Source: Sipunculus nudus (lineage: Eukaryota; Annelida; Sipuncula; Golfingiida; Sipunculidae). Taken from it: 64,000 bases of DNA. Positions 1 to 64,000 of this stretch are shown here, piece by piece. The stretch covers positions 49,339,659-49,403,658 of the forward strand of contig CM049313.1 in NCBI GenBank assembly GCA_026874595.1. Direction: 5' to 3'. The notes under the pieces were generated by a model. It was not told the origin of the DNA, made no database searches, and saw nothing but the letters and a program-made list of their open reading frames with translations. The position numbers and the translations under genes are program-made. The stretch's first letter is position 1; each line of letters begins with the position of its first letter.

Positions 1-475
1 GTTCCTGACTGCTATCCTATTGTCTGAGATTAATATGACTGTTTTGTTGCCACGCAGCTGCCCAGCGAAAAGCGGCCAAAACCGCAGCCACAGTTTCTTT
101 CGCATTTATATGGAGATTTTTCATACATGGCATATCATTGGCCCAGTTCCAATAATTCCAGTAATGAACCCAAGTGGCCCCGCTGATATACTACATGCGT
201 CAGTATACACAGCGGACGCGTCATTAGACTGCAGAATGATTTCCCATTAAATGAGAACATGCAATTTTGTCACAAAACAAAATCATCATGCAACTCATTG
301 CTTATCTTTACCCGATGATGCTGCAATTTTAATTTAATCATAGCGCTCAGTATACCACGAAGAAAAACTATTCTGCCTCTTACTGTCGAAGGAATCCAGT
401 TTAATTTTCCCGTAATGCGTTGGAGCTGCCGCTTAGTTACTTGCTGCATACCACATATTTCGTCCAACTATCCCT
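1..475 (-). pseudogene. DIRS-type retrotransposon RT/RNase H fragment, cut by window edge
   Basis: Minus-strand translation of 270-467 reads VTKRQLQRITGKLNW, then GRIVFLRGIL. This is the connection between reverse transcriptase and RNase H in DIRS/Ngaro-type tyrosine-recombinase retrotransposons (family pattern: T-K-R-x-L-Q-x-L-x-G-K-L-N-W then G-R-x-F-L-R). Further down the same strand, about 178-26, a different frame reads GATWVHYWNYW, then INAKETVAAVLAAFRWAAAW. This matches the DIRS RNase H segment with its conserved H-I-N-x-K-E and W-A-A-x-W positions. The two pieces lie in different frames, and several stops precede the second, so this is a decayed copy. The element continues off the left edge. 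The separate relic at 6219-9405 is another DIRS-type copy. Family assignment rests on motif memory. Confidence 0.72.
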
Positions 476-1159
476 TTAGTTTTTCAACAGGAATACTTAT
501 TTACATGAGGACTGGACTAGGCTCTATACCCTAAAACACAGGCTCTGACAAGGATCGACGACTATATCGACATATTGCAAGTTCTTGAAAAAACTGACAT
601 TATTAGCAGCATGCTGCGTACGCTGTCACACACTCAACTGACGAGACCAAGATTACATGGTTAATGAAGCGTCGCGAGACTTGCTTTGACTGGCTGACCT
701 TTAACCGGCCTCATTCCGAAATTAAAACCCAAATTAGGTTAATTGGTCGCCTTTACAGAAGTGCCCTGCATTCCATAGAGAAATCACAATAAATTTCAAT
801 TTTCGGTATAGGTCGCAGAAAATCACAGAATATTAAGCGAAAACGCAGAAACGTAAGCACCGCTAAAATTGAGGTACAAATATTTAACGACGGAAATGAA
901 AAATATATGATATTTGTATTATTTAGCTATATAAGCAGAGAATAAAATGAATTTATTCTACATTTGTTTTATATGAGCGCGCTATCCTTTTAAAGATCTT
1001 TAGATTGTCAGCATTTTTAGTTTATCGGAAGGCTATTTCATAGAACACTTCCGGAATAAAAGGATGGGGTTTTAAGAATTTTTGTGTGTTGTTTCGGAAC
1101 ATTACCGTGGGAGTATACTGATAAACGAGTGTCATCCTGATGAACATCTCTATTAAAAG
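476..1159. other. Unassigned AT-rich spacer between two retroelement fragments
   Basis: No gene, tRNA or clear repeat is seen here. The part nearest 480-560 may still belong to the upstream side of the DIRS fragment, since one minus frame stays loosely RT-like, but it is too broken to call. Confidence 0.4.
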
Positions 1160-1990
1160 CAAAATTCTTTATAAGATGAAAGGGGCAAGTTCATTGATAC
1201 ATGTATATGTCAATATCGATAAAAGGTACATGTATCGTTGCTCTATGTTCATGAATCCATTGTCATTGTTGATTGTCCAGCTGCTCTGCGTGTGATCATA
1301 AATGCCCGAGATTATTCTGGCTGCTCGACCTTGAAGCCTCCGAATAGAATGGGAAAACGAAGTGAACAAGCACAATTTCCTGAAAATTTAGTAAGGCCAT
1401 AATCAATATTTGGCTGAATGAACGCATGGTAAAAGGTATTCAAGTATTTTCTGAGGGGAAATTTGCTAATTTGTTGCGAAGTTCCATCACTGAGCGTAAT
1501 TTCTTTTTAACTACTTTTGTCTGATCCTTCCATGATAGCTGGCGGTCATTTGCAATGACCAAATGGCGAACATCCGCAATACTAACAATAGAACTCTAAC
1601 CTATACTGATTGATAGATTATCATTAGACCTATGTTGTTTGGAGTGTATTACGTGGAAGCTGATTTTTCGGCAATTATTTAGAGCTTATTATTACGCCAG
1701 AGCCGTTTACATATATCGTGATATCATCGTGATATCATCGGCATAAATAGAGCATTTCGCTTCAGGGACATAAGCAGGTTAATCGTTCAGACAAATGAAA
1801 AAAATATTGGACCGAGGACGGTGCGTCGAGGCCACCTTTTTTACATATTCTCGTCCTATCAATCAGTCCTTGGGTTTCATTAAAATAAAATGCCGCGAAG
1901 TAGGGCGGAGACCCGGGATTAAGAATACCTGCATACGAATAGGGTTTATAAATTATCATAAATAAAGGGTTTAGCACAGTATGATATATG
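1160..1990 (-). pseudogene. LINE (non-LTR) reverse transcriptase fragment with YADD box
   Basis: Minus-strand frames carry a decayed non-LTR reverse transcriptase. Around 1830-1725 one frame reads GPIFFICLNDLPAYV, then CSIYADDITM; the catalytic YADD codons are 1745-1734. This matches the VLGPLLFxLYINDL...YADD signature of LINE RTs. Further on, about 1465-1385, comes LNTFYHAFIQPNIDYGL, the C-terminal segment with family form FY-x-A-x-x-Q-P-x-x-D-Y-G/C. After a frameshift, 1375-1169 reads LQGRAARIISGIYD, then EQRYMYLLSILTYTCINELAPFIL, which is the usual LINE C-terminus (LQKRAARxI, LAPxYL). A short direct repeat with the core ATCGTGATATC (1715-1737) sits next to the YADD codons. The 5' half (endonuclease) is not seen. 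Clade is not resolved. Confidence 0.75.
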
Positions 1991-4937
1991 TATAATAACT
2001 GACGGTGGTCGCACTAGACGTTTTGTCACGATCCATTTGGATGTGCACGTGGTCGGTCTTGATCTTTCGGGAACGATGCAAAGTGTTTCCTAAGGGGGGT
2101 TATTGTCCTTATTTCTCCCAAAATTCAGAGCTTATTTTCAAATCCTTTTTCGAACGGACTGTCACAGCGCCACCTGTCGGCAACTACGATTGTGCATCAA
2201 GTTTGTAAAACTGATTCACGGTTCTGAAAGGTATGTGACGTGGCCGTTTCTGCAACCAATGCAAGAAGAGGACATCAAGAAATATAATTTGAGTAAATTA
2301 ATAAATTTGCGGAATGTGAGGTTTAAAATTAACTTTTTTAAAATTTTACTTAATTATTTACAAATTATCTATAGACTAGTTAATCCTATGGCCCGCGCAT
2401 AAAAAAATCACCCGTCACGAGTCTTTTTTTGGTTATCTATTAAAGTAAAATATGTTGGCCTGTCTTCTCATTTAATCGCGTTGTCTGTCGTAGTTGGGAC
2501 AAATCTAGACTGGCCTTCGAGCGCAAAATAATGAACGGATAGGATAAGTTTGTGGTTAAAAATAACGGAATACTCAATTTTGTACTACAGTGGCGTATAA
2601 TAATGATACTAACACCGAAAAAGACGATATAATTTAGATTCTTATCAGAATGATTGAGCGCGGGTCTGTTCTTTAATGTTCTCGGGAATCTTAATACTAT
2701 CAATATTTATTTATACCATTTTAACCAATGGCCCCATATATTGGTGCTTAAAAAATCATTCCAAATAGTATTCATCGTCGGCATATGCGGATTTATGGCC
2801 TGGCCTGACTGGTAATTAACCTAGGGACTTCCAGTCACTTGCTCTTTAGACGCGGAAAAGTCTCCCTTATCCACGGTCAGCTGTTTCTACCTCGATCTCC
2901 GATCACGATCAGGGTAAAGACTCATTGAGACAATGATTATCCCTGCAATTCTTTGTTCACCTGACACGTTACTTCAGCGGCCTTGACTGACATTGACCGA
3001 GGTTGCTGTGGAAACTACTGTACATAACCATGGCGGACCACATGGACCAAGACGTCACCTGTGCACCCCAGAAACGCGCCCATTTACCAATTATGTACTG
3101 AAACCGGGTGGCACATTTACACCGAGCTATGTTTATTCTTGGGTTACTTTTGCTATTATTTTCATGCAATCAACATCTTTTCATATACGCGCATCAACTG
3201 GCCTTCATTGTGTTTCCGGCTATATCGCCAGTCTCTCTTTAATAAAGCATTAATCTTTCTCTTTTTTCTTGTTATCCATCCAAAGTCTCTCAAATTCTGA
3301 TTTCAGTGCATTGTTTTCGACTACAATGTTCTCTCTATCATGGCCTCGGTCTCTTCAATTATATATTCAAATTGTTTAACCTTATTTTTGTAAATTTCTG
3401 ACCCTCGGTAGTGATGGCTATCTGTTTTGTTTTCTGACTTTCAAATACATAGTTTAACGTTTTCTTACAGTTCTCCTGTCGAAAACATTTCTTGAATTCT
3501 TAGATTCTTTTCTAACTGCATGACTGCATGAGACGTCAACTGCACTATCGATAGGGTAACTTGGTCAGCTTGGGCTTTGGTGTGTATTTCTGCTTTTGGC
3601 CTCTTTTCTGTCCATGTTTCAGGAAATCTTCCATTCTTTATTATTATGTTGATCCAGCCTCTCCTTTTCTCAAGGGCTATCTTCCGTTTTTGTTCAAGCG
3701 AAGACACGTTTCATGGCGCGAGCTTTGACCACACAAAACATACTCCACCATTCTGTACCGGAAGTGTATTTATTTATTATACATTGCCAGTGTAGATCTC
3801 CTAGGATTCGTGATTCACATAAGAAGACAGTGGTATAGTAGCTGCTTTTTTTTTTTTTAAATTTTGTCTGACGTCAGTTTCTGGAAGTGTCAGAAAAAAA
3901 TATGCTTCTGTTGAGACCTAGAACATTTTGGTCACAGGGTGTTTCCCGATAGGTGACATCACTGCTTTCTAATAAATCAAATAACCTAATGTATTTATGT
4001 TAAAACAAACTCAGAAAATGGGTCAGTTTAGGTAAAATCTTTAAAAAAAATTGGTTTTATTAGCAAATGAGTAATATGATAATATATTGGGATTTGCTTG
4101 TATGGCAATAACAAGCGAAGGTGGGCCTCAACGGAAAAGCTGTCATTTCGGGGTTTAAAAAATTCATGATAATCTCAGTCTCGGCAAATGATGTTCATGA
4201 CGACCAATTCAAAGTCCTCAGCTCCACCGGAATCAGATGCTAAATATATATTGAAAGAGACGGAAACGTGATATAATCCTGTATCCGTCGTAAACTTATG
4301 AGTTCATTTAAATGCATACAAGAGTCTGATTCGTGCAATTTTGTCGTCTGGCAAGAAATAAAGAAGTTTAGCCCCAAAATATATTGGTTTCTCAGGCACT
4401 ACATCGATTTCGACCGTCTAGAATTATTTAAAAACAATTTTTTTTTCTGTTTAGAAAGAAACGATTGACCGATTATCACGTTAAGGGTTTAGTTGGTGTA
4501 TACAGATTTACGATACAGATCTTTACTGCAGGCCTAAAACATTTATTCACAACAATTCAAAATATTTTTTGTCTTGTTCATAATAATTAACAGTCAAATC
4601 TTTTTTTTATGGAATAGACATGTTACATGTTACTTCTTTCTAATCCGGTGTTTGCAGGATGCTGATCAGTTAATTAGCTAAAATACAAAAACTGATAAGG
4701 AATAACCATACTGATAGAGTTGAACCATTCACACCATTAAAACATAATTTACTTCGACACATGCCCTGGACAATAGTAACGAACGTCTCCTTCACAATAC
4801 GTGCCCCCCCCCCATTGGATCCAGCACTGGTACCGTTTTTTATTTATTGAGAAAAAAGGGTAAATGTGGGAATGACTTAAAATCCCCCCCCCTCCCAACC
4901 CCCCTCCCCGGTAGTCTATAAGGATATTGACCCCTTA
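1991..4937. other. Unassigned spacer, no recognisable gene
   Basis: Only short open frames are present, and none matches a family I know. The best (minus, 3707-3465, 80 codons) is lysine/glutamate-rich and could be a broken ORF1-like or coiled-coil piece, but a chance origin is as likely. Low-complexity tracts include T-runs near 3848 and 4441 and C-runs near 4804-4813 and 4884-4910. Confidence 0.4.
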
Positions 4938-4939
4938 AG

Positions 4940-5039
4940 AGAGTTAAATATTTTACATCATATATGATTACATACATGTTTTAGCATAAGCCAGAATCAA
5001 ACCATATGGACGCTTAAATGATGTAAAATATTAAACTCT
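4940..5039. repeat. Short inverted repeat (hairpin), arms about 22 bp
   Basis: The left arm 4940-4961, AGAGTTAAATATTTTACATC plus AT, is matched by the reverse complement of 5018-5039 with one or two mismatches, around a spacer of about 56 bp. This could be the remnant of a small palindromic MITE or a chance AT-rich hairpin. No target-site duplication could be recognised. Confidence 0.5.
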
Positions 5040-5353
5040 ATTATAATACATGATCTAAAATTTATAAATATTTTGTATCAGTATGTATAATAAATAAATG
5101 AAATGTTATTGTAATATTTGTCATTTATTACAAAAGTATTTCATTCTGTTTTCTTTTAATTCTGTCTTTTAAATCTGACTTGAAACTGACTTTTTTTCTA
5201 ACCAATTTGTGGTCATTTTACAAATTGCCTGAATGTATCAGACAATATTAAAATTGAAAGTTTCAGACAAATTACAAATTGCCTGATTTTACACATTGAT
5301 TGTATTATAAATAAATATACATATTTATATTTGTACATATATATATTTATATA

Positions 5354-5412
5354 TTGTTACGGGGTGAAATAAAAGCGAATCGAACTGCTAGGAAGTTAGT
5401 TCCACAGCATAG
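5354..5412 (-). repeat. Partial copy of the tRNA-like TGTTACG/CGTTACA repeat
   Basis: The segment TGTTACGGGGTGAAATAAAA followed by gcgaatcgaactg matches the reverse complement of the distal end of the repeats at 19264-19422 and 19540-19681 (cgcttttat...caccccgttaca). Only this terminal part can be followed; the tRNA-like part is not preserved. Confidence 0.5.
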
Positions 5413-6218
5413 CTTAAACTCCTTTCTCCATAGGCTTTAATCCGTATTTTTGGTTTACCCATATTAAGCATTTCTTCTGACCAAAGTGATGTCCCTGGCC
5501 TATATATAACTAACATGTGTGTGATATATTTTGGTGACTGACCGTTCAAAGAAAACTTCCGATTTAGCTGACTTGAGGAGTCCTCCTCCCACTCATCACT
5601 CCGAATGTGTGCCTTCTATGTTGCTAAATTAACACCTCAGCAGGAAACAGTTATCAGAAAATATTCATTATAAAAGGGATTCTTAGTATATATATATATA
5701 ATTACAAATATGTCATACAATTAGTCGAAAACCAAATCTTTTATCGATCAGTGGCTTGAAGTAAATCTATTAGTTGGAACATAATTGCAGTTGTCGATTT
5801 GCCAGGACTTCTAGCGACTTGCATGCAATTAACCAGAGTGACAATATTATTACTATACCAAACATTGACAACATATCAAGTATTCGGTCGTCATTAAATT
5901 ACATTGAGTATCTTTGATTAAAATCGACGTATCCTTAATTTTAGGATATTCTTTTATATTCTGTCTCTATATATGTATATTTATATTTATTTATATGCTA
6001 AGGGTGCATATAACAACGCGGTAGTCTGGCACAACATTTATTTCCCTAGTGCGAACACAACCTGTAATTATAAACAAGGGCCGACAGCAGACCCAAAGAA
6101 ATACCATACAAACATATATTATGACAGCTAATCATTGCTTGAAAACAAGAAAAAATAATATTACACTTGATCACTCTATCAAGTCGTGTAATAAAAATTG
6201 AAGATGGGTAGGGAGGGA
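5413..6218. other. Unassigned AT-rich spacer
   Basis: No gene seen. It holds short TA tracts (about 5685-5700 and 5965-5995) and ordinary AT-rich sequence up to the distal direct repeat of the DIRS-type relic. Confidence 0.4.
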
Positions 6219-6298
6219 CGATAAAACAAGTGCGTGGTCAACGTGGACCCGAGCTGAACGATTCGGCCCCTGTCGGGATTAGAAACGGATGACAGCAC
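6219..6298. repeat. Distal direct repeat of the DIRS-type relic
   Basis: Shares ACGTGGACC, TCGGCCCCTGT, GGGATTAGA/GAGATTAGA and ACGG...CAGCAC blocks with 9330-9405 in the same orientation. Direct, not inverted, terminal repeats separate this relic from classical DIRS1 and resemble the split repeats of PAT/Ngaro-type elements. Confidence 0.65.
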
Positions 6299-6496
6299 AT
6301 AAATGTATGCAACACAAACCAGGCTCTTTCTATTTCTCGCAGGTATTCAGCCAGAACAGTACACTAGCCATAGCTTTGGAGCTGGGTTGCGACAACAGCA
6401 GCGGCAACAGGGGGTCTTCGACTGTTAAATTAAATTGTTAGGTCATTGGAAGGGTAACGCTTATCAACGGTTTCATCAACACCGGTGGAGATGCCT

Positions 6497-6640
6497 GTTT
6501 AGCAAACAATTCTGTTATTTTCATGCTTTTCCCTGATCAACTGAACTTTTTATCGAAACATACAAAACAAAGGTACAATATCGCCCGGCCTCACAGGTTT
6601 CTTAAATATAGTGCCTGGGAACCATACCTTTTTGGGCCTG
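6497..6640 (-). mobile_element. Truncated third copy of the GGTATGGTTCTCAGGCAC MITE
   Basis: The minus strand from about 6640 begins ggcccaaaaaGGTATGGTTCcCAGGCAC, then continues with TGTATGTTTCGATAAAAAG, ...GATCAGGGAAAAgCATG..., ...TTGcTAAACAGG. These are the same internal blocks, in the same order, as the complete copies at 8340-8657 and 43720-44059. The opposite terminus is missing. It begins exactly where the recombinase-like reading frame loses its family match, so it appears to have inserted there. Confidence 0.7.
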
Positions 6641-6984
6641 TCCATCACGATTTGATGCGACCCGGTAGATGTGCACTGAAGCCTGCACTGAAGCAGGTCA
6701 CGAAGAGGGCTCCTGCAAAACAATTCTTTCACGGATCCCCCTTTTAAGAAGGGATCGCCGATGTGGATTATTTCGGGTCGGTCACCGCGAAATGTAAGAA
6801 AACCCAAGATAGGGCTCCCGGAGTAAAACTGTCCCGCCATCACACACTCTATGGGCTTTGTGTTACCGGGCCCGAAGACACAAAGAGAAGAGGCGCCCTC
6901 GGGGGAGCAAATATTAAAATGATTAATTATGCATGTAATACGCAAATATTGCAAATAAAAGTGGGTGGAATCTCTTTGGACCAA
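6640..6984 (-). pseudogene. Tyrosine recombinase C-terminal fragment of the DIRS-type relic
   Basis: The frame 6984-6550 (minus) includes GFLTFRGDRPEI, then LLQCRLQCTSTGSHQI. DIRS recombinases end with a G-x-L-F-x-F-x-x-G-x-x-L-x block, then a segment leading to G-H-S-F-R-I-G with the catalytic arginine. Here the last recognisable residues are TSTGSH, immediately before the MITE at 6640, so the R-I-G part and the catalytic tyrosine region are missing or displaced. Assignment is by motif order and position downstream of the RT. It is weaker than the RT call, since no complete catalytic box survives. Confidence 0.45.
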
Positions 6985-7089
6985 TCCGGAGCATATGTAT
7001 GTCGAAAATCACGGCAATCCGTAAAGTGGTATCAGAGAAGATACGAAAAATTACAAAAATCGCCTTACGCTTTCAATGTATAGATTTTT

Positions 7090-7710
7090 GGCACACTGAT
7101 GCAAACTCGCTGCCGCGCATGAAAAAATAATCATCTAAATAGTGCTCAATATCTACAACTCCCTGTTTATGCATTACATACTTTAGCGCTTGGGCGAAAA
7201 GGGTAAATAATTACGGCGAAGATTGCCAGGCAAATGGAAGTACCACTTGACAATAGTATTGAGTCTATCCGTTACGGTCTGGCCAGGTAATGCCATGTAT
7301 TTCTAATTCCCTGTGTTCTTGTCGTTCGAGCACATGTTTAAATGCGTCCCCTAAATCTATTTTAGCCATTTGAGCGCTCTGGCCGTATCTATGCACCATT
7401 TCCACGATATGATCAATTGTAACATACTGAACGCTACAATCGCATGTTATGGTGTCATTTTACGGAATCTCCTGGTGGTCACGAAAAATCAAGGATCATC
7501 CGAACTTTATCGGACGCGCCTACAGGACTGCTAATGAAGATTTGAAAGGAGGTTCCGTATATGGCCCGAGTACACCACATTTTGTGACGTCATCGGCTAA
7601 AACAGCTATTGCGTGTTCGTATGCCGACGGTCAATCAGTTGATTTTATGAAAACTCGGGGCCCGGCCTACCCAAGTGGCACCCCATTTAATGCATAATTA
7701 AGAAGGGTTT
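7090..7710 (-). pseudogene. DIRS-type reverse transcriptase fragment
   Basis: Minus-strand frames read, in order: NGVPLGRPGPEFS (near 7675), IVEMVHRYGQSAQMAKIDLG followed by DAFKHV (about 7410-7330), VVLPFAWQSSP then LFTLFAQALKYVMHKQGVVD, and HYLDDYFFMRG (about 7135). This is the canonical DIRS RT order: G-x-G-x-x-M-A-K-x-D-x-x-x-A-F, then L-P-F-G-x-x-S-S-P, then H-Y-L-D-D with the catalytic Asp pair (usually F/Y-x-D-D). The pieces lie in more than one frame and contain stops, so no protein is made. It sits directly after the zinc-finger end of ORF1, as expected for the family. Confidence 0.8.
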
Positions 7711-7755
7711 CCTTTAATTTTGATCAGGTGGACCCTCGAGTCATTGTTCCATGTA

Positions 7756-8200
7756 CTACATGTTTAAAGGTAGCATTATCTCATTACATTTCCCACACTT
7801 GTACTGGGGTTCCTGGCCTCTACAGCCTTTACACACATGGGCCCGCTTACATTCGGAGAATATACATTTACCCCTTTTGAAGTTATTGCAACCTTCGGTT
7901 TTGCCGTGGTACCAGCGTTCTGATTTTGGCCTTTTAGTCCCTTTTTGTGCCCCGCTTTGTTCTCTTCCGGCGCACTTTGCGCGGGAAAGGGACAAAGAGC
8001 AACTGAATTAATGCTCGGATGACTTACACATGAAGCACTGCTTCGTGTCCGCCCGTATTGCCGTTGCATCGAGAATTTCGATATATAGATCTGTTTCTAT
8101 CCCACCAAAATTAAAGCTGCCTTGCTTTGCCGTTTTAATTCTAAATCAGGTATCATACATGTTCACAGCGGACCACTGATACTTGCCTGAAAGCCTCTGA
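7756..8200 (-). pseudogene. DIRS-type ORF1 (gag-like) C-terminus with Cys/His cluster
   Basis: The frame 7995-7756 (minus, 79 codons) carries CNNFKRGKCIFSECKRAHVC then KGC...YKC, a C-x7-C-x5-C-x3-H-x2-C...C cluster. This N-x-G-x-C...C-x-x-x-H-x-C pattern is typical of the nucleic-acid-binding end of DIRS/Ngaro ORF1 proteins. Upstream in the strand direction (8200-8000) a broken frame reads WYRQFIQRLSGKYQWSAV, fitting the family's Y-D-x-x-F-R...W segment. Stops and shifts interrupt it, and the MITE at 8340-8657 separates it from the ORF1 N-terminus. Confidence 0.7.
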
Positions 8201-8339
8201 ATAAATTGACGGTACCATATATCTCTGGGTGAGATTCCATAAGCATGCTTTCATTGCTATCAACCACATTTCGAAATTGTCTATAGCCTATTTTTTTCTT
8301 CTTTGGGGTCTAAACATTACTGTACCTTCAGTATCAATT

Positions 8340-8657
8340 AGGCAAAAAAAAAAAAAATAAAAAGCCATGGTTCTCAGGCACGTTTTTTTTCATAAATCAC
8401 TGCGGGCGGGCGGTATTTTATTCTTGACCCTTTTTTGTATGTTTCAATAAAAATGTCATATGATCAGAGAAAATCATGTAAATAACAGGGTTTTTTGCTA
8501 AACAGGTAAAAGCACTACAAAAACAAAGGCAATCGTATCAAAATTGTATTATTTTATCTTCTTGAAAGATGAAAATCAAAATAAAAATGTTTGATGCGGA
8601 GGGTTAAAATTGACGCGGGCGGTGCCTGAGAACCATACCTTTTATTTTTATTTGCCT
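8340..8657. mobile_element. MITE with GGC(A)n / GGTATGGTTCTCAGGCAC terminal inverted repeats
   Basis: The left end, ggcAAA...AATAAAAAGCCATGG then TTCTCAGGCAC, is the inverted complement of the right end, GTGCCTGAGAACCATACC then TTTTATTTTTATTTGCC. Length is about 310 bp, with no coding. The trinucleotide TTA flanks both ends and may be a target duplication. Subterminal GC-rich GCGGGCGG sits in an otherwise AT-rich element. Copies at 43720-44059 and (partial, inverted) 6497-6640 define the family. It lies inside ORF1 of the DIRS-type relic. Confidence 0.85.
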
Positions 8658-9242
8658 TATAGGTTCAAGAATTCCACTACCCTTCTCGTCATATAAAATG
8701 TCAATAAGTCTATGAACTCAACGTCTGATGCTTTTTTTGAAAATTTGTTTCTTGTAGGATCAAACGCGCCAGCACCAACAGAGACTCCGTCTGATAATTC
8801 CTGCTGCATATCGCCTGTGCCTTAGAGTTAATTTCTGTTGAATTACTCCAGGGTGCATCCGGCTTAGTCGTATATGTTCCAGCTAAGGCATCAAACATTC
8901 GTTGCATGTTAGCACTCATTTCCGTCATTTGAACCACCAAATGTCTTAAAAAACTTTGCGTGGTAATATAACACATTTCTCTTTGCTCAAAATTATATCC
9001 TTCGTAATTCTCTTGTGAGAGTCCTAAATCCTCGGCCATTTTCTCCAACTAAGGTAAACTTGGTGGCTTGTTATAACTTTTTTCTGCCTTTTTGCTGTTG
9101 GCTTGCTGACCACGTGGCACCGTACAGTTTTTTTCCCAACAGGCCCTGAGAGACCTTTAATGGGATGTCCACAGGATGTACATCGTATCTGTTTTTCGAG
9201 TGCACTTGGATCATGAGCACTTTCTTTTTTTTCATCTGGCAT
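8658..9242 (-). pseudogene. DIRS-type ORF1 (gag-like) N-terminal part
   Basis: The minus frame 9242-9024 starts MPDEKKESAHDP and contains CTSCGHPIKGLSGPVGKKTV followed by C, a small Cys cluster (C-x2-C-G-x-P...C) of the kind that opens ORF1 in DIRS-like elements. The frame 9048-8710 follows after a shift (MEKMAEDLGLSQENYEGYNF), includes a helical Met/Gln-rich stretch, and runs towards the MITE at 8657. It is the 5'-most coding piece of the relic, about 90 bp inside the direct repeat at 9330-9405. Split over two frames, so inactive. Confidence 0.6.
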
Positions 9243-9329
9243 ATTTTTTGTTCGGGTCCAAGCTGAATTCTTAAACTAAGACATTACATAGGGGACGGAC
9301 AAAGACCAGACGGTGTTTCCTCCACCGAC

Positions 9330-9405
9330 ACGACAAAAAAGGGCTTGGTCAGCGTGGACCTGAGTTGAATCGGCCCCTGTGGAGATTAGACACGGACGGC
9401 AGCAC
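9330..9405. repeat. Proximal direct repeat of the DIRS-type relic
   Basis: Same-orientation partner of 6219-6298: ACGACAAAAAAGGG, GGTCAGCGTGGACC, TCGGCCCCTGT, GAGATTAGACACGGA, CAGCAC. It lies just outside the start of ORF1. Confidence 0.65.
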
Positions 9406-9470
9406 GGTGAATTGAACGGTACGTGTTGTCTGTGCTACTGACCCGCAAATAATAATTAACACATTTGATG

Positions 9471-9471
9471 A

Positions 9472-9544
<73 letters not shown>
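9471..9544. repeat. (CA)n(TA)n microsatellite
   Basis: About ten CA units run directly into about 27 TA units. Confidence 0.95.
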
Positions 9545-9547
<3 letters not shown>

Positions 9548-9707
9548 AGCTTGTTCAGTTAAATCAATTTATAGTTACCTAACAGGTGAGGCGATTCCCC
9601 AGTGTAAGTTGTGTTCTCTTTCTCTAGACAGCTGGTACTCGATTAGACTCTACAAATACAATCAAAATAAAAAAATCTTATCACAACACAGATGACCATT
9701 GTCTGTG

Positions 9708-9709
<2 letters not shown>

Positions 9710-9783
<74 letters not shown>
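9710..9783. repeat. (TA)n microsatellite
   Basis: About 37 TA units with a single C interruption near 9748. It is the second TA tract within 250 bp. Confidence 0.95.
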
Positions 9784-9786
<3 letters not shown>

Positions 9787-10439
9787 TATTAAGATCAAAC
9801 ATTACACATTAACCCCCCTCCCCCCGCCAAAAGATTAGTTGCTAACCAACACTCCTATTATACAATTTGTTGGCAGAATTTGCATACAGCAACTTGAACA
9901 AGACAAACATAAATTATATAAGGAGAGGGCCTCCCTCGGGTGACAACATGCTTCAGCTGGCAATACAACTCTTTGCAGGATTCAATGCTTCTTGGATCAA
10001 TTCAAGTTTGTTTACCGATTTTGACAACATCAGTCCGACATGCAATAACTGACCCTTTGTCTTGAGCAGAGGGTGCCGTAGTGAGCTGCCTGTGTCATTC
10101 TTAGTGCATAAGAAAAAGATACTTCTGTTTTTAACAATTTCAAAAATAAACACAAAGAATTATGGACATTAAAATATCACAGTGCCTGAGGTATTTGGTG
10201 ACATTACTGCATAACTATGAGATAATTATGCGGTGTATTCGAGTACTTGAATTATCGTCCACCGAGGTTTGTGTACCTGGTGACCATACTAGCAACAACG
10301 CTCATGCGTGCGCTTCGATTACCGCCCGCCCCGGAATGTGTGGAAAACCTGAAAAATCTTAAGCAAAATTATCAGTTAAATGACAAACTGACAAGACGTA
10401 ACGAATCTCAAGGCATTTAGGCAGTTCTGGTAAATGCCT
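9784..10439. other. Unassigned spacer 5' of the LINE
   Basis: No recognised gene. A minus frame 10153-9953 (66 codons) is open but matches nothing I know. Part may be LINE ORF1 or 5' sequence, not provable here. Confidence 0.35.
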
Positions 10440-10459
10440 TAACAATTAGAAACAAAGAT

Positions 10460-10708
10460 ATGCTATTAATGGTCATTTTAATCAATGCATATATATTTCT
10501 AGTGACTGAAACTTGGCTTGGAAATAAAGATGACAACGTAGGGCTTGGAACAAGTGAACCTAAAAAAAACGGCTATCGTATTGACTTCGTAAACCGTAAA
10601 CGAAGGGGAGGGGACTCCGCCCATGTTGTTCAAAGACAAACAGACCGTCAGATACAATCGTTGCATATTGTTAAATGGATAGTACAACATAAAGCAAGGT
10701 ATTATTGA
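10460..10708 (+). pseudogene. LINE endonuclease domain, N-terminal piece
   Basis: The frame reads FLVTETWLGNKDDNVGLG, then NGYRIDFVNRKRRGGDSAHV. T-E-T-W-L carries the catalytic Glu of the APE-type endonuclease of LINEs, and Y-R-I-D...R-K-x-R-G-G-G is the next conserved block. Coding similarity fades after about 10650, where the interrupting sequence begins. Confidence 0.7.
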
Positions 10709-11416
10709 GAAAAATGCGACCCGGGTATTGTATCCGGCCTACATTTGCAAGACTGGTCTAAACTGACTTGACCGTCTCATATTAGTAGTAATCAACATAA
10801 GCCATGACATCGACATGCCTCTTACCTCTCCATTACATCAATCCTCAACATCATTACGTCCGTCCATATGCACCCATAACCCTAGTCTATGTAGGCCGGA
10901 TTCTATACTTACTCCAAAAATGCAGTGTATTTTCCACCTTATTCTGCTAGAAATTCAATAACAAACGCAATAGGCAGAATTATAGAATCATTCCTACACC
11001 AGTACCCCTACCCCAGGGCCCAACTAGACAATAACAAACCTCAGTTGTGCCTTGATAAGCATGTTTCTTTCCTGTAAATACTTAGTATCTTTTCTCTAGC
11101 CATATTTGTATCCATATATCTCTTTAAAAAATGGTCTTCCTTTCCTAGTATATCCATGACTGCCATATGACACTTATTTACTTAATGAGGTGTTGCATAA
11201 AATGTTTTTTTTTACAGTTTTTTCCCAATAACTCAGGTTCAGATTAACCAGAACACCTCGGTTCAGTATCTCAGCAAGTTAGCTCAGTGAGTTAGGTTGT
11301 AGTACTAGAAAGCATCAGGTGGCAGGTTCAAACCCAGGTAGTGACATACAAAGTCTTTTTAAGGTTATTCAATGGTGTACAGGGACAGGAGTCAGAAGTG
11401 AATAAGAGTCAATGAA
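10709..11416. other. Foreign insert splitting the LINE endonuclease
   Basis: No endonuclease coding is visible between the two halves of the domain, where only about 70-100 residues should lie. A tRNA-like SINE head (11271-11340) is near its 3' end. Exact junctions cannot be placed. Confidence 0.5.
11271..11345 (+). mobile_element. tRNA-derived SINE head (A and B boxes)
   Basis: TTAGCTCAGTGAGTTAGG resembles a pol III A box with D-loop (TRGCNNAGYNG), and GGCAGGTTCAAACCC contains a B box (GGTTCRANNCC), separated by about 36 bp as in a tRNA. The expected T-stem pairing is imperfect and no 7-bp acceptor stem is seen, so it is a SINE-type tRNA relic and not a working tRNA gene. Confidence 0.65.
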
Positions 11417-11722
11417 ATGAAGGAAAGATATATAAGGACAGTTTTTAGTTTGAATTGCCATCCCTACCCAGCCTGTAGAAAGGATTCAAAAATGCTTCAC
11501 GCAATATTCTTTGATGAATTCACAGCTATACTCTCAGACGCTATCACAACAGACTCGAACAACATCTTCATGGGAGATTTAAACAAACATGTAAATGATG
11601 AATCTGATCATGATGCTCTTAGGGATACACTGTGTGCCCTAGGCCTCTCACAGCACGTGGATTTCTATTTTTATACAGCTAGAAACATATTAGATTTGGT
11701 ACATTGTCTGATTATACAGTGA
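11417..11722 (+). pseudogene. LINE endonuclease domain, C-terminal piece
   Basis: This 101-codon frame contains FDEFTAILSD, then NNIFMGDLNKHVND (residues 49-62) and ARNILDLVH near the end. G-D-L/F-N and N-x-L-D-L-V are the late catalytic blocks of APE-type LINE endonucleases. The frame ends where the domain normally passes into a threonine/serine segment. Confidence 0.75.
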
Positions 11723-11769
11723 CACTGACATATTAGTAAACAGGTTAGAAAGTGATTTCCTTGTTATTC

Positions 11770-12290
11770 TGGACATGCATGCCCCAGTTAAAGCTAAGAA
11801 ATTAATCAACAGAAAGAAGTATCCATGGTATAATGAGGATATTAAAGAACACAAAAAGAAAACTAAGACGCAGAGAGAGGTTGTGGAAAAAGTACAGGAC
11901 AGATTCTACACCGACAGCTCTAAAAGTAGAACAGAAGAAATATAAAAACATGCTTGAATTATCCAAAATAATACACTATATATACAAGTGAAAAGATGTA
12001 ATAATGCGGAGATAACACAAAGAAACTTTACAATCATGTCACTGAAATTACAGGTGTTTATAAAGACAATCCACTGCCAAAGGGGCTATGTGATGAGGAT
12101 TTAGCCAACCAATTTGCCAACTTTTTCCGGAGTTAAATACACAAAATAAGATCAAGTCTGGACAAATTTCCACATTATCAGCCTATAAGAAAAGCTGTAA
12201 ACTCTTTAAATAGAATCAGACCTCTATCTCAGAGAGAAATTACAGCCATTATCAATAGTTTGCTATGTAAGAAACAGATGCACTGCTTAC
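11770..12290 (+). pseudogene. LINE linker between endonuclease and RT
   Basis: Broken frames read APVKAKKLINRKKYPWYNED followed by IKEHKKK, then RRRERLWKKY. This is the P-W-Y/F-N-x-x-I...R-R-x-E-R-x-W motif just upstream of RT in many LINEs. LANQFANFF and REITAIINSL follow at about 12100-12260, matching the segment directly before the RT fingers. The following RT is deleted. Confidence 0.65.
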
Positions 12291-12439
12291 TATTCTTCCG
12301 AAGAAAATGCTTCGAGCAGTGATCAGCAAAATGTGATTTATCAAAATGCACATCATCTCAGTTAAATGTAGACGGAAAACACTTTAAATACTTCAGAGCT
12401 TTGCTGGCCAAGAAGCTAAATTAAACACATTACATTTCT

Positions 12440-12996
12440 TTGAAATGTAGAAAGCAATGCAAAATATTCATAGAATTGAGCAGATCAGATCCACACTCAC
12501 GATGGAAGCAACTCACACATTAGTTCGTGGACTTGTCCTGTCTCACCTTTACTATTGCAATGGAATTTTATTAGGCCTACAAGAAAGTTCTATTGAAAAG
12601 CTAAAACGTTTGCAAAACATTGCAGCAAAATTAATGTTAACAGAGGAAAACAAGTGCAACTGAAGCAGAAAGGCATTACACTGGTTACATATTCGTGTTC
12701 GCATAGAATATAATCTCTTGACCGTTTACTTGAAATGCTTAGTAGGAACTGCACCAGAATACCTTAAAAAATTGATAGAGGTACAGAAACCAGGTAGATT
12801 AGGGCTTAGATATGACAGGGGTGTAAGAAGGCTCGTAGTACCCCCTAAAAATCGGAAAACATTTGCTTTGCGATCTCCCAGTGTTTGTGGTCCACAGCTT
12901 TGGGATAGAATTCCAGATGAACTGAAAGCGATATCACGTTTTGAACGATTTAAGAAGGCCATTAAAACTTACCTTTTTAGAAAATACTATACCTGA
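12440..12996 (+). pseudogene. LINE reverse transcriptase C-terminus
   Basis: Two frames in the same phase (12457-12660 and 12718-12996) are separated only by one in-frame TGA at 12661-12663 and the open codons after it. They read LVLSHLYYCNGILLGL, LKRLQNIAAKLML, KALHWLHIRVRIEYN, GTAPEYL, KTFALRSPSVCGPQLWDRIP, RFERFKKAIKTYLF. This is the standard C-terminal region of Jockey/CR1/L2-like polymerases, and it stays open up to its natural stop at 12994-12996. One nonsense codon and the missing core make it inactive. Confidence 0.8.
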
Positions 12997-13067
12997 ATAT
13001 TTTTATAATATTTTTAACAATATAACTATCTTATATTTCCTAGTGTCATTGATAGTTTAGTAAATAT

Positions 13068-13806
13068 TATTACGGAACCTATTTCAAATTAAACAGATTC
13101 CGTTAATCTAGGCAGCGTGAAATGTCCAGGGGAACGAATAAAGAAGTCAGTGTTTTTTTGTTAACAAATAACTATAATTTATTTTTAAAACAATCATAAC
13201 ATTACAATACACTAAATAAATACAATTACACAGTATAACAAATAAAATGTACAGTACCAGAGTGTCCGGATCCTAGGCTTTGATTCTGGATACCACCACT
13301 GTCACAGCTCTGCAAGAACCCTTAACATAAATATTGCATATGAACAGTTCATGCAAATCTGCTCAGAGAATAGTCCGATTCAATCCCGAAATCAATCTGT
13401 TGTAATCCAAAAGTGAAGTTCTGGTAATAATCCCAAAGGCAAACTGAGAATATCTATAAGTTCTGCAATTATCGGAAAGGTCCCATAAACAACTCATACT
13501 CTTCCGTGTCCGCTTGAATTTATGCTCTCTCTCCCCGGCTTTAAACACAGCCCCTAATTCATAGCTTCTCATCCGAAAATACTAGAATTGGAAAATTATC
13601 AAAGAACAATACACACGCACATGAACAGACCTGAAATATAAAAACAAAGAACGCTATGTTTCTACTCTCCAGATCCAACTCCTGCGCTAGGGCCCAAACA
13701 TGCGAGGTTCCAATAGCAACGAACTATGCCTGTGCTACACGCACCAGAATGTCAACAGACACATGTAACACTCCTGCGCACAACAAAACAGATACCTGTA
13801 AGACTA
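13068..13806. mobile_element. Solo LTR copy, family TGTTACGGAACC (diverged)
   Basis: Starts with TTACGGAACCT and shares, in order with the copies at 23289, 23856 and 41446: GGCAGCGTGAAATGTC, AGGGGAA, AATAAAGAAGTCAGTG, TTGTTAACAAATAACTATAA followed by TTTAT, CACTGTCACAG, GAATCTGCT-like and CACAGCCCC blocks, ending near ACCTGTAAGAC. No internal retrotransposon coding lies next to it. It abuts the 3' end of the LINE at about 13000. Confidence 0.7.
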
Positions 13807-14189
13807 TGTGGTTCTATTTTAAATATGATGTTTTAGTTGTTAAGCGCACTTGAAACATTTGTGTAAAAATTGCGCTAGATGACATCCGCTACTCTAAAAT
13901 ATCACTCATGGTATGACTCACCTGACAGTAATGTGTTTTATTACCGCCACTTTTTTATAAGCAGCCACTTCGCCGCTGCGTAATGTTTTTTAATGCGTTG
14001 TGATTCCATGGCCGCCCTCTAGGATTACTACTGCAACACAAATATTTCCATCGGATGAATTATCACACTTCCCCGATTCATGGTTCATGGGCTATCAATT
14101 CATTTAACATCTGATGGCATAAAGTTGTGTCAATAGTTGGTGCAAGCCCATGGACGAAAACATAATTTTGGAGCACCCAAAAAGTCAGA
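13807..14189. other. Unassigned spacer
   Basis: No gene or repeat recognised. Confidence 0.35.
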
Positions 14190-14240
14190 CGGGGCACAAA
14201 TTTTAACCATTTGCCCTAGAATCATCTTTTGTGACTTTCA
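14190..14240 (+). repeat. Fragment of a dispersed repeat also seen at 37031-37475
   Basis: GGGGCACAAATTTTAACCAT, then CCCTAGAATCATCTT corresponds to AGGGCACAAATCGTAACCAT, then ACCTAAAATCTTCT at 37358-37392. It is short but collinear. Confidence 0.5.
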
Positions 14241-14752
14241 GTGAGGTAATGAATAAATCTTCCTTAATGTAAACAGAGGCCATTGTAATGTCTCCTTTCA
14301 CATCCAAATTAAGGATATTGTGACCTACAATATTGTGACCTGTATATTCTGTGAGCTATTTGAAACAACATGAATTGAGTACGCTATAAGTTAGATGGAC
14401 ACAAGTCATAATATTGTGACGTATAAACTTATAACTGGGCATCTATGGAGTTCCTTGTAAAATATTCTTGGAAACCTTAAATAATATCTCTGTTGCTTAT
14501 TTTCTAAGGACTTGGGTTTTCAATTGGATCAATGACGTTTAATAAGGGTACATGTCATCATACGCGGTCGACATAGGCCGATATGTACAAACAACGCCCA
14601 GACAAGCATTTAATTATTTCCGAAATTGACAAAACTGCATAATTTTAGGAACCAATAAGAATGGATTTTGAGGGTGGATTGTCAATGTTTTTTGTTGTAT
14701 GATGATCCCTGTATGGTTCTCGGGGTGTTCAAATAGAGCTTTAGTGAATGAC

Positions 14753-14812
14753 GTCCAGCTGAACAGCGTCCAATTTAATAGCGTCCTGCTGAACAGCGTC
14801 CAAGTGACTTTG
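14753..14812. repeat. 15-bp tandem minisatellite, four units
   Basis: GTCC starts at 14753, 14768, 14783 and 14798, with consensus near GTCCAGCTGAACAGC. The period is a multiple of three, so one minus frame reads a five-residue repeat (W-T-L-F-S). Confidence 0.85.
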
Positions 14813-14875
14813 ACAACACAGGAGTACACATTAGACATAGTTTTGATAGTTTTCCATTTACATAAATTTAGCCAT

Positions 14876-14876
<1 letters not shown>

Positions 14877-14938
<62 letters not shown>
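14877..14938. repeat. (TA)n microsatellite
   Basis: About 30 TA units without interruption. Confidence 0.95.
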
Positions 14939-14940
<2 letters not shown>

Positions 14941-17514
14941 CTAACAAATGAGTTTTCTCAAAATATCTTACCACTGTTTTGGGAGATCTAGCTTTTAGAG
15001 AGGTCATAAGTAAAACTATTGTAAGCATGCCAATGAACTTTTAACCACTGGAAAAGTTCATCTGCCTAATTCCGACTCCAATAATACATTGATAACCAGT
15101 TATAAAGGTCATTCATGATAAAAATCTTTTAACAATAAATCATAGAACAGCTCAGTAATAAATTTTAAAAAAAATCTTTTTTTTTTAAATTAATCAGGAA
15201 TATTACTGAGGTCATCTTTAAAACGTTACCATTGCAGTTGATTTTCCGTATCAGCTCAATAAGTATAAATTGTTTACCTTAAGAAAGCTTTATTTGATAT
15301 GATTCAATGAAAGTATGTTCCAATGAATCTTATACAAGGAATTCTACAACGACTCGTGCAATTAGTACTTTTTAAACTAAAACTATTTGAAGTAATAAAT
15401 TAACTTTAAGTATTTATTTTGTGATACAATGGAGGATATTGAGCCTTTTATGAAAGGATTAAACTCACTTTACCCGAACGGATATATGGAAAAGTGGGTA
15501 TGAAAAAAATAACTGACATTGCTTTTTATTATTCATGTTTTATAATTAATTTCATGATTCTTTCTCCATCAATTTAATATTCTCAATTACAATAATATTT
15601 AAAATTAATTATAGTACCGTGATCAGAATTCTTGTTATACTATACCTAAATGTTACTTTTTGTTATTTAATCAATTTCCGTACATTATTATCAAAGTGGT
15701 TCTTGTAAACTCTCTTTGTTCCTTGCATGTGTTCGGGTTCATTCCTAACTTGAAAATAAAATAAATGTTTTTATTCAATCTCTTATAATAAGAAAGATAT
15801 ATAAATTTCTACAGGCGAGTTTTCTGCTAGGATCTATGCCTTATTCTAATTTCACTTGACAAAACATACAATGTTGATTCATTTGATCCGATCACAACGC
15901 ACGATCATAACGGACAAAAAAGGTGGCTTTGGGGTTTATATATTCCCTTCCTTGAGAAAATATTAATTGCTGCATTTATCAATTTTTTTGGACAAAATGC
16001 CAAAGTTTTAACGTAACTACAGATAATATAAAATAATGTTCACAGACAAAATTGGACAGATATTACGTCACGAAATGTTGGAGAAAATTATCTCCATGGA
16101 CAAAATTCCACAGGTCATAATTCCTTAAACAAATCAAAAACAAATTGTCATATAATAATATTACTTCATTACATAATATTCTTGCTATATTATAATAATA
16201 GTAGATCTAAGAATACGAAATATTCCGAATTGAACATTGATAAATTTTGCCAATATCTTAGCAAAGTCAACAAGAGTAGGCTTGTAGTTTTACAAAGAAC
16301 CGATTCGTCTACCCGACCTGAAATTAATGCCTGACGGCAAGTTTAATTAAAACAATTCACATTTATTGTAATTTAATGACCAATGGACTATTTACTAGTG
16401 TAATGCTTTCGTCCGAGGCACAAGAAAATAAATTGATCTTAACTTGGAATATTAATTTCGCCCAGGTGACACTCGTACAATAAAACAAACAAACACATTA
16501 CGCCATTTAAACAAGTATCTAGACTCAAAGGAATAGCCGATCGCCTAATACATTCGTTAGTTCATAATTGCATTTTGTCCAGATGACATCGAGGCAGATT
16601 GATAATTTTGTCTCGGCACAGATGGGGCGATATCGTATATTTATGAGATCTTTCAAACTGATTTGATATTAAAATGGCTTAGTTTGTCTATAAACAATTT
16701 TTCTTGACGATTAACGATTAAAGAGTATTTTATCAGTGGAGTCCTAAGCTTAAAAGTCGTTCCTGATTGCCTGTGAAAATAATTTTGTCAATTAAATTGT
16801 AAATTTCTTAAACATGATATTCTGCAACTGAGAAAATATGTAAATGTGTAAATCTGACCACTTTATTGTAGATATAGTTACAATCAACTCTACTCCTTTT
16901 TATTCCCCCCCCCCCCTGTAAATTACTAGAGTTTTATCGGGGGATAGAGAATTTGGGATCATATTATTTTCCATCTCTATGGTTACAGATTATGAAAATA
17001 TTGTTTATTTGTTTTCAACAGGTGAAGAGGTTAGATATAGAAACAGTGAATGGCGATACATGGAAGCATGAAAGGAACCTGAAGCAGTTATTTGCGCGAT
17101 CTTTCACGGCTAGAATGTATTACGTTTTGAAGACTCTATCCCATACATAAAACAAATGATAAAAAATATCAGTATAACGTCAACGACCTCCGCTAAACAC
17201 CACTTACAGTTCAACTAACCTTTCCGAAAGCGCAAAGGAAATATAGCTTTGTAAATATGATAGATCTAAAATGTTCCATGAATAAAAAAAACAAGGATAG
17301 GAATGTTATTCGAAGATTAATATTAATATTACTTTTGTATTTTTTATATCTTCTAAATACAGGTTCTGTATCATGTGATCAACAGGTAAAATTTAAAAAA
17401 ACTGAATTATGCGTCACAGGTTAGTTCGGAAAGAATATCATTTATTTAAACCTCCAGTGTATCTTGTACATTACATGGATTCAGGATGGATAGGATGGGG
17501 TTAAAAAAAAGGCG
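14939..17514. other. Long AT-rich spacer
   Basis: No gene can be supported. One open stretch, 17025-17150, follows a pyrimidine-rich TTGTTTTCAACAG that resembles a splice acceptor, but its 42 residues match nothing I recognise. A C-run lies at 16906-16916. Confidence 0.4.
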
Positions 17515-17720
17515 AGACCGGCATCTTTGGCTCAGGCGTGGAGCACAGGACTCAAAGCCGGGAGATGATGAGTTCGAGATTTTTCACGGTGAGCTCCCAC
17601 ACATGGTGAGCGCTCTCCAGGCTAATTTGTTGTCCGATAATCGTGTTTCACATACAAAGTAGTACGCCTTTCGGAGCTTCCTTGGTGTTACATCCCAGCA
17701 ATGTGGAATCCTGAGGAATT
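17515..17720 (+). mobile_element. Probable tRNA-derived SINE
   Basis: TTGGCTCAGGCGTGGAGCAC resembles an A box region, and GATGAGTTCGAGATTTT, about 40 bp later, resembles a B box. The following CCACACATGGTGAGCGCTCT and downstream unique-looking tail suit a SINE body. No second copy is found in the window, so family identity is open. Confidence 0.45.
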
Positions 17721-17994
17721 AAACTAATTTGCTACAATGAAAGAGAATACCAACCTTCCACATTTTTAAATATATCAAATTAATAATATATCTGGGAAAA
17801 TGGTTCTTGCAGCAAAACATTTCTAATCCGGTTGTGTCAGACAAAGGTATTCGTCACCTACAAAAACAGAGACTTCTGGAAGCTAATGATTAAATGATGT
17901 CATGCAGAGTCCTTAAAAACCAACACTGAAAATTGTATGTTTATCCAGTGATGTATTTTATCTGTCACATCACGGAAAAGTGTTCGGAAAACAA

Positions 17995-18258
17995 GCTTTA
18001 AAATATAAACATATAAAGCTGTAAATATAAATATATAAAGTTATGAATTATAAACATATAAAGCTGTAAAATATTAACATATCAAGCTGTAAAATATTAA
18101 CATATCAAGCAGTATAATATAAAGATATAAAGCTGTAAATATAAACATATAAAGCTATGAATTATAAACATATAAAGCCTTATAATATAAACATATAGAG
18201 CTGTAAAATATAAACAAATAAAGCTGTAAAGCATAAACATAAAAAGCTGTAAAACAGT
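17995..18258. repeat. Degenerate 22-24 bp minisatellite
   Basis: About eleven or twelve units of AAGCTGTAAAATATAAACAT followed by ATA, with variants such as AAGCTATGAATTATAAACAT and AAGCTGTAAAATATTAACAT. It is followed downstream by a C/A homopolymer tract at 18350-18378. Confidence 0.85.
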
Positions 18259-19263
18259 ATGTGTACATTTCTCGAATTCCATGTTACGTAGTCATTTCCT
18301 GTGTAAGCATAATAAAATTATACAAAAATGAGGGGACTAGCGATAAATAACCCCCCCCCCCCCAAAAAAAAAAAAAAATGAAATAAAAACGGAAGGAACA
18401 ACGACGATGTAAGCAACTATATTGCTGCTACTATATCCCATTCAAACACTCTTATCTGTATCAAAAGCTACATTTCAGTCCATTTAGGTTTGGAATATGA
18501 ATCAGCAAGAGCTATATTGAAATATAAGGAATAATTACTTAACAACCCGTTGTCTTTTGATATGAGTACCCTTTGTCCTGATAGTTTGCGGATTGACGTC
18601 ATAGAGGTCATGTGATACTACCTGGCTTGTCTTAAGGTGATTTTATGTGTGGCAGGTTATCTGAAATATTGTTCATGGGCATCTCTTGTGCTCTGATTGG
18701 ACCGACTGATATTCTGATAGTGCTTTTTCGATTTTAACCATTACAATATGTAATATCCTAATAATGAGAGGTTGACGTCGGTCATTTATTTAGTGGCAAG
18801 ATTAATACCACAAATCTATACATCTTACATTTTGCTTCATTTCGATTCGTTTATTTCTTTTTACAGAAAATTCTAATAATGTAAAGTTTAGTTTTATTCC
18901 ACTCAACTGCGCTATTTTAAGTCCTATGTTTGGATTGAAACATCAATTATAACGGGTTGATATGATTGATGGAGAGGCATTTACAGTATATTGAAAATCA
19001 ATGCATTTTATTTTCATGACTATGTAGATGTGAGCATGTGATGTATATCTCTTGGTGAATGTACATTTATCTGTGATATTTTTTAGTACCCCAACAGCTG
19101 AACTGGTTGAATTGGCCATCATGGTAAAATATCTGTATAAATGAAACATAAAAAAAATAAGTGGTCTTACTGCTCCCCTCCAACCTCCAACGCCACCACT
19201 TTATTTTAGTCATGCAAATAATCTAACGACTGGCAGTTGTAAAAGCTTCTATATGAAAAGACT
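18259..19263. other. Unassigned spacer
   Basis: Apart from the C(12)A(14) run near 18351, nothing is recognised. Confidence 0.35.
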
Positions 19264-19422
19264 GTTACGAAGACAAATATTTTAGGGGAAAACATTGGGC
19301 CGATCCCGGTTTCGAACCCATGTTGGTGGCGCACAAGTCCGGCGCACCAACCGCTTCGCTTGCAAAGCAAGCTTCACTAGCGAGACAGTTCGGTCCGCTT
19401 TTATATCACCCGTTACACACCC
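19264..19422 (-). mobile_element. tRNA-like dispersed repeat, copy 1
   Basis: Runs TGTTACGAAGACAAAT to CCCGTTACA. On the minus strand it contains AGCGAAGCGGTTGGTGCGCC followed by GGACTTGTGCGCC, resembling an A box, D-loop and anticodon arm, and then GGGTTCGAAACCGGGA, a good B box (GGTTCGANNCC). Copy 2 (19540-19681) and fragments at 5354 and 53590 share it. Terminal TGTTAC/GTTACA suggests either an LTR-like or SINE-like origin; the tRNA-like core favours a SINE or a tRNA captured by an element. Confidence 0.65.
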
Positions 19423-19539
19423 CCTCTTAAGAGCGTTCTGCTATCAGAACAAGACCAATTATCCCAGAAGTAACACTTTGGTGAGCTTATTCCCTGGGCA
19501 ATAAATATACCCTCACGTTGGACGAGCCCCCATTTTGTT

Positions 19540-19681
19540 ACGAAGACAAATTTTTGAGGGGAAAACATTGGGCCGATCCCGGTTTCTAACCCATGTTGGT
19601 AGCGCACAAGTCCGGCGTACCAACCGCAAAGCAAGCTTCACTAGCCTGACAGTTGGCTCCGCTTTTATGTCACCCCGTTAC
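19540..19681 (-). mobile_element. tRNA-like dispersed repeat, copy 2
   Basis: Direct repeat of copy 1, separated by 117 bp. It shares TTGTTACGAAGACAAAT, AACATTGGGCCGATCCCGGT and GCTTCACTAGC, but the B box has decayed (TTAGAAACC), the A-box-like segment is shortened (ACCAACCGCAAAGC) and it ends CCCCGTTACA. Two direct copies with a short unit between them could be the ends of one very small composite element. Confidence 0.65.
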
Positions 19682-20264
19682 AAGACAGATATAGAATGTT
19701 TGAATTATTATGCGTTTAGTAGTGTAATAAAAAAATGTTAATAATAGCCTGCTATGTACCTTGCTTTTTCTTGGTAAGGCCTCAGCAACACTGGGGTTTA
19801 GCCTCTTGCGATGATCGGCGAATAAAACGTTTGGAGATGGGTTGAGACTGCTTGCGTGGAAAATGTTGAAAAAAGAAAGTCCCATTAAAAATTTGACTTT
19901 TGATCTTTCTGTGAACTAAAGGCTAATGTCCTGCGAAAAGTCTTTAATATTTCCGCTATGGCCGCCGAGGTTCTCCGATTTATCCCCTGACCATGCCTGC
20001 GAATATTCGGCAATGTTCGGCGAAGCTCGGTTTTAGATCGGCAAATGTCTTTCTATGCACCGGTGATGTTTGCCGAATGTTTGCAGATGGCTTGTTAGCA
20101 TCTGCTGAGCATCTCAGAACTGTTGCAGGTGCATAAGCGAATATTGCCGAACAATCACAGGAGTGATGGGGATGCCCTATTGGTAGGGCAAAATTTCAAC
20201 TTTTTCAAGACCCAGCCTTATTCTCTCCCTTGCCGGTTGCACATCTACACCAAAAACAGAAAAA

Positions 20265-20390
20265 ATGGAAGAAAATGCACTTGCAGTCATTCTGGAACAA
20301 TTAGAAGAACGGCAAGCTCCACCAAATGGTGAATGCACAATTGCAAATTCCACCGATCGGCGAGAGGACACCGATGTTTTCTTCTACTAA
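20265..20390 (+). pseudogene. Short acidic ORF, possible BESS/Myb-like transposon protein relic
   Basis: ATG at 20265 opens 41 codons ending TAA at 20388-20390: MEENALAVILEQLEERQ...DTDVFFY. After a one-base shift, the frame continues NILLRISDSSPNNNILPMV. The run D-x-D-x-F-F-x-x-I-L-x-x-L/I-x-x-L/S-x-P-x-N resembles a BESS-like segment found at the end of MADF/Myb-like proteins of Harbinger-type transposons. This is a pattern match from memory only. The surrounding sequence has several TTCGGCAA/TTGCCGAA words in both orientations (19990-20150). Confidence 0.25.
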
Positions 20391-23288
20391 TATTCTGTTA
20401 CGTATCAGCGACAGTTCACCGAATAATAACATATTACCGATGGTTCGCTGAAACGTTGAAGATATAGACACACAGCAGATGACTGGAGACCTAAAACATG
20501 TCTTGGGTGATTTGCCGGGAGGCTGGGGATTAATTTCCGAAGCTTCTGTGGCGTTCGCTGCCATTTCACCTGATATGTATGTATTAATCAAAGTTAACCT
20601 TTGTGTTAATGTGTTCTGTATCTGAAGATTAAGAAAATCGAACAAATACATCTGGGGATTAAACTGTTTTATCTGTGAGATCCAAAACATACATCAAGCT
20701 ATTAATTCCTGTAATGGCATGCTTGATTGAACCGATCCTTGCCTGTCTCTTTGTAAGACAGGTTGATTCAGCAGCATGTTTTACCATTGATTGTGTTCGT
20801 GTGGAACCATGGCTGTTTTTACTTATCTCTCTCTGTTCATCTATCTTTGCATTCGATTGTTACTAGGTAAACCGTTTGAATAGGCCACAGGCTCAGAAAG
20901 AATGGCTCGACTGGTGGTTGGCACAGGTACATAGACGGAAATCTATGTTATTACGCAGAATGACCATACAAACTGAACAGAGGACAGTTAACAAAGAAGA
21001 AAATAAAACTACCTTTCATGTGTCTTGATTCATTTAAAATATCATATTTGCTTCAAACGTCCAATTTCCTGTTTCAAAACAGCAAGAAAGAAAATCCATC
21101 AAGTTGAAACTGCTCAAAGGTTTCCATAGCTTATAAAATTATATCAACAAAAAATTATATGAAAAAGTTTGACTGAAAGCACACATTTTTATGCGATTCT
21201 TTCCTTCTCTGAAACTCTGAGAACTCTGTTAGTAAATAAATGATCTATTGAGTTGAATATATTGAAGAAACTAAAGTAGGTTAACATATCCTTTTTCATT
21301 GAAAGTAGCATACAGGTTTTACTTGCAGTTAAACATATCAGGAAATTTATTGTTTTTGAATTCCAAAGCTCTCGAAGCATCTAAGCGACAGTCTCTTACA
21401 AAATAAATGTTAAAAGCAGATCAAGGTGGTCAGGACCCCTATTATCCAGCTGCATTAACCCTTTTCCAAGGTTTCAGTTCATTTTTTTTGCCGCCTGGAC
21501 CCCCACCCTTTTCCGGAGCTAGGTACTTTATTAGGGTTTGTCGTAAGTTCTCCAGGATTCGACTCCTCCTTTTTATATATTCTCGATCCGCCCCTTAATG
21601 GAAATATTATATCAACTTTTTATTTACTTTGATTTTTTATAAAGCTACTTGGAACTGTATTGTTCTGTTAAAAGGGTCATAAATAATCTAAAGATCTGTG
21701 GGTTCACATATAAAGATGCTTTTAGTGCTCTAACTTAGGTATAATATGATACATCTTAACTCAGCGTGGCTATTTATGCAACACTGTCACGTGAGTCACA
21801 GGAACACGTGTCATGTAAATTACGTAATATTTATGTAAACTGTACAAAATGTTGTTTAAGGCTACATCTATTCTTTCAAATAAATAAATAGCAAATCCAA
21901 CAAGACTTATATTAGTACTAATAATCTCAGAAGAAATTCGAAAAGAGATCACGTAAAATTTTACGTGTCCCTTGCAAGTAAGGCGAGTCTCACTTTAATT
22001 TTGTTTTGAATTCAAATAAAATCGTATTCTTAAAAAAAGTTTTTTCATTGAACTTCGAAAAAAAAAATTATAATAAAAGTGTATAATAGTATAAATATTA
22101 CAATGAACAGGAGACAAAGTGTTTCAACAATTGTCTCCATTTTGAATTCTAAAGGTTACACAAGAAAGTGTTTTAAAAAATAAACAGTATATTTGCAGTT
22201 TTTGTTAATGCACCATTTTAGACTTTCCTGTATTCTGTAAAACCGAGCAATGCTATAAGAAACGAATTTTCATTAATACGGTTTCTTTTTTACAGTCAAA
22301 AGTTAATATAAAATGACTTGTGTTTAACAAAAACTTGTTTGTCTGACTTAAAATATATATTAAATGTCAGAAGATTTCATCTATACTCATCAAATCAAAT
22401 AGGCTGTTATTTACAAAACCGTTCAGGACAAGGATTTCATTCATTTATCAGCCGTTATTGGTTTCTCTTAAAAAAATCCAACTCTTAGGCATTTACTTTT
22501 GTGAATTAACAAAATATTTTTTTCATATTTTTTTAAATATAATTTTGATGTATTTCATATTTATATCTAGATATCATTCAGCATGTGTCTTTATTTCAAA
22601 ATACAACTCCTCTCATTTGTTTAATAAGGACTGCTAAGAAATCTTCTCATATTATTATATAAGTAAGAAAACAAGCTTTTTGTTTAATATCGGTCATCTG
22701 ATATTACCTTCACTGTTAATTATAAACCAAATTAATAGAAACTGGTTTCTCATAACAGTGCACAATTTTCAAGAAAATGTGTACCTAAGTTGAAATTAAC
22801 AATTTAAAATAAAAAAATATATATGTTATTCATGTTTTGCTGATTACTGACTGTAACTGATATTCAGTAATCCTGATTTGTAAAAAAAAAATATAAAGAA
22901 TAAAACAAAAACATGCTAGGCTCCTTTTTCATTTGAAAATAAACTCCGGAAACTTATTATAGAAATCATATATCTATTTAATATTTTATCTTATTTTTTT
23001 ACATTATAAATACCTCGATCCCATCTGCATACGATAAGATCTGTGGACACGCTTTCACAGACCGGGCGTTAATAGGAGATCTTCCTGGTACCAGTCTATC
23101 TTAACATCCATTCACAACAAGTTCTTCAAGGTTGTCATGTTCAAATCACGTCGGGCCTACAAAGATCGTTAGTGGAATTTATTATTAAAATACTTGGAAA
23201 AAACATTTAAATATTATCGGAAAGACTCATTTCTACCAAAAGCCTCGAAGAGATGTATTTTGATGTGTATTATTAGTTTTTTTTCTAC
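20391..23288. other. Long AT-rich spacer
   Basis: No gene, tRNA or clear repeat is supported. The longest frame overlapping it (minus, 20690-20301) is antisense to the short ORF above and shows no family motif. Confidence 0.4.
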
Positions 23289-24856
23289 TTTTACGGAACC
23301 TAATATCACCAGATCACGTATGCGTGATGAACACAAATTTTGTAATGGAGATAAATAAAATCAAATTCTGTAACACTAGGCAGCGTGAAATGTCTAGGGA
23401 TATGAATAAAGAAGTCAGTGGTTTTATGTTAACAAATAACTATAATTTATTCTTAAAACAACCCTAACATTACAATACACCAAATCAATACAATTACACA
23501 GTATGACAGTATAACAGCAAATCAATATAATCACACAGCCTAATAAACAAAGTGCACAGTACCTGGATAACACCACTGTCACAGCGACAAGTCCTTTAAA
23601 ATGTATAAGCCGGATAAATAGTTTACACAAATTCTCTCGGAGAATAACAGTCCAATGTAAAACTCTTGTAACTATCCCGAAAGTAAATTGAAGACCAAAT
23701 AAGATTCGTCACAAATCCAGAAGAAAATCTGAAGAAAATCTATAATTACCGCACTTATCGAAAAAGGTCCCACAAACTGAATTGCACGCTTCTGTGTCCG
23801 CTGGAATATTCTCTCACCTCTCTCCGGCTCTAAAACACAGCCCCTATTTAAACCTTGTTACGAAACCTAATATAAACAGATCCCTCATGCGTGATGAACA
23901 CAAATTTTGTAATGGAGATAAAAAAATCAGATTCTGTAACACTAGGCAGCGTGAAATGTCTAGGGGAATGAAGTAAGAAGTCAGTGTTTTTTTTTATACA
24001 ATACACTAAATCAATACAATTATACAGTAAAACAGCGTTATAGCAACAATTCAAAACAATCACACAGAAAGATAATGGTTCAGTACCTCGATACCAACAC
24101 CGTCACCACAAGAAGTCCTTTGAATGTAAACTATTGGAGAATGACAGTCCAGTGGAAAGTTCTTGCAACAACACAGAAAGTAAACTAGGGTCCAAATGTA
24201 TAAAATCCAAGAGAAAGTTCTTGAAATTCTATAATTGCCGCATTCGTGGGATAAGGTCCTGACACACGCTTCTGGGTCCGCTGGAATCTGCTCTGCTCTA
24301 CTGTCTTCCCTCTGGTTCTAAAAAAAAAACAGCCCCTTTATATACCTTCACACCCCAATTTTCCACTTCTCGAACAGTCTATAAGGACCCTACTCAACAG
24401 TAAACACTCGTTTAAGGAATTCTATAGAAAGAACAGCGCTGTGTATCTCCACACACCAGGCTCATCACGTGACCCACGAACAGGCGTGAAAATTCAAGGC
24501 TCACATGACAACGAGAGTTCAACCAGTACGGATTAAACATAAAATGTAACAACAACACGAGTTACGCCCGTGTCACACAATAAAAAGGGCACCTGTAACA
24601 ACCTTTCATCCGAAAACTGTAGAAAATTCCCTTTCACGAACAATCGAAAAGAACAATACACGTACACAGACGCGAACATTCGAGACAGGCACGGCAGCGA
24701 GCTGTTACACTCCGCGAGAGTTCAACCAGTACGGATTTAACTGAGAGTGCAACACCCAGCCAGGCGAGGCCGCTACAACACGAGTTACGCCCGTGTCACA
24801 CAATAAAAAAGACATTTGTAAGACTTGTGCACACAATTAAAAGGGCACCTGTAACA
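23289..24856. mobile_element. Solo LTR interrupted by a second LTR of the same family
   Basis: The left part 23289-23855 begins TTTTACGGAACCTAATAT and the right part 24601-24856 ends GGGCACCTGTAACA. The intervening 23856-24600 is a complete related LTR. The right part continues (CTTTCATCCGAAAACTG..., GAACAATACACG) exactly as the uninterrupted copy at 13068 does (CTTCTCATCCGAAAATACTAG, GAACAATACACAC), which proves the nesting. Near its end the GTGTCACACAATAAAA block is locally duplicated. Confidence 0.8.
23856..24600. mobile_element. Complete nested solo LTR with 4-bp target duplication
   Basis: 745 bp, starting TGTTACGAAACC and ending CACCTGTAACA, i.e. TG...CA termini with a short inverted TGTTAC/GTAACA. 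It is flanked by ACCT on both sides (23852-23855 and 24601-24604). Internal candidates are a TATA-like CCCCTTTATATACC near 24336 and CACACAATAAAA (polyadenylation-like) about 20 bp before the end. TG...CA ends plus 4-bp duplication fit Ty3/Gypsy-like LTRs. No primer site, gag or pol is nearby, so it is a solo LTR. Confidence 0.8.
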
Positions 24857-25084
24857 CTGCTCTATGCCATTTCACCATCCGGCTTAAGTGAATGTACTGG
24901 TTATACCCACATCTGTGAATAGAACATCACAATCGGAATCCGCAACAAGTGCAGACAGCACTGAAACAGTGCATGATTTGCATTTTATTCGTTGAATTTG
25001 ATAGGCAGTTGTGATTCGAGCCCGAACCTCTTGGGGCATGTTAATTATTCATATAATAGATACTGCAGAAGAATGCAGAGTCAA

Positions 25085-25536
25085 GGTCTGTGAAAGGGTA
25101 GCGCACGAAGATGCGCTGTATGATTAAAACGAAAAATGATAATTGCATGTATTGACAAAATTCCTCGTATATGTTTCCTAATGAGATTCTATTCAAGACA
25201 GATGCCAATGGGGCGGATCATTATAAGAACAGTGAACAGTATGTCTCAAGGCCGTAGATCGTATTTCTCGGTTATTTTTTCAGATGGTAATCAATTGACT
25301 GCGGGGTCGAGGTCTGTGAAAGCGTAGCGCACGCAGATGCGCTGTATGATTAAGGACGAAAAATGATAATTGCATTTTTTGACATAACTCCTCGTACGTT
25401 TCCCAATGAGATATCTATTCTACTCAAGACAGATGCATATGAAGCGGATCATTATAAGAACAGTGAGCAGTATGTCTCAAGGCCGTAGATCGTATTTCAC
25501 GGTTATTTTTAAGATAGTAATCAATATAGTTAGATC
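25085..25536. repeat. 226-bp tandem duplication, two units
   Basis: GGTCTGTGAAAG starts at 25085 and again at 25311. The units share GTAGCGCACG...AGATGCGCTGTATGA, GCGGATCATTATAAGAACAG and AGTATGTCTCAAGGCCGTAG. Each unit has GCGCA-(6 bp)-TGCGC, a small hairpin. Identity is high with a few indels. The frames 25136 and 25406 are the same reading from each unit and look non-coding. Confidence 0.85.
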
Positions 25537-26739
25537 CAAGGCAACTGCAAAAATATATGTTGTTCATGTGATAATTAACCACTGCAAACTTTATCAGAAG
25601 ACAGTCGCTGATGAAATACTTGTTTCAAAGATACTAGTAAGTAGGACTGCGTGATATTATCAATGTTAACGCTCTGAATAAGACTAAGCAGGGACTCAGA
25701 AAGAAATATTTCGGTACAAAAGGTTTCCGGCCCCCTCACCTTTTCTTCGTTATAATAACCATTCAGTTTTACGGATGTAATAAATTCTTAATTCGATTTA
25801 AATCCAAGGCTATACTTATTGAAGCAGTATACTGTAACAGAGGGTTGTATAGTTTTCTCCGTTAAATGCTACGTATCTTATCATATATATATACTTTATC
25901 CAACATGACAGGCTGAAATAGAAATCATATGGGGTCTTAGCAGGCATTCCGATAACCTCAGGCTCAAGGCAAGCAACCTACTGTACAAGAGGTTACCAAC
26001 ACTACAGTATAAGCTTCTCATGATATATGTACTATATCAACAACAGTACTATGACAATAACGACAAAATTAATTGAAAATTTGAAGAATAATAAGGGGTT
26101 AAAATATTTGATAAATCAACACGTGCCGCCGCAACCAAGTCGAGTGCATATGCGTCAGATTGTTATACACTTTGACAGTGGGAGCTGTATCGATGACTAC
26201 TGCAATTCTACATCCATACCATACCTTTCAAAATATTAGGAAGATATATGGGTTCCTGATAAGTTGACAATGGACAAGGTATATATAGCATGCATATATA
26301 GGGAGCCTGGGATTTATAAACAAAATTAAAGGCCCCCCCCCCACCCTCCAACGCAAAACAAAAACACCCTGATAAATTAAAAAAAAAATGAGAGGGGCCT
26401 CTCAACTGAATCGTTTTATATTCCGCGTGAATCAAATAATGAAGTTGGTTCCTTGAATAATTATATTTATGAACACTTAACAAAAGCAACTAACCTACAG
26501 ATTTTACCTGATCTAGACATAAAACAGAGTAAACAAGTAAAATGAAAACAAAAGGCATTTTACTTCGGAAGGAAAGTGTACGATTTCTATATATCCCTCC
26601 GGACAATGCAAAATGAATTCAAATAAATATTAATTTTGATTAATTTCTTCTACGTGCGGATCTGTTGTACTAAGTATAAAATTTGCCATTCTGTTATACC
26701 GTAACTATTGTGGCCCAATACTCAGTATATTTCTACATT
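25537..26739. other. Unassigned spacer
   Basis: Low-complexity C-run near 26332-26342. No gene seen. Confidence 0.35.
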
Positions 26740-27530
26740 TCCATACATTCTATAATGGGCCTTAAGAATTCCTGGCCCATCCAGGCCCTTAATTATGACC
26801 CGATGGGTTAAAACCTATATAAACTAGCTAATGCTATTTAAGACAAATGAGAGACTTAAATTTGAGGAAGAAAGAGAATGAAAGTTCCGCATTAACAAGC
26901 ATTTAGCCAGGCTCCTTTGAGTCGTCCTGATGACAGCTATATAAATTCAAGTTAATATAAAAGCCAAAGAGATTTTCTAAATTTCAAGTATTTTCTGGTG
27001 TTCTTCACATAGGAAACTCCTGATGGACCTGGGTCCCTTTGGACACTCACTAGAAGAAACTATGTTTACATTTCGTACAACACGGGACTTCATCCTTTTC
27101 GAGTTTTTTTCTTGTGCCTCATTGGCATTTCATTGGCTAAAATAAAATAAAGTAAGAATTCTACATTTTCATTCATTTCATTGGAGCCTATAGGAAATTC
27201 CTGGCCGGTACGTGTCCCTTAATTTAGACCCCTCAATTTGGATTAAAACTCCATTCACGTGTTTCTCTAATGACAAACGCGATGCGCATTTCTGTCGCCC
27301 TATTTCGGACCCTCGCGGGGTCTCCTTTATAAGATTTACATAAGCTAAAATTAAAAAAAAAAACTAAATGAGACATCTACATTTTAAAACATATTATTCT
27401 ACTCTGTAGGAAATTCCTGGTCAATCGGGCACCCCTTGGGCCCGTCGTGCCCCGTTACGGTCTATCTGCTGACTTCACCGCTCATAGGGCCTGCTTTAAA
27501 TTAGATAAAATTCGGCGGGGATTGAACACC
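26740..27530. repeat. Decayed tandem repeat, about 180-250 bp spacing, four units
   Basis: The core (T)AGGAAATTCCTGG, or a variant followed by a GG(C/T)CCCTT-like block, recurs near 26768, 27010, 27190 and 27410. It is preceded in several units by a GCTAAAAT...AAAA...ACATTTT stretch. The repeat is old and diverged. Confidence 0.55.
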
Positions 27531-29590
27531 AGACACTGACGTTACCTAAAACAATCACATAACCGGTATTTAATGGCTAACCGCCAGGACTGTTGGGCTC
27601 CATAACCCATGCATGAGCTGCAGCATCTTAGGAGGATTTTGTTTGGTCCATCATAGCTACTAAAGAAGGTGTCATTCTTATTATAAATGGAAACAGTTAA
27701 CTAGGGCCTGAGCCTTACAAATACAACTTTATGAACTTATTTTGCAAAGGTTCAGGCACGCCCTGACAATTTACGTAATTGGTTGCCCCCTAAAAAATTA
27801 CTGAACAGATTTTGCGACCCCCCCCCCCCAAACACGCCCCTGCGGAAGCTTTGTGACGCGGTACATAGCTGTTTTTGAGCACATCATCTACAACTCTTTG
27901 CAAAATTTCAATCCAGAGTTCTGAAAAAGGTAGTTTCATATATAAGACAGAAAGAAACATACTCTATTTTCATCTTTAGATGACAGAGGAATATCGAGAG
28001 TCAAGTGTACAGTATTTTTTTTATCAAAAACGGCAGCTTTGTGATGCGGTTGTTATTGTGCACACCTTATACCTCTCCTGTGTGTGTTATTACTGTCCAG
28101 ATTCTCGTGTTGCCAAGTTATTAGCACACGTAAGCCACGAAGACATTTTTCCTGTGTGAAATAAAATGACCTGCATATACTTCTTCGGTGTCAAAACCTC
28201 TCATTTAATAATTATATTATAATAACCTAGTGAATTAATATAATGAAAATTATCGCAATCCGCCTGCATAACATGCATTATATTAGAATATGAAAATACC
28301 TAGCCCTAAAGATAAGAGGTTAAAACTGAGTTGCTTTTTAATTTGTCTAATTGTTATTAATTTACAAATTGCGTTGTAATTGTGATATATTCTAGTTTGT
28401 TTCTAAACAAAGAATAAGCTTAATGTCATAGAAACCTTTCAGGCCCCAACTCCTTTTGTATTTTTGAATTGTGTAGTATCCGGGGAATTCCATTTTGAAA
28501 AGTCATTTAGGCACAACCTTCAGTTTTGAGAATTCTGTTCTGGCGTCTGTTGTTTGCTTTTGTAAAAAAATTATGTTTATTAATTAAAAGAGGCCCCAAC
28601 AAGTTATCCTTAATCAGTCTGGTTATTGGGTTGAAAATGTGTAGTCAGCCCTTGACCAGTATAATTTATGTCGGTCCGAATTTCTCAGGGGAGAGAAACA
28701 CGTAGGAGTTGGAGCTTGACAATAACTAAAGACCAGATGGACTCTCTGAAACTGAAGAATGCCAACTCTTGGTCCACCCGTGTATTGAAGCACCTTACCT
28801 CACTATTTAATATACTCATTACTCTTTATGCGTAATATTCGCTGTGTGAAAGTAGTTTTTTTTTTGCCTTAGAAGAAATATGTTCAAGACTGTCCAGTGT
28901 CTGTATGCACTGTGTGAACATAAGGGTTCCTACTAAATTATTGCACTTCTGTTATGGCTCCTGGCGAGATAGTAGAACTGGTAGACCACGTATGGTGTGC
29001 CTTGACCAATTAAGCCTGGGTTTATTTCTATATCCAAATTTGGGCAAAACAATGTGATGGGTCTCCCAGAGTGCTGATTTCATTTGATTTACTTTCTTCT
29101 TCCATTTCTAGTTTGCGCTAAATCTCCAAAATGTCTTACAGGTGCTAAAACTTGGACACTTTATTAGTCCTAGGTCACAGATTTGCTTCCGATATATTTT
29201 TTTTTATCTTCACCTTATTCGAAAGGCCAAGGTGTGAATGTATCCGGGTGGTGTTTGCATGGTGGGAATGAGACGTGTATGTCGGTTCCCTTTAGAACGG
29301 AATAACGCTTTTTTGTAGAACACCTAAATCCGCAAATGATAATAGGCTGCAGTACCATTAAGGATCAGATATTGTGGTCGGAATTATATTTTACTTGCAG
29401 CATAGTTTATTATTAAGAGCCATATGTTGTGGCTAATATTGAGTCTCATTAATCAAAGGGGAGCTTGTAGAGTTTCCTAAGAAATTAAATACAATGTGTA
29501 GCTTGAAAATCTTGTTTTACATGTTATTAAGAGATCGTTGTTTCTCTTCACAGTGGAAAACTAGAGCATTTCTATTTTGAAAAGCAAGAG
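27531..29590. other. Spacer before the satellite, no gene
   Basis: A short duplicated block, CTTTGTGA(C/T)GCGGT, occurs at about 27850 and 28034. C-run near 27818-27828. The last 40 bp before 29591 (GAGCATTTCTATTTTGAAAA) may be a badly decayed partial satellite unit. Confidence 0.4.
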
Positions 29591-32500
29591 CTTCGCACAT
29601 GCGCCCTACTGAGTTTAACCACGAGAGGAAAATGCTCGTACTCGGTGACCATTTTAGCTACGCACATGCGCCCTACTGAGTTTAACCACGAGAGGAAAAT
29701 GCTCGTACTCGGTGACCATTTTAGCTTCGCACATGCGCCCTACTGAGTTTAACCACGAGAGGCAAATGCTCGTACTCGGTGACCATTTTAGCTTCGCACA
29801 TGTGCCCTACTGAGTTTAACCACGAGAGGCAAATGCTCGTACTCGGTGACCATTTTAGCTTCGCACATGTGCCCTACTGAGTGCAACCACGAGAGGCAAA
29901 TGCTCGTACTCGGTGACCATTTTAGCTTCGCACATGTGCCCTACTGAGTGCAACCACGAGAGGCAAATGCTCGTACTCGGTGACCATTTTAGCTTCGCAC
30001 ATGTGCCCTACTGTGTGCAACCACGAGAGGCAAATGCTCGTACTCGGTGACCATTTTAGCTTCGCACATGTGCCCTACTGAGTTTAACCACGAGAGGCAA
30101 ATGCTCGTACTCGGTGACCATTCTAGCTTCGCACATGTGCCCTACTGAGTGCAACCACGAGAGGCAAATGCTCGTACTCGGTGACCATTTTAGCTTCGCA
30201 CATGTGCCCTACTGAGTTTGACCACGAGAGGCAAATGCTCGTACTCGGTGACCATTTTAGCTTCGCACATGTGCCCTACTGAGTGCAACCACGAGAGGCA
30301 AATGCTCGTACTCGGTGACCATTTTAGCTTCGCACATGTGCCCTACTGTGTGCAACCACGAGAGGCAAATGCTCGTACTCGGTGACCATTTTAGCTTCGC
30401 ACATGTGCCCTATTGATTTTAACCACGAGAGGCAAATGCTCGTACTCGGTGACCATTCTAGCTTCGCACATGTGCCCTACTGAGTGCAACCACGAGAGGC
30501 AAATGCTCGTACTCGGTGACCATTTTAACTTCGCACATGTGCCCTACTGAGTGCAACCACGAGAGGCAAATGCTCGTACTCGGTGACCATTTTAGCTTCG
30601 CACATGTGCCCTACTGAGTGCAACCACGAGAGGCAAATGCTCGTACTCGGTGACCATTTTAGCTTCGCACATGTGCCCTACTGAGTTTAACCACGAGAGG
30701 CAAATGCTCGTACTCGGTAACCATTTTAGCTTCGCACATGCGCCCTACTGAGTGCAACCACGAGAGGCAAATGCTCGTACTCGGTGACCATTTTAGCTTC
30801 GCAAATGCGCCCTACTGAGTGCAACCACGAGAGGCAAATGCTCGTACTCGGTGACCATTTTAGCTTCGCACATGTGCCCTACTGAGTTTAACCACGAGAG
30901 GCAAATGCTCGTACTCGGTGACCATTTTAGCTTCGCACATGCGCCCTACTGAGTGCAACCACGAGAGGCAAATGCTCGTACTCTGTGACCATTTTAGCTT
31001 CGCACATGCGCCCTACTGAGTGCAACCACGAGAGGCAAATGCTCGTACTCGGTGACCATTTGAGCTTCGCACATGTGCCCTACTGAGTGCAACAACGAGA
31101 GGCAAATGCTCGTACTCGGTGACCATTTTAGCTTCGCACATGCGCCCTACTGAGTGCAACCACGAGAGGCAAATGCTCGTACTCGGTGACCATTTTAGCT
31201 TCGCACATGTGCCCTACTGAGTGCAACCACGAGAGGCAAATGCTCGTACTCGGTGACCATTTTAGCTTCGCACATGCGGCCTACTGAGTGCAACCACGAG
31301 AGGCAAATGCTCGTACACGGTGACCATTTTAGCTTCGCACATGCGCCCTACTGAGTGCAACCACGAGAGGCAAATGCTCGTACTCGGTGACCATTTTAGC
31401 TTCGCACATGTGCCCTACTGAGTGCAACCACGAGAGGCAAATGCTCGTACTCGGTGACCATTTTAGCTTCGCACATGTGCCCTACTGAGTTTAACCACGA
31501 GAGGCAAATGCTCGTACTCGGTGACCATTTTATCTTCGCACATGCGCCCTACTGAGTTTAACGACGAGAGGCAAATGCTCGTACTCGGTGACCATTTTAG
31601 CTTCGCACATGCGCCCTACTGAGTTTAACCACGAGAGGAAAATGCTCGTACTCGGTGACCATTTTAGCTACGCACATGCGCCCTACTGAGTTTAACCACG
31701 AGAGGAAAATGCTCGTACTCGGTGACCATTTTAGCTTCGCACATGCGCCCTACTGAGTTTAACCACGAGAGGCAAATGCTCGTACTCGGTGACCATTTTA
31801 GCTTCGCACATGTGCCCTACTGAGTTTAACCACGAGAGGCAAATGCTCGTACTCGGTGACCATTTTAGCTTCGCACATGTGCCCTACTGAGTGCAACCAC
31901 GAGAGGCAAATGCTCGTACTCGGTGACCATTTTAGCTTCGCACATGTGCCCTACTGAGTGCAACCACGAGAGGCAAATGCTCGTACTCGGTGACCATTTT
32001 AGCTTCGCACATGTGCCCTACTGTGTGCAACCACGAGAGGCAAATGCTCGTACTCGGTGACCATTTTAGCTTCGCACATGTGCCCTACTGAGTTTAACCA
32101 CGAGAGGCAAATGCTCGTACTCGGTGACCATTCTAGCTTCGCACATGTGCCCTACTGAGTGCAACCACGAGAGGCAAATGCTCGTACTCGGTGACCATTT
32201 TAGCTTCGCACATGTGCCCTACTGAGTTTGACCACGAGAGGCAAATGCTCGTACTCGGTGACCATTTTAGCTTCGCACATGTGCCCTACTGAGTGCAACC
32301 ACGAGAGGCAAATGCTCGTACTCGGTGACCATTTTAGCTTCGCACATGTGCCCTACTGTGTGCAACCACGAGAGGCAAATGCTCGTACTCGGTGACCATT
32401 TTAGCTTCGCACATGTGCCCTATTGATTTTAACCACGAGAGGCAAATGCTCGTACTCGGTGACCATTCTAGCTTCGCACATGTGCCCTACTGAGTGCAAC

Positions 32501-35500
32501 CACGAGAGGCAAATGCTCGTACTCGGTGACCATTTTAACTTCGCACATGTGCCCTACTGAGTGCAACCACGAGAGGCAAATGCTCGTACTCGGTGACCAT
32601 TTTAGCTTCGCACATGTGCCCTACTGAGTGCAACCACGAGAGGCAAATGCTCGTACTCGGTGACCATTTTAGCTTCGCACATGTGCCCTACTGAGTTTAA
32701 CCACGAGAGGCAAATGCTCGTACTCGGTAACCATTTTAGCTTCGCACATGCGCCCTACTGAGTGCAACCACGAGAGGCAAATGCTCGTACTCGGTGACCA
32801 TTTTAGCTTCGCAAATGCGCCCTACTGAGTGCAACCACGAGAGGCAAATGCTCGTACTCGGTGACCATTTTAGCTTCGCACATGTGCCCTACTGAGTTTA
32901 ACCACGAGAGGCAAATGCTCGTACTCGGTGACCATTTTAGCTTCGCACATGTGCCCTACTGAGTGCAACCACGAGAGGCAAATGCTCGTACTCGGTGACC
33001 ATTTTAGCTTCGCACATGCGCCCTACTGAGTGCAACCACGAGAGGCAAATGCTCGTACTCGGTGACCATTTTAGCTTCGCACATGTGCCCTACTGAGTGC
33101 AACAACGAGAGGCAAATGCTCGTACTCGGTGACCATTTTAGCTTCGCACATGCGCCCTACTGAGTGCAACCACGAGAGGCAAATGCTCGTACTCGGTGAC
33201 CATTTTAGCTTCGCACATGCGCCCTACTGAGTGCAACCACGAGAGGCAAATGCTCGTACTCGGTGACCATTTTAGCTTCGCACATGCGGCCTACTGAGTG
33301 CAACCACGAGAGGCAAATGCTCGTACACGGTGACCATTTTAGCTTCGCACATGCGCCCTACTGAGTGCAACCACGAGAGGCAAATGCTCGTACTCGGTGA
33401 CCATTTTAGCTTCGCACATGTGCCCTACTGAGTGCAACCACGAGAGGCAAATGCTCGTACTCGGTGACCATTTTAGCTTCGCACATGTGCCCTACTGAGT
33501 TTAACCACGAGAGGCAAATGCTCGTACTCGGTGACCATTTTAGCTTCGCACATGTGCCCTACTGAGTGCAACCACGAGAGGCAAATGCTCGTACTCGGTG
33601 ACCATTTTAGCTTCGCACATGTGCCCTACTGAGTTTAACCACGAGAGGCAAATGCTCGTACTCGGTAACCATTTTAGCTTCGCACATGCGCCCTACTGAG
33701 TGCAACCACGAGAGGCAAATGCTCGTACTCGGTGACCATTTTAGCTTCGCACATGTGCCCTACTGAGTTTAACCACGAGAGGCAAATGCTCGTACTCGGT
33801 AACCATTTTAGCTTCGCACATGCGCCCTACTGAGTGCAACCACGAGAGGCAAATGCTCGTACTCGGTGACCATTTTAGCTTCGCAAATGCGCCCTACTGA
33901 GTGCAACCACGAGAGGCAAATGCTCGTACTCGGTGACCATTTTAGCTTCGCACATGTGCCCTACTGAGTTTAACCACGAGAGGCAAATGCTCGTACTCGG
34001 TGACCATTTTAGCTTCGCACATGTGCCCTACTGAGTGCAACCACGAGAGGCAAATGCTCGTACTCGGTGACCATTTTAGCTTCGCACATGCGCCCTACTG
34101 AGTGGAACCACGAGAGGCAAATGCTCGTACTCGGTGACCTTTTTAGCTTCGCACATGTGCCCTACTGAGTGCAACAACGAGAGGCAAATGCTCGTACTCG
34201 GTGACCATTTTAGCTTCGCACATGCGCCCTACTGAGTGCAACCACGAGAGGCAAATGCTCGTACTCGGTGACCATTTTAGCTTCGCACATGCGCCCTACT
34301 GAGTGCAACCACGAGAGGCAAATGCTCGTACTCGGTGACCATTTTAGCTTCGCACATGCGGCCTACTGAGTGCAACCACGAGAGGCAAATGCTCGTACAC
34401 GGTGACCATTTTAGCTTCGCACATGCGCCCTACTGAGTGCAACCACGAGAGGCAAATGCTCGTACTCGGTGACCATTTTAGCTTCGCACATGTGCCCTAC
34501 TGAGTGCAACCACGAGAGGCAAATGCTCGTACTCGGTGACCATTTTAGCTTCGCACATGTGCCCTACTGAGTTTAACCACGAGAGGCAAATGCTCGTACT
34601 CGGTGACCATTTTATCTTCGCACATGCGCCCTACTGAGTTTAACCACGAGAGGCAAATGCTCGTACTCGGTGACCATTTTAGCTTCGCACATGCGCCCTA
34701 CTGAGTTTAACCACGAGAGGCAAATGCTCGTACTCGGTGACCATTTTAGCTTCGCACATGCGCCCTACTGAGTGCAACCACGAGAGGCAAATGCTCGTAC
34801 TCGGTGACCATTTTATCTTCGCACATGCGCCCTACTGAGTGCAACCACGAGAGGAAAATGCTCGTACTCGGTGATCATTTTAGCTTCGCACATGTGCCCT
34901 ACTGAGTGCAACCACGAGAGGCAAATGCTCGTACTCGGTGATCATTTTAGCTTCGCACATGTGCCCTACTGAGTGCAACCACGAGAGGCAAATGCTCGTA
35001 CTCGGTGACCATTTTAGCTTCGCACATGCGCCCTACTGAGTGCAACCACGAGAGGCAAATGCTCGTACTCGGTGACCATTTTAGCTTCGCACATGCGCCC
35101 TACTGAGTGCAACCACGAGAGGCAAATGCTCGTACTCGGTGACCATTTTAGCTTCGCACATGTGCCCTACTGAGTTTAACCACGAGAGGCAAATGCTCGT
35201 ACTCGGTGACCATTTTAGCTTCGCACATTTGCCCTACTGAGTTTAACCACGAGAGGCAAATGCTCGTACTCGGTGACCATTTTAGCTTCGCACATGCGCC
35301 CTACTGAGTGCAACCACGAGAGGCAAATGCTCGTACTCGGTGACCATTTTAGCTTCGCACATGTGCCCTACTGATTGCAACCACGAAAGCAAATGCTCGT
35401 ACTCGGTGACCATTTTAGCTTCGCACATGCGCCCTACTGAGAGTAACCACGAGAGGCAAATGCTCGTACTCTGTGACCATTTTAGCTTCGCACATGCGCC

Positions 35501-36962
35501 CTACTGAGTGCAACCACGAGAGGCAAATGCTCGTACTCGGTGACCATTTTAGCTTCGCACATGCGCCCTACTGAGTGCAGCCACGAGAGGCAAATGCTCG
35601 TACTCGGTGACCATTTTAGCTTCGCACATGCGCCCTACTGAGTGCAACCACGAGAGACAAATGCTCGTACTCGGTGACCATTTTAGCTTCGCACATGCGC
35701 CCTACTGAGTGCAACCACGAGAGGCAAATGCTCGTACTCGGTGACCATTTTAGCTTCGCACATGCGCCCTACTGAGTTTAACCACGAGAGGCAAATGCTC
35801 GTACTCTGTGACCATTTTAGCTTCGCACATGCGCCCTACTGAGTTTAACAACGAGAGGCAAATGCTCGTACTCGGTGACCATTTTAGCTTTGCACATGTG
35901 CCCTACTGAGTTTAACCACGAGAGGCAAATGCTCGTACTCGGTGAGCATTTTAGCTTCGCACATGTGCCCTACTGAGTTTAACCACGAGAGGCCAATGCT
36001 CGTACTCGGTGACCATTTTAGCTTCGCACATGCGCCCTACTGAGTTTAACCACGAGAGGCAAATGCTCGTACTCGGTGACCATTTTAGCTTCGCACATGC
36101 GCCTTACTGAGTTTAACCACGAGAGGCAAATGCTCGTACTCGGTAACCATTTTAGCTTCGCACATGCGCCCTACTGAGTGCAACCACGAGAGGCAAATGC
36201 TCGTACTCGGTGACCATTTTAGCTTCGCACATGCGCCCTACTGAGTTTAACCACGAGAGGCAAATGCTCGTACTCGGTGACCATTTTAGCTTCGCACATG
36301 CGCCCTACTGAGTGCAACCACGAGAGGCAAATGCTCGTACTCGGTGACCATTTTAGCTTCGCACATGCGCCCTACTGAGTTTAACCACAAGAGGCAAATG
36401 CTCGTACTCGGTAACCATTTTAGCTTCGCACATGTGCCCTACTGAGTGCAACAACGAGAGGGAAATGCTCGTACTCGGTGACCATTTTAGCTTCGCACAT
36501 GTGCCCTAATGAGTTTAACCACGAGAGGGAAAATGCTCGTACTCGGTGACCATTTCAGCTTCGCACATGTGCCCTACTGAGTTTAACCACGAGAGGCAAA
36601 TGCTCGTACTCGGTGACCATTTTTGCTTCGCACATGCGCCCTACTGAGTTTAACCACGAGAGGCAAATGCTCGTACTCGTTGACCATTTTAGCTTCGCAC
36701 ATGCGCCCTACTGAGTTTAACCACGAGAGGCAAATGTTCGTACTCGATGACCATTTTAGCTTCGCACATGCGCCCTACTGAGTGCAACTACGAGAGGCAA
36801 ATGCTCGTACTCGGTGACCATTTTAGCTTCGCACATGCGCCCTAATGAGTGCAACCACGAGAGGCAAATGCTCGTACTCGGTGACCATTTAAGCTTCGCA
36901 CATGTGCTCTACTGAGTGCAACCACGAGAGGCAAACGCTCGTACTCGGTGACCATTTTAGTT
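29591..36962. repeat. 67-bp satellite array, about 110 monomers, with higher-order blocks
   Basis: The unit starts CTTCGCACATGCGCCCTACT, continues GAGTGCAACCACGAGAGGCA and ends AATGCTCGTACTCGGTGACC then ATTTTAG. Starts at 29591, 29658 and 29725 give a period of 67, and the last full unit starts at 36894, exactly 109 periods later; one -1 indel (near 35383) and one +1 indel (near 36525) cancel. Two main classes differ at GAGTTTAACC or GAGTGCAACC and at ATGCGCC or ATGTGCC. Diagnostic variants repeat at 2,010 bp (30 units) between 29591-31530 and 31601-33540. Those of the second block repeat again at 1,072 bp (16 units), for example GCAAATGCGC at 32811 and 33883, and CACATGCGGC at 33281 and 34353. 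Units after about 34850 are more heterogeneous. The period is not a multiple of three and nothing is coded. Confidence 0.98.
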
Positions 36963-37570
36963 CAGCTCACTGAAAGTCAACTGAGCTATAACAATCACTC
37001 CTTGTCCGTCGTCCGTCCCTCTGTCCGGTAATCAGGCACAGATTGGAACCGCTGGACCTAGAATCTTGTAAATCCTAATAGATCCAATAAAATCTCCTTG
37101 GAAACCTAGAATTGGGTCTCTGTTACCAATATCCTTTGAGCTATGGGACTCAATCCCCCCCCTCCCGAATAATTAAAACGTTGATTCAAAAGCTCAAGTC
37201 TCTGAATAACAAATGCATTGTTTGCCATGATCCTATGCATGCTTATTGATCATGGACTGTTTCACCAGTTCATAGTGGCGCCACCTGGATTATTTCGTAT
37301 TTGACGCATTTTTTTTCTCTATTTTTGAGACCTTCAAACATGTGGTCATCGGTAACAGGGCACAAATCGTAACCATTGGACCTAAAATCTTCTAACTTGA
37401 CATCCAGGAAGGTCCATTGAAATTCTCCTTGGAAATCTTAAATTAGGTCTCTGTTACCCATATACTCCGAGCTATGCTTCAGTTGAATGGGGATACCACC
37501 AAAATTTGGCATACAGATAATAAGGTTCCCTTTGTGAATGTCCTTAGTCAGCTTAGCGTCATGACCCCAG
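36963..37570. repeat. Dispersed mollusc-type repeat with GTCCGTC motif and internal duplication
   Basis: The array stops at TTCAGCTCACTGAAAGTCAA followed by CTGAGCTATAAC. Next comes TCCGTCGTCCGTCCCTCTGT, a word pattern I associate with common molluscan dispersed repeats. A block of about 115-125 bp occurs twice in direct orientation (37031-37145 and 37352-37475): GGACCTAGAATCTTGTAA/GGACCTAAAATCTTCTAA, AATCTCCTTGGAAACCT/AATTCTCCTTGGAAATCT, GGTCTCTGTTACC, GAGCTATG. A further fragment is at 14190. Confidence 0.7.
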
Positions 37571-38451
37571 GGTCAATAGTTCATATCCTGTGTCGCAGGG
37601 GCGTAGCCACTAGCCAGGACTGAGGAAGGGGAGGGGCCCGAAATACTTGGCAAAGGCAACACACACACAAACACACATATTGTGACGGCTCCTTTTGTGT
37701 ACCACAAGAATGGACATGTGTACCTAAATTAGATCAAGAGGACAAGCAACCTTGATTAACTGTGGACCGTTTTGAATAGGCTCATAATGCAAATACTCAA
37801 GGGCTTGATCTGTTGATGAATAACACAGCTGAAGTGTGTCCGCCTCCATGGAATCTTTAAAAAGTGGTGCGGTACGAATACACACTCTGAGGGGAAATTA
37901 ATGTTACGTATGGGGCCTGCGCTAGTAAGGCAGCCCGTTGACTAGCGACAGCCTGTCACCACAAACGTCGATTTTTGATGAACTGAAGACGATGGGGTGA
38001 CAGTCCAAGCTATCAGTTTATTTCCGAAGGCGTGGGTGTCATGTTGTCGTGGCTACCCGTTGACAGGCCTGAATAACATAGGTAAGCCTGTCTCACTTCT
38101 ATAGTTACTGTAAATATGTTCGCATTGTAAAAGATTTAAGTAAACTGTCACCTGAGTCATGATTATGTTAACTACAGGCCCTGTGTCTGTAAACATCATG
38201 TAACTTTGGTTTATAATAGGGCTAAAGCCCTGACACTTTTATATTTGCGGCGAGAACGCCATCATTTAATTGCCACAAGGCCAAACTATGTAATATATGA
38301 TAACAATATTACGTACAACGTATAGTGGCCTTAAGCCAAGTGTCTGTCACCATTTCTGTGTATTCTATTTGGCCAGGTGTATAAAATATCTGTTTTCTCT
38401 TATCCAGACTACAACTATTTATTAGACCCCATTATTTCATTCTCTCTTAGT
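37571..38451. other. Spacer with no recognised gene
   Basis: Contains CACACACAAACACACA near 37660-37676 and a perfect short palindrome GGGCTAAAGCCC-like at 38219-38230. No coding seen. Confidence 0.35.
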
Positions 38452-38490
38452 CCGAGAGACGTAAATGCTCCGTACTCGTAAGATCATTTT
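38452..38490. repeat. Lone diverged satellite-like unit
   Basis: CCGAGAGACGTAAATGCTCC followed by GTACTCGTAAGATCATTTT aligns to the satellite segment CACGAGAGGCAAATGCTCGT then ACTCGGTGACCATTTT with several small indels. It lies about 1.5 kb outside the array. It may be a diverged orphan unit or part of the source element. Confidence 0.5.
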
Positions 38491-39857
38491 CTTCAACATT
38501 CCTGTCCGGTGGATTAGTCCGGCGTCCATGTATTTTCATATTTCTACAAACTAAACTACTGAGCCTTTATTAGTGTTCTGACGTTGTTTGGTCCAGATAT
38601 ATGAATTCAGTTTATGAGCTCAGCTCCAGAGGCAGCGGAAATCTTGTGATATAGGTATTAGGCCTATAGGTAAAGCGCTTGTCTATACAGCGTATTTATG
38701 AGCCAGCCGTAACAGCTGGAACATGTATATAATATTCAGTGTTGTTTAAGGTTTAACCTTCTTCCATATTGTTTTGTATACGTGCATGATTAATGCAAAT
38801 TTTGTTCAATAGCACAGTTGGAACATCACCACTATTCAATTAACATTTCATTATAATCTTTTGTACATCTTAAGTTCACTTATATGCATATGTATCTGGT
38901 CACGTTTTTATATAAAGTCAAATTTCTGTTTATTCTATTACCTGTTTCGTGTTTTGGCTTCTATGCTTTATGTCTAGGGTCTGGATGCGTTTGCTTCCCC
39001 TAGTCAAATAAGCACGAGCCCCAGGCAATCTTGACAATAATGCATATGTAGGTATCTGAGTCACTACCGCCGGTTTTTTATCATTTCTTTTTCGCAGGTA
39101 TGGGTGCCCTTCATCCATTGCAAAAGGTAGTTCAAATTTTGGAACGTTTGTTAGGCAAGTCCTTTTGTTTGGAGAACAGGCGTTTGACTTTCTTTAAATG
39201 TGATATATATGGCTTGTCGGGGTATACATTCTGCCCGATTTCAGACCTATGGGCGTGATACGTCCCCCTTATCTGAATCATCATAATATATACTTTAATA
39301 AACCATATATTTCATATTAAAAGCTTTCAAGCGCCAAGCATTGCCAGTTTCTCGGCTAAACACAATTTGCACTGATGTGAAGTCTTCTGGATTATAGGTC
39401 AGGTATTGATGAAATGTTGTTGCATGTCACTCAGGGTCCATACATATAAATGATAAATTAATATATATGCTAAATATTTACAGTGGCTTCAATTTATCTT
39501 CAAGGGTGGGGGCGATGATAACTAGCAGGCGTAAGGGGCGGGGGGGGGGGGGGGAGGCTGGCTATCCAAAATTCGGACCTTTATATACACACACAAATAT
39601 ATATTATATTATAATATGGAATTTTTCATTTCTAGAATTTTCAGGTGAGAAGCTATAAATTAGGGGCTATTTTACAGCCGGTAGAAAGGAAAATACTAGC
39701 GGGCACTAAGAGTGTTACTTTCTCGTTAGTTTTGGGACCTTACCGATAATTGCAGTGGTGTAAGCTATTTAACGGACTTAATACACTTAGTATGTGTACA
39801 CTGTCTCCAGTTTGCCATTGGATTATTACTATTTAAGTGGATTATGGATGTTAAAGG
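38491..39857. other. Unassigned spacer
   Basis: G-run at about 39538-39554. No gene or repeat recognised. Confidence 0.35.
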
Positions 39858-40158
39858 ACTCTTTCTTGTAGAGCTGTGACAGTGGTGGTATTAAGACATC
39901 AAAGCCTAGGATCCGGACACTCTGGTACTGTACATTCTTTTTGTTATACTGTATAATTTTATTGCTTTAGTGTATTGTAAATGTTAAGAATGTTCTAAGA
40001 ATAAATTATGATTATTTGTTATCCAAAAAATACTGATTTCTTTATTCATTCCCCTAGACATTTCATGCTGCCTAGTGTTACAGAATCTGATTTTTTTTCA
40101 TCTCCGTAACAAAATTTGTGCTGATCACGGTTACGTGATTTCTTATTATAAGGTTCCG

Positions 40159-40161
<3 letters not shown>
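39858..40161 (-). mobile_element. Truncated inverted copy of the TGTTACGGAACC LTR
   Basis: The reverse complement matches the first ~260-300 bp of the LTR family. Its end AGGTTCCGTTA (40151-40161) equals the LTR start, and CTAGACATTTCATGCTGCCT then AGTGTTACAGAATCTGA, ...AAAGCCTAGGATCCGGACAC, and CTGTGACAGTGGTGGTA correspond to blocks at 13068-13325. The other half is missing. Its terminus runs directly into a (TA)n tract. Confidence 0.75.

Positions 40162-40210
<49 letters not shown>
40162..40210. repeat. (TA)n microsatellite
   Basis: About 24 TA units abutting the LTR end. Confidence 0.95.
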
Positions 40211-40212
<2 letters not shown>

Positions 40213-40452
40213 TTTATTGTATTGTGCTACATTTAAAAAAAAAACTATTACCATTTAGTGTACGCTTTTAAAAACTTAGTATTGAATATTATGATATATA
40301 TAACATTCCTTAGTTAACCAAAGTCTATAATTCTAATTATTACTATATTTCATTTCAAATAATTAGTTATTATTCTCTGGATATCAGGGGGGATGATTAC
40401 ATTGAACATCCTCCTTGCATCCTACCCCCCTTTCCCCTATATTGACGCCCCT

Positions 40453-40513
40453 GTATATATATGTATATATATGTGTATATATATATATATATATTATATA
40501 TATATATATATAA

Positions 40514-40546
<33 letters not shown>

Positions 40547-40550
40547 TTAT
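40453..40550. repeat. Interrupted (TA)n microsatellite
   Basis: TA units with G, C and TAA interruptions; partly palindromic. Confidence 0.9.
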
Positions 40551-41309
40551 TTCACACAAGATACTGTTTTAATAACAATTAAAAATAAAATGTTGAACAA
40601 GATGAATAAATAAAATATATATTTATATTTGCATTGTAGAATTATTAATAAACAATACATTAGTTACTGCATGTGCAATGCGTACATGCTTAGTAGACAT
40701 CTAAGCCCTTTAATCAGTTATGGGGCTTAAGCTTCCTTGGATGTCTCCTTGCTAATATCCCTGGGCACTTGCTCGGACTTAGTTGCCAGACCAGTAAGTC
40801 TCACTTTCCCAAATCATACGGATGGTAAAACGTAATGGAAACAAAACTACATTTTCTTTAATTTTTTTTATTTAAATAAGCCTCAAATCATAAGATAGGA
40901 GTGATTGTGTTTCAGAAAATATCATCATTATAAGACCAGGTAAAATTTCGGGAGAACGAGAATACCGACCGGCAGGACCGGGGACAGAGTGGGGAGGGGG
41001 TCTCCCTTTTGCTACGGCCCTAGCTGGCTGCTCCTGCCTGTGTGGGTGCTGTGGCTTCCTGCGGTCAATGGTACAAGAAAACGCTGGCGGCCTCATACGA
41101 CCCTTGGCTTGGCTTGTGTGGCATCGCGTCTATCGGCTTCATCAATTTGAAATTAATCAAAATCACACCTAAGAAGCGCCTTGCTCTAAGGTCCCAGACC
41201 TCAGTGGTAGCTTTCTATAGCTTTTCCAGAGTTGCTTGGTCAGGTCAAACTTCTTCTTTCTGTCTGTCCCTTGCGTTGACTCCTGCCGCAGAAAGCACGA
41301 AAGGTGAAC
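40551..41309. other. Spacer with a GC-richer island, no gene recognised
   Basis: 40970-41300 is clearly GC-richer than its surroundings and carries open frames on both strands (plus 41042-41323, minus 41096-40872), but neither shows a domain I recognise. It could be the 5' region of an element or a decayed exon. Confidence 0.3.
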
Positions 41310-41445
41310 GACTAAACGGGTGAGTGGAAGAGTGAGAGAGTGGATGGATATATAGTGGAGTAATTTATAGTGCTGAATGGAGAAAGTGAATGAATTGCAG
41401 AGTAGTTGGAATGCAGTCAGTGACTGAATTAGGTAGAGTGTGTGT
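41310..41445. repeat. Degenerate GAGTGAATG-type minisatellite, left half
   Basis: GAGTGGAAGAGTGAGAGAGT, ...GAATGGAGAAAGTGAATG..., TAGAGTGTGTG. The same word set resumes at 42242 on the other side of the LTR. Confidence 0.6.
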
Positions 41446-42241
41446 TGTTACGGAACCTAATATAAACAGATAACATATGTGTGATGAACACAAATTTTGT
41501 AATGGAGATAAAAAAATCAGATTCTGTAACACTAGGCAGTGTGAAATATCTAGGGGAATGAATAAAGAAATCAGTGGTTTTTTGTTAACAAATAACCATA
41601 ATTTATTCCTAAAACAACCCTAAAACTACAATACACCAAATCAATACAATTATACAGTAAAACAGTGGTATTAGAACAAATCAATACAATCACACAGTAA
41701 AATACACAAAGTGCCAGGAGCTGGATACTACCAGCGTCACAATGAAAAGTTCTTTAAATGTATACTCTCGGAGAATGACAGTCCAGTGTAAAGCTCTTGT
41801 AATAATCAAGAAAGTAAACTTAAGTCCAAATGCACAAAAACCGGGAGAAAGTCTGAAGAAAATCTATAACTGCCGCACAAGTCGGATAAGGTCCCAGAAA
41901 CGAACACACACGCTTCTGCGTCCGCTGGAAATCTTCTCTGCTGCTCTCTCTCTCGGCTCTAAAACACAGCCCCTTTATATACTCTTCACCCCAAGCCGAG
42001 AATTTTCCACTTCTCGAACAGTCTAAAAGATCTTACACAACACAGTAAACATGCGTTACAGGAATCATCTAGAAGAACTTCGTTGTGTGTCTCTACATAT
42101 CAGGGTCCACGTGACCTCGGCCAGGCGAGAAAGCCCCTAGCTAGCATGACAACGAGAGTTCAACCAGTACGGATTAAACATAGAGTGCAACAACAATACG
42201 AGTTACGTCCGTGTCACACAATAAAAAGAGCTCCTGTAACA
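41446..42241. mobile_element. Complete solo LTR with 4-bp target duplication
   Basis: 796 bp from TGTTACGGAACC to CTCCTGTAACA, flanked by GTGT on both sides (41442-41445, 42242-42245). Same block order as the copy at 23856: GTGATGAACACAAATTTTGT, AACACTAGGCAG, TTGTTAACAAATAAC, CACCAAATCAATACAATTA, CACAGCCCCTTTATATA, TCAACCAGTACGGATTAAAC, GTCACACAATAAAA. Because the flank is GT-rich, the 4-bp match alone is weak; the agreement with the nested copy strengthens it. Confidence 0.82.
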
Positions 42242-42292
42242 GTGTTAATGTAATATTATGTGTGTGAATGAGTGAATGAGTGAGTGAGTGAA
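42242..42292. repeat. GAGTGAATG-type minisatellite, right half
   Basis: TGTGTGAATGAGTGAATGAG then TGAGTGAGTGAATAC. It continues the tract that ends at 41445, so the LTR inserted into this minisatellite. Confidence 0.7.
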
Positions 42293-43251
42293 TACTTGGG
42301 ATAACTTGGTGGCTAGCTGGCTCCTCGCAAGATAGTTTCTTGAGAATCAGTTCCTTAAATGCAAAGCTCGAAAATTGATTGCTCTTGAGGATTGCGATCT
42401 AAGAACATAAATATATTATTAGTGATCATTGAAAAAAAAATTGTTTTACAACTGTTACTCCCGAAATATTTATCTATGAAAGAATCGTTAAATAAAGGTT
42501 GCCTACATCATAGAACTATAGTATACAAGATAACACTTTAAAACTTTAATAGAAACAGAGAAAAACGCAGCATTTCAGTTCTACGAATAGTCGAAATTCA
42601 TTAATTAAAGAGACCTTTCATTGAATCTGTGGCTGTATTGTAAGGTTTTGTCTGGGTCGAGGGATGGCAATTTATAACGTTGAAACTTAATTATTGTATG
42701 AAAATTAAGATGGTTTTTATTCTTACATCAAAAATTAAAAACAAATTGAAATTGTTAGCAATGATTAGTGGCTTTCAGATGCAGCATCCGAAAAGTCAGG
42801 TAAATTATGGATTAGATTAATTGGCACCAATTTTTATGCAAAAATTCCGAATAAACCATTATCATCGGCAGATTAATAAAGTTCATACTAAAAATCTGAC
42901 ATAATCAAAACAGCTTTTTGAGGTGACTATACATAGCAAGTGATTGTCATACGCTGGCTATTAATATGAAAAATGACAAATTTGATCCAGCTTTACCGCA
43001 CAAACACTGTACCAATGATTAGCAACTAAAGGATTAAAAAATTATGACCGGTATACAGATAAACATATAATGTGCTGTACATAATGAGCATTTAACTTTT
43101 AACCCACAGTTCAGTAAAATTATTTACCATCAAACGCAATCTAATATATAATTTTTATCCAAGAAGAAACCATATATCCAAATTTATTCCCCATTAGGTA
43201 ATTCTTTCTCTGCTAGTAATTTCTTAATATAATTTTAATAGGAACACACAC
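42293..43251. other. AT-rich spacer
   Basis: Nothing recognised. Confidence 0.35.
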
Positions 43252-43274
43252 ACACATATATCATATATATCATT

Positions 43275-43320
<46 letters not shown>
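43252..43320. repeat. (TA)n-rich microsatellite
   Basis: Preceded by a short CA run (43243-43254) and imperfect TATATCAT units, then about 20 clean TA units. Confidence 0.9.
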
Positions 43321-43322
<2 letters not shown>

Positions 43323-43518
43323 GAAAGTGATTAAGAACTTGTGCTTGTTAAGCATACGTTATTTTCTACGGATGACGAACTGTTTTCTTCCGGTTTCTTA
43401 GCTTGAGAGCATCAAAATTATTCATATATTTGCGCTTGATAAGTGATAATTAGTTTTTTTTTATTATTATTTTTATTATTATTATTATTATAGGCTAAAT
43501 AAACGCATCTGTGATAAC

Positions 43519-43565
<47 letters not shown>
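43519..43565. repeat. (TA)n microsatellite
   Basis: About 23 TA units, shortly after an (ATT)n tract (43460-43492). Confidence 0.95.
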
Positions 43566-43569
<4 letters not shown>

Positions 43570-43719
43570 TCCTCGACGCTAAACGTTCGATTGTTTTGAC
43601 TTGAGTGATTGGGCCTTATATTTCTGGGACAAAGTGCCGGGAGACAATGATATACAAATGCTTCCCACACCTTGAGCAGTAAATGGGCCCCCACCAAATC
43701 AAAATAAATTAATAAAATC

Positions 43720-44059
43720 AGGCCAAAATAAAAAAAAAGGTATGGTTCTCAGGCACTTTTTTTCAGAAATCAATGCGGGCGGGCGGTTTTTTTTATTTTT
43801 ATTTTTTTAGTATGTTTCGAAAAAAAATGTCAAATGAAAAGGGAAAAACATGATAATAACAGATTTATTTTGCTTAACAAGCTAAAGCACTACATAATAA
43901 AGGAAATTGTATGATTTTATCTACTTGAAAGAATATCCAAAGGCTGCAGCTCAAAATTGGTAAGTTTCTGTTGAAAATCAAAATAAAAATTTTTGATGCG
44001 GGGGGTTAAAACTGATGCGGGCGTTGCCTGAGAACCATAACTTTAATTTTTTTTGGCCT
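43720..44059. mobile_element. MITE with GGTATGGTTCTCAGGCAC terminal inverted repeats, copy 2
   Basis: The left end AGGCCAAAATAAAAAAAAAG then GTATGGTTCTCAGGCAC is the inverted complement of the right end GTTGCCTGAGAACCATAACT then TTAATTTTTTTTGGCCT. It shares internal GCGGGCGGGCGG, TGTTTCGAAAAAAAATGTCA and ACAAGCTAAAGCACTACA with the copy at 8340. It is about 30 bp longer because of an insert around CCAAAGGCTGCAGCTC. Non-coding. A target duplication is not obvious. Confidence 0.88.
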
Positions 44060-44389
44060 AATAATACGCCCGGTGAAAAAAAAAAACCTTTCCGGGCCAA
44101 GATCCAAACTCCCCCGGTTATGAGGAAAAACCATGAATATATCACGCCATTACTCGCGCCATAAAATTTATACAAGAGAGCAAACATACAGCGCAAAACT
44201 CCCTCAACACCTATAACATCGCCTTAGAAAAGATTTTATCAAAACTAATCCTGTCTACCCCCATCAGTTTACTTATTTCTTTTTTAAACAATAGGTGATA
44301 GCGACCATTTAATATTTTGAAACACAAGTTCAGTAAAAAATTTTAATCTTTAAGAACGTTTGGCGATTTTGTATTGTGAAAAACTGATC
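44060..44389. other. Short spacer
   Basis: Nothing recognised. Confidence 0.35.
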
Positions 44390-44620
44390 ATAGTCCAGCT
44401 GTTAAGAGAAGAGTTGTGCAAATAGTGATAGAAGCATGAAACTTGGCATAATAGTTAGCCAGACCATACTTAACATTTTCAGATATAGGGCCAGGCGGAA
44501 TTCATCCGATCTTGGTCAAAATCCAAGATGGCGGCCAAAATGGCCGCCGGATTATCAAATATCAATACATTAGGTTATATTTGTCCTAGAATGCTTTCCA
44601 AGTGCACTATTTCTATGTTT
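44390..44620 (+). repeat. Inverted repeat arm A
   Basis: Partner of arms B and C. Contains the palindromic, GC-rich AAGATGGCGGCCAAAATGGC segment, a possible YY1-like AAGATGGCGGC word, here in a repeat context only. Confidence 0.75.
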
Positions 44621-45204
44621 TTGGGGTCGATAAATTCATTTATAAGGGTTTAAAGTCTGTAATATGACTCTGTGGATGAATCCTGGTTTTGTTTATATTA
44701 AAATTGTCCTACATTTCCCTTGTTTACTAGCACAATGGATGGCAAACATTATTTGTAGAGTTCTGCACAGTAGTCGCATACATTGTGATCGTAGTCAAAT
44801 AAAAGTGTCATTTGCTGGCTTAGGTTTGTCTGCTTTGTCATGAATTCGAATGCTTTAATAGTAGAACGATTTTTATTGCAATGTTTCTTCCTTTCTTCCT
44901 TTTACTTCCCCTTTATTTGCATGCTAACAAATATAATTCCTTTGAAGAGGTGAAGGGTGCAAACAACTTATCTGCCGAAATCTGCAATGAAAGAAGGATT
45001 GAACTTGAAATGTCCGTAAACACTTACCATTAGAATATTTGAAACCTACATACATGTACTTAGGTTTTACGATCAGAATTCATGTAAACCTTTGTTAGGG
45101 AAATTGGAAAATATCAAACGCAATAAATCCAACTGTGCTGACATTTAACATATTATTAATTTTAAGTATTGGAGCCAAATGTCTGTTTCAATGTTATGGA
45201 ATGG

Positions 45205-45340
45205 ACAACTGAGTGGTAAAACGCTCGGCCATCTCCACTGCACCCCAGGTTTATACAACATCGTTCCTATTCCTATTGGGTTATAATGGCCCATCCAAGG
45301 TGGGTGAATTCCTCCTTGTCCTTGTAATAGTAATTACAAT
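45205..45340 (+). mobile_element. SINE-like fragment
   Basis: GAGTGGTAAAACGCTCGG resembles a tRNA D-arm region, followed by CCCAGGTTTATAC and a conserved-looking body ending GGCCCATCCAAGGTGGGTGA then ATTCCTCC. The latter is shared with 59880-59930 (ACCAGTCCAAGGTGGGTAGT). Confidence 0.55.
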
Positions 45341-47284
45341 TAACTGTATAATCCATATAAATTATATATTATAATAAAATAAATTAGACAATCCATATAA
45401 TATAAAGTTTTGCCTGTTTATAACTTTTATATCAGACTGGATGAGTGCGTGGCAGGATACAGACCTTTGTAAGAAGCTCACACCTGTCAGCTGTATAGAT
45501 TCCGCCTTGTGTGTACCTACTGAAATTGTACTAAAAGTCCCTTTTTCATCGGTACACTTGATAAACTTGATAAATTCGCTGAATACTGCACTTTTAAATG
45601 AAAGTGTCATATGCTGGGGTAGGTTTTATATTAATATTTAATATCTGACTTCCTCTGTTTGAAATCCCTTTATTTGCATGCTAATGAATGTATTTACTGC
45701 TTTGCTGACGTAAGGGATGAAAAGAACTTAGGTACCCTGTCTGGTATCAGTGGGAGCTTCATATATCAGTAAAGAATATGTAAGGTTTTCGAAAATCTAC
45801 AAACATGATATGAAAATTTACCATCAACTTAACATTCATGTAAATCTTGATAAGTGCAAAAAAATCAAATATTTCTGCTGAAATTTAATTTAAATGTCTA
45901 GTAAAAAGTATTTTAATACCATGTCTGTTTAAAAAGAAAGACTTTAATTTATAATGAATTTAGAGTACATACGTGCATGACAAGATACGCGCTTATGTAG
46001 AAGCTCACACCTGTGTGCTGTATGGATTTTAAGCTTCTTTTGCCATGAAGTGATGTCTTTCAGACTGTATGTTGGCAAGAAAACAGAATCCACACACATC
46101 AGAGGTGCGCAATATGTAGCTGTATGCTGCCTTTTTACTATGGTGATAAATGCATGAAATAACACTCATCAGAATACTAATTTTGTGATATGGTGACGAT
46201 GCAATCTTTAGACAGCATGATCGTAGGAAAGAACCGACACGTGTCAGTAAAGTATCACTGCCATTTGCTGTGATGCAATTTTTGTGATAAAAAACTTGTT
46301 CCTTTTCCAACGAGTTGCCATTAAAATTCAGTTTGCATAAATGGTTGGTGTAAAAAAAAATACTTTCATTTGCTGACATCATGCACATTTGTAGATTCAT
46401 GTAGTACATGCATATTTTGTTATATTGAAATATTCACCACATGTATGAGTCGGTGCTGCCAGGTACAAGCTAGCTGATCATTCATGGATGGATGCTAAGA
46501 AAATAGTACAGGAAGATGGAAGATAGAAAGTCTAATTCACAAAACAAAGTTGAAAAGTATTATGCACCCTCAGGTTTCAGACATGCATTCTTTCTTCATT
46601 AACTGGTTTACCTAAAAATTCAGTACAAAGTTTGGTTTGTATTTTTATCGACTTGATTGGTGATTGTAACTTTGCTGTGCTTTCAGCTTCTGAGCTCTGG
46701 CAACCTTTGTACTTTCCCTTTATGTCAGTTATATGCCCAAATGCAGAATGCTTGGGAAACTTGTATTTCATACCATTCGCTTCATCAAGGGAACATATAT
46801 TAATGAGGAAAGACTACTTCTGAATATTTTTACTGAACAGAACAGTTTATTACATTATTTTTTTGTAATATTGCCAGCAAATTTTATAACCTTTCCTGAA
46901 TATTTTCTTATATATTTTGCAAGACAAGAGCGTTTTTCTTCTAGTAAAACGCCAACCATTCCAACTTACTATCGCTTCTTTTTATCTTATGTGCAAAGTG
47001 CAGTCCGACCTACAATCTTGCATTCTGTGCACATGAAGATAAATTATTTCAATAAATGAAGCAAATACTAACTATTTCTAATTATCATTATATTTATTAA
47101 AAGTGTGCATAATGTAAGCAAACAAAGTATTTTAAGACATCACTTGGAAATGCAAAGTTAGCTTATTGGTAAGGAAAATAAAACAGATTATCAATGTAGA
47201 AGGTAAACGGCAAACTGCACAAGTATCTACAAGTGTCCAGATTCTGTCATGCACCATCACCACAGTACAACGATAGCATATATT

Positions 47285-47480
47285 GGGTTAGAACGTTGCC
47301 TCATGGTTAAGGACGTGTTTGTAGATCCCCGGTTCGGACCCCGTCAATGTCGCAATGGCATAATGGAATGTCTTCACGATAGGTTATGACTTCTTTCTAA
47401 CAACATACCATCTTTATCATACGGATAAATTCATTCTCATTCAGTAGAAAGTGATACAAACAGGCCTAAGTCTATCACTT
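47285..47480 (+). mobile_element. tRNA-derived SINE, family 2, copy 1
   Basis: CCTCATGGTTAAGGACGTGT, then CCCCGGTTCGGACCCCG (B box like), then AATGGCATAATGG, AGGTTATGA-TTCT, and a tail ATTCAGTAGAAAGTGATACA followed by AACAGGCC. The same order occurs at 57615-57890. Confidence 0.65.
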
Positions 47481-47639
47481 TAAAAGAAAGAGTAGCATAC
47501 AGCATAATGTGGTGAGCGCTAAATATGTACTGATTCTTTCTTCATGCAAGCAAAGAGTCTTTAAGCTGCAAGCTTCAAGGCAAAAGAGCCACAACTTATA
47601 AACAAATAAAATTTATTTTACATTGATTGTACTACTTGT

Positions 47640-47830
47640 TATAATAACTACAAGGCACTTTCCGTGGCTCGGATGGCGAAGTGATGGATGGAATCAGAAG
47701 ACACGAAGAGAACAACCGATTCTGTATGGACCACAACAATCCACTCTCATAGCAACATCGGGGACAGAGACTTGGTCGCCAGTGAAGAGAGCCGAGCGTT
47801 TTACCAATCGACCGTCTTTTTCATTACATT
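47640..47830 (-). mobile_element. Probable tRNA-derived SINE piece
   Basis: The minus strand reads CGGTCGATTGGTAAAACGCT then CGGCTCTCTTCACTGGCGAC, resembling an A box with D- and anticodon-arm-like spacing and related to the GTGGTAAAACGCTCGG of 45216. A B box is not clear. Confidence 0.4.
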
Positions 47831-48039
47831 GAAAGAGATATTGTGTTCAAATACTTAAAATTAACAGATATATTAAATTTCGGCAGGGTAATCAACAAAA
47901 ACGTTTTACCGTTAGATGTGCTGGTAACAAAGGTTAATTTTGGCACAATTTCAATAGCAACAAAATCAGACTTCATTTACACATGCATGATACAGACCTG
48001 GAACCCTTATAAATAATTTTTTTTCGATCCTAATAACAA

Positions 48040-48277
48040 GGACAGTGTAATTGTAATGCATTCCAGGACAAATTTAACCGACTATATTGGAATGTTTTGT
48101 TTTTTTAGGCCATCTTGGCCGCCATCTTTGAGTTTTAGCAAGATATTGTGAATTCCGCTCGGCCCCTTATCTGATCATATAGAGTGTGGTCCGGAATATC
48201 ATTATGCCAAGTTTCATTCTTCTTTCCAGGTTTTCATTTCAATTCTTCTCAATATGCAGCAGTACTGTTGGACTAAT
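48040..48277 (-). repeat. Inverted repeat arm B
   Basis: The reverse complement carries AGAAGAATGAAACTTGGCAT, GGGCCGAGCGGAATTC, AAAGATGGCGGCCAAGATGG and TTTGTCCTGGAATGC in the same order as arm A. Confidence 0.75.
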
Positions 48278-48377
48278 GGGAATATTACAAAATTCATAAT
48301 AAAAACCAGCTAATGAGTATCTGGAGAGGGTTGGAATCTTAAAAATTGATTTTTCAGTCCAAAAACCATAATATTAC

Positions 48378-48588
48378 AGTACTTTCAATGCTTTCTCGGG
48401 ACATTTTAACTCAAATTATTGACATTTTCTAATTTGGCGGCCATCTTGGCCGCTATCTTGGATTTTAGCCAAGATAATTTATTTTCAGTTTGGCCCTTTA
48501 TCTGAAATTCATCAATAAACTCCAAAGAATATCTTTGCCAACTTTCATGCTTCTTTCATAAATGGGAGCTTAACCGCTGGACTATAAA
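48378..48588 (-). repeat. Inverted repeat arm C
   Basis: The reverse complement begins TATAGTCCAGCGGTTAAG and carries AGAAGCATGAAAGTTGGCAA, AGGGCCAAACTG and CCAAGATAGCGGCCAAGATG. It is tandem to arm B and in the same inverted orientation. Confidence 0.75.
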
Positions 48589-48756
48589 GATATATAGATC
48601 GAGTGAAGTGTTTATCGTATTGTATAGGCCTCTTTTTGTCTGATGATAATTTTTAATAATAAGTGACGTGGTGCATGGCATGATGTTACTTGGGGGTGGG
48701 GGGGGGGGGGTACGGGAGGTACGGGTTGGAGTCTTGCACACACCAACTCATCCACT

Positions 48757-49128
48757 AAGCTTCGGCCTTTTGAAATTAGTTCGGAAAAGTCAATACAAAA
48801 GGCCTCACTCACACCTCCTGGGGGGTCTTCCGGGGCTGTCCTAAAACACTGACCGGACCGGAACATGGAACGCGGTACAGGGGCCTAATTTACGGAACGG
48901 AATGAAACCAAGACATAAAAAGTGTCATAACATTTAAATGGGTGAAGGTTTCATGACATAATTTATAGTAATTAACATATTTCAACAAATGTGATTTGTT
49001 ATTTATTTTTTATTTTAGCCCCTGTTCCGCGTTCCGTGTTTTAGGGCAGCCCCGGAAGACCCCCCAGGAGGTGTGAGTGAGGCCTTTTGTTTAGACTTTG
49101 CCGAACTGATTTCAATAAGCCGAAGAGT
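48757..49128. repeat. Foldback element: arms of about 110-130 bp around a 132-bp spacer
   Basis: Left arm 48757-48885 and right arm 49018-49128 are reverse complements, with a perfect 38-bp core (48802-48839) containing CACACCTCCTGGGGGGTCTT and flanking imperfect matches out to TTCGGC/GCCGAA. Read outward from the spacer, each arm gives the same peptide frame: APEDPPGGVSEAFC, then (I/L)DF(S/A)ELIS. The amino-acid changes between arms are conservative. The spacer is AT-rich and contains GGAACGGAATG. The transcribed region would form a strong hairpin. The element family is unknown to me. Confidence 0.85.
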
Positions 49129-50443
49129 AGTGAATGACACCAACTGTGAAAAGGCTCGAGGGCCGCTAGGCCTTCGCGAGAGCAATGGACAGCTTTTCGG
49201 GACTGCGCGACGGTATTATGACGTCATTGTCACAATATTCTTCCAACGTGCTCGCGTGACCATGACGACGAGACCATGTCAGTTTCTCTCTATAACCCAT
49301 GAACGTGAGAATTACCTTTGAATTCGGATGGACCTTGATCCAGACTCACATTTAAATACGACCGAATGGACCCAAAATTGTATTTTATCCATGGCTAATT
49401 CTTCCACAAAATTTCATCTAGATTTCCTCAGAACTTTCGAAGATCTGCCTCAGACACAACCACACACATGTACACGATCGATCGTATGTCTCCCTGGCAC
49501 CTTGCTTGGCGGAGGTATTGAGTAAATATTTTGGTTATATGAAATTCATTTTTACATTTTTTTCAAACTCAATTTTTCATTTTAAAACCTGATCCATCAC
49601 AACTCTTTATCAACTTTCAGTTTGATAAAAGATTAAGGTTAGCTTTATTTGAATAAAGTGAGTTTAATCCTGAACAAAGTTAGGTTTTAATTCAATGTTA
49701 AAAAATTCATGAATAAATTAGGGTAGTTTGTCCCAAGCGGCATTTACAAGACACTCCCCCCCCCCCCCCCCCCCCCCAACGAAACAAGGATCATGGATGA
49801 TTGTGATGGATGGTTATCTGAGGATCAACAATTAATGGATGTTTTGATATTGCTTTGATTATTTTGAACTTAATTAGCCCAACGAGGCCGCTGTTGACGT
49901 GTGGTTTTTTGATAAAATACTTCTGTATTCCAAGCAAGTAATTATCTTTTTTGACCTTATTAAAGCAAAGGAATGATAAATTAGGACGACTCGAGAGAGA
50001 GCTGTTTCGGAAATTATGCGTAACATATTTATTTGAACGCTGCAAAGTTTAATGGTGATCAATTGAAGGTTCGTCTGTCAGTGTGTCATGCAATATACAT
50101 CATTCACAGTCAAAAGAAGCACCTATCTCTCAGGGGGGGGGGGGGGGGGGGCAACGAATCTCAACCTGTAATTTCTCATTATGGTTATCCCTGCCAGGAA
50201 TTTAAGTGTTAAGTCAATAACAGAGGCTTTATAAAAGTATTCATATAACACCTTGCATATTAAATATAACAGAATTATATAAAAAAATAAGTCTAAAGCC
50301 ACGTGAACACTTCCAGGGTTGCGGAAGCGGATCCAGACAGAGAAATAGGACCACCTGCCTTCGTTAATTCGGTTCTCCGGCGGTGCGCGCCTGCGGATAC
50401 GTTTTTGCAAACCGGATCATGTGGTAAATGCCCCGACAATTTT
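49129..50443. other. Spacer with homopolymer tracts
   Basis: A C-run of about 22 at 49757-49778 and a G-run of about 20 at 50132-50151. The short frames 49328-49525 and 50303-50521 match nothing known. Confidence 0.4.
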
Positions 50444-50562
50444 GAGGAGGCAGAGAATGAGAAGCCTGCACTTATAAAAAAAATTATATACATTTATATA
50501 TACACATATACATATGTATAATTCTTTATCAGTGCGGGTATAACATTCTCTGCCTCCTCGAG
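50444..50562. repeat. Inverted repeat hairpin, arms about 45 bp
   Basis: GAGGAGGCAGAGAATG at 50444 is perfectly complementary to CATTCTCTGCCTCCTC ending near 50560. The match continues inward imperfectly (CCTGCACTTATAAA / TTTATCAGTGCGGG, then ATTATATAC / GTATAAT) to an AT-rich loop. Confidence 0.8.
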
Positions 50563-52899
50563 ATCGATCGATCGAGAGCATTAATGTTTATTTAGCCCTC
50601 TTTACCCTTTACTAACTTACCCTCTTAACTAAATTTATGCTTAACCACACAAGTGTATTAAGAGACCCCATGGAGTGCATTGTGGGGAAAAGGATTTAGT
50701 CACAGTCATTAACAAGCAGAGACAACCAAGCAAACGAATTCCAAATCTCACTATATTATCATATAACATAATTGCCTATGAAAAATTATATTACAATAAA
50801 TTTTACAGAAAATAAGCCCAATTCCTGTAGGAAAATTTTTTATATATTTTTCCACAGAAAACATGAGGTTGTGTGATTTGTTAAAAAAAAACTATTGGCA
50901 CGTCTATGAGCACTGTCAACTTGGCAGTGACGTTACACACTGGGAAATCCCCTGTGACTAAAATTCTAGATCTACTTAAGAGCACAGTATTTCTGTCACT
51001 GTCGGGCCAAAAATTTCAACAGAGACCTAAAACAACATGCATTAGTAGATTTGAGTTGTTGACAACATTCATTCCATGATATCACATGTGTACCTGCCAA
51101 TCAAATCAGGACAGTCTGGGATCTGGATGAAATCCTCCGTTCACACAACAAACGCACGTGGAATATGTTTACTTAACCTTCACTCACACTCAACATTTTT
51201 AACCTCATTTACTATAAAAACATTCTATAATGACACTAAATGGCTATTAGAATCTCTAAAATTACATAAATTAGAGCCCTATAACTCATTATCATTTGTG
51301 ATTTACCTAACTGAGGCCACTGTGAAAATGACGATACCAGTGTCCTATATCGCAAAAACTATCATCCTTCCCTACATGTGAAGCATTCTTATGTGTTCCT
51401 TACTGATACCTGATATACATGAGATGTCATTTATAACCAAATGGTATGGGAGACATACCTTTGGTGGACCAGATATGTCAAATAAGCAAAAAAAAAAAAA
51501 AAAAACATGGTTTTCCAAGTATTTGTGTTATCTGGCCCTTTCTGGCAAGAGCAAACTTATATTCTAATTTTAAGTTGGCTGAAGTGCTCTAGACATTTTA
51601 TGTCATCGTTACCTGATAGCTGGAAACAGAAGAGGCCACAGTCTGTCATATGCATAATGACCTGATGCCTTGTACACAATTATGCTGACTGGTGCCTGAC
51701 AGCCAAAGGATTCTTACTCAGTTGTTATGGGCCTTCACTCAGCATCTAGTGACTGGAATTTTAAACCTGAAAAGACATAAACATACATATAAAAAAAATG
51801 TGGCAGTTGTGTTTTAATCCATAAAATGAAAATAAAAATATATGCATGTAAATGAATAAAATATCAAAACATGGGATATTAAGTTAACATTATGAATAGT
51901 TTTTATATTAAATTACAACATAAATGTATATCTTATGTGCTGGAAACTGATTTTACATAGACAACATAGATACTTGTGATATAAATTGATAAATTCCATG
52001 TTCCATGCATGAAACTAAAAGAGTGGATTAAGAACAGGGAAATTGCGCCCCCCCCCGGCCACCGAGTAAACTAGAACACTTTGATCAAAATTAGCTTTGG
52101 AATTAAAATTCTGTCTAATTAAAAGGCATATATACCATTACAGTTTAAATTTTTCACCTGGAAAAAATCTCACTGGCAATGTTGCGGAAAAAAACAAATC
52201 GCTAATTAAATGCCACTATTATGAATTTTTTGCAGAGCATGTCTGCTGCACTCAATAAGTTTTGGTAAACAACATATAGTCATCACCTGAAGATGATGAT
52301 TCAGAAATAAATTATAAAAAAGTATTACCCCCTGAAAAAGAGTATGAATTAAGTATAAAAAGAAGTCTTGCCTGAAAAATCAGACAGTGTCATGTGGCAA
52401 AACATCTTGTGACACGCCCCTTCCCCGGGACAATTATCTCTAGCAACCATAATAATTTAATAAGAATCGCCCCACTCATCCCCACGTAATGATTAATGAC
52501 GTATGATGACGGACCACTTCTATCACACAGCAAGAATCAGCTTGCATACAGATTACTTTTGCACGGATGATTGCAGAGAAAACACAGAATGACAGATATC
52601 AACAATTTATCATTTGTCCATTCATCCATACTACCCTGTTTCCTCATTTCCTCAGTATTTCCTTTAATTTATCAAACTAATTTCTAAAATTCTAAAATTC
52701 TTTATTTATTTCTATTACCACGTTATTCATTGACACACGCAATTATCTTCGCTCAATCACTTGGTAATATCATTGTTAATGAAACAAACTAGGATAAATC
52801 TGTTAATGAGCTGTGCTCCTGTCAGTCCCAGGCTATCTCTACCATGACGTTAATTGCACTAATCAAAATATCAATAAATATTAACAACAAAACCCCCTC

Positions 52900-52900
<1 letters not shown>
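50563..52900. other. Long AT-rich spacer
   Basis: No gene supported. The open frame 51076-51381 (101 codons) shows no motif I recognise. An A-run lies at 51489-51505 and a C-run at 52049-52056. Confidence 0.4.
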
Positions 52901-52963
<63 letters not shown>

Positions 52964-52992
52964 AATATATATATATATACACACAAACACAA

Positions 52993-53024
<32 letters not shown>

Positions 53025-53062
53025 TAATATATATATTTATATATATTATGTATTTTATGTAT
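52901..53062. repeat. Long interrupted (TA)n tract
   Basis: About 160 bp of TA units with periodic ATAAATAT and ACACAAAC interruptions. Both-strand open frames here are artefacts of the repeat. Confidence 0.95.
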
Positions 53063-53468
53063 ATATTTATATGCTTCCAACTGGTGGTCAAGGCAGTTTC
53101 ATAAATCTAGCCTTCGAAATAATGTCCCGTTATGCAGTAATAACACAATATAACGAACATCTCTTAAATATGAACGAAAAGACAAAAATTAATGCGACAA
53201 TAAATGGCGGGCCGAACAGCAGAAATGAGCAAGAGGGTGCATTCACGTGCCTCTTGGCAAGGTTACGTAATACCGACTCGCTTCATTGCACAAAGAAGTC
53301 CGTTACATGTTTCCACCCATTATTCCATTAATAACCAGTAATATTTATATTCACATATGAAGCCATGCTGGTTCTTAAATGGAGCGCCCCCTGTGCCAGT
53401 GTAAGAGACTAAACGTGTCGCTTGCTCTGCTGTCCGACCGACTGTGCCAACCCTTAAGTAGGGTCCCC
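53063..53468. other. Unassigned spacer
   Basis: Nothing recognised. Confidence 0.35.
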
Positions 53469-53510
53469 AACGGACAGATTGACAGACGGACGGACAGATA
53501 GATAGACACT
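53469..53510. repeat. GACA/GACGGACA simple repeat
   Basis: AACGGACAGATTGACAGACG then GACGGACAGATAGATAGACA: degenerate 4-bp GAC(A/G) units. Confidence 0.8.
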
Positions 53511-53589
53511 TGGGCAATCAATGTTGTTTTTATATATGTTTTTATATATATATCATGCTCACCATATATTACGTTAACCTTTTGCTCAG

Positions 53590-53706
53590 AGGAAAAAATT
53601 AGGCCGATTACTAGATTCGACCAATGTCTGGCGTTACAACCGCTTCTCTTTAAAAGCAAGATTCACCAGCGAGTTAGTTCAGTCTGTTATATTATTCTGC
53701 GTCCGT

Positions 53707-53709
<3 letters not shown>
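53590..53709. repeat. Diverged copy of the tRNA-like repeat of 19264
   Basis: Shares AGGAAAAAATTAGGCCGAT (compare GGGGAAAACATTGGGCCGAT), ACAACCGCTTC, AAAGCAAGATTCACCAGCGA and GTAACA end. It then runs into a (TA)n tract. Confidence 0.55.
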
Positions 53710-53766
<57 letters not shown>

Positions 53767-53786
53767 GTGTGTGTGTGTGTGTGTGC
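53710..53786. repeat. (TA)n(GT)n microsatellite
   Basis: About 27 TA units followed by about 10 GT units. Confidence 0.95.
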
Positions 53787-54310
53787 ATTCAGTCATTCAA
53801 CATTTACACGGGTACACGAAAACAGGAAAGGCTTGTAAACCACATGATATTATAAAGCTAATGATGTAAGTTATTTTCCGTGTTAAACCTGTATCTTTGT
53901 TTTGCATACAGACATTTGTACCCCGTTAAACCATAGCATATGACTGGCTTCCCAGTAAAGGATGGCGAATGTGATATAGAATGTTAGCGGCTGAAAAATC
54001 ACCTGTCACACACGTAGGTGTTTAATCGATTAGACCGAGGCGAGGTTGTTGCCTGTGTAGTCATCTGTGATTGGTTTAAAGATTGCAGGATCTATCCAAT
54101 CGGGTTTGAGAATCTGATCATGTGAGATCAATAAACACTATTGGAGAACCCAGCGTTGATGTCTGGTATCTACACGGGCGTTGAGCAGCCCTTATAACTG
54201 CAACAGCCGCAAGAATTCTCTAGTTTGCTAGAAACACTAGCTGGAGGAAAGATCTGTCCCGGTGGAGTGACGCCAAAACTTGCTTGTGCTGTTATAATAG
54301 CTACTCCGTG

Positions 54311-54979
54311 ATGTCAGCAGTGAAATATGAGCTTCAGTTAATCGAAGACACACAAACGCTAAACAAGAAGACATTTAAGAGACTTTTAGTTACTTCCACT
54401 GAGGAGAGTAAACAGCTATGGGTCCATAAGCTCAAGGCAATGCCTCCAAATTACCTGTTGGCTACAACGACCATGGCATACCACTTAGTCGACGAAGATA
54501 ACGTAAACTGTTCAGGAGATGCTACGACTACGTCCATGCCGGAACCATTGACAAAAGACATGGTATTTTCCGACGATAACTTATTCTCAGTGATTGTATA
54601 CTCCTTTTTGTTTGTGATCGCAGCATGCGGAAATCTGACTGTGTTTATAACACTGTTCAGGAATCGTCATCGTCGCTCAAGGGTTAATATGTTCATAATG
54701 CACCTTTGCATTGCGGACATGATCGTGGCTTTTATCATGCTTCCTCTTGAAATAGCATGGCATATCACGGTAGCGTGGAAAGCAGGCGACGTGGCTTGTC
54801 GGATTCTTATGTACTTTCGTGCATTCGGTTTCTACCTCTCTTCTTTTATTCTCATCACCATCAGTCTGGACCGTTACTTCGCTATTCTCCATCCGCTGAG
54901 CTTGAATGATGCTGACAAAAGAGGAAAACTCATGTTACTTCTGGCATGGCTTTTCAGCGTTGTTGCTACTATTCCACAG
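54311..54979 (+). CDS. GNRHR: GnRH-receptor-like class A GPCR, first coding exon (TM1-TM4 start)
   Basis: This exon encodes the N-terminal part of a seven-helix neuropeptide receptor at the plasma membrane, expected to couple to G proteins. Numbering from the first in-frame ATG (54311): N-glycosylation sequon NCS at 66-68; TM1 about 92-116 with GN (107-108); basic loop RNRHRRSR; TM2 about 127-151 with LCIADMIVAF and the conserved Asp at 136; W-K-A-G-D then Cys 163 (disulphide cysteine); TM3 with DRY at 187-189, followed by FAILHPLSLNDADKRGK; start of TM4, AWLFSVVATIPQ. HPLS...K-R-G-K, the FRAFGFYLSSF segment and I-P-Q are typical of GnRH/corazonin/AKH-type receptors. The open frame ends at CCACAG|GTGAGA, a textbook splice donor after codon 223 (phase 0). 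Met codons at 54440 and 54473 are alternative starts. TM4-TM7 are not found downstream, so the first intron exceeds 9 kb. The choice among GnRH, corazonin and AKH subtype is less sure than the superfamily. Confidence 0.85.
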
Positions 54980-56949
54980 GTGAGAAATGCATAAGATCCC
55001 ATTACACCTATACAAAATTGACAAAACAGGAAACATTAATTGACAACTCACTAAACGTTACTCACTTATTTAATATAAACTTTCCGAGCATTTTCGTATT
55101 AAAATGTGATATATTTGGTAGGATGTCGTCGCTATGCACGAGAACGTTCGTCGTCAATCATAAACCATAGCAGGCGTTGAAGCAAAGTACTGACTACACA
55201 CGACCGTTATCTCCGGTTGCTAGATATCATTACACCTTTATCACAACAGAAACTTACTCTGCGCTAGTCAATAACCAACATACATTTTCAAAGCATTTAT
55301 GTTAAAAAATACATAAGTCCCCAGTGAGTACAAAAACGTTCTTCGGCATTCATAACACATCGCAACATTGAAATAAAGTATTGAAGGGCGCAATAAGAAC
55401 ACATGGCAGTTTATACCTCTCGTTAGAAACATGAGATTCCGTTTGAACAACCCATCCTTCCAGTAAAAGCATTTAATATCACAAGAACAGCTCATAAAAG
55501 AAAACCCCTAAGGTAAGAAAGTCTTAGTTCACCGTATGGAATATTCTGATCTTGTATAACCAGTAACTTCGATGGTTAAATGTACACTATTTTGACGATC
55601 TGCAAGTGCTATGAATCTGACGAGTACGGCTTAATATTCATTGCTTGCAATTGTTTCAATAACAGTTAAACCATAGCATACAAAAAGAGTGTAAGAATAC
55701 TTTTTAACATGGTGTAACATCGTCTTTGCCGATTATTAGGGATTCTGAACATTTTATGTTGACATTTGCGGTGGAGGAAACTTATTTGCGGGAATCAGGA
55801 TTTGGTGCGTGTGCTTTTGAATCATACCATACCAGGCATAATAACTATACCTCCACCAGGTGGCGAGGTATATTAAGTTTGATTATTATCCTGGCAGAGG
55901 AGTCCATGTAGGCTCCAATACATTTCTAGTTATAAAACAGTGCCACCCTTAGATCCCAGTAAACGGCTGTCATTGACTTGTAGTGGAATGGCAGTGAATC
56001 TAGCAGGTACCCTGCTCGTGTCATGGCGCTACGTGATTTGTCAGTATATTTTTAAGGTTTTATCGACTTATTTGAAATATGGAATAATGAAAATAACAAA
56101 TAAAAGACAATATCAAGCTAAATTAAAATTAATCACATGATAAGTACATAAGCCATGAGTAAAGCAAATTTCGATAACTCGATATAGGTCGTTCTGACTG
56201 TAGCAAACAACGTTTCTGCTCTTGTTATTTTTATGACACTTTATATTTGAATATACTTCAGACTGAAAGTTTACAGTTCATAAAATTCGAAAAAAAAAAT
56301 TAATTTTAAAACTGAAGGAAACAAAGAAGATATATAAAAATGTTCATCGATATGTTCTTGCTTCTACATACATTTCAAGATTTTCAAACCTTTATAAATA
56401 CCTAACCTTTCACTTTGTAACAACTAATTAAAACAATATCGCTTATGAGAACACATCAAACTGTATCCATATGTATAGAAAATTAAATTTATTATAGAAA
56501 AAAAAATTGTATGAGATTATAAAGATTCTCAAACAGTTGTGATTTTGCGATTGCGATATTTTTTCGTGATGACCCGAGCGAAGACATTCAAGTTAGAGAG
56601 TCCTGGCAATCTCTGGAGTATGACTTGAAGGAAATTTGATTCAGTATTGAACTGATTGGTCAGAAGCTGCCGATCGAGGTTACCATGGTGACTTGTCCGT
56701 TGACATTGACATAAGCTAATGGACAAAAGTAGGATTGGAAGACGGTCCAAATGCCACGGTTCACGAAGGGATAACATTAGTGCATGTATGAGGGAATCAG
56801 GTTTCGTAATTGTTTTTTTTTTCCCGCTTCGATCACGAACCTGCGTCTGACACCCTAGCAATGACACAATCAAAATGTGAACTTGAGCACTTGATGAGCA
56901 TAATAAATCTCCCGCGAAACCTTTGTTAGTGGACCTCACCTATCAGTAA
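54980..56949 (+). other. Start of the receptor intron, no exon recognised
   Basis: Begins GTGAGAAATGC. No stretch resembles TM4-TM7 of a receptor. 55070-55170 and 55280-55370 share TATTAAAA/GTTAAAAA...CGTTCGTCG/CGTTCTTCGGCATTCATAA words and may be two diverged copies of a local duplication. Confidence 0.6.
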
Positions 56950-57130
56950 TAACACAAGCTCCGATGGTCGAGTGATTAGCGTGTCCGATTACGAAGCCGG
57001 GAAACTAGGAGGGCTGTCTGAGTTCTCATCTGACTGCGGGAGATTTCTGCCCGTCCCAGACAGGCAGTCATGATAAAATTTGGAAGAGGTGGTTCTGCTT
57101 TGTGGTATCCGGCTAGCCCAGGCCCAGTTC
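56950..57130 (+). mobile_element. tRNA-derived SINE-like head
   Basis: GCTCCGATGGTCGAGTGATT then AGCGTGTCCGATTACGAAGC looks like a tRNA A box, D-loop and anticodon-arm region. The downstream GAGTTCTCATC is at most a decayed B box. It lies inside the presumed receptor intron. Confidence 0.5.
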
Positions 57131-57614
57131 ATTAAAGCCAATGACACCAGTAGTATTTTGAATATCCTGTTTAACTGTCAACTTATAACATTGGCTTTGC
57201 GGTTATTTAACAATACAGATCAATACCAAACCGTATCTTACTTGATGTGCGATAAAATATTTTAATTATTTACAGAAAAAAAACCATTTTCATGAGAAAA
57301 AGGAATCGTAACATTGAGTTCTCAGAGTAGGTGAGACTACTCCACCTGGAACGCTTCATGTTTGTTGTAAAATTGAACTATATGTCTCCGGACATATTTT
57401 TAGTTAAGGGACCAATAGACTGGTATCCTGCACAAATATGTCCTCCTTTGTTTTCATTGGCCGTACGATGCTTCGGATTATTGCTTCCTTCTACGCTTCC
57501 TTCCAGCCCGCTCAGTCTGATTCTCGGAATTGCCCTTAATCAGAGTAGTAACAAAGCAACTTTGTGATTAATAAATTCATCGTTAACATCTACCGTGGGC
57601 CGAAGACTTGTTAG
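57131..57614. other. Spacer
   Basis: Nothing recognised. Confidence 0.35.
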
Positions 57615-57890
57615 TTAACTTGAGATATATTTAAGCGGTAGGACGTAGCGAGGCTCCCCGGGTAGAACCCCGCCGGTGCCTAAATGGCATAATGGTGTAA
57701 TCTCGTTATAGAACCTCAGAGATTCGCTCTTATGTCTGAACGACAGGTTATGAGTTCTGGATTATTCCTAACCCCGAGCATATAAAACCTGAAATCCAGA
57801 AGGCTTAAAATTAAACATATTCTGTTTATTATATGGATACCTTTCACTTCATTCAATAGACAGTGCCACAATCAGGCCACGGGCCTTTCC
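57615..57890 (+). mobile_element. tRNA-derived SINE, family 2, copy 2
   Basis: GCGGTAGGACGTAGCGAGGC, then CCGGGTAGAACCCCG (decayed B box), AATGGCATAATGG, AGGTTATGAGTTCTGG, and tail ATTCAATAGACAGTGCCACA then ATCAGGCC. It is collinear with 47285-47480 but has an extra block (TAGAACCTCAGAGATTCGCT). Confidence 0.65.
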
Positions 57891-57901
57891 TTTATTAAAA
57901 A

Positions 57902-57903
<2 letters not shown>

Positions 57904-57945
<42 letters not shown>
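57904..57945. repeat. (TA)n microsatellite
   Basis: About 20 TA units directly after SINE copy 2. Confidence 0.95.
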
Positions 57946-59829
57946 TTACTAATTCCTGACATAGGAGAACGCGAATTTTGTCCAAAAATAGGAAAATGAC
58001 AGTTTGACAGGCATATGCACGCGACTGTTAGAAATACCGTGTATATGTTCACAAACCATATGTGTGTGGACCTGCGACACTAATGCCTCTGGCAATAAGC
58101 ATCGGCGTTTCAGTGACAGGCTGCCCCTAGTTTACCGCCTGGCCCTGGTCTTATGAGGATCGTGGGAGAACATGTCATTTGGGGACCGTGGGGAACTGTT
58201 TGTGCGATAAGCACGAACCGTCTCTATGGAAGGAACCGATAATGTTCATAGTATGCCTTAAACCAGTCGCTGTATGTCTCAGGGTGACAGCGCAGGAAAA
58301 TGAAGAGCTAGTTATACCTGACAGGAGGGTAAACTAATAAAATAACGATAACCTATTCAGTAAAGCCAGAATTCATACTTCATATAATTGTGTGTATACA
58401 AAGACTATAAGGAAATTTTGACTAATTTTCCGTATCAAACCTGCCCTTATTGAATATTCTATTTTTTATTTTCATTTTTTAACCTTGTTTAGGGGGAGGT
58501 TACGGTCTCCATTCTTTTATGCTGTCTTGTCTCATCATTCTTAATCCTAGTATGTACGTCTGCAGCGTTCCATTTCAGTTTTGGGACTACTTCACAACAC
58601 TCGCCTCCTGTCACGACAATTTGTATCTTAGTATCCCGAATGTCTTATTACCCACATTCCTGGCTCATAATACCATAGAACACTCCAAAGACGAACTCGT
58701 TTGTTGGTGATACACGTCTGTGGCGCACAGCTTACCCTTTAAGCTAGCAGAACACTCATCCTGCAGTAGATTAGGTCGACTGTGACTAATCTCACCCCTC
58801 CTCGGCTTAGTACTCATCTAACCCGCTGAGATTGGAACATTTTATCCGCTCAACGATGGAGCTTGATCGAAATCGGAGTGAAATTTGATCTATCGTTATA
58901 AAAGCAGATATACGATAGGGCATTGGCAGTGTTTAATGACAACGCCTTGCTATATTCCTTTCCTATATAGTGCTGTGTTTCCGACGTACGCCCTCTGTGG
59001 AGGTTCAACGGCCCCGACGAATCTTTCACTGATGGATTATAGTAATTAGCTCCAATGAAGACTTCATATAACGTTGGGGCGACTCCGGCCTTCTTGTGTG
59101 GCAGGGGCTGGTCCATGCAGATAGCCTTCAAGTTTAATGACCACTAACTCCATGTGTGGGTGTCTTCTGTATAATGTAATACCACTAACAGGTTTAGTCG
59201 TGTGTTCTCAGTATACAGTGGATGGCAGGTTTCTATAATAAGAGCAGAGATTATTCCGGAGTCATTATTGTGGCAGAGCTCCATAAACAGCCCTGTAGTG
59301 AATTATTTATTCCGTTTGTCTATTGTCCCATCGCTATGTCGAGGAATCACTGAACCTTTGTGACCGGCAGCCAAGTAAAACATTGTGTCAAAGCTATATG
59401 TATTTAACACATATATTTGATTGCTGATGCTGCTGCACTGCATGTTGTTGCTTGGTACATGCCATGGTAAAAGATTTTATCTATTAGTACCCACAATTTC
59501 CTCCAGATTTACAGTGTACTACGACGGGTTGTGCTCCAAACACCTATAGTATACACGGAAGTAAATTTCTCTAACCTGAGGTGTGCTTTTTTGCATACAA
59601 GGAGAACAGCCGTAAAATTGTTTAGGGGTCTTCGTTTTGTTTTAATAATCGATTACAGCCTGTCGAATCCATTTGCGTTAGGATCATTGTTAGCAATCAT
59701 AATATTGTAAACGTATATCTACTAAATGCTTTCTTCCAATATCATGCTAGGATGAACTTTAACATGTACCTAAACATCTACATAGACCATGTAATATTTC
59801 AATCGTCTCGTCCACAGTCAGTTAACTAA
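57946..59829. other. Spacer, presumed intron
   Basis: No exon or repeat is supported. Open frames of 60-93 codons occur on both strands, as expected by chance. Confidence 0.4.
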
Positions 59830-59960
59830 TACTGTCGAATTGTAAAAACGCTGGGGTTAGTCACCAGAGTTGCCATGAGAAAGGGTTGTATAGTGACCAG
59901 TCCAAGGTGGGTAGTTTTCTCCCGGTTTTCCGCTTTCCTCCACCTTTTAAGACTACCGAA
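59830..59960 (+). mobile_element. SINE-like fragment sharing the CCAAGGTGGGT body
   Basis: GGGTTGTATAGTGACCAGTC then CAAGGTGGGTAGTTTTCTCC, GGTTTTCCGCTTTCCTCCAC. The CCAAGGTGGGT...CTCC block is shared with 45290-45315. Confidence 0.5.
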
Positions 59961-59974
59961 CGCAACCATTCCAT

Positions 59975-60078
59975 TCGGACTCGAGTCAACTTTTTAAGGG
60001 ACACGGACTTTGGCTTAAGGGTCCTGGACTCGGAGGTAATAACTCGAGAAATTAGGCCCGGTCCGTGTCGAGACTTGC
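59975..60078. repeat. Degenerate GGACTCGG repeat, part 1
   Basis: Words TCGGACTCGAGTC, ACACGGACTTTGG, CCTGGACTCGG, GTCCGTGTCGAGAC. Confidence 0.6.
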
Positions 60079-60293
60079 AAAGCTCTTATAAATACTTTGA
60101 AGACTTATATAAAACATATAAGAATTACTGAGAGAATATTGCAAAAAAAAACTATACATTACCAAGCGATACCTCTGCATAGAGAGAAAATATTATTAAC
60201 ATATTCAGTTAAAAAGTGTATGAATAAATTTACACAAAACACGCAGGATAATCTAAAATGTTCTGTTTCAATTTCTTTTAATCAGGACTGTAT

Positions 60294-60412
60294 TAGACTC
60301 GGACTTGGACTCGAGGGTTTTTAAATGACTCGGACTCGAAGAAGTTGGACTTGGACTCAAACTTGGAGGAATCGGACCGGGAGTTGGACTCAATAGGACC
60401 TAACTCGGAAAT
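60294..60412. repeat. Degenerate GGACTCGG/GGACTTGG repeat, part 2
   Basis: GACTCGGACTTGGACTCGAG, GACTCGGACTCGAAG, TTGGACTTGGACTC and GTTGGACTC: 6- and 9-bp variants of GGACTYGGACTY. Separated from part 1 by about 215 bp of AT-rich sequence. Confidence 0.75.
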
Positions 60413-61225
60413 AGATTGTATGGACTCAGCTTCATTATATAATGTTTATAATGTGGGACATAAAATGACTTCCTTTGATAAATATCAATGCTTATTATAT
60501 GTTGCATCCTGTTCATTTGCACTTGGTTATGAGCAAGAAATAAATCTAATATAAAATCTAGTATTACGTGCTCGATTCAGTTATTGGTTTATGACATTTT
60601 CGATTCACTATATGGGTAATTCGATGCATTATTACAGCCCTAGGGAACAAAATGTAAATGGCATGGTAAAAGATACGTACATGGACGTAGTCGAGGCGTT
60701 AGAATGGAATCTTCTTGGATACTGTCTTTCTGGTTTGACCAGAGGTGAGAAAATTAAATTGTATGTACTGAGCTCATTAGTAGCAACAGGGCAAACCGCA
60801 TTCTAGCTGTTATTGATTTTGTTTTATTTCCCCATGCTACAGCAAATTACTCAGTGGAGATATAAATGTATTTTCTGATTTTATTGCCAGTTTGCTCACA
60901 CGCCGGCATGACGACTTGCATCTCATTCAGGCAGCGAATCATGTTGGCCGACTACTACTCATATCAAATAGTAAAATGGTGCGGATTGAACATGAACACA
61001 GAGGAAGCAAACTTCGACCTTTTATTTAATGAGAGTAGCCGACTACTAGATCCTGTTGGTTAATTAGCGGAAATGAAGGTCAGTTACCGGGCCAAAGTCG
61101 AGCCGATGGTCTGCGTCATGACCGACCCCGATGAATGGTTAGAAATCGTCAGTGTTCAAAAATATTAATACATCTGTCATACGATGCATGCTGTATCATC
61201 GTATCGGTGAAACAAAAAACAGCTC

Positions 61226-61229
<4 letters not shown>
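60413..61229. other. Spacer, presumed intron
   Basis: Short plus-strand frames (60345-60554, 60591-60806, 60866-61063) show no recognisable domain. Confidence 0.4.

Positions 61230-61271
<42 letters not shown>
61230..61271. repeat. (TA)n microsatellite
   Basis: About 20 TA units. Confidence 0.95.
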
Positions 61272-61274
<3 letters not shown>

Positions 61275-64000
61275 CCGGTGCTTCCATGACAATGAAAAAA
61301 AACTAATATTTCGGTCTTTTGTTTAAGAAAAAAATATGCAAAGTTTTTAGTTCAGATATTATATCCCATAAAAATGAAGCGTATTGTCAATACATATCAA
61401 TCGCTTTGACTGTATTGCAATACGTAATGTACCTGAATAGGGCCAGCCTATTATATATATATATGCTGTACCCCCCCCCCCCCTTTCCATGAATCCTTGC
61501 TACGCCCCTGATAAATCCCTCACACTAAGCGTTCCCTCTTCTGCTAAAGGCAATTTTCTAATCCAGATTAATCATATCAGGTCTAAAATACGGCTCAAAT
61601 TACTTACTTTTATCACGTGTGAAATGCTAGAAAAACATAAAATAATAAATAGTCTGGGAAGACAACAGCAACGAGACGACTGTAAGATGAGAACTCCAAG
61701 AACAGGTACTATTTTATAAAAGAGCAAAATAATTGTCTCAGGCAATCTGTTTATACGCGTTCGTATGCCTATTCATAAGCACTTGAATCCCTACAAACAT
61801 GATATATATGATCTGCCAAGGTACATATTAAGAAAATAAAGTATACTGACGCGATTTCAAACCCTATGGCGGGAATACGTCGTGTGGATTCCTGATTGTG
61901 AGCGATAATAAGGTGATTTACTGTTTCGTTCCTTAAAATCCAGCTTACTTTTGTTTTTCCGGACTAAAATCTACATTTAATAACTTCTGCTTGTCTTTCA
62001 CCATAAAGGGCTACACTATCTGGACAGATATAACCGATTTTTTTACTGGTAGTGACATTTTACCTTTGCCTGTCAAAAGAATTATTCCTCCATCCATAGC
62101 AGCACGATGCCTTTTTGATTACCTCAAAAATAAAAATAACTTTTAAGTAAACTGAAGCAAATAATGTATGAACGCATCAGTTAGAAATAAGACCATTACA
62201 ATTATTGTGCACCCTTTAATTATTTATTTTAAAATAAAGATTAATCTAACGGGACTAGCATCATATAGGATTTCGAAGGATTCCCTAACTCACAGAATGG
62301 CTTTGTTATGGGTTCATAACTGAAATGAGATTTCAGTTATGGGGATCCTCTTATGGAAAAGCGTAGCAGGGGTATATTGGGATATTTGCAAAATAAACAG
62401 AGAAAATGGAGGCAATTTAGCAAATTTCTTACCAATAATGGCTAATAAACTGTTCTGGAATAAAAATAAATTATGTAGAAGTGCCCTTATAAGGAAATTG
62501 TTAAGATTTCAACTCCTGTGGGTTTTTTTTAGCCTGCCATGCGGTCATGTTTATCTTTTGTCACATGACCCTGTCCTTGACCTTATTGATATGAGAAGAG
62601 GTGTCCTCTGATTATTGTTCCAAATAAATTATAGTAAATATTGTTTCCATAACTTCCATAGGCAAATTTGTTAAAACCTTAAATGATATAGCCATAAACT
62701 TATAAAGGACTTATTGAAGCCATATATTATCATTTACTCATAAGTATTATTCATGAAATAAGATTTTTTTTAATAGATTTATTAGCAATACATTACTCTG
62801 GTACACCAGAGGTCAGGTCACAGGTCAGGTGACTAGAGTTCATGCCTCAGCAACATGGCTGTGTCAGTGATGGTCTTCTGCTCTTCTCTTCATGATAAAA
62901 TGCTGTTATATCATATATAACATAAACAGAAGACTCCACATGTATGGAAACGGATATATAAAGGATATATAGGTAGAGTGAACATAGTTTAAGCTGCATC
63001 TTATTCTTAATTACTCTTTTATTCTTTCCTTCTGATACATCAAAAGGACCGCTACGATATTTCGTAAGAACATACTCAAGGCTGAGTATGGAGCCCGGGT
63101 CACCTGGTGTGTAATTCTCAGCCTTGCACCAAGGCTGGGAATGGCTGTGTGTCAAGCAACCAGGCGATGTTACTGTTAGCAGCCTTCCCTTCTTGTTTTT
63201 CAGAAATTGGAACGTATTCAATCTAACAGGTCCGAAATCGTGTCAGAATAGTTTTCAACATAATATATACCCTGACAAATCATGTATATTTAGGAGTTCA
63301 AGTCCTGAGGCCTATTAACAGCCGATATTGAGAAATTAACACAAAATTCTTTCTGAGGTCCGTGCACAAAATCAATACTAACCAATTATTCACTGCTACA
63401 TGCAAATGCAACTGCTGTTTATATTGGCAGACACGTGCGCATTTGTTCTAGTACGAAGAGAATTCCGGAAATATCTTTCAAGTAACGTATCCAAGCGTTC
63501 TCCGCTGTTCATTGGCGATGGTTAGGTTTATGAAATTCCACGTCAGGTCAGTTGTCATTTAAACTCCATTCCTTCCATACGCTTATTCACAGAATACTGG
63601 AATATAGACTGGTTCAGTTAATGCGATGGTTAAAATAAATCCTTCTTCTGTCAGAGCCATCAAATTCACTCTTTCTGTGGCGTAACGCTTAGAACATGAA
63701 CTACTACCTCGCGGCAAATTATATAACTCTTTTATACGGTCATTTCCGATGATGTCAGCAGTAATCGGTGGACTTTCCCCGATTTTTTTAACCAACATGG
63801 TCAATTCTGCCATTGCCTTTTGCGCTTCAATTGTCTGCTAACATTTCCATTTAATCAGTCTTATTATTGAGGGACCCTTGTCTATGTTGAGTTTGACGAG
63901 ACTTTTCACACTTTAACCCTTAGCCTCAGTGTTTTCGTTTATCAGACCATCGCACTGCAAAGTAAGCTTTCTTAAACAAAATGTAAAAAACTGAGCCAGT
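61272..64000. other. Spacer to window end
   Basis: C-run at 61470-61482. A small perfect hairpin CAGCCTTG-CAC-CAAGGCTG lies at about 63120-63138. The frames 63221-62847 (minus) and 63813-63583 (minus) are open but match nothing I recognise. No receptor exon is seen. Confidence 0.4.

Follow-up and report, generated by a model that had tools for sequence, protein, structure and literature searches.

A long and regular tandem array raises two questions: whether it belongs to a satellite family or stands at one locus, and whether the history of its growth can still be read from its units. The array considered here lies in a window of 64 kb (the whole stretch of Sipunculus nudus DNA that was analysed) and had been described, in a reading of the sequence only, as a satellite with a 30-mer higher-order repeat. 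Our analysis indicates that it is very probably a locus-specific large minisatellite of the VNTR type, neutral and non-coding, which grew by in-register copying.

The array and its units

29589-36958, + strand: tandem array of 110 units of 67 bp (TRF, unit walk and probe count)

Walking the array unit by unit gave 110 head-to-tail copies of 67 bp, and TRF returned a single array of that period (29589-36960, 110.0 copies, 96% matches), the right end being 36958 by the unit walk and 36960 by TRF. A 20-mer monomer probe allowing up to three mismatches matched 110 times in the window, against a mean of 0.00 over 100 shuffles. The period of 67 and the unit number of about 110 proposed earlier are thus borne out, although not the statement that the period is exact throughout: 108 of the 110 units measure exactly 67 bp, with 66 bp in unit 87 and 68 bp in unit 104. 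The whole amounts to about 7.4 kb in an assembly of 1.43 Gb and 153 contigs.

Units begin with AGCTTCGC, and the last unit ends in TTTT. The monomer is invariant at 32 of its 67 positions; two common polymorphisms, at position 14 and at positions 27-28, exceed all other variants. Average divergence among units is about 4%, and the mean pairwise difference over all unit pairs is 2.87. G+C content is 51%, and the ratio of observed to expected CpG is 1.02 in the array, compared with 0.82 and 0.76 in the flanks.

The array is non-coding, with stops in all six frames (at least 85 in each) and a longest minus-strand open run of 72 codons. Neither Rfam families (at the gathering score) nor tRNAs were found across the 64-kb window. 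Folded as single-stranded DNA, one unit gave a z of 0.03 and two units a z of -2.33, the latter equalled in 4 of 200 shuffles. The 17-bp CENP-B box is a motif by which centromeric repeats are tested; on the minus strand the units hold one site with two mismatches in the core and 102 with three, the best plus-strand site has four mismatches, and the units thus do not carry the box. With no long open frame, known RNA family, CENP-B box or other copies found, nothing points to a function, and we infer that the array has none for its host.

A minisatellite rather than a satellite

A 28-bp core of the monomer, sought with up to three mismatches, gave 108 matches in the 1.43-Gb assembly, all on the same strand and none on the other; within the window it also matched 108 times, each time inside the array. 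The equal totals place all core matches in this array, a placement that follows from the totals, since the genome-wide search gave positions for its first matches only. The reversed core, used as a control, had no match in the assembly, and all 17 genome matches of a 670-bp array query lay inside the array. For repeats, genome searches of this kind give minimum counts, and they cover assembled DNA. The sequence-only reading had proposed a genome-wide search for the monomer; made with the core and the 670-bp query, it places every match in this array.

These counts decide between the two classes of repeat. Minisatellite units measure 10-100 bp by the definition in PMC4411736, a range that includes 67 bp, and the array is specific to one locus in the assembly (108/108; 17/17). 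A satellite family would be abundant, and one 7.4-kb array was found in 1.43 Gb; membership of such a family is rejected, as the whole-genome core count equals that of the array. The head-to-tail units, the 96% matches and the two-copy 30-unit block would all suit a classical satellite organised in 30-mer higher-order repeats and represented in the window by one array, yet the identical core counts, genome-wide and in the window, and the presence of the block in two copies only render this account very improbable. The term higher-order repeat was likewise an overstatement: the 30-unit block occurs twice, followed by one partial copy of 14 units and not by a homogenised series of multimers, and units 77-110 (34 of the 110) lie outside the copies. 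As assigned from the sequence of one assembly haplotype, the VNTR class carries length variation as a prediction.

The case shows that an array, however long and regular within a window, should not be taken for a satellite before it has been counted genome-wide. As a type of repeat the locus is ordinary; its duplication history is well resolved, and a transposon adjoins it. Arrays with at least five units of 20-150 bp were present in five of 39 loci fetched (146 kb, picked for HINEs, which are non-autonomous Helentron-type elements), which suggests that such arrays are common in the Sipunculus nudus genome. Arrays of 34-107-bp units stand near HINE copies at loci L013, L016, L018, L021 and L070, and those of L013, L016 and L070 scored 11-17 against the 67-bp monomer and bear no likeness to it.

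We found no print record of the monomer in the open-access literature. Monomer words (a 14-mer and four others) returned nothing except an 11-mer in papers on unrelated subjects, and '67 bp' was absent from the open-access papers listed for 67-bp repeats and molluscan satellites. A 2,010-bp query had no match in a plasmid collection, nor had an exact 25-mer in prokaryote genomes and viral contigs.

Three nested in-register duplications

Unit comparison divides the array into the following parts.

29589-31598, + strand: block 1, units 1-30 (unit comparison)
31599-33541, + strand: block 2, units 31-59, a copy of units 1-29 whose 30th unit is unit 76 (4 differences in 1,943 bp)
33542-33742, + strand: units 60-62, a copy of units 46-48, opening a 14-unit duplication (0 differences in 201 bp)
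33743-33876, + strand: units 63-64, a two-unit (134 bp) doubling of units 61-62 (0 differences in 134 bp)
33877-34613, + strand: units 65-75, a copy of units 49-59, the remainder of the 14-unit duplication (2 differences in 737 bp, both in unit 68)
34614-34680, + strand: unit 76, partner of unit 30 and final unit of block 2, now displaced (1 difference)
34681-36958, + strand: units 77-110, not covered by the block copies, with higher variability and both odd-length units, 87 and 104 (unit walk and variant counts)

Units 1-29 (29589-31531) and 31-59 (31599-33541) show the near-identity at an offset of 2,010 bp that had been claimed for them, and with units 30 and 76 added the full 30-unit block differs from its copy at 5 positions in 2,010 bp. 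Units 30 apart differ on average at 1.81 positions, as against 2.87 for all pairs, a value not reached in any of 2,000 shuffles of unit order, whose minimum was 2.40 at lag 30 and, over all 69 lags, 2.12. A further copy at an offset of 1,072 bp (16 units) had also been described; its size is right, but it consists of a 14-unit copy of units 46-59, now units 60-62 and 65-75 (2 differences in 938 bp), together with the two-unit doubling. CTCGGTAACC stands at both 33661 and 33795, as reported, and units 61-62 are identical to units 63-64. The resumption of the pattern placed at 34613, at an offset of 3,082 bp, holds as regards the offset but covers a single unit (76, starting at 34614), after which the block is not followed. 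The lag-46 mean of 2.22 is not by itself below the any-lag shuffle minimum of 2.12, and it is backed by a nine-unit run in which units 23-31 and 69-77 differ at three positions. The broader claim of a readable duplication history within one array is therefore upheld by in-register copies with 5/2,010, 2/938, 0/201 and 0/134 differences.

All block offsets are exact multiples of 67 bp. The array very probably grew as runs of units were copied in register, whether through unequal exchange between sister chromatids or homologues, or through replication (break-induced or slipped) in which copies were misaligned; we infer that the large blocks arose by exchange rather than slippage. First, units 1-30 were duplicated, giving units 31-59 and 76; a copy of units 46-59 of block 2 then gave units 60-62 and 65-75, and inside this newest copy the pair 61-62 was doubled as units 63-64. 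The relative order of the two large duplications is legible from shared differences. All four differences between blocks 1 and 2 (units 1-29) fall in units 21-25, and at 4/4 of these sites the newest block agrees with block 2, which indicates that the 30-unit step preceded the 14-unit step.

An earlier step has also left its trace. The substitutions A24T and T66C are common to units 7-8 and 12-13, and the pair occurs elsewhere solely in the block-2 copies, units 37-38 and 42-43; among 64 units, the chance of a random pair coinciding in this way is about 1/2,016. This five-unit echo is a step older than the block duplications. Neither the echo nor the flanking transposon appeared in the sequence-only reading. 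Further older duplication steps were not demonstrable, the best runs of four, five and six units being equalled by 28, 70 and 61 of 100 shuffles, respectively. In the contracted array the best lag was 9 (p 0.01, 1,000 shuffles).

The two common variant sites stand 13 bp apart, and with units 31-76 left out their combinations (position 14 by positions 27-28) occur in 20, 17, 13 and 13 of 64 units, with one other. That all four combinations are frequent points either to exchange inside units or to repeated mutation of the sites. Minor variants, counted with the two common polymorphisms excluded, average 1.03 per unit in units 77-110, 0.67 in units 1-30, 0.52 in units 31-76 and 1.6 in the last ten. 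The 3' end, which had been called older and more mixed, is certainly more mixed; greater age is one reading only, and the same pattern is also explained by edge units being homogenised less often.

Near-identical blocks of 2 kb are a known hazard of assembly, and the assembly is the single source of the evidence for them. An artefact is nevertheless improbable: the copies bear private differences (5/2,010; 2/938) that fit the nested history, the window is free of N, and the 7.4-kb array sits within an 80.9-Mb contig. The minisatellite thus offers a clean case of tandem-array growth, with three nested in-register duplications at one locus and both edges defined.

The transposon at the right edge

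36955-37581, + strand: HINE, delimited by copy alignment (TTTT at 36955-36958 common to the array; 3' subterminal repeat at 37546; palindrome and element end from 37570)

To the right, the array ends at the 5' terminus of this HINE. With a query that spans the edge, matches to a dispersed family set in where the array ends (12,710 candidates at first look, the best 40 scored); the family has thousands of candidate places. Of the first 19 copies fetched, 12 have a best match that starts at window positions 36952-36958. The copies have the layout of a HINE, namely a 5' subterminal repeat, an inverted repeat, a GTCC microsatellite, a 3' subterminal repeat and a palindrome. They have a T-rich start and commonly GCTCAGCTGACT near the 5' end, followed by the near-complement AGTCATCTGAGC; after the GTCC tract, AGTCAGCTGAGC is common near the 3' end, with the palindrome TGACCCATGGGTCA. 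The window HINE has the same layout, with substitutions. Its divergence from a majority sequence built from nine other copies is 15%; for the nine themselves the figure is 8-12%, self-included in that they built the majority. Some other copies contain central repeats of 167 or about 340 bp.

HINEs favour T-rich targets, according to PMC7492417 and PMC4067079, and a T precedes 28 of the 35 HINE 5' ends that were placed, a few of them poorly. TTTTAG reads at 22 of these 35 ends and is common to the array and the HINE at the joint, where the window has TTTTAGTTCAG and 19 of the 35 ends have TTTTAGCT; the window element now starts AGTT, not AGCT. Folded as single-stranded DNA, the HINE 5' end gave a z of -1.94, and 8 of 200 shuffles did as well. 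No array unit was found after the HINE 3' end (37582).

Flanks and neighbouring sequence

29017-29229, no strand assigned: dispersed-repeat fragment (68-83% identity to other places)
29230-29588, no strand assigned: left flank with no other genome match (best 40 of 197 candidates scored)
37675-38624, + strand: second dispersed element (best 40 of 2,095 candidates scored)
38456-38495, + strand: stretch resembling the monomer, inside the second dispersed element and carried by some members of its family

The 359 bp to the left of the array matched nowhere else in the genome among the best 40 of 197 candidates scored, the non-array matches of that search lying in query positions 118-330. To the right, a 93-bp spacer separates the HINE from the second dispersed element. 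Within that element some 115 bp (37942-38056) are missing from at least ten matched relatives and may be a nested insertion.

The stretch at 38456-38495 was considered as a relic of the array. It scored 33 against the monomer, equalled by 1 of 150 dinucleotide shuffles; a second scoring gave 21, equalled by 2 of 60 shuffles, and 30 plain shuffles reached at most 27. The majorities of its relatives score 33 (seven), 12 (five others) and 28 (all twelve). We rejected it as a relic, for it sits in the second dispersed element and some relatives share it; since it belongs to that other element, it provides no evidence for array beyond the HINE. A remote link between the monomer and the second-element family is neither shown nor excluded.

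Further repeats occur in the window. A second minisatellite at 17993-18254 has a 23-bp unit in 11.5 copies, with longer periods of 91 and 114 bp, and a 231-bp tandem duplication at 25080-25525 has two copies with 87% matches. Related dispersed repeats in both orientations lie at 13086-13597, 23291-24821 and 39620-42241, and 39984-40097 and 41510-41623 form an inverted pair (89%). The sole recognised gene piece in the window is a rhodopsin-type GPCR exon at 54284-54994, 17 kb from the array; Pfam 7tm_1 was found in this one of 15 window ORFs examined (5 of 6 from one ORF set and 10 of 62 stop-to-stop ORFs). Its closest solved structure is the gonadotropin-releasing hormone receptor, with vasopressin receptors also among the best.

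Origin of the joint

How the array and the HINE came to adjoin can be read in several ways. Direct contact with a HINE invites the thought that the array is a HINE or Helentron central repeat, carried in by transposition. Yet it lies upstream of the HINE 5' terminus, outside the two ends of an element whose own 3' end lies near 37581; it was found once, and the 359 bp to its left have no other match. We regard such an origin as scarcely credible. An insertion of the HINE into TTTT of an existing array, with later loss of the distal part, is a possibility that we take seriously without thinking it probable, and one compatible with the minisatellite account. The T-rich targets described for HINEs in PMC7492417 and PMC4067079 would fit it, as would locus L010, where by reading a HINE is flanked on both sides by sequence of one 145-bp array. 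It is opposed by the lack of any array unit after 37582 and by the assignment of the monomer-like stretch at 38456 to another dispersed element, and it leaves the extra AG(CT) match at the joint to chance.

It is tempting to speculate that the array was instead born at the HINE terminus, by a founding duplication through microhomology, although we hold this to be rather unlikely. TTTTAG is common to the array and the transposon at the joint, which suggests that the founding duplication may have used the transposon end. The HINE would have landed beside single-copy DNA containing AGCTTCGC; AGCT in that DNA and the terminal AGCT of the HINE, 67 bp apart, would have allowed a microhomology duplication, a step that the HINE 5' end, prone to form hairpins, may have assisted. 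From the tandem pair so founded, unequal exchange would then have built the remaining units. This order is favoured by the absence of units beyond the HINE and by a HINE copy more diverged than the units (about 4%); lower divergence among units would also be expected from homogenisation of the array. Against it, the birth reading draws on one locus, and the window HINE reads AGTT. What probability remains beside birth and insertion belongs to other orders of events.

We rejected the idea that arrays are generally founded at HINE 5' ends, 2 of 35 placed 5' ends adjoining an array (39 loci surveyed, window excluded; arrays of period at least 10 within 25 bp). These two are L010, by reading a HINE insertion into an existing array, and L012, where a repeat of 51 bp x 2.4 stops 14 bp short of the HINE end; L016, flagged as a third case, proved to be a misplaced HINE end. 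The same test at 35 HINE 3' ends gave two short arrays, at L011 and L066. At L010 the HINE stands apparently inside the 145-bp tandem array, with repeats on both sides (932-1504 and from about 2164).

Were birth at the HINE terminus true, a founder duplication at a transposon end would be a second way in which Helentrons yield tandem DNA. Birth of the array beside a Helentron, and not inside one, is a tentative proposal whose truth we doubt.

Comparison with known systems

Alpha-satellite higher-order repeats form long homogenised series at centromeres. Like repeats of that type, the 67-bp array has multi-unit blocks that are more identical than single units; unlike them, it has its block in two copies at one locus. 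In Crassostrea gigas, the most abundant satellite-like arrays are HINE/Helentron central repeats, as reported in PMC7492417. The HINE adjoining our array resembles Cg_HINE of that species in its 5' subterminal repeat, complementary inverted repeat and GTCC-type microsatellite, and also in its 3' subterminal repeat, palindrome and T-rich target, whereas the 67-bp array lies outside the element, abuts its 5' end and was found once. Large single-locus minisatellites are close in kind, for example the human 16q24.1 minisatellite near FOXF1, of 8.6 kb and listed at one locus in the human reference (PMC4411736), with which the array shares a 10-100-bp unit, a single locus and a size of several kilobases. 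The human locus is documented to vary in length, whereas the Sipunculus nudus array is known from one assembly, in which its nested block copies are legible.
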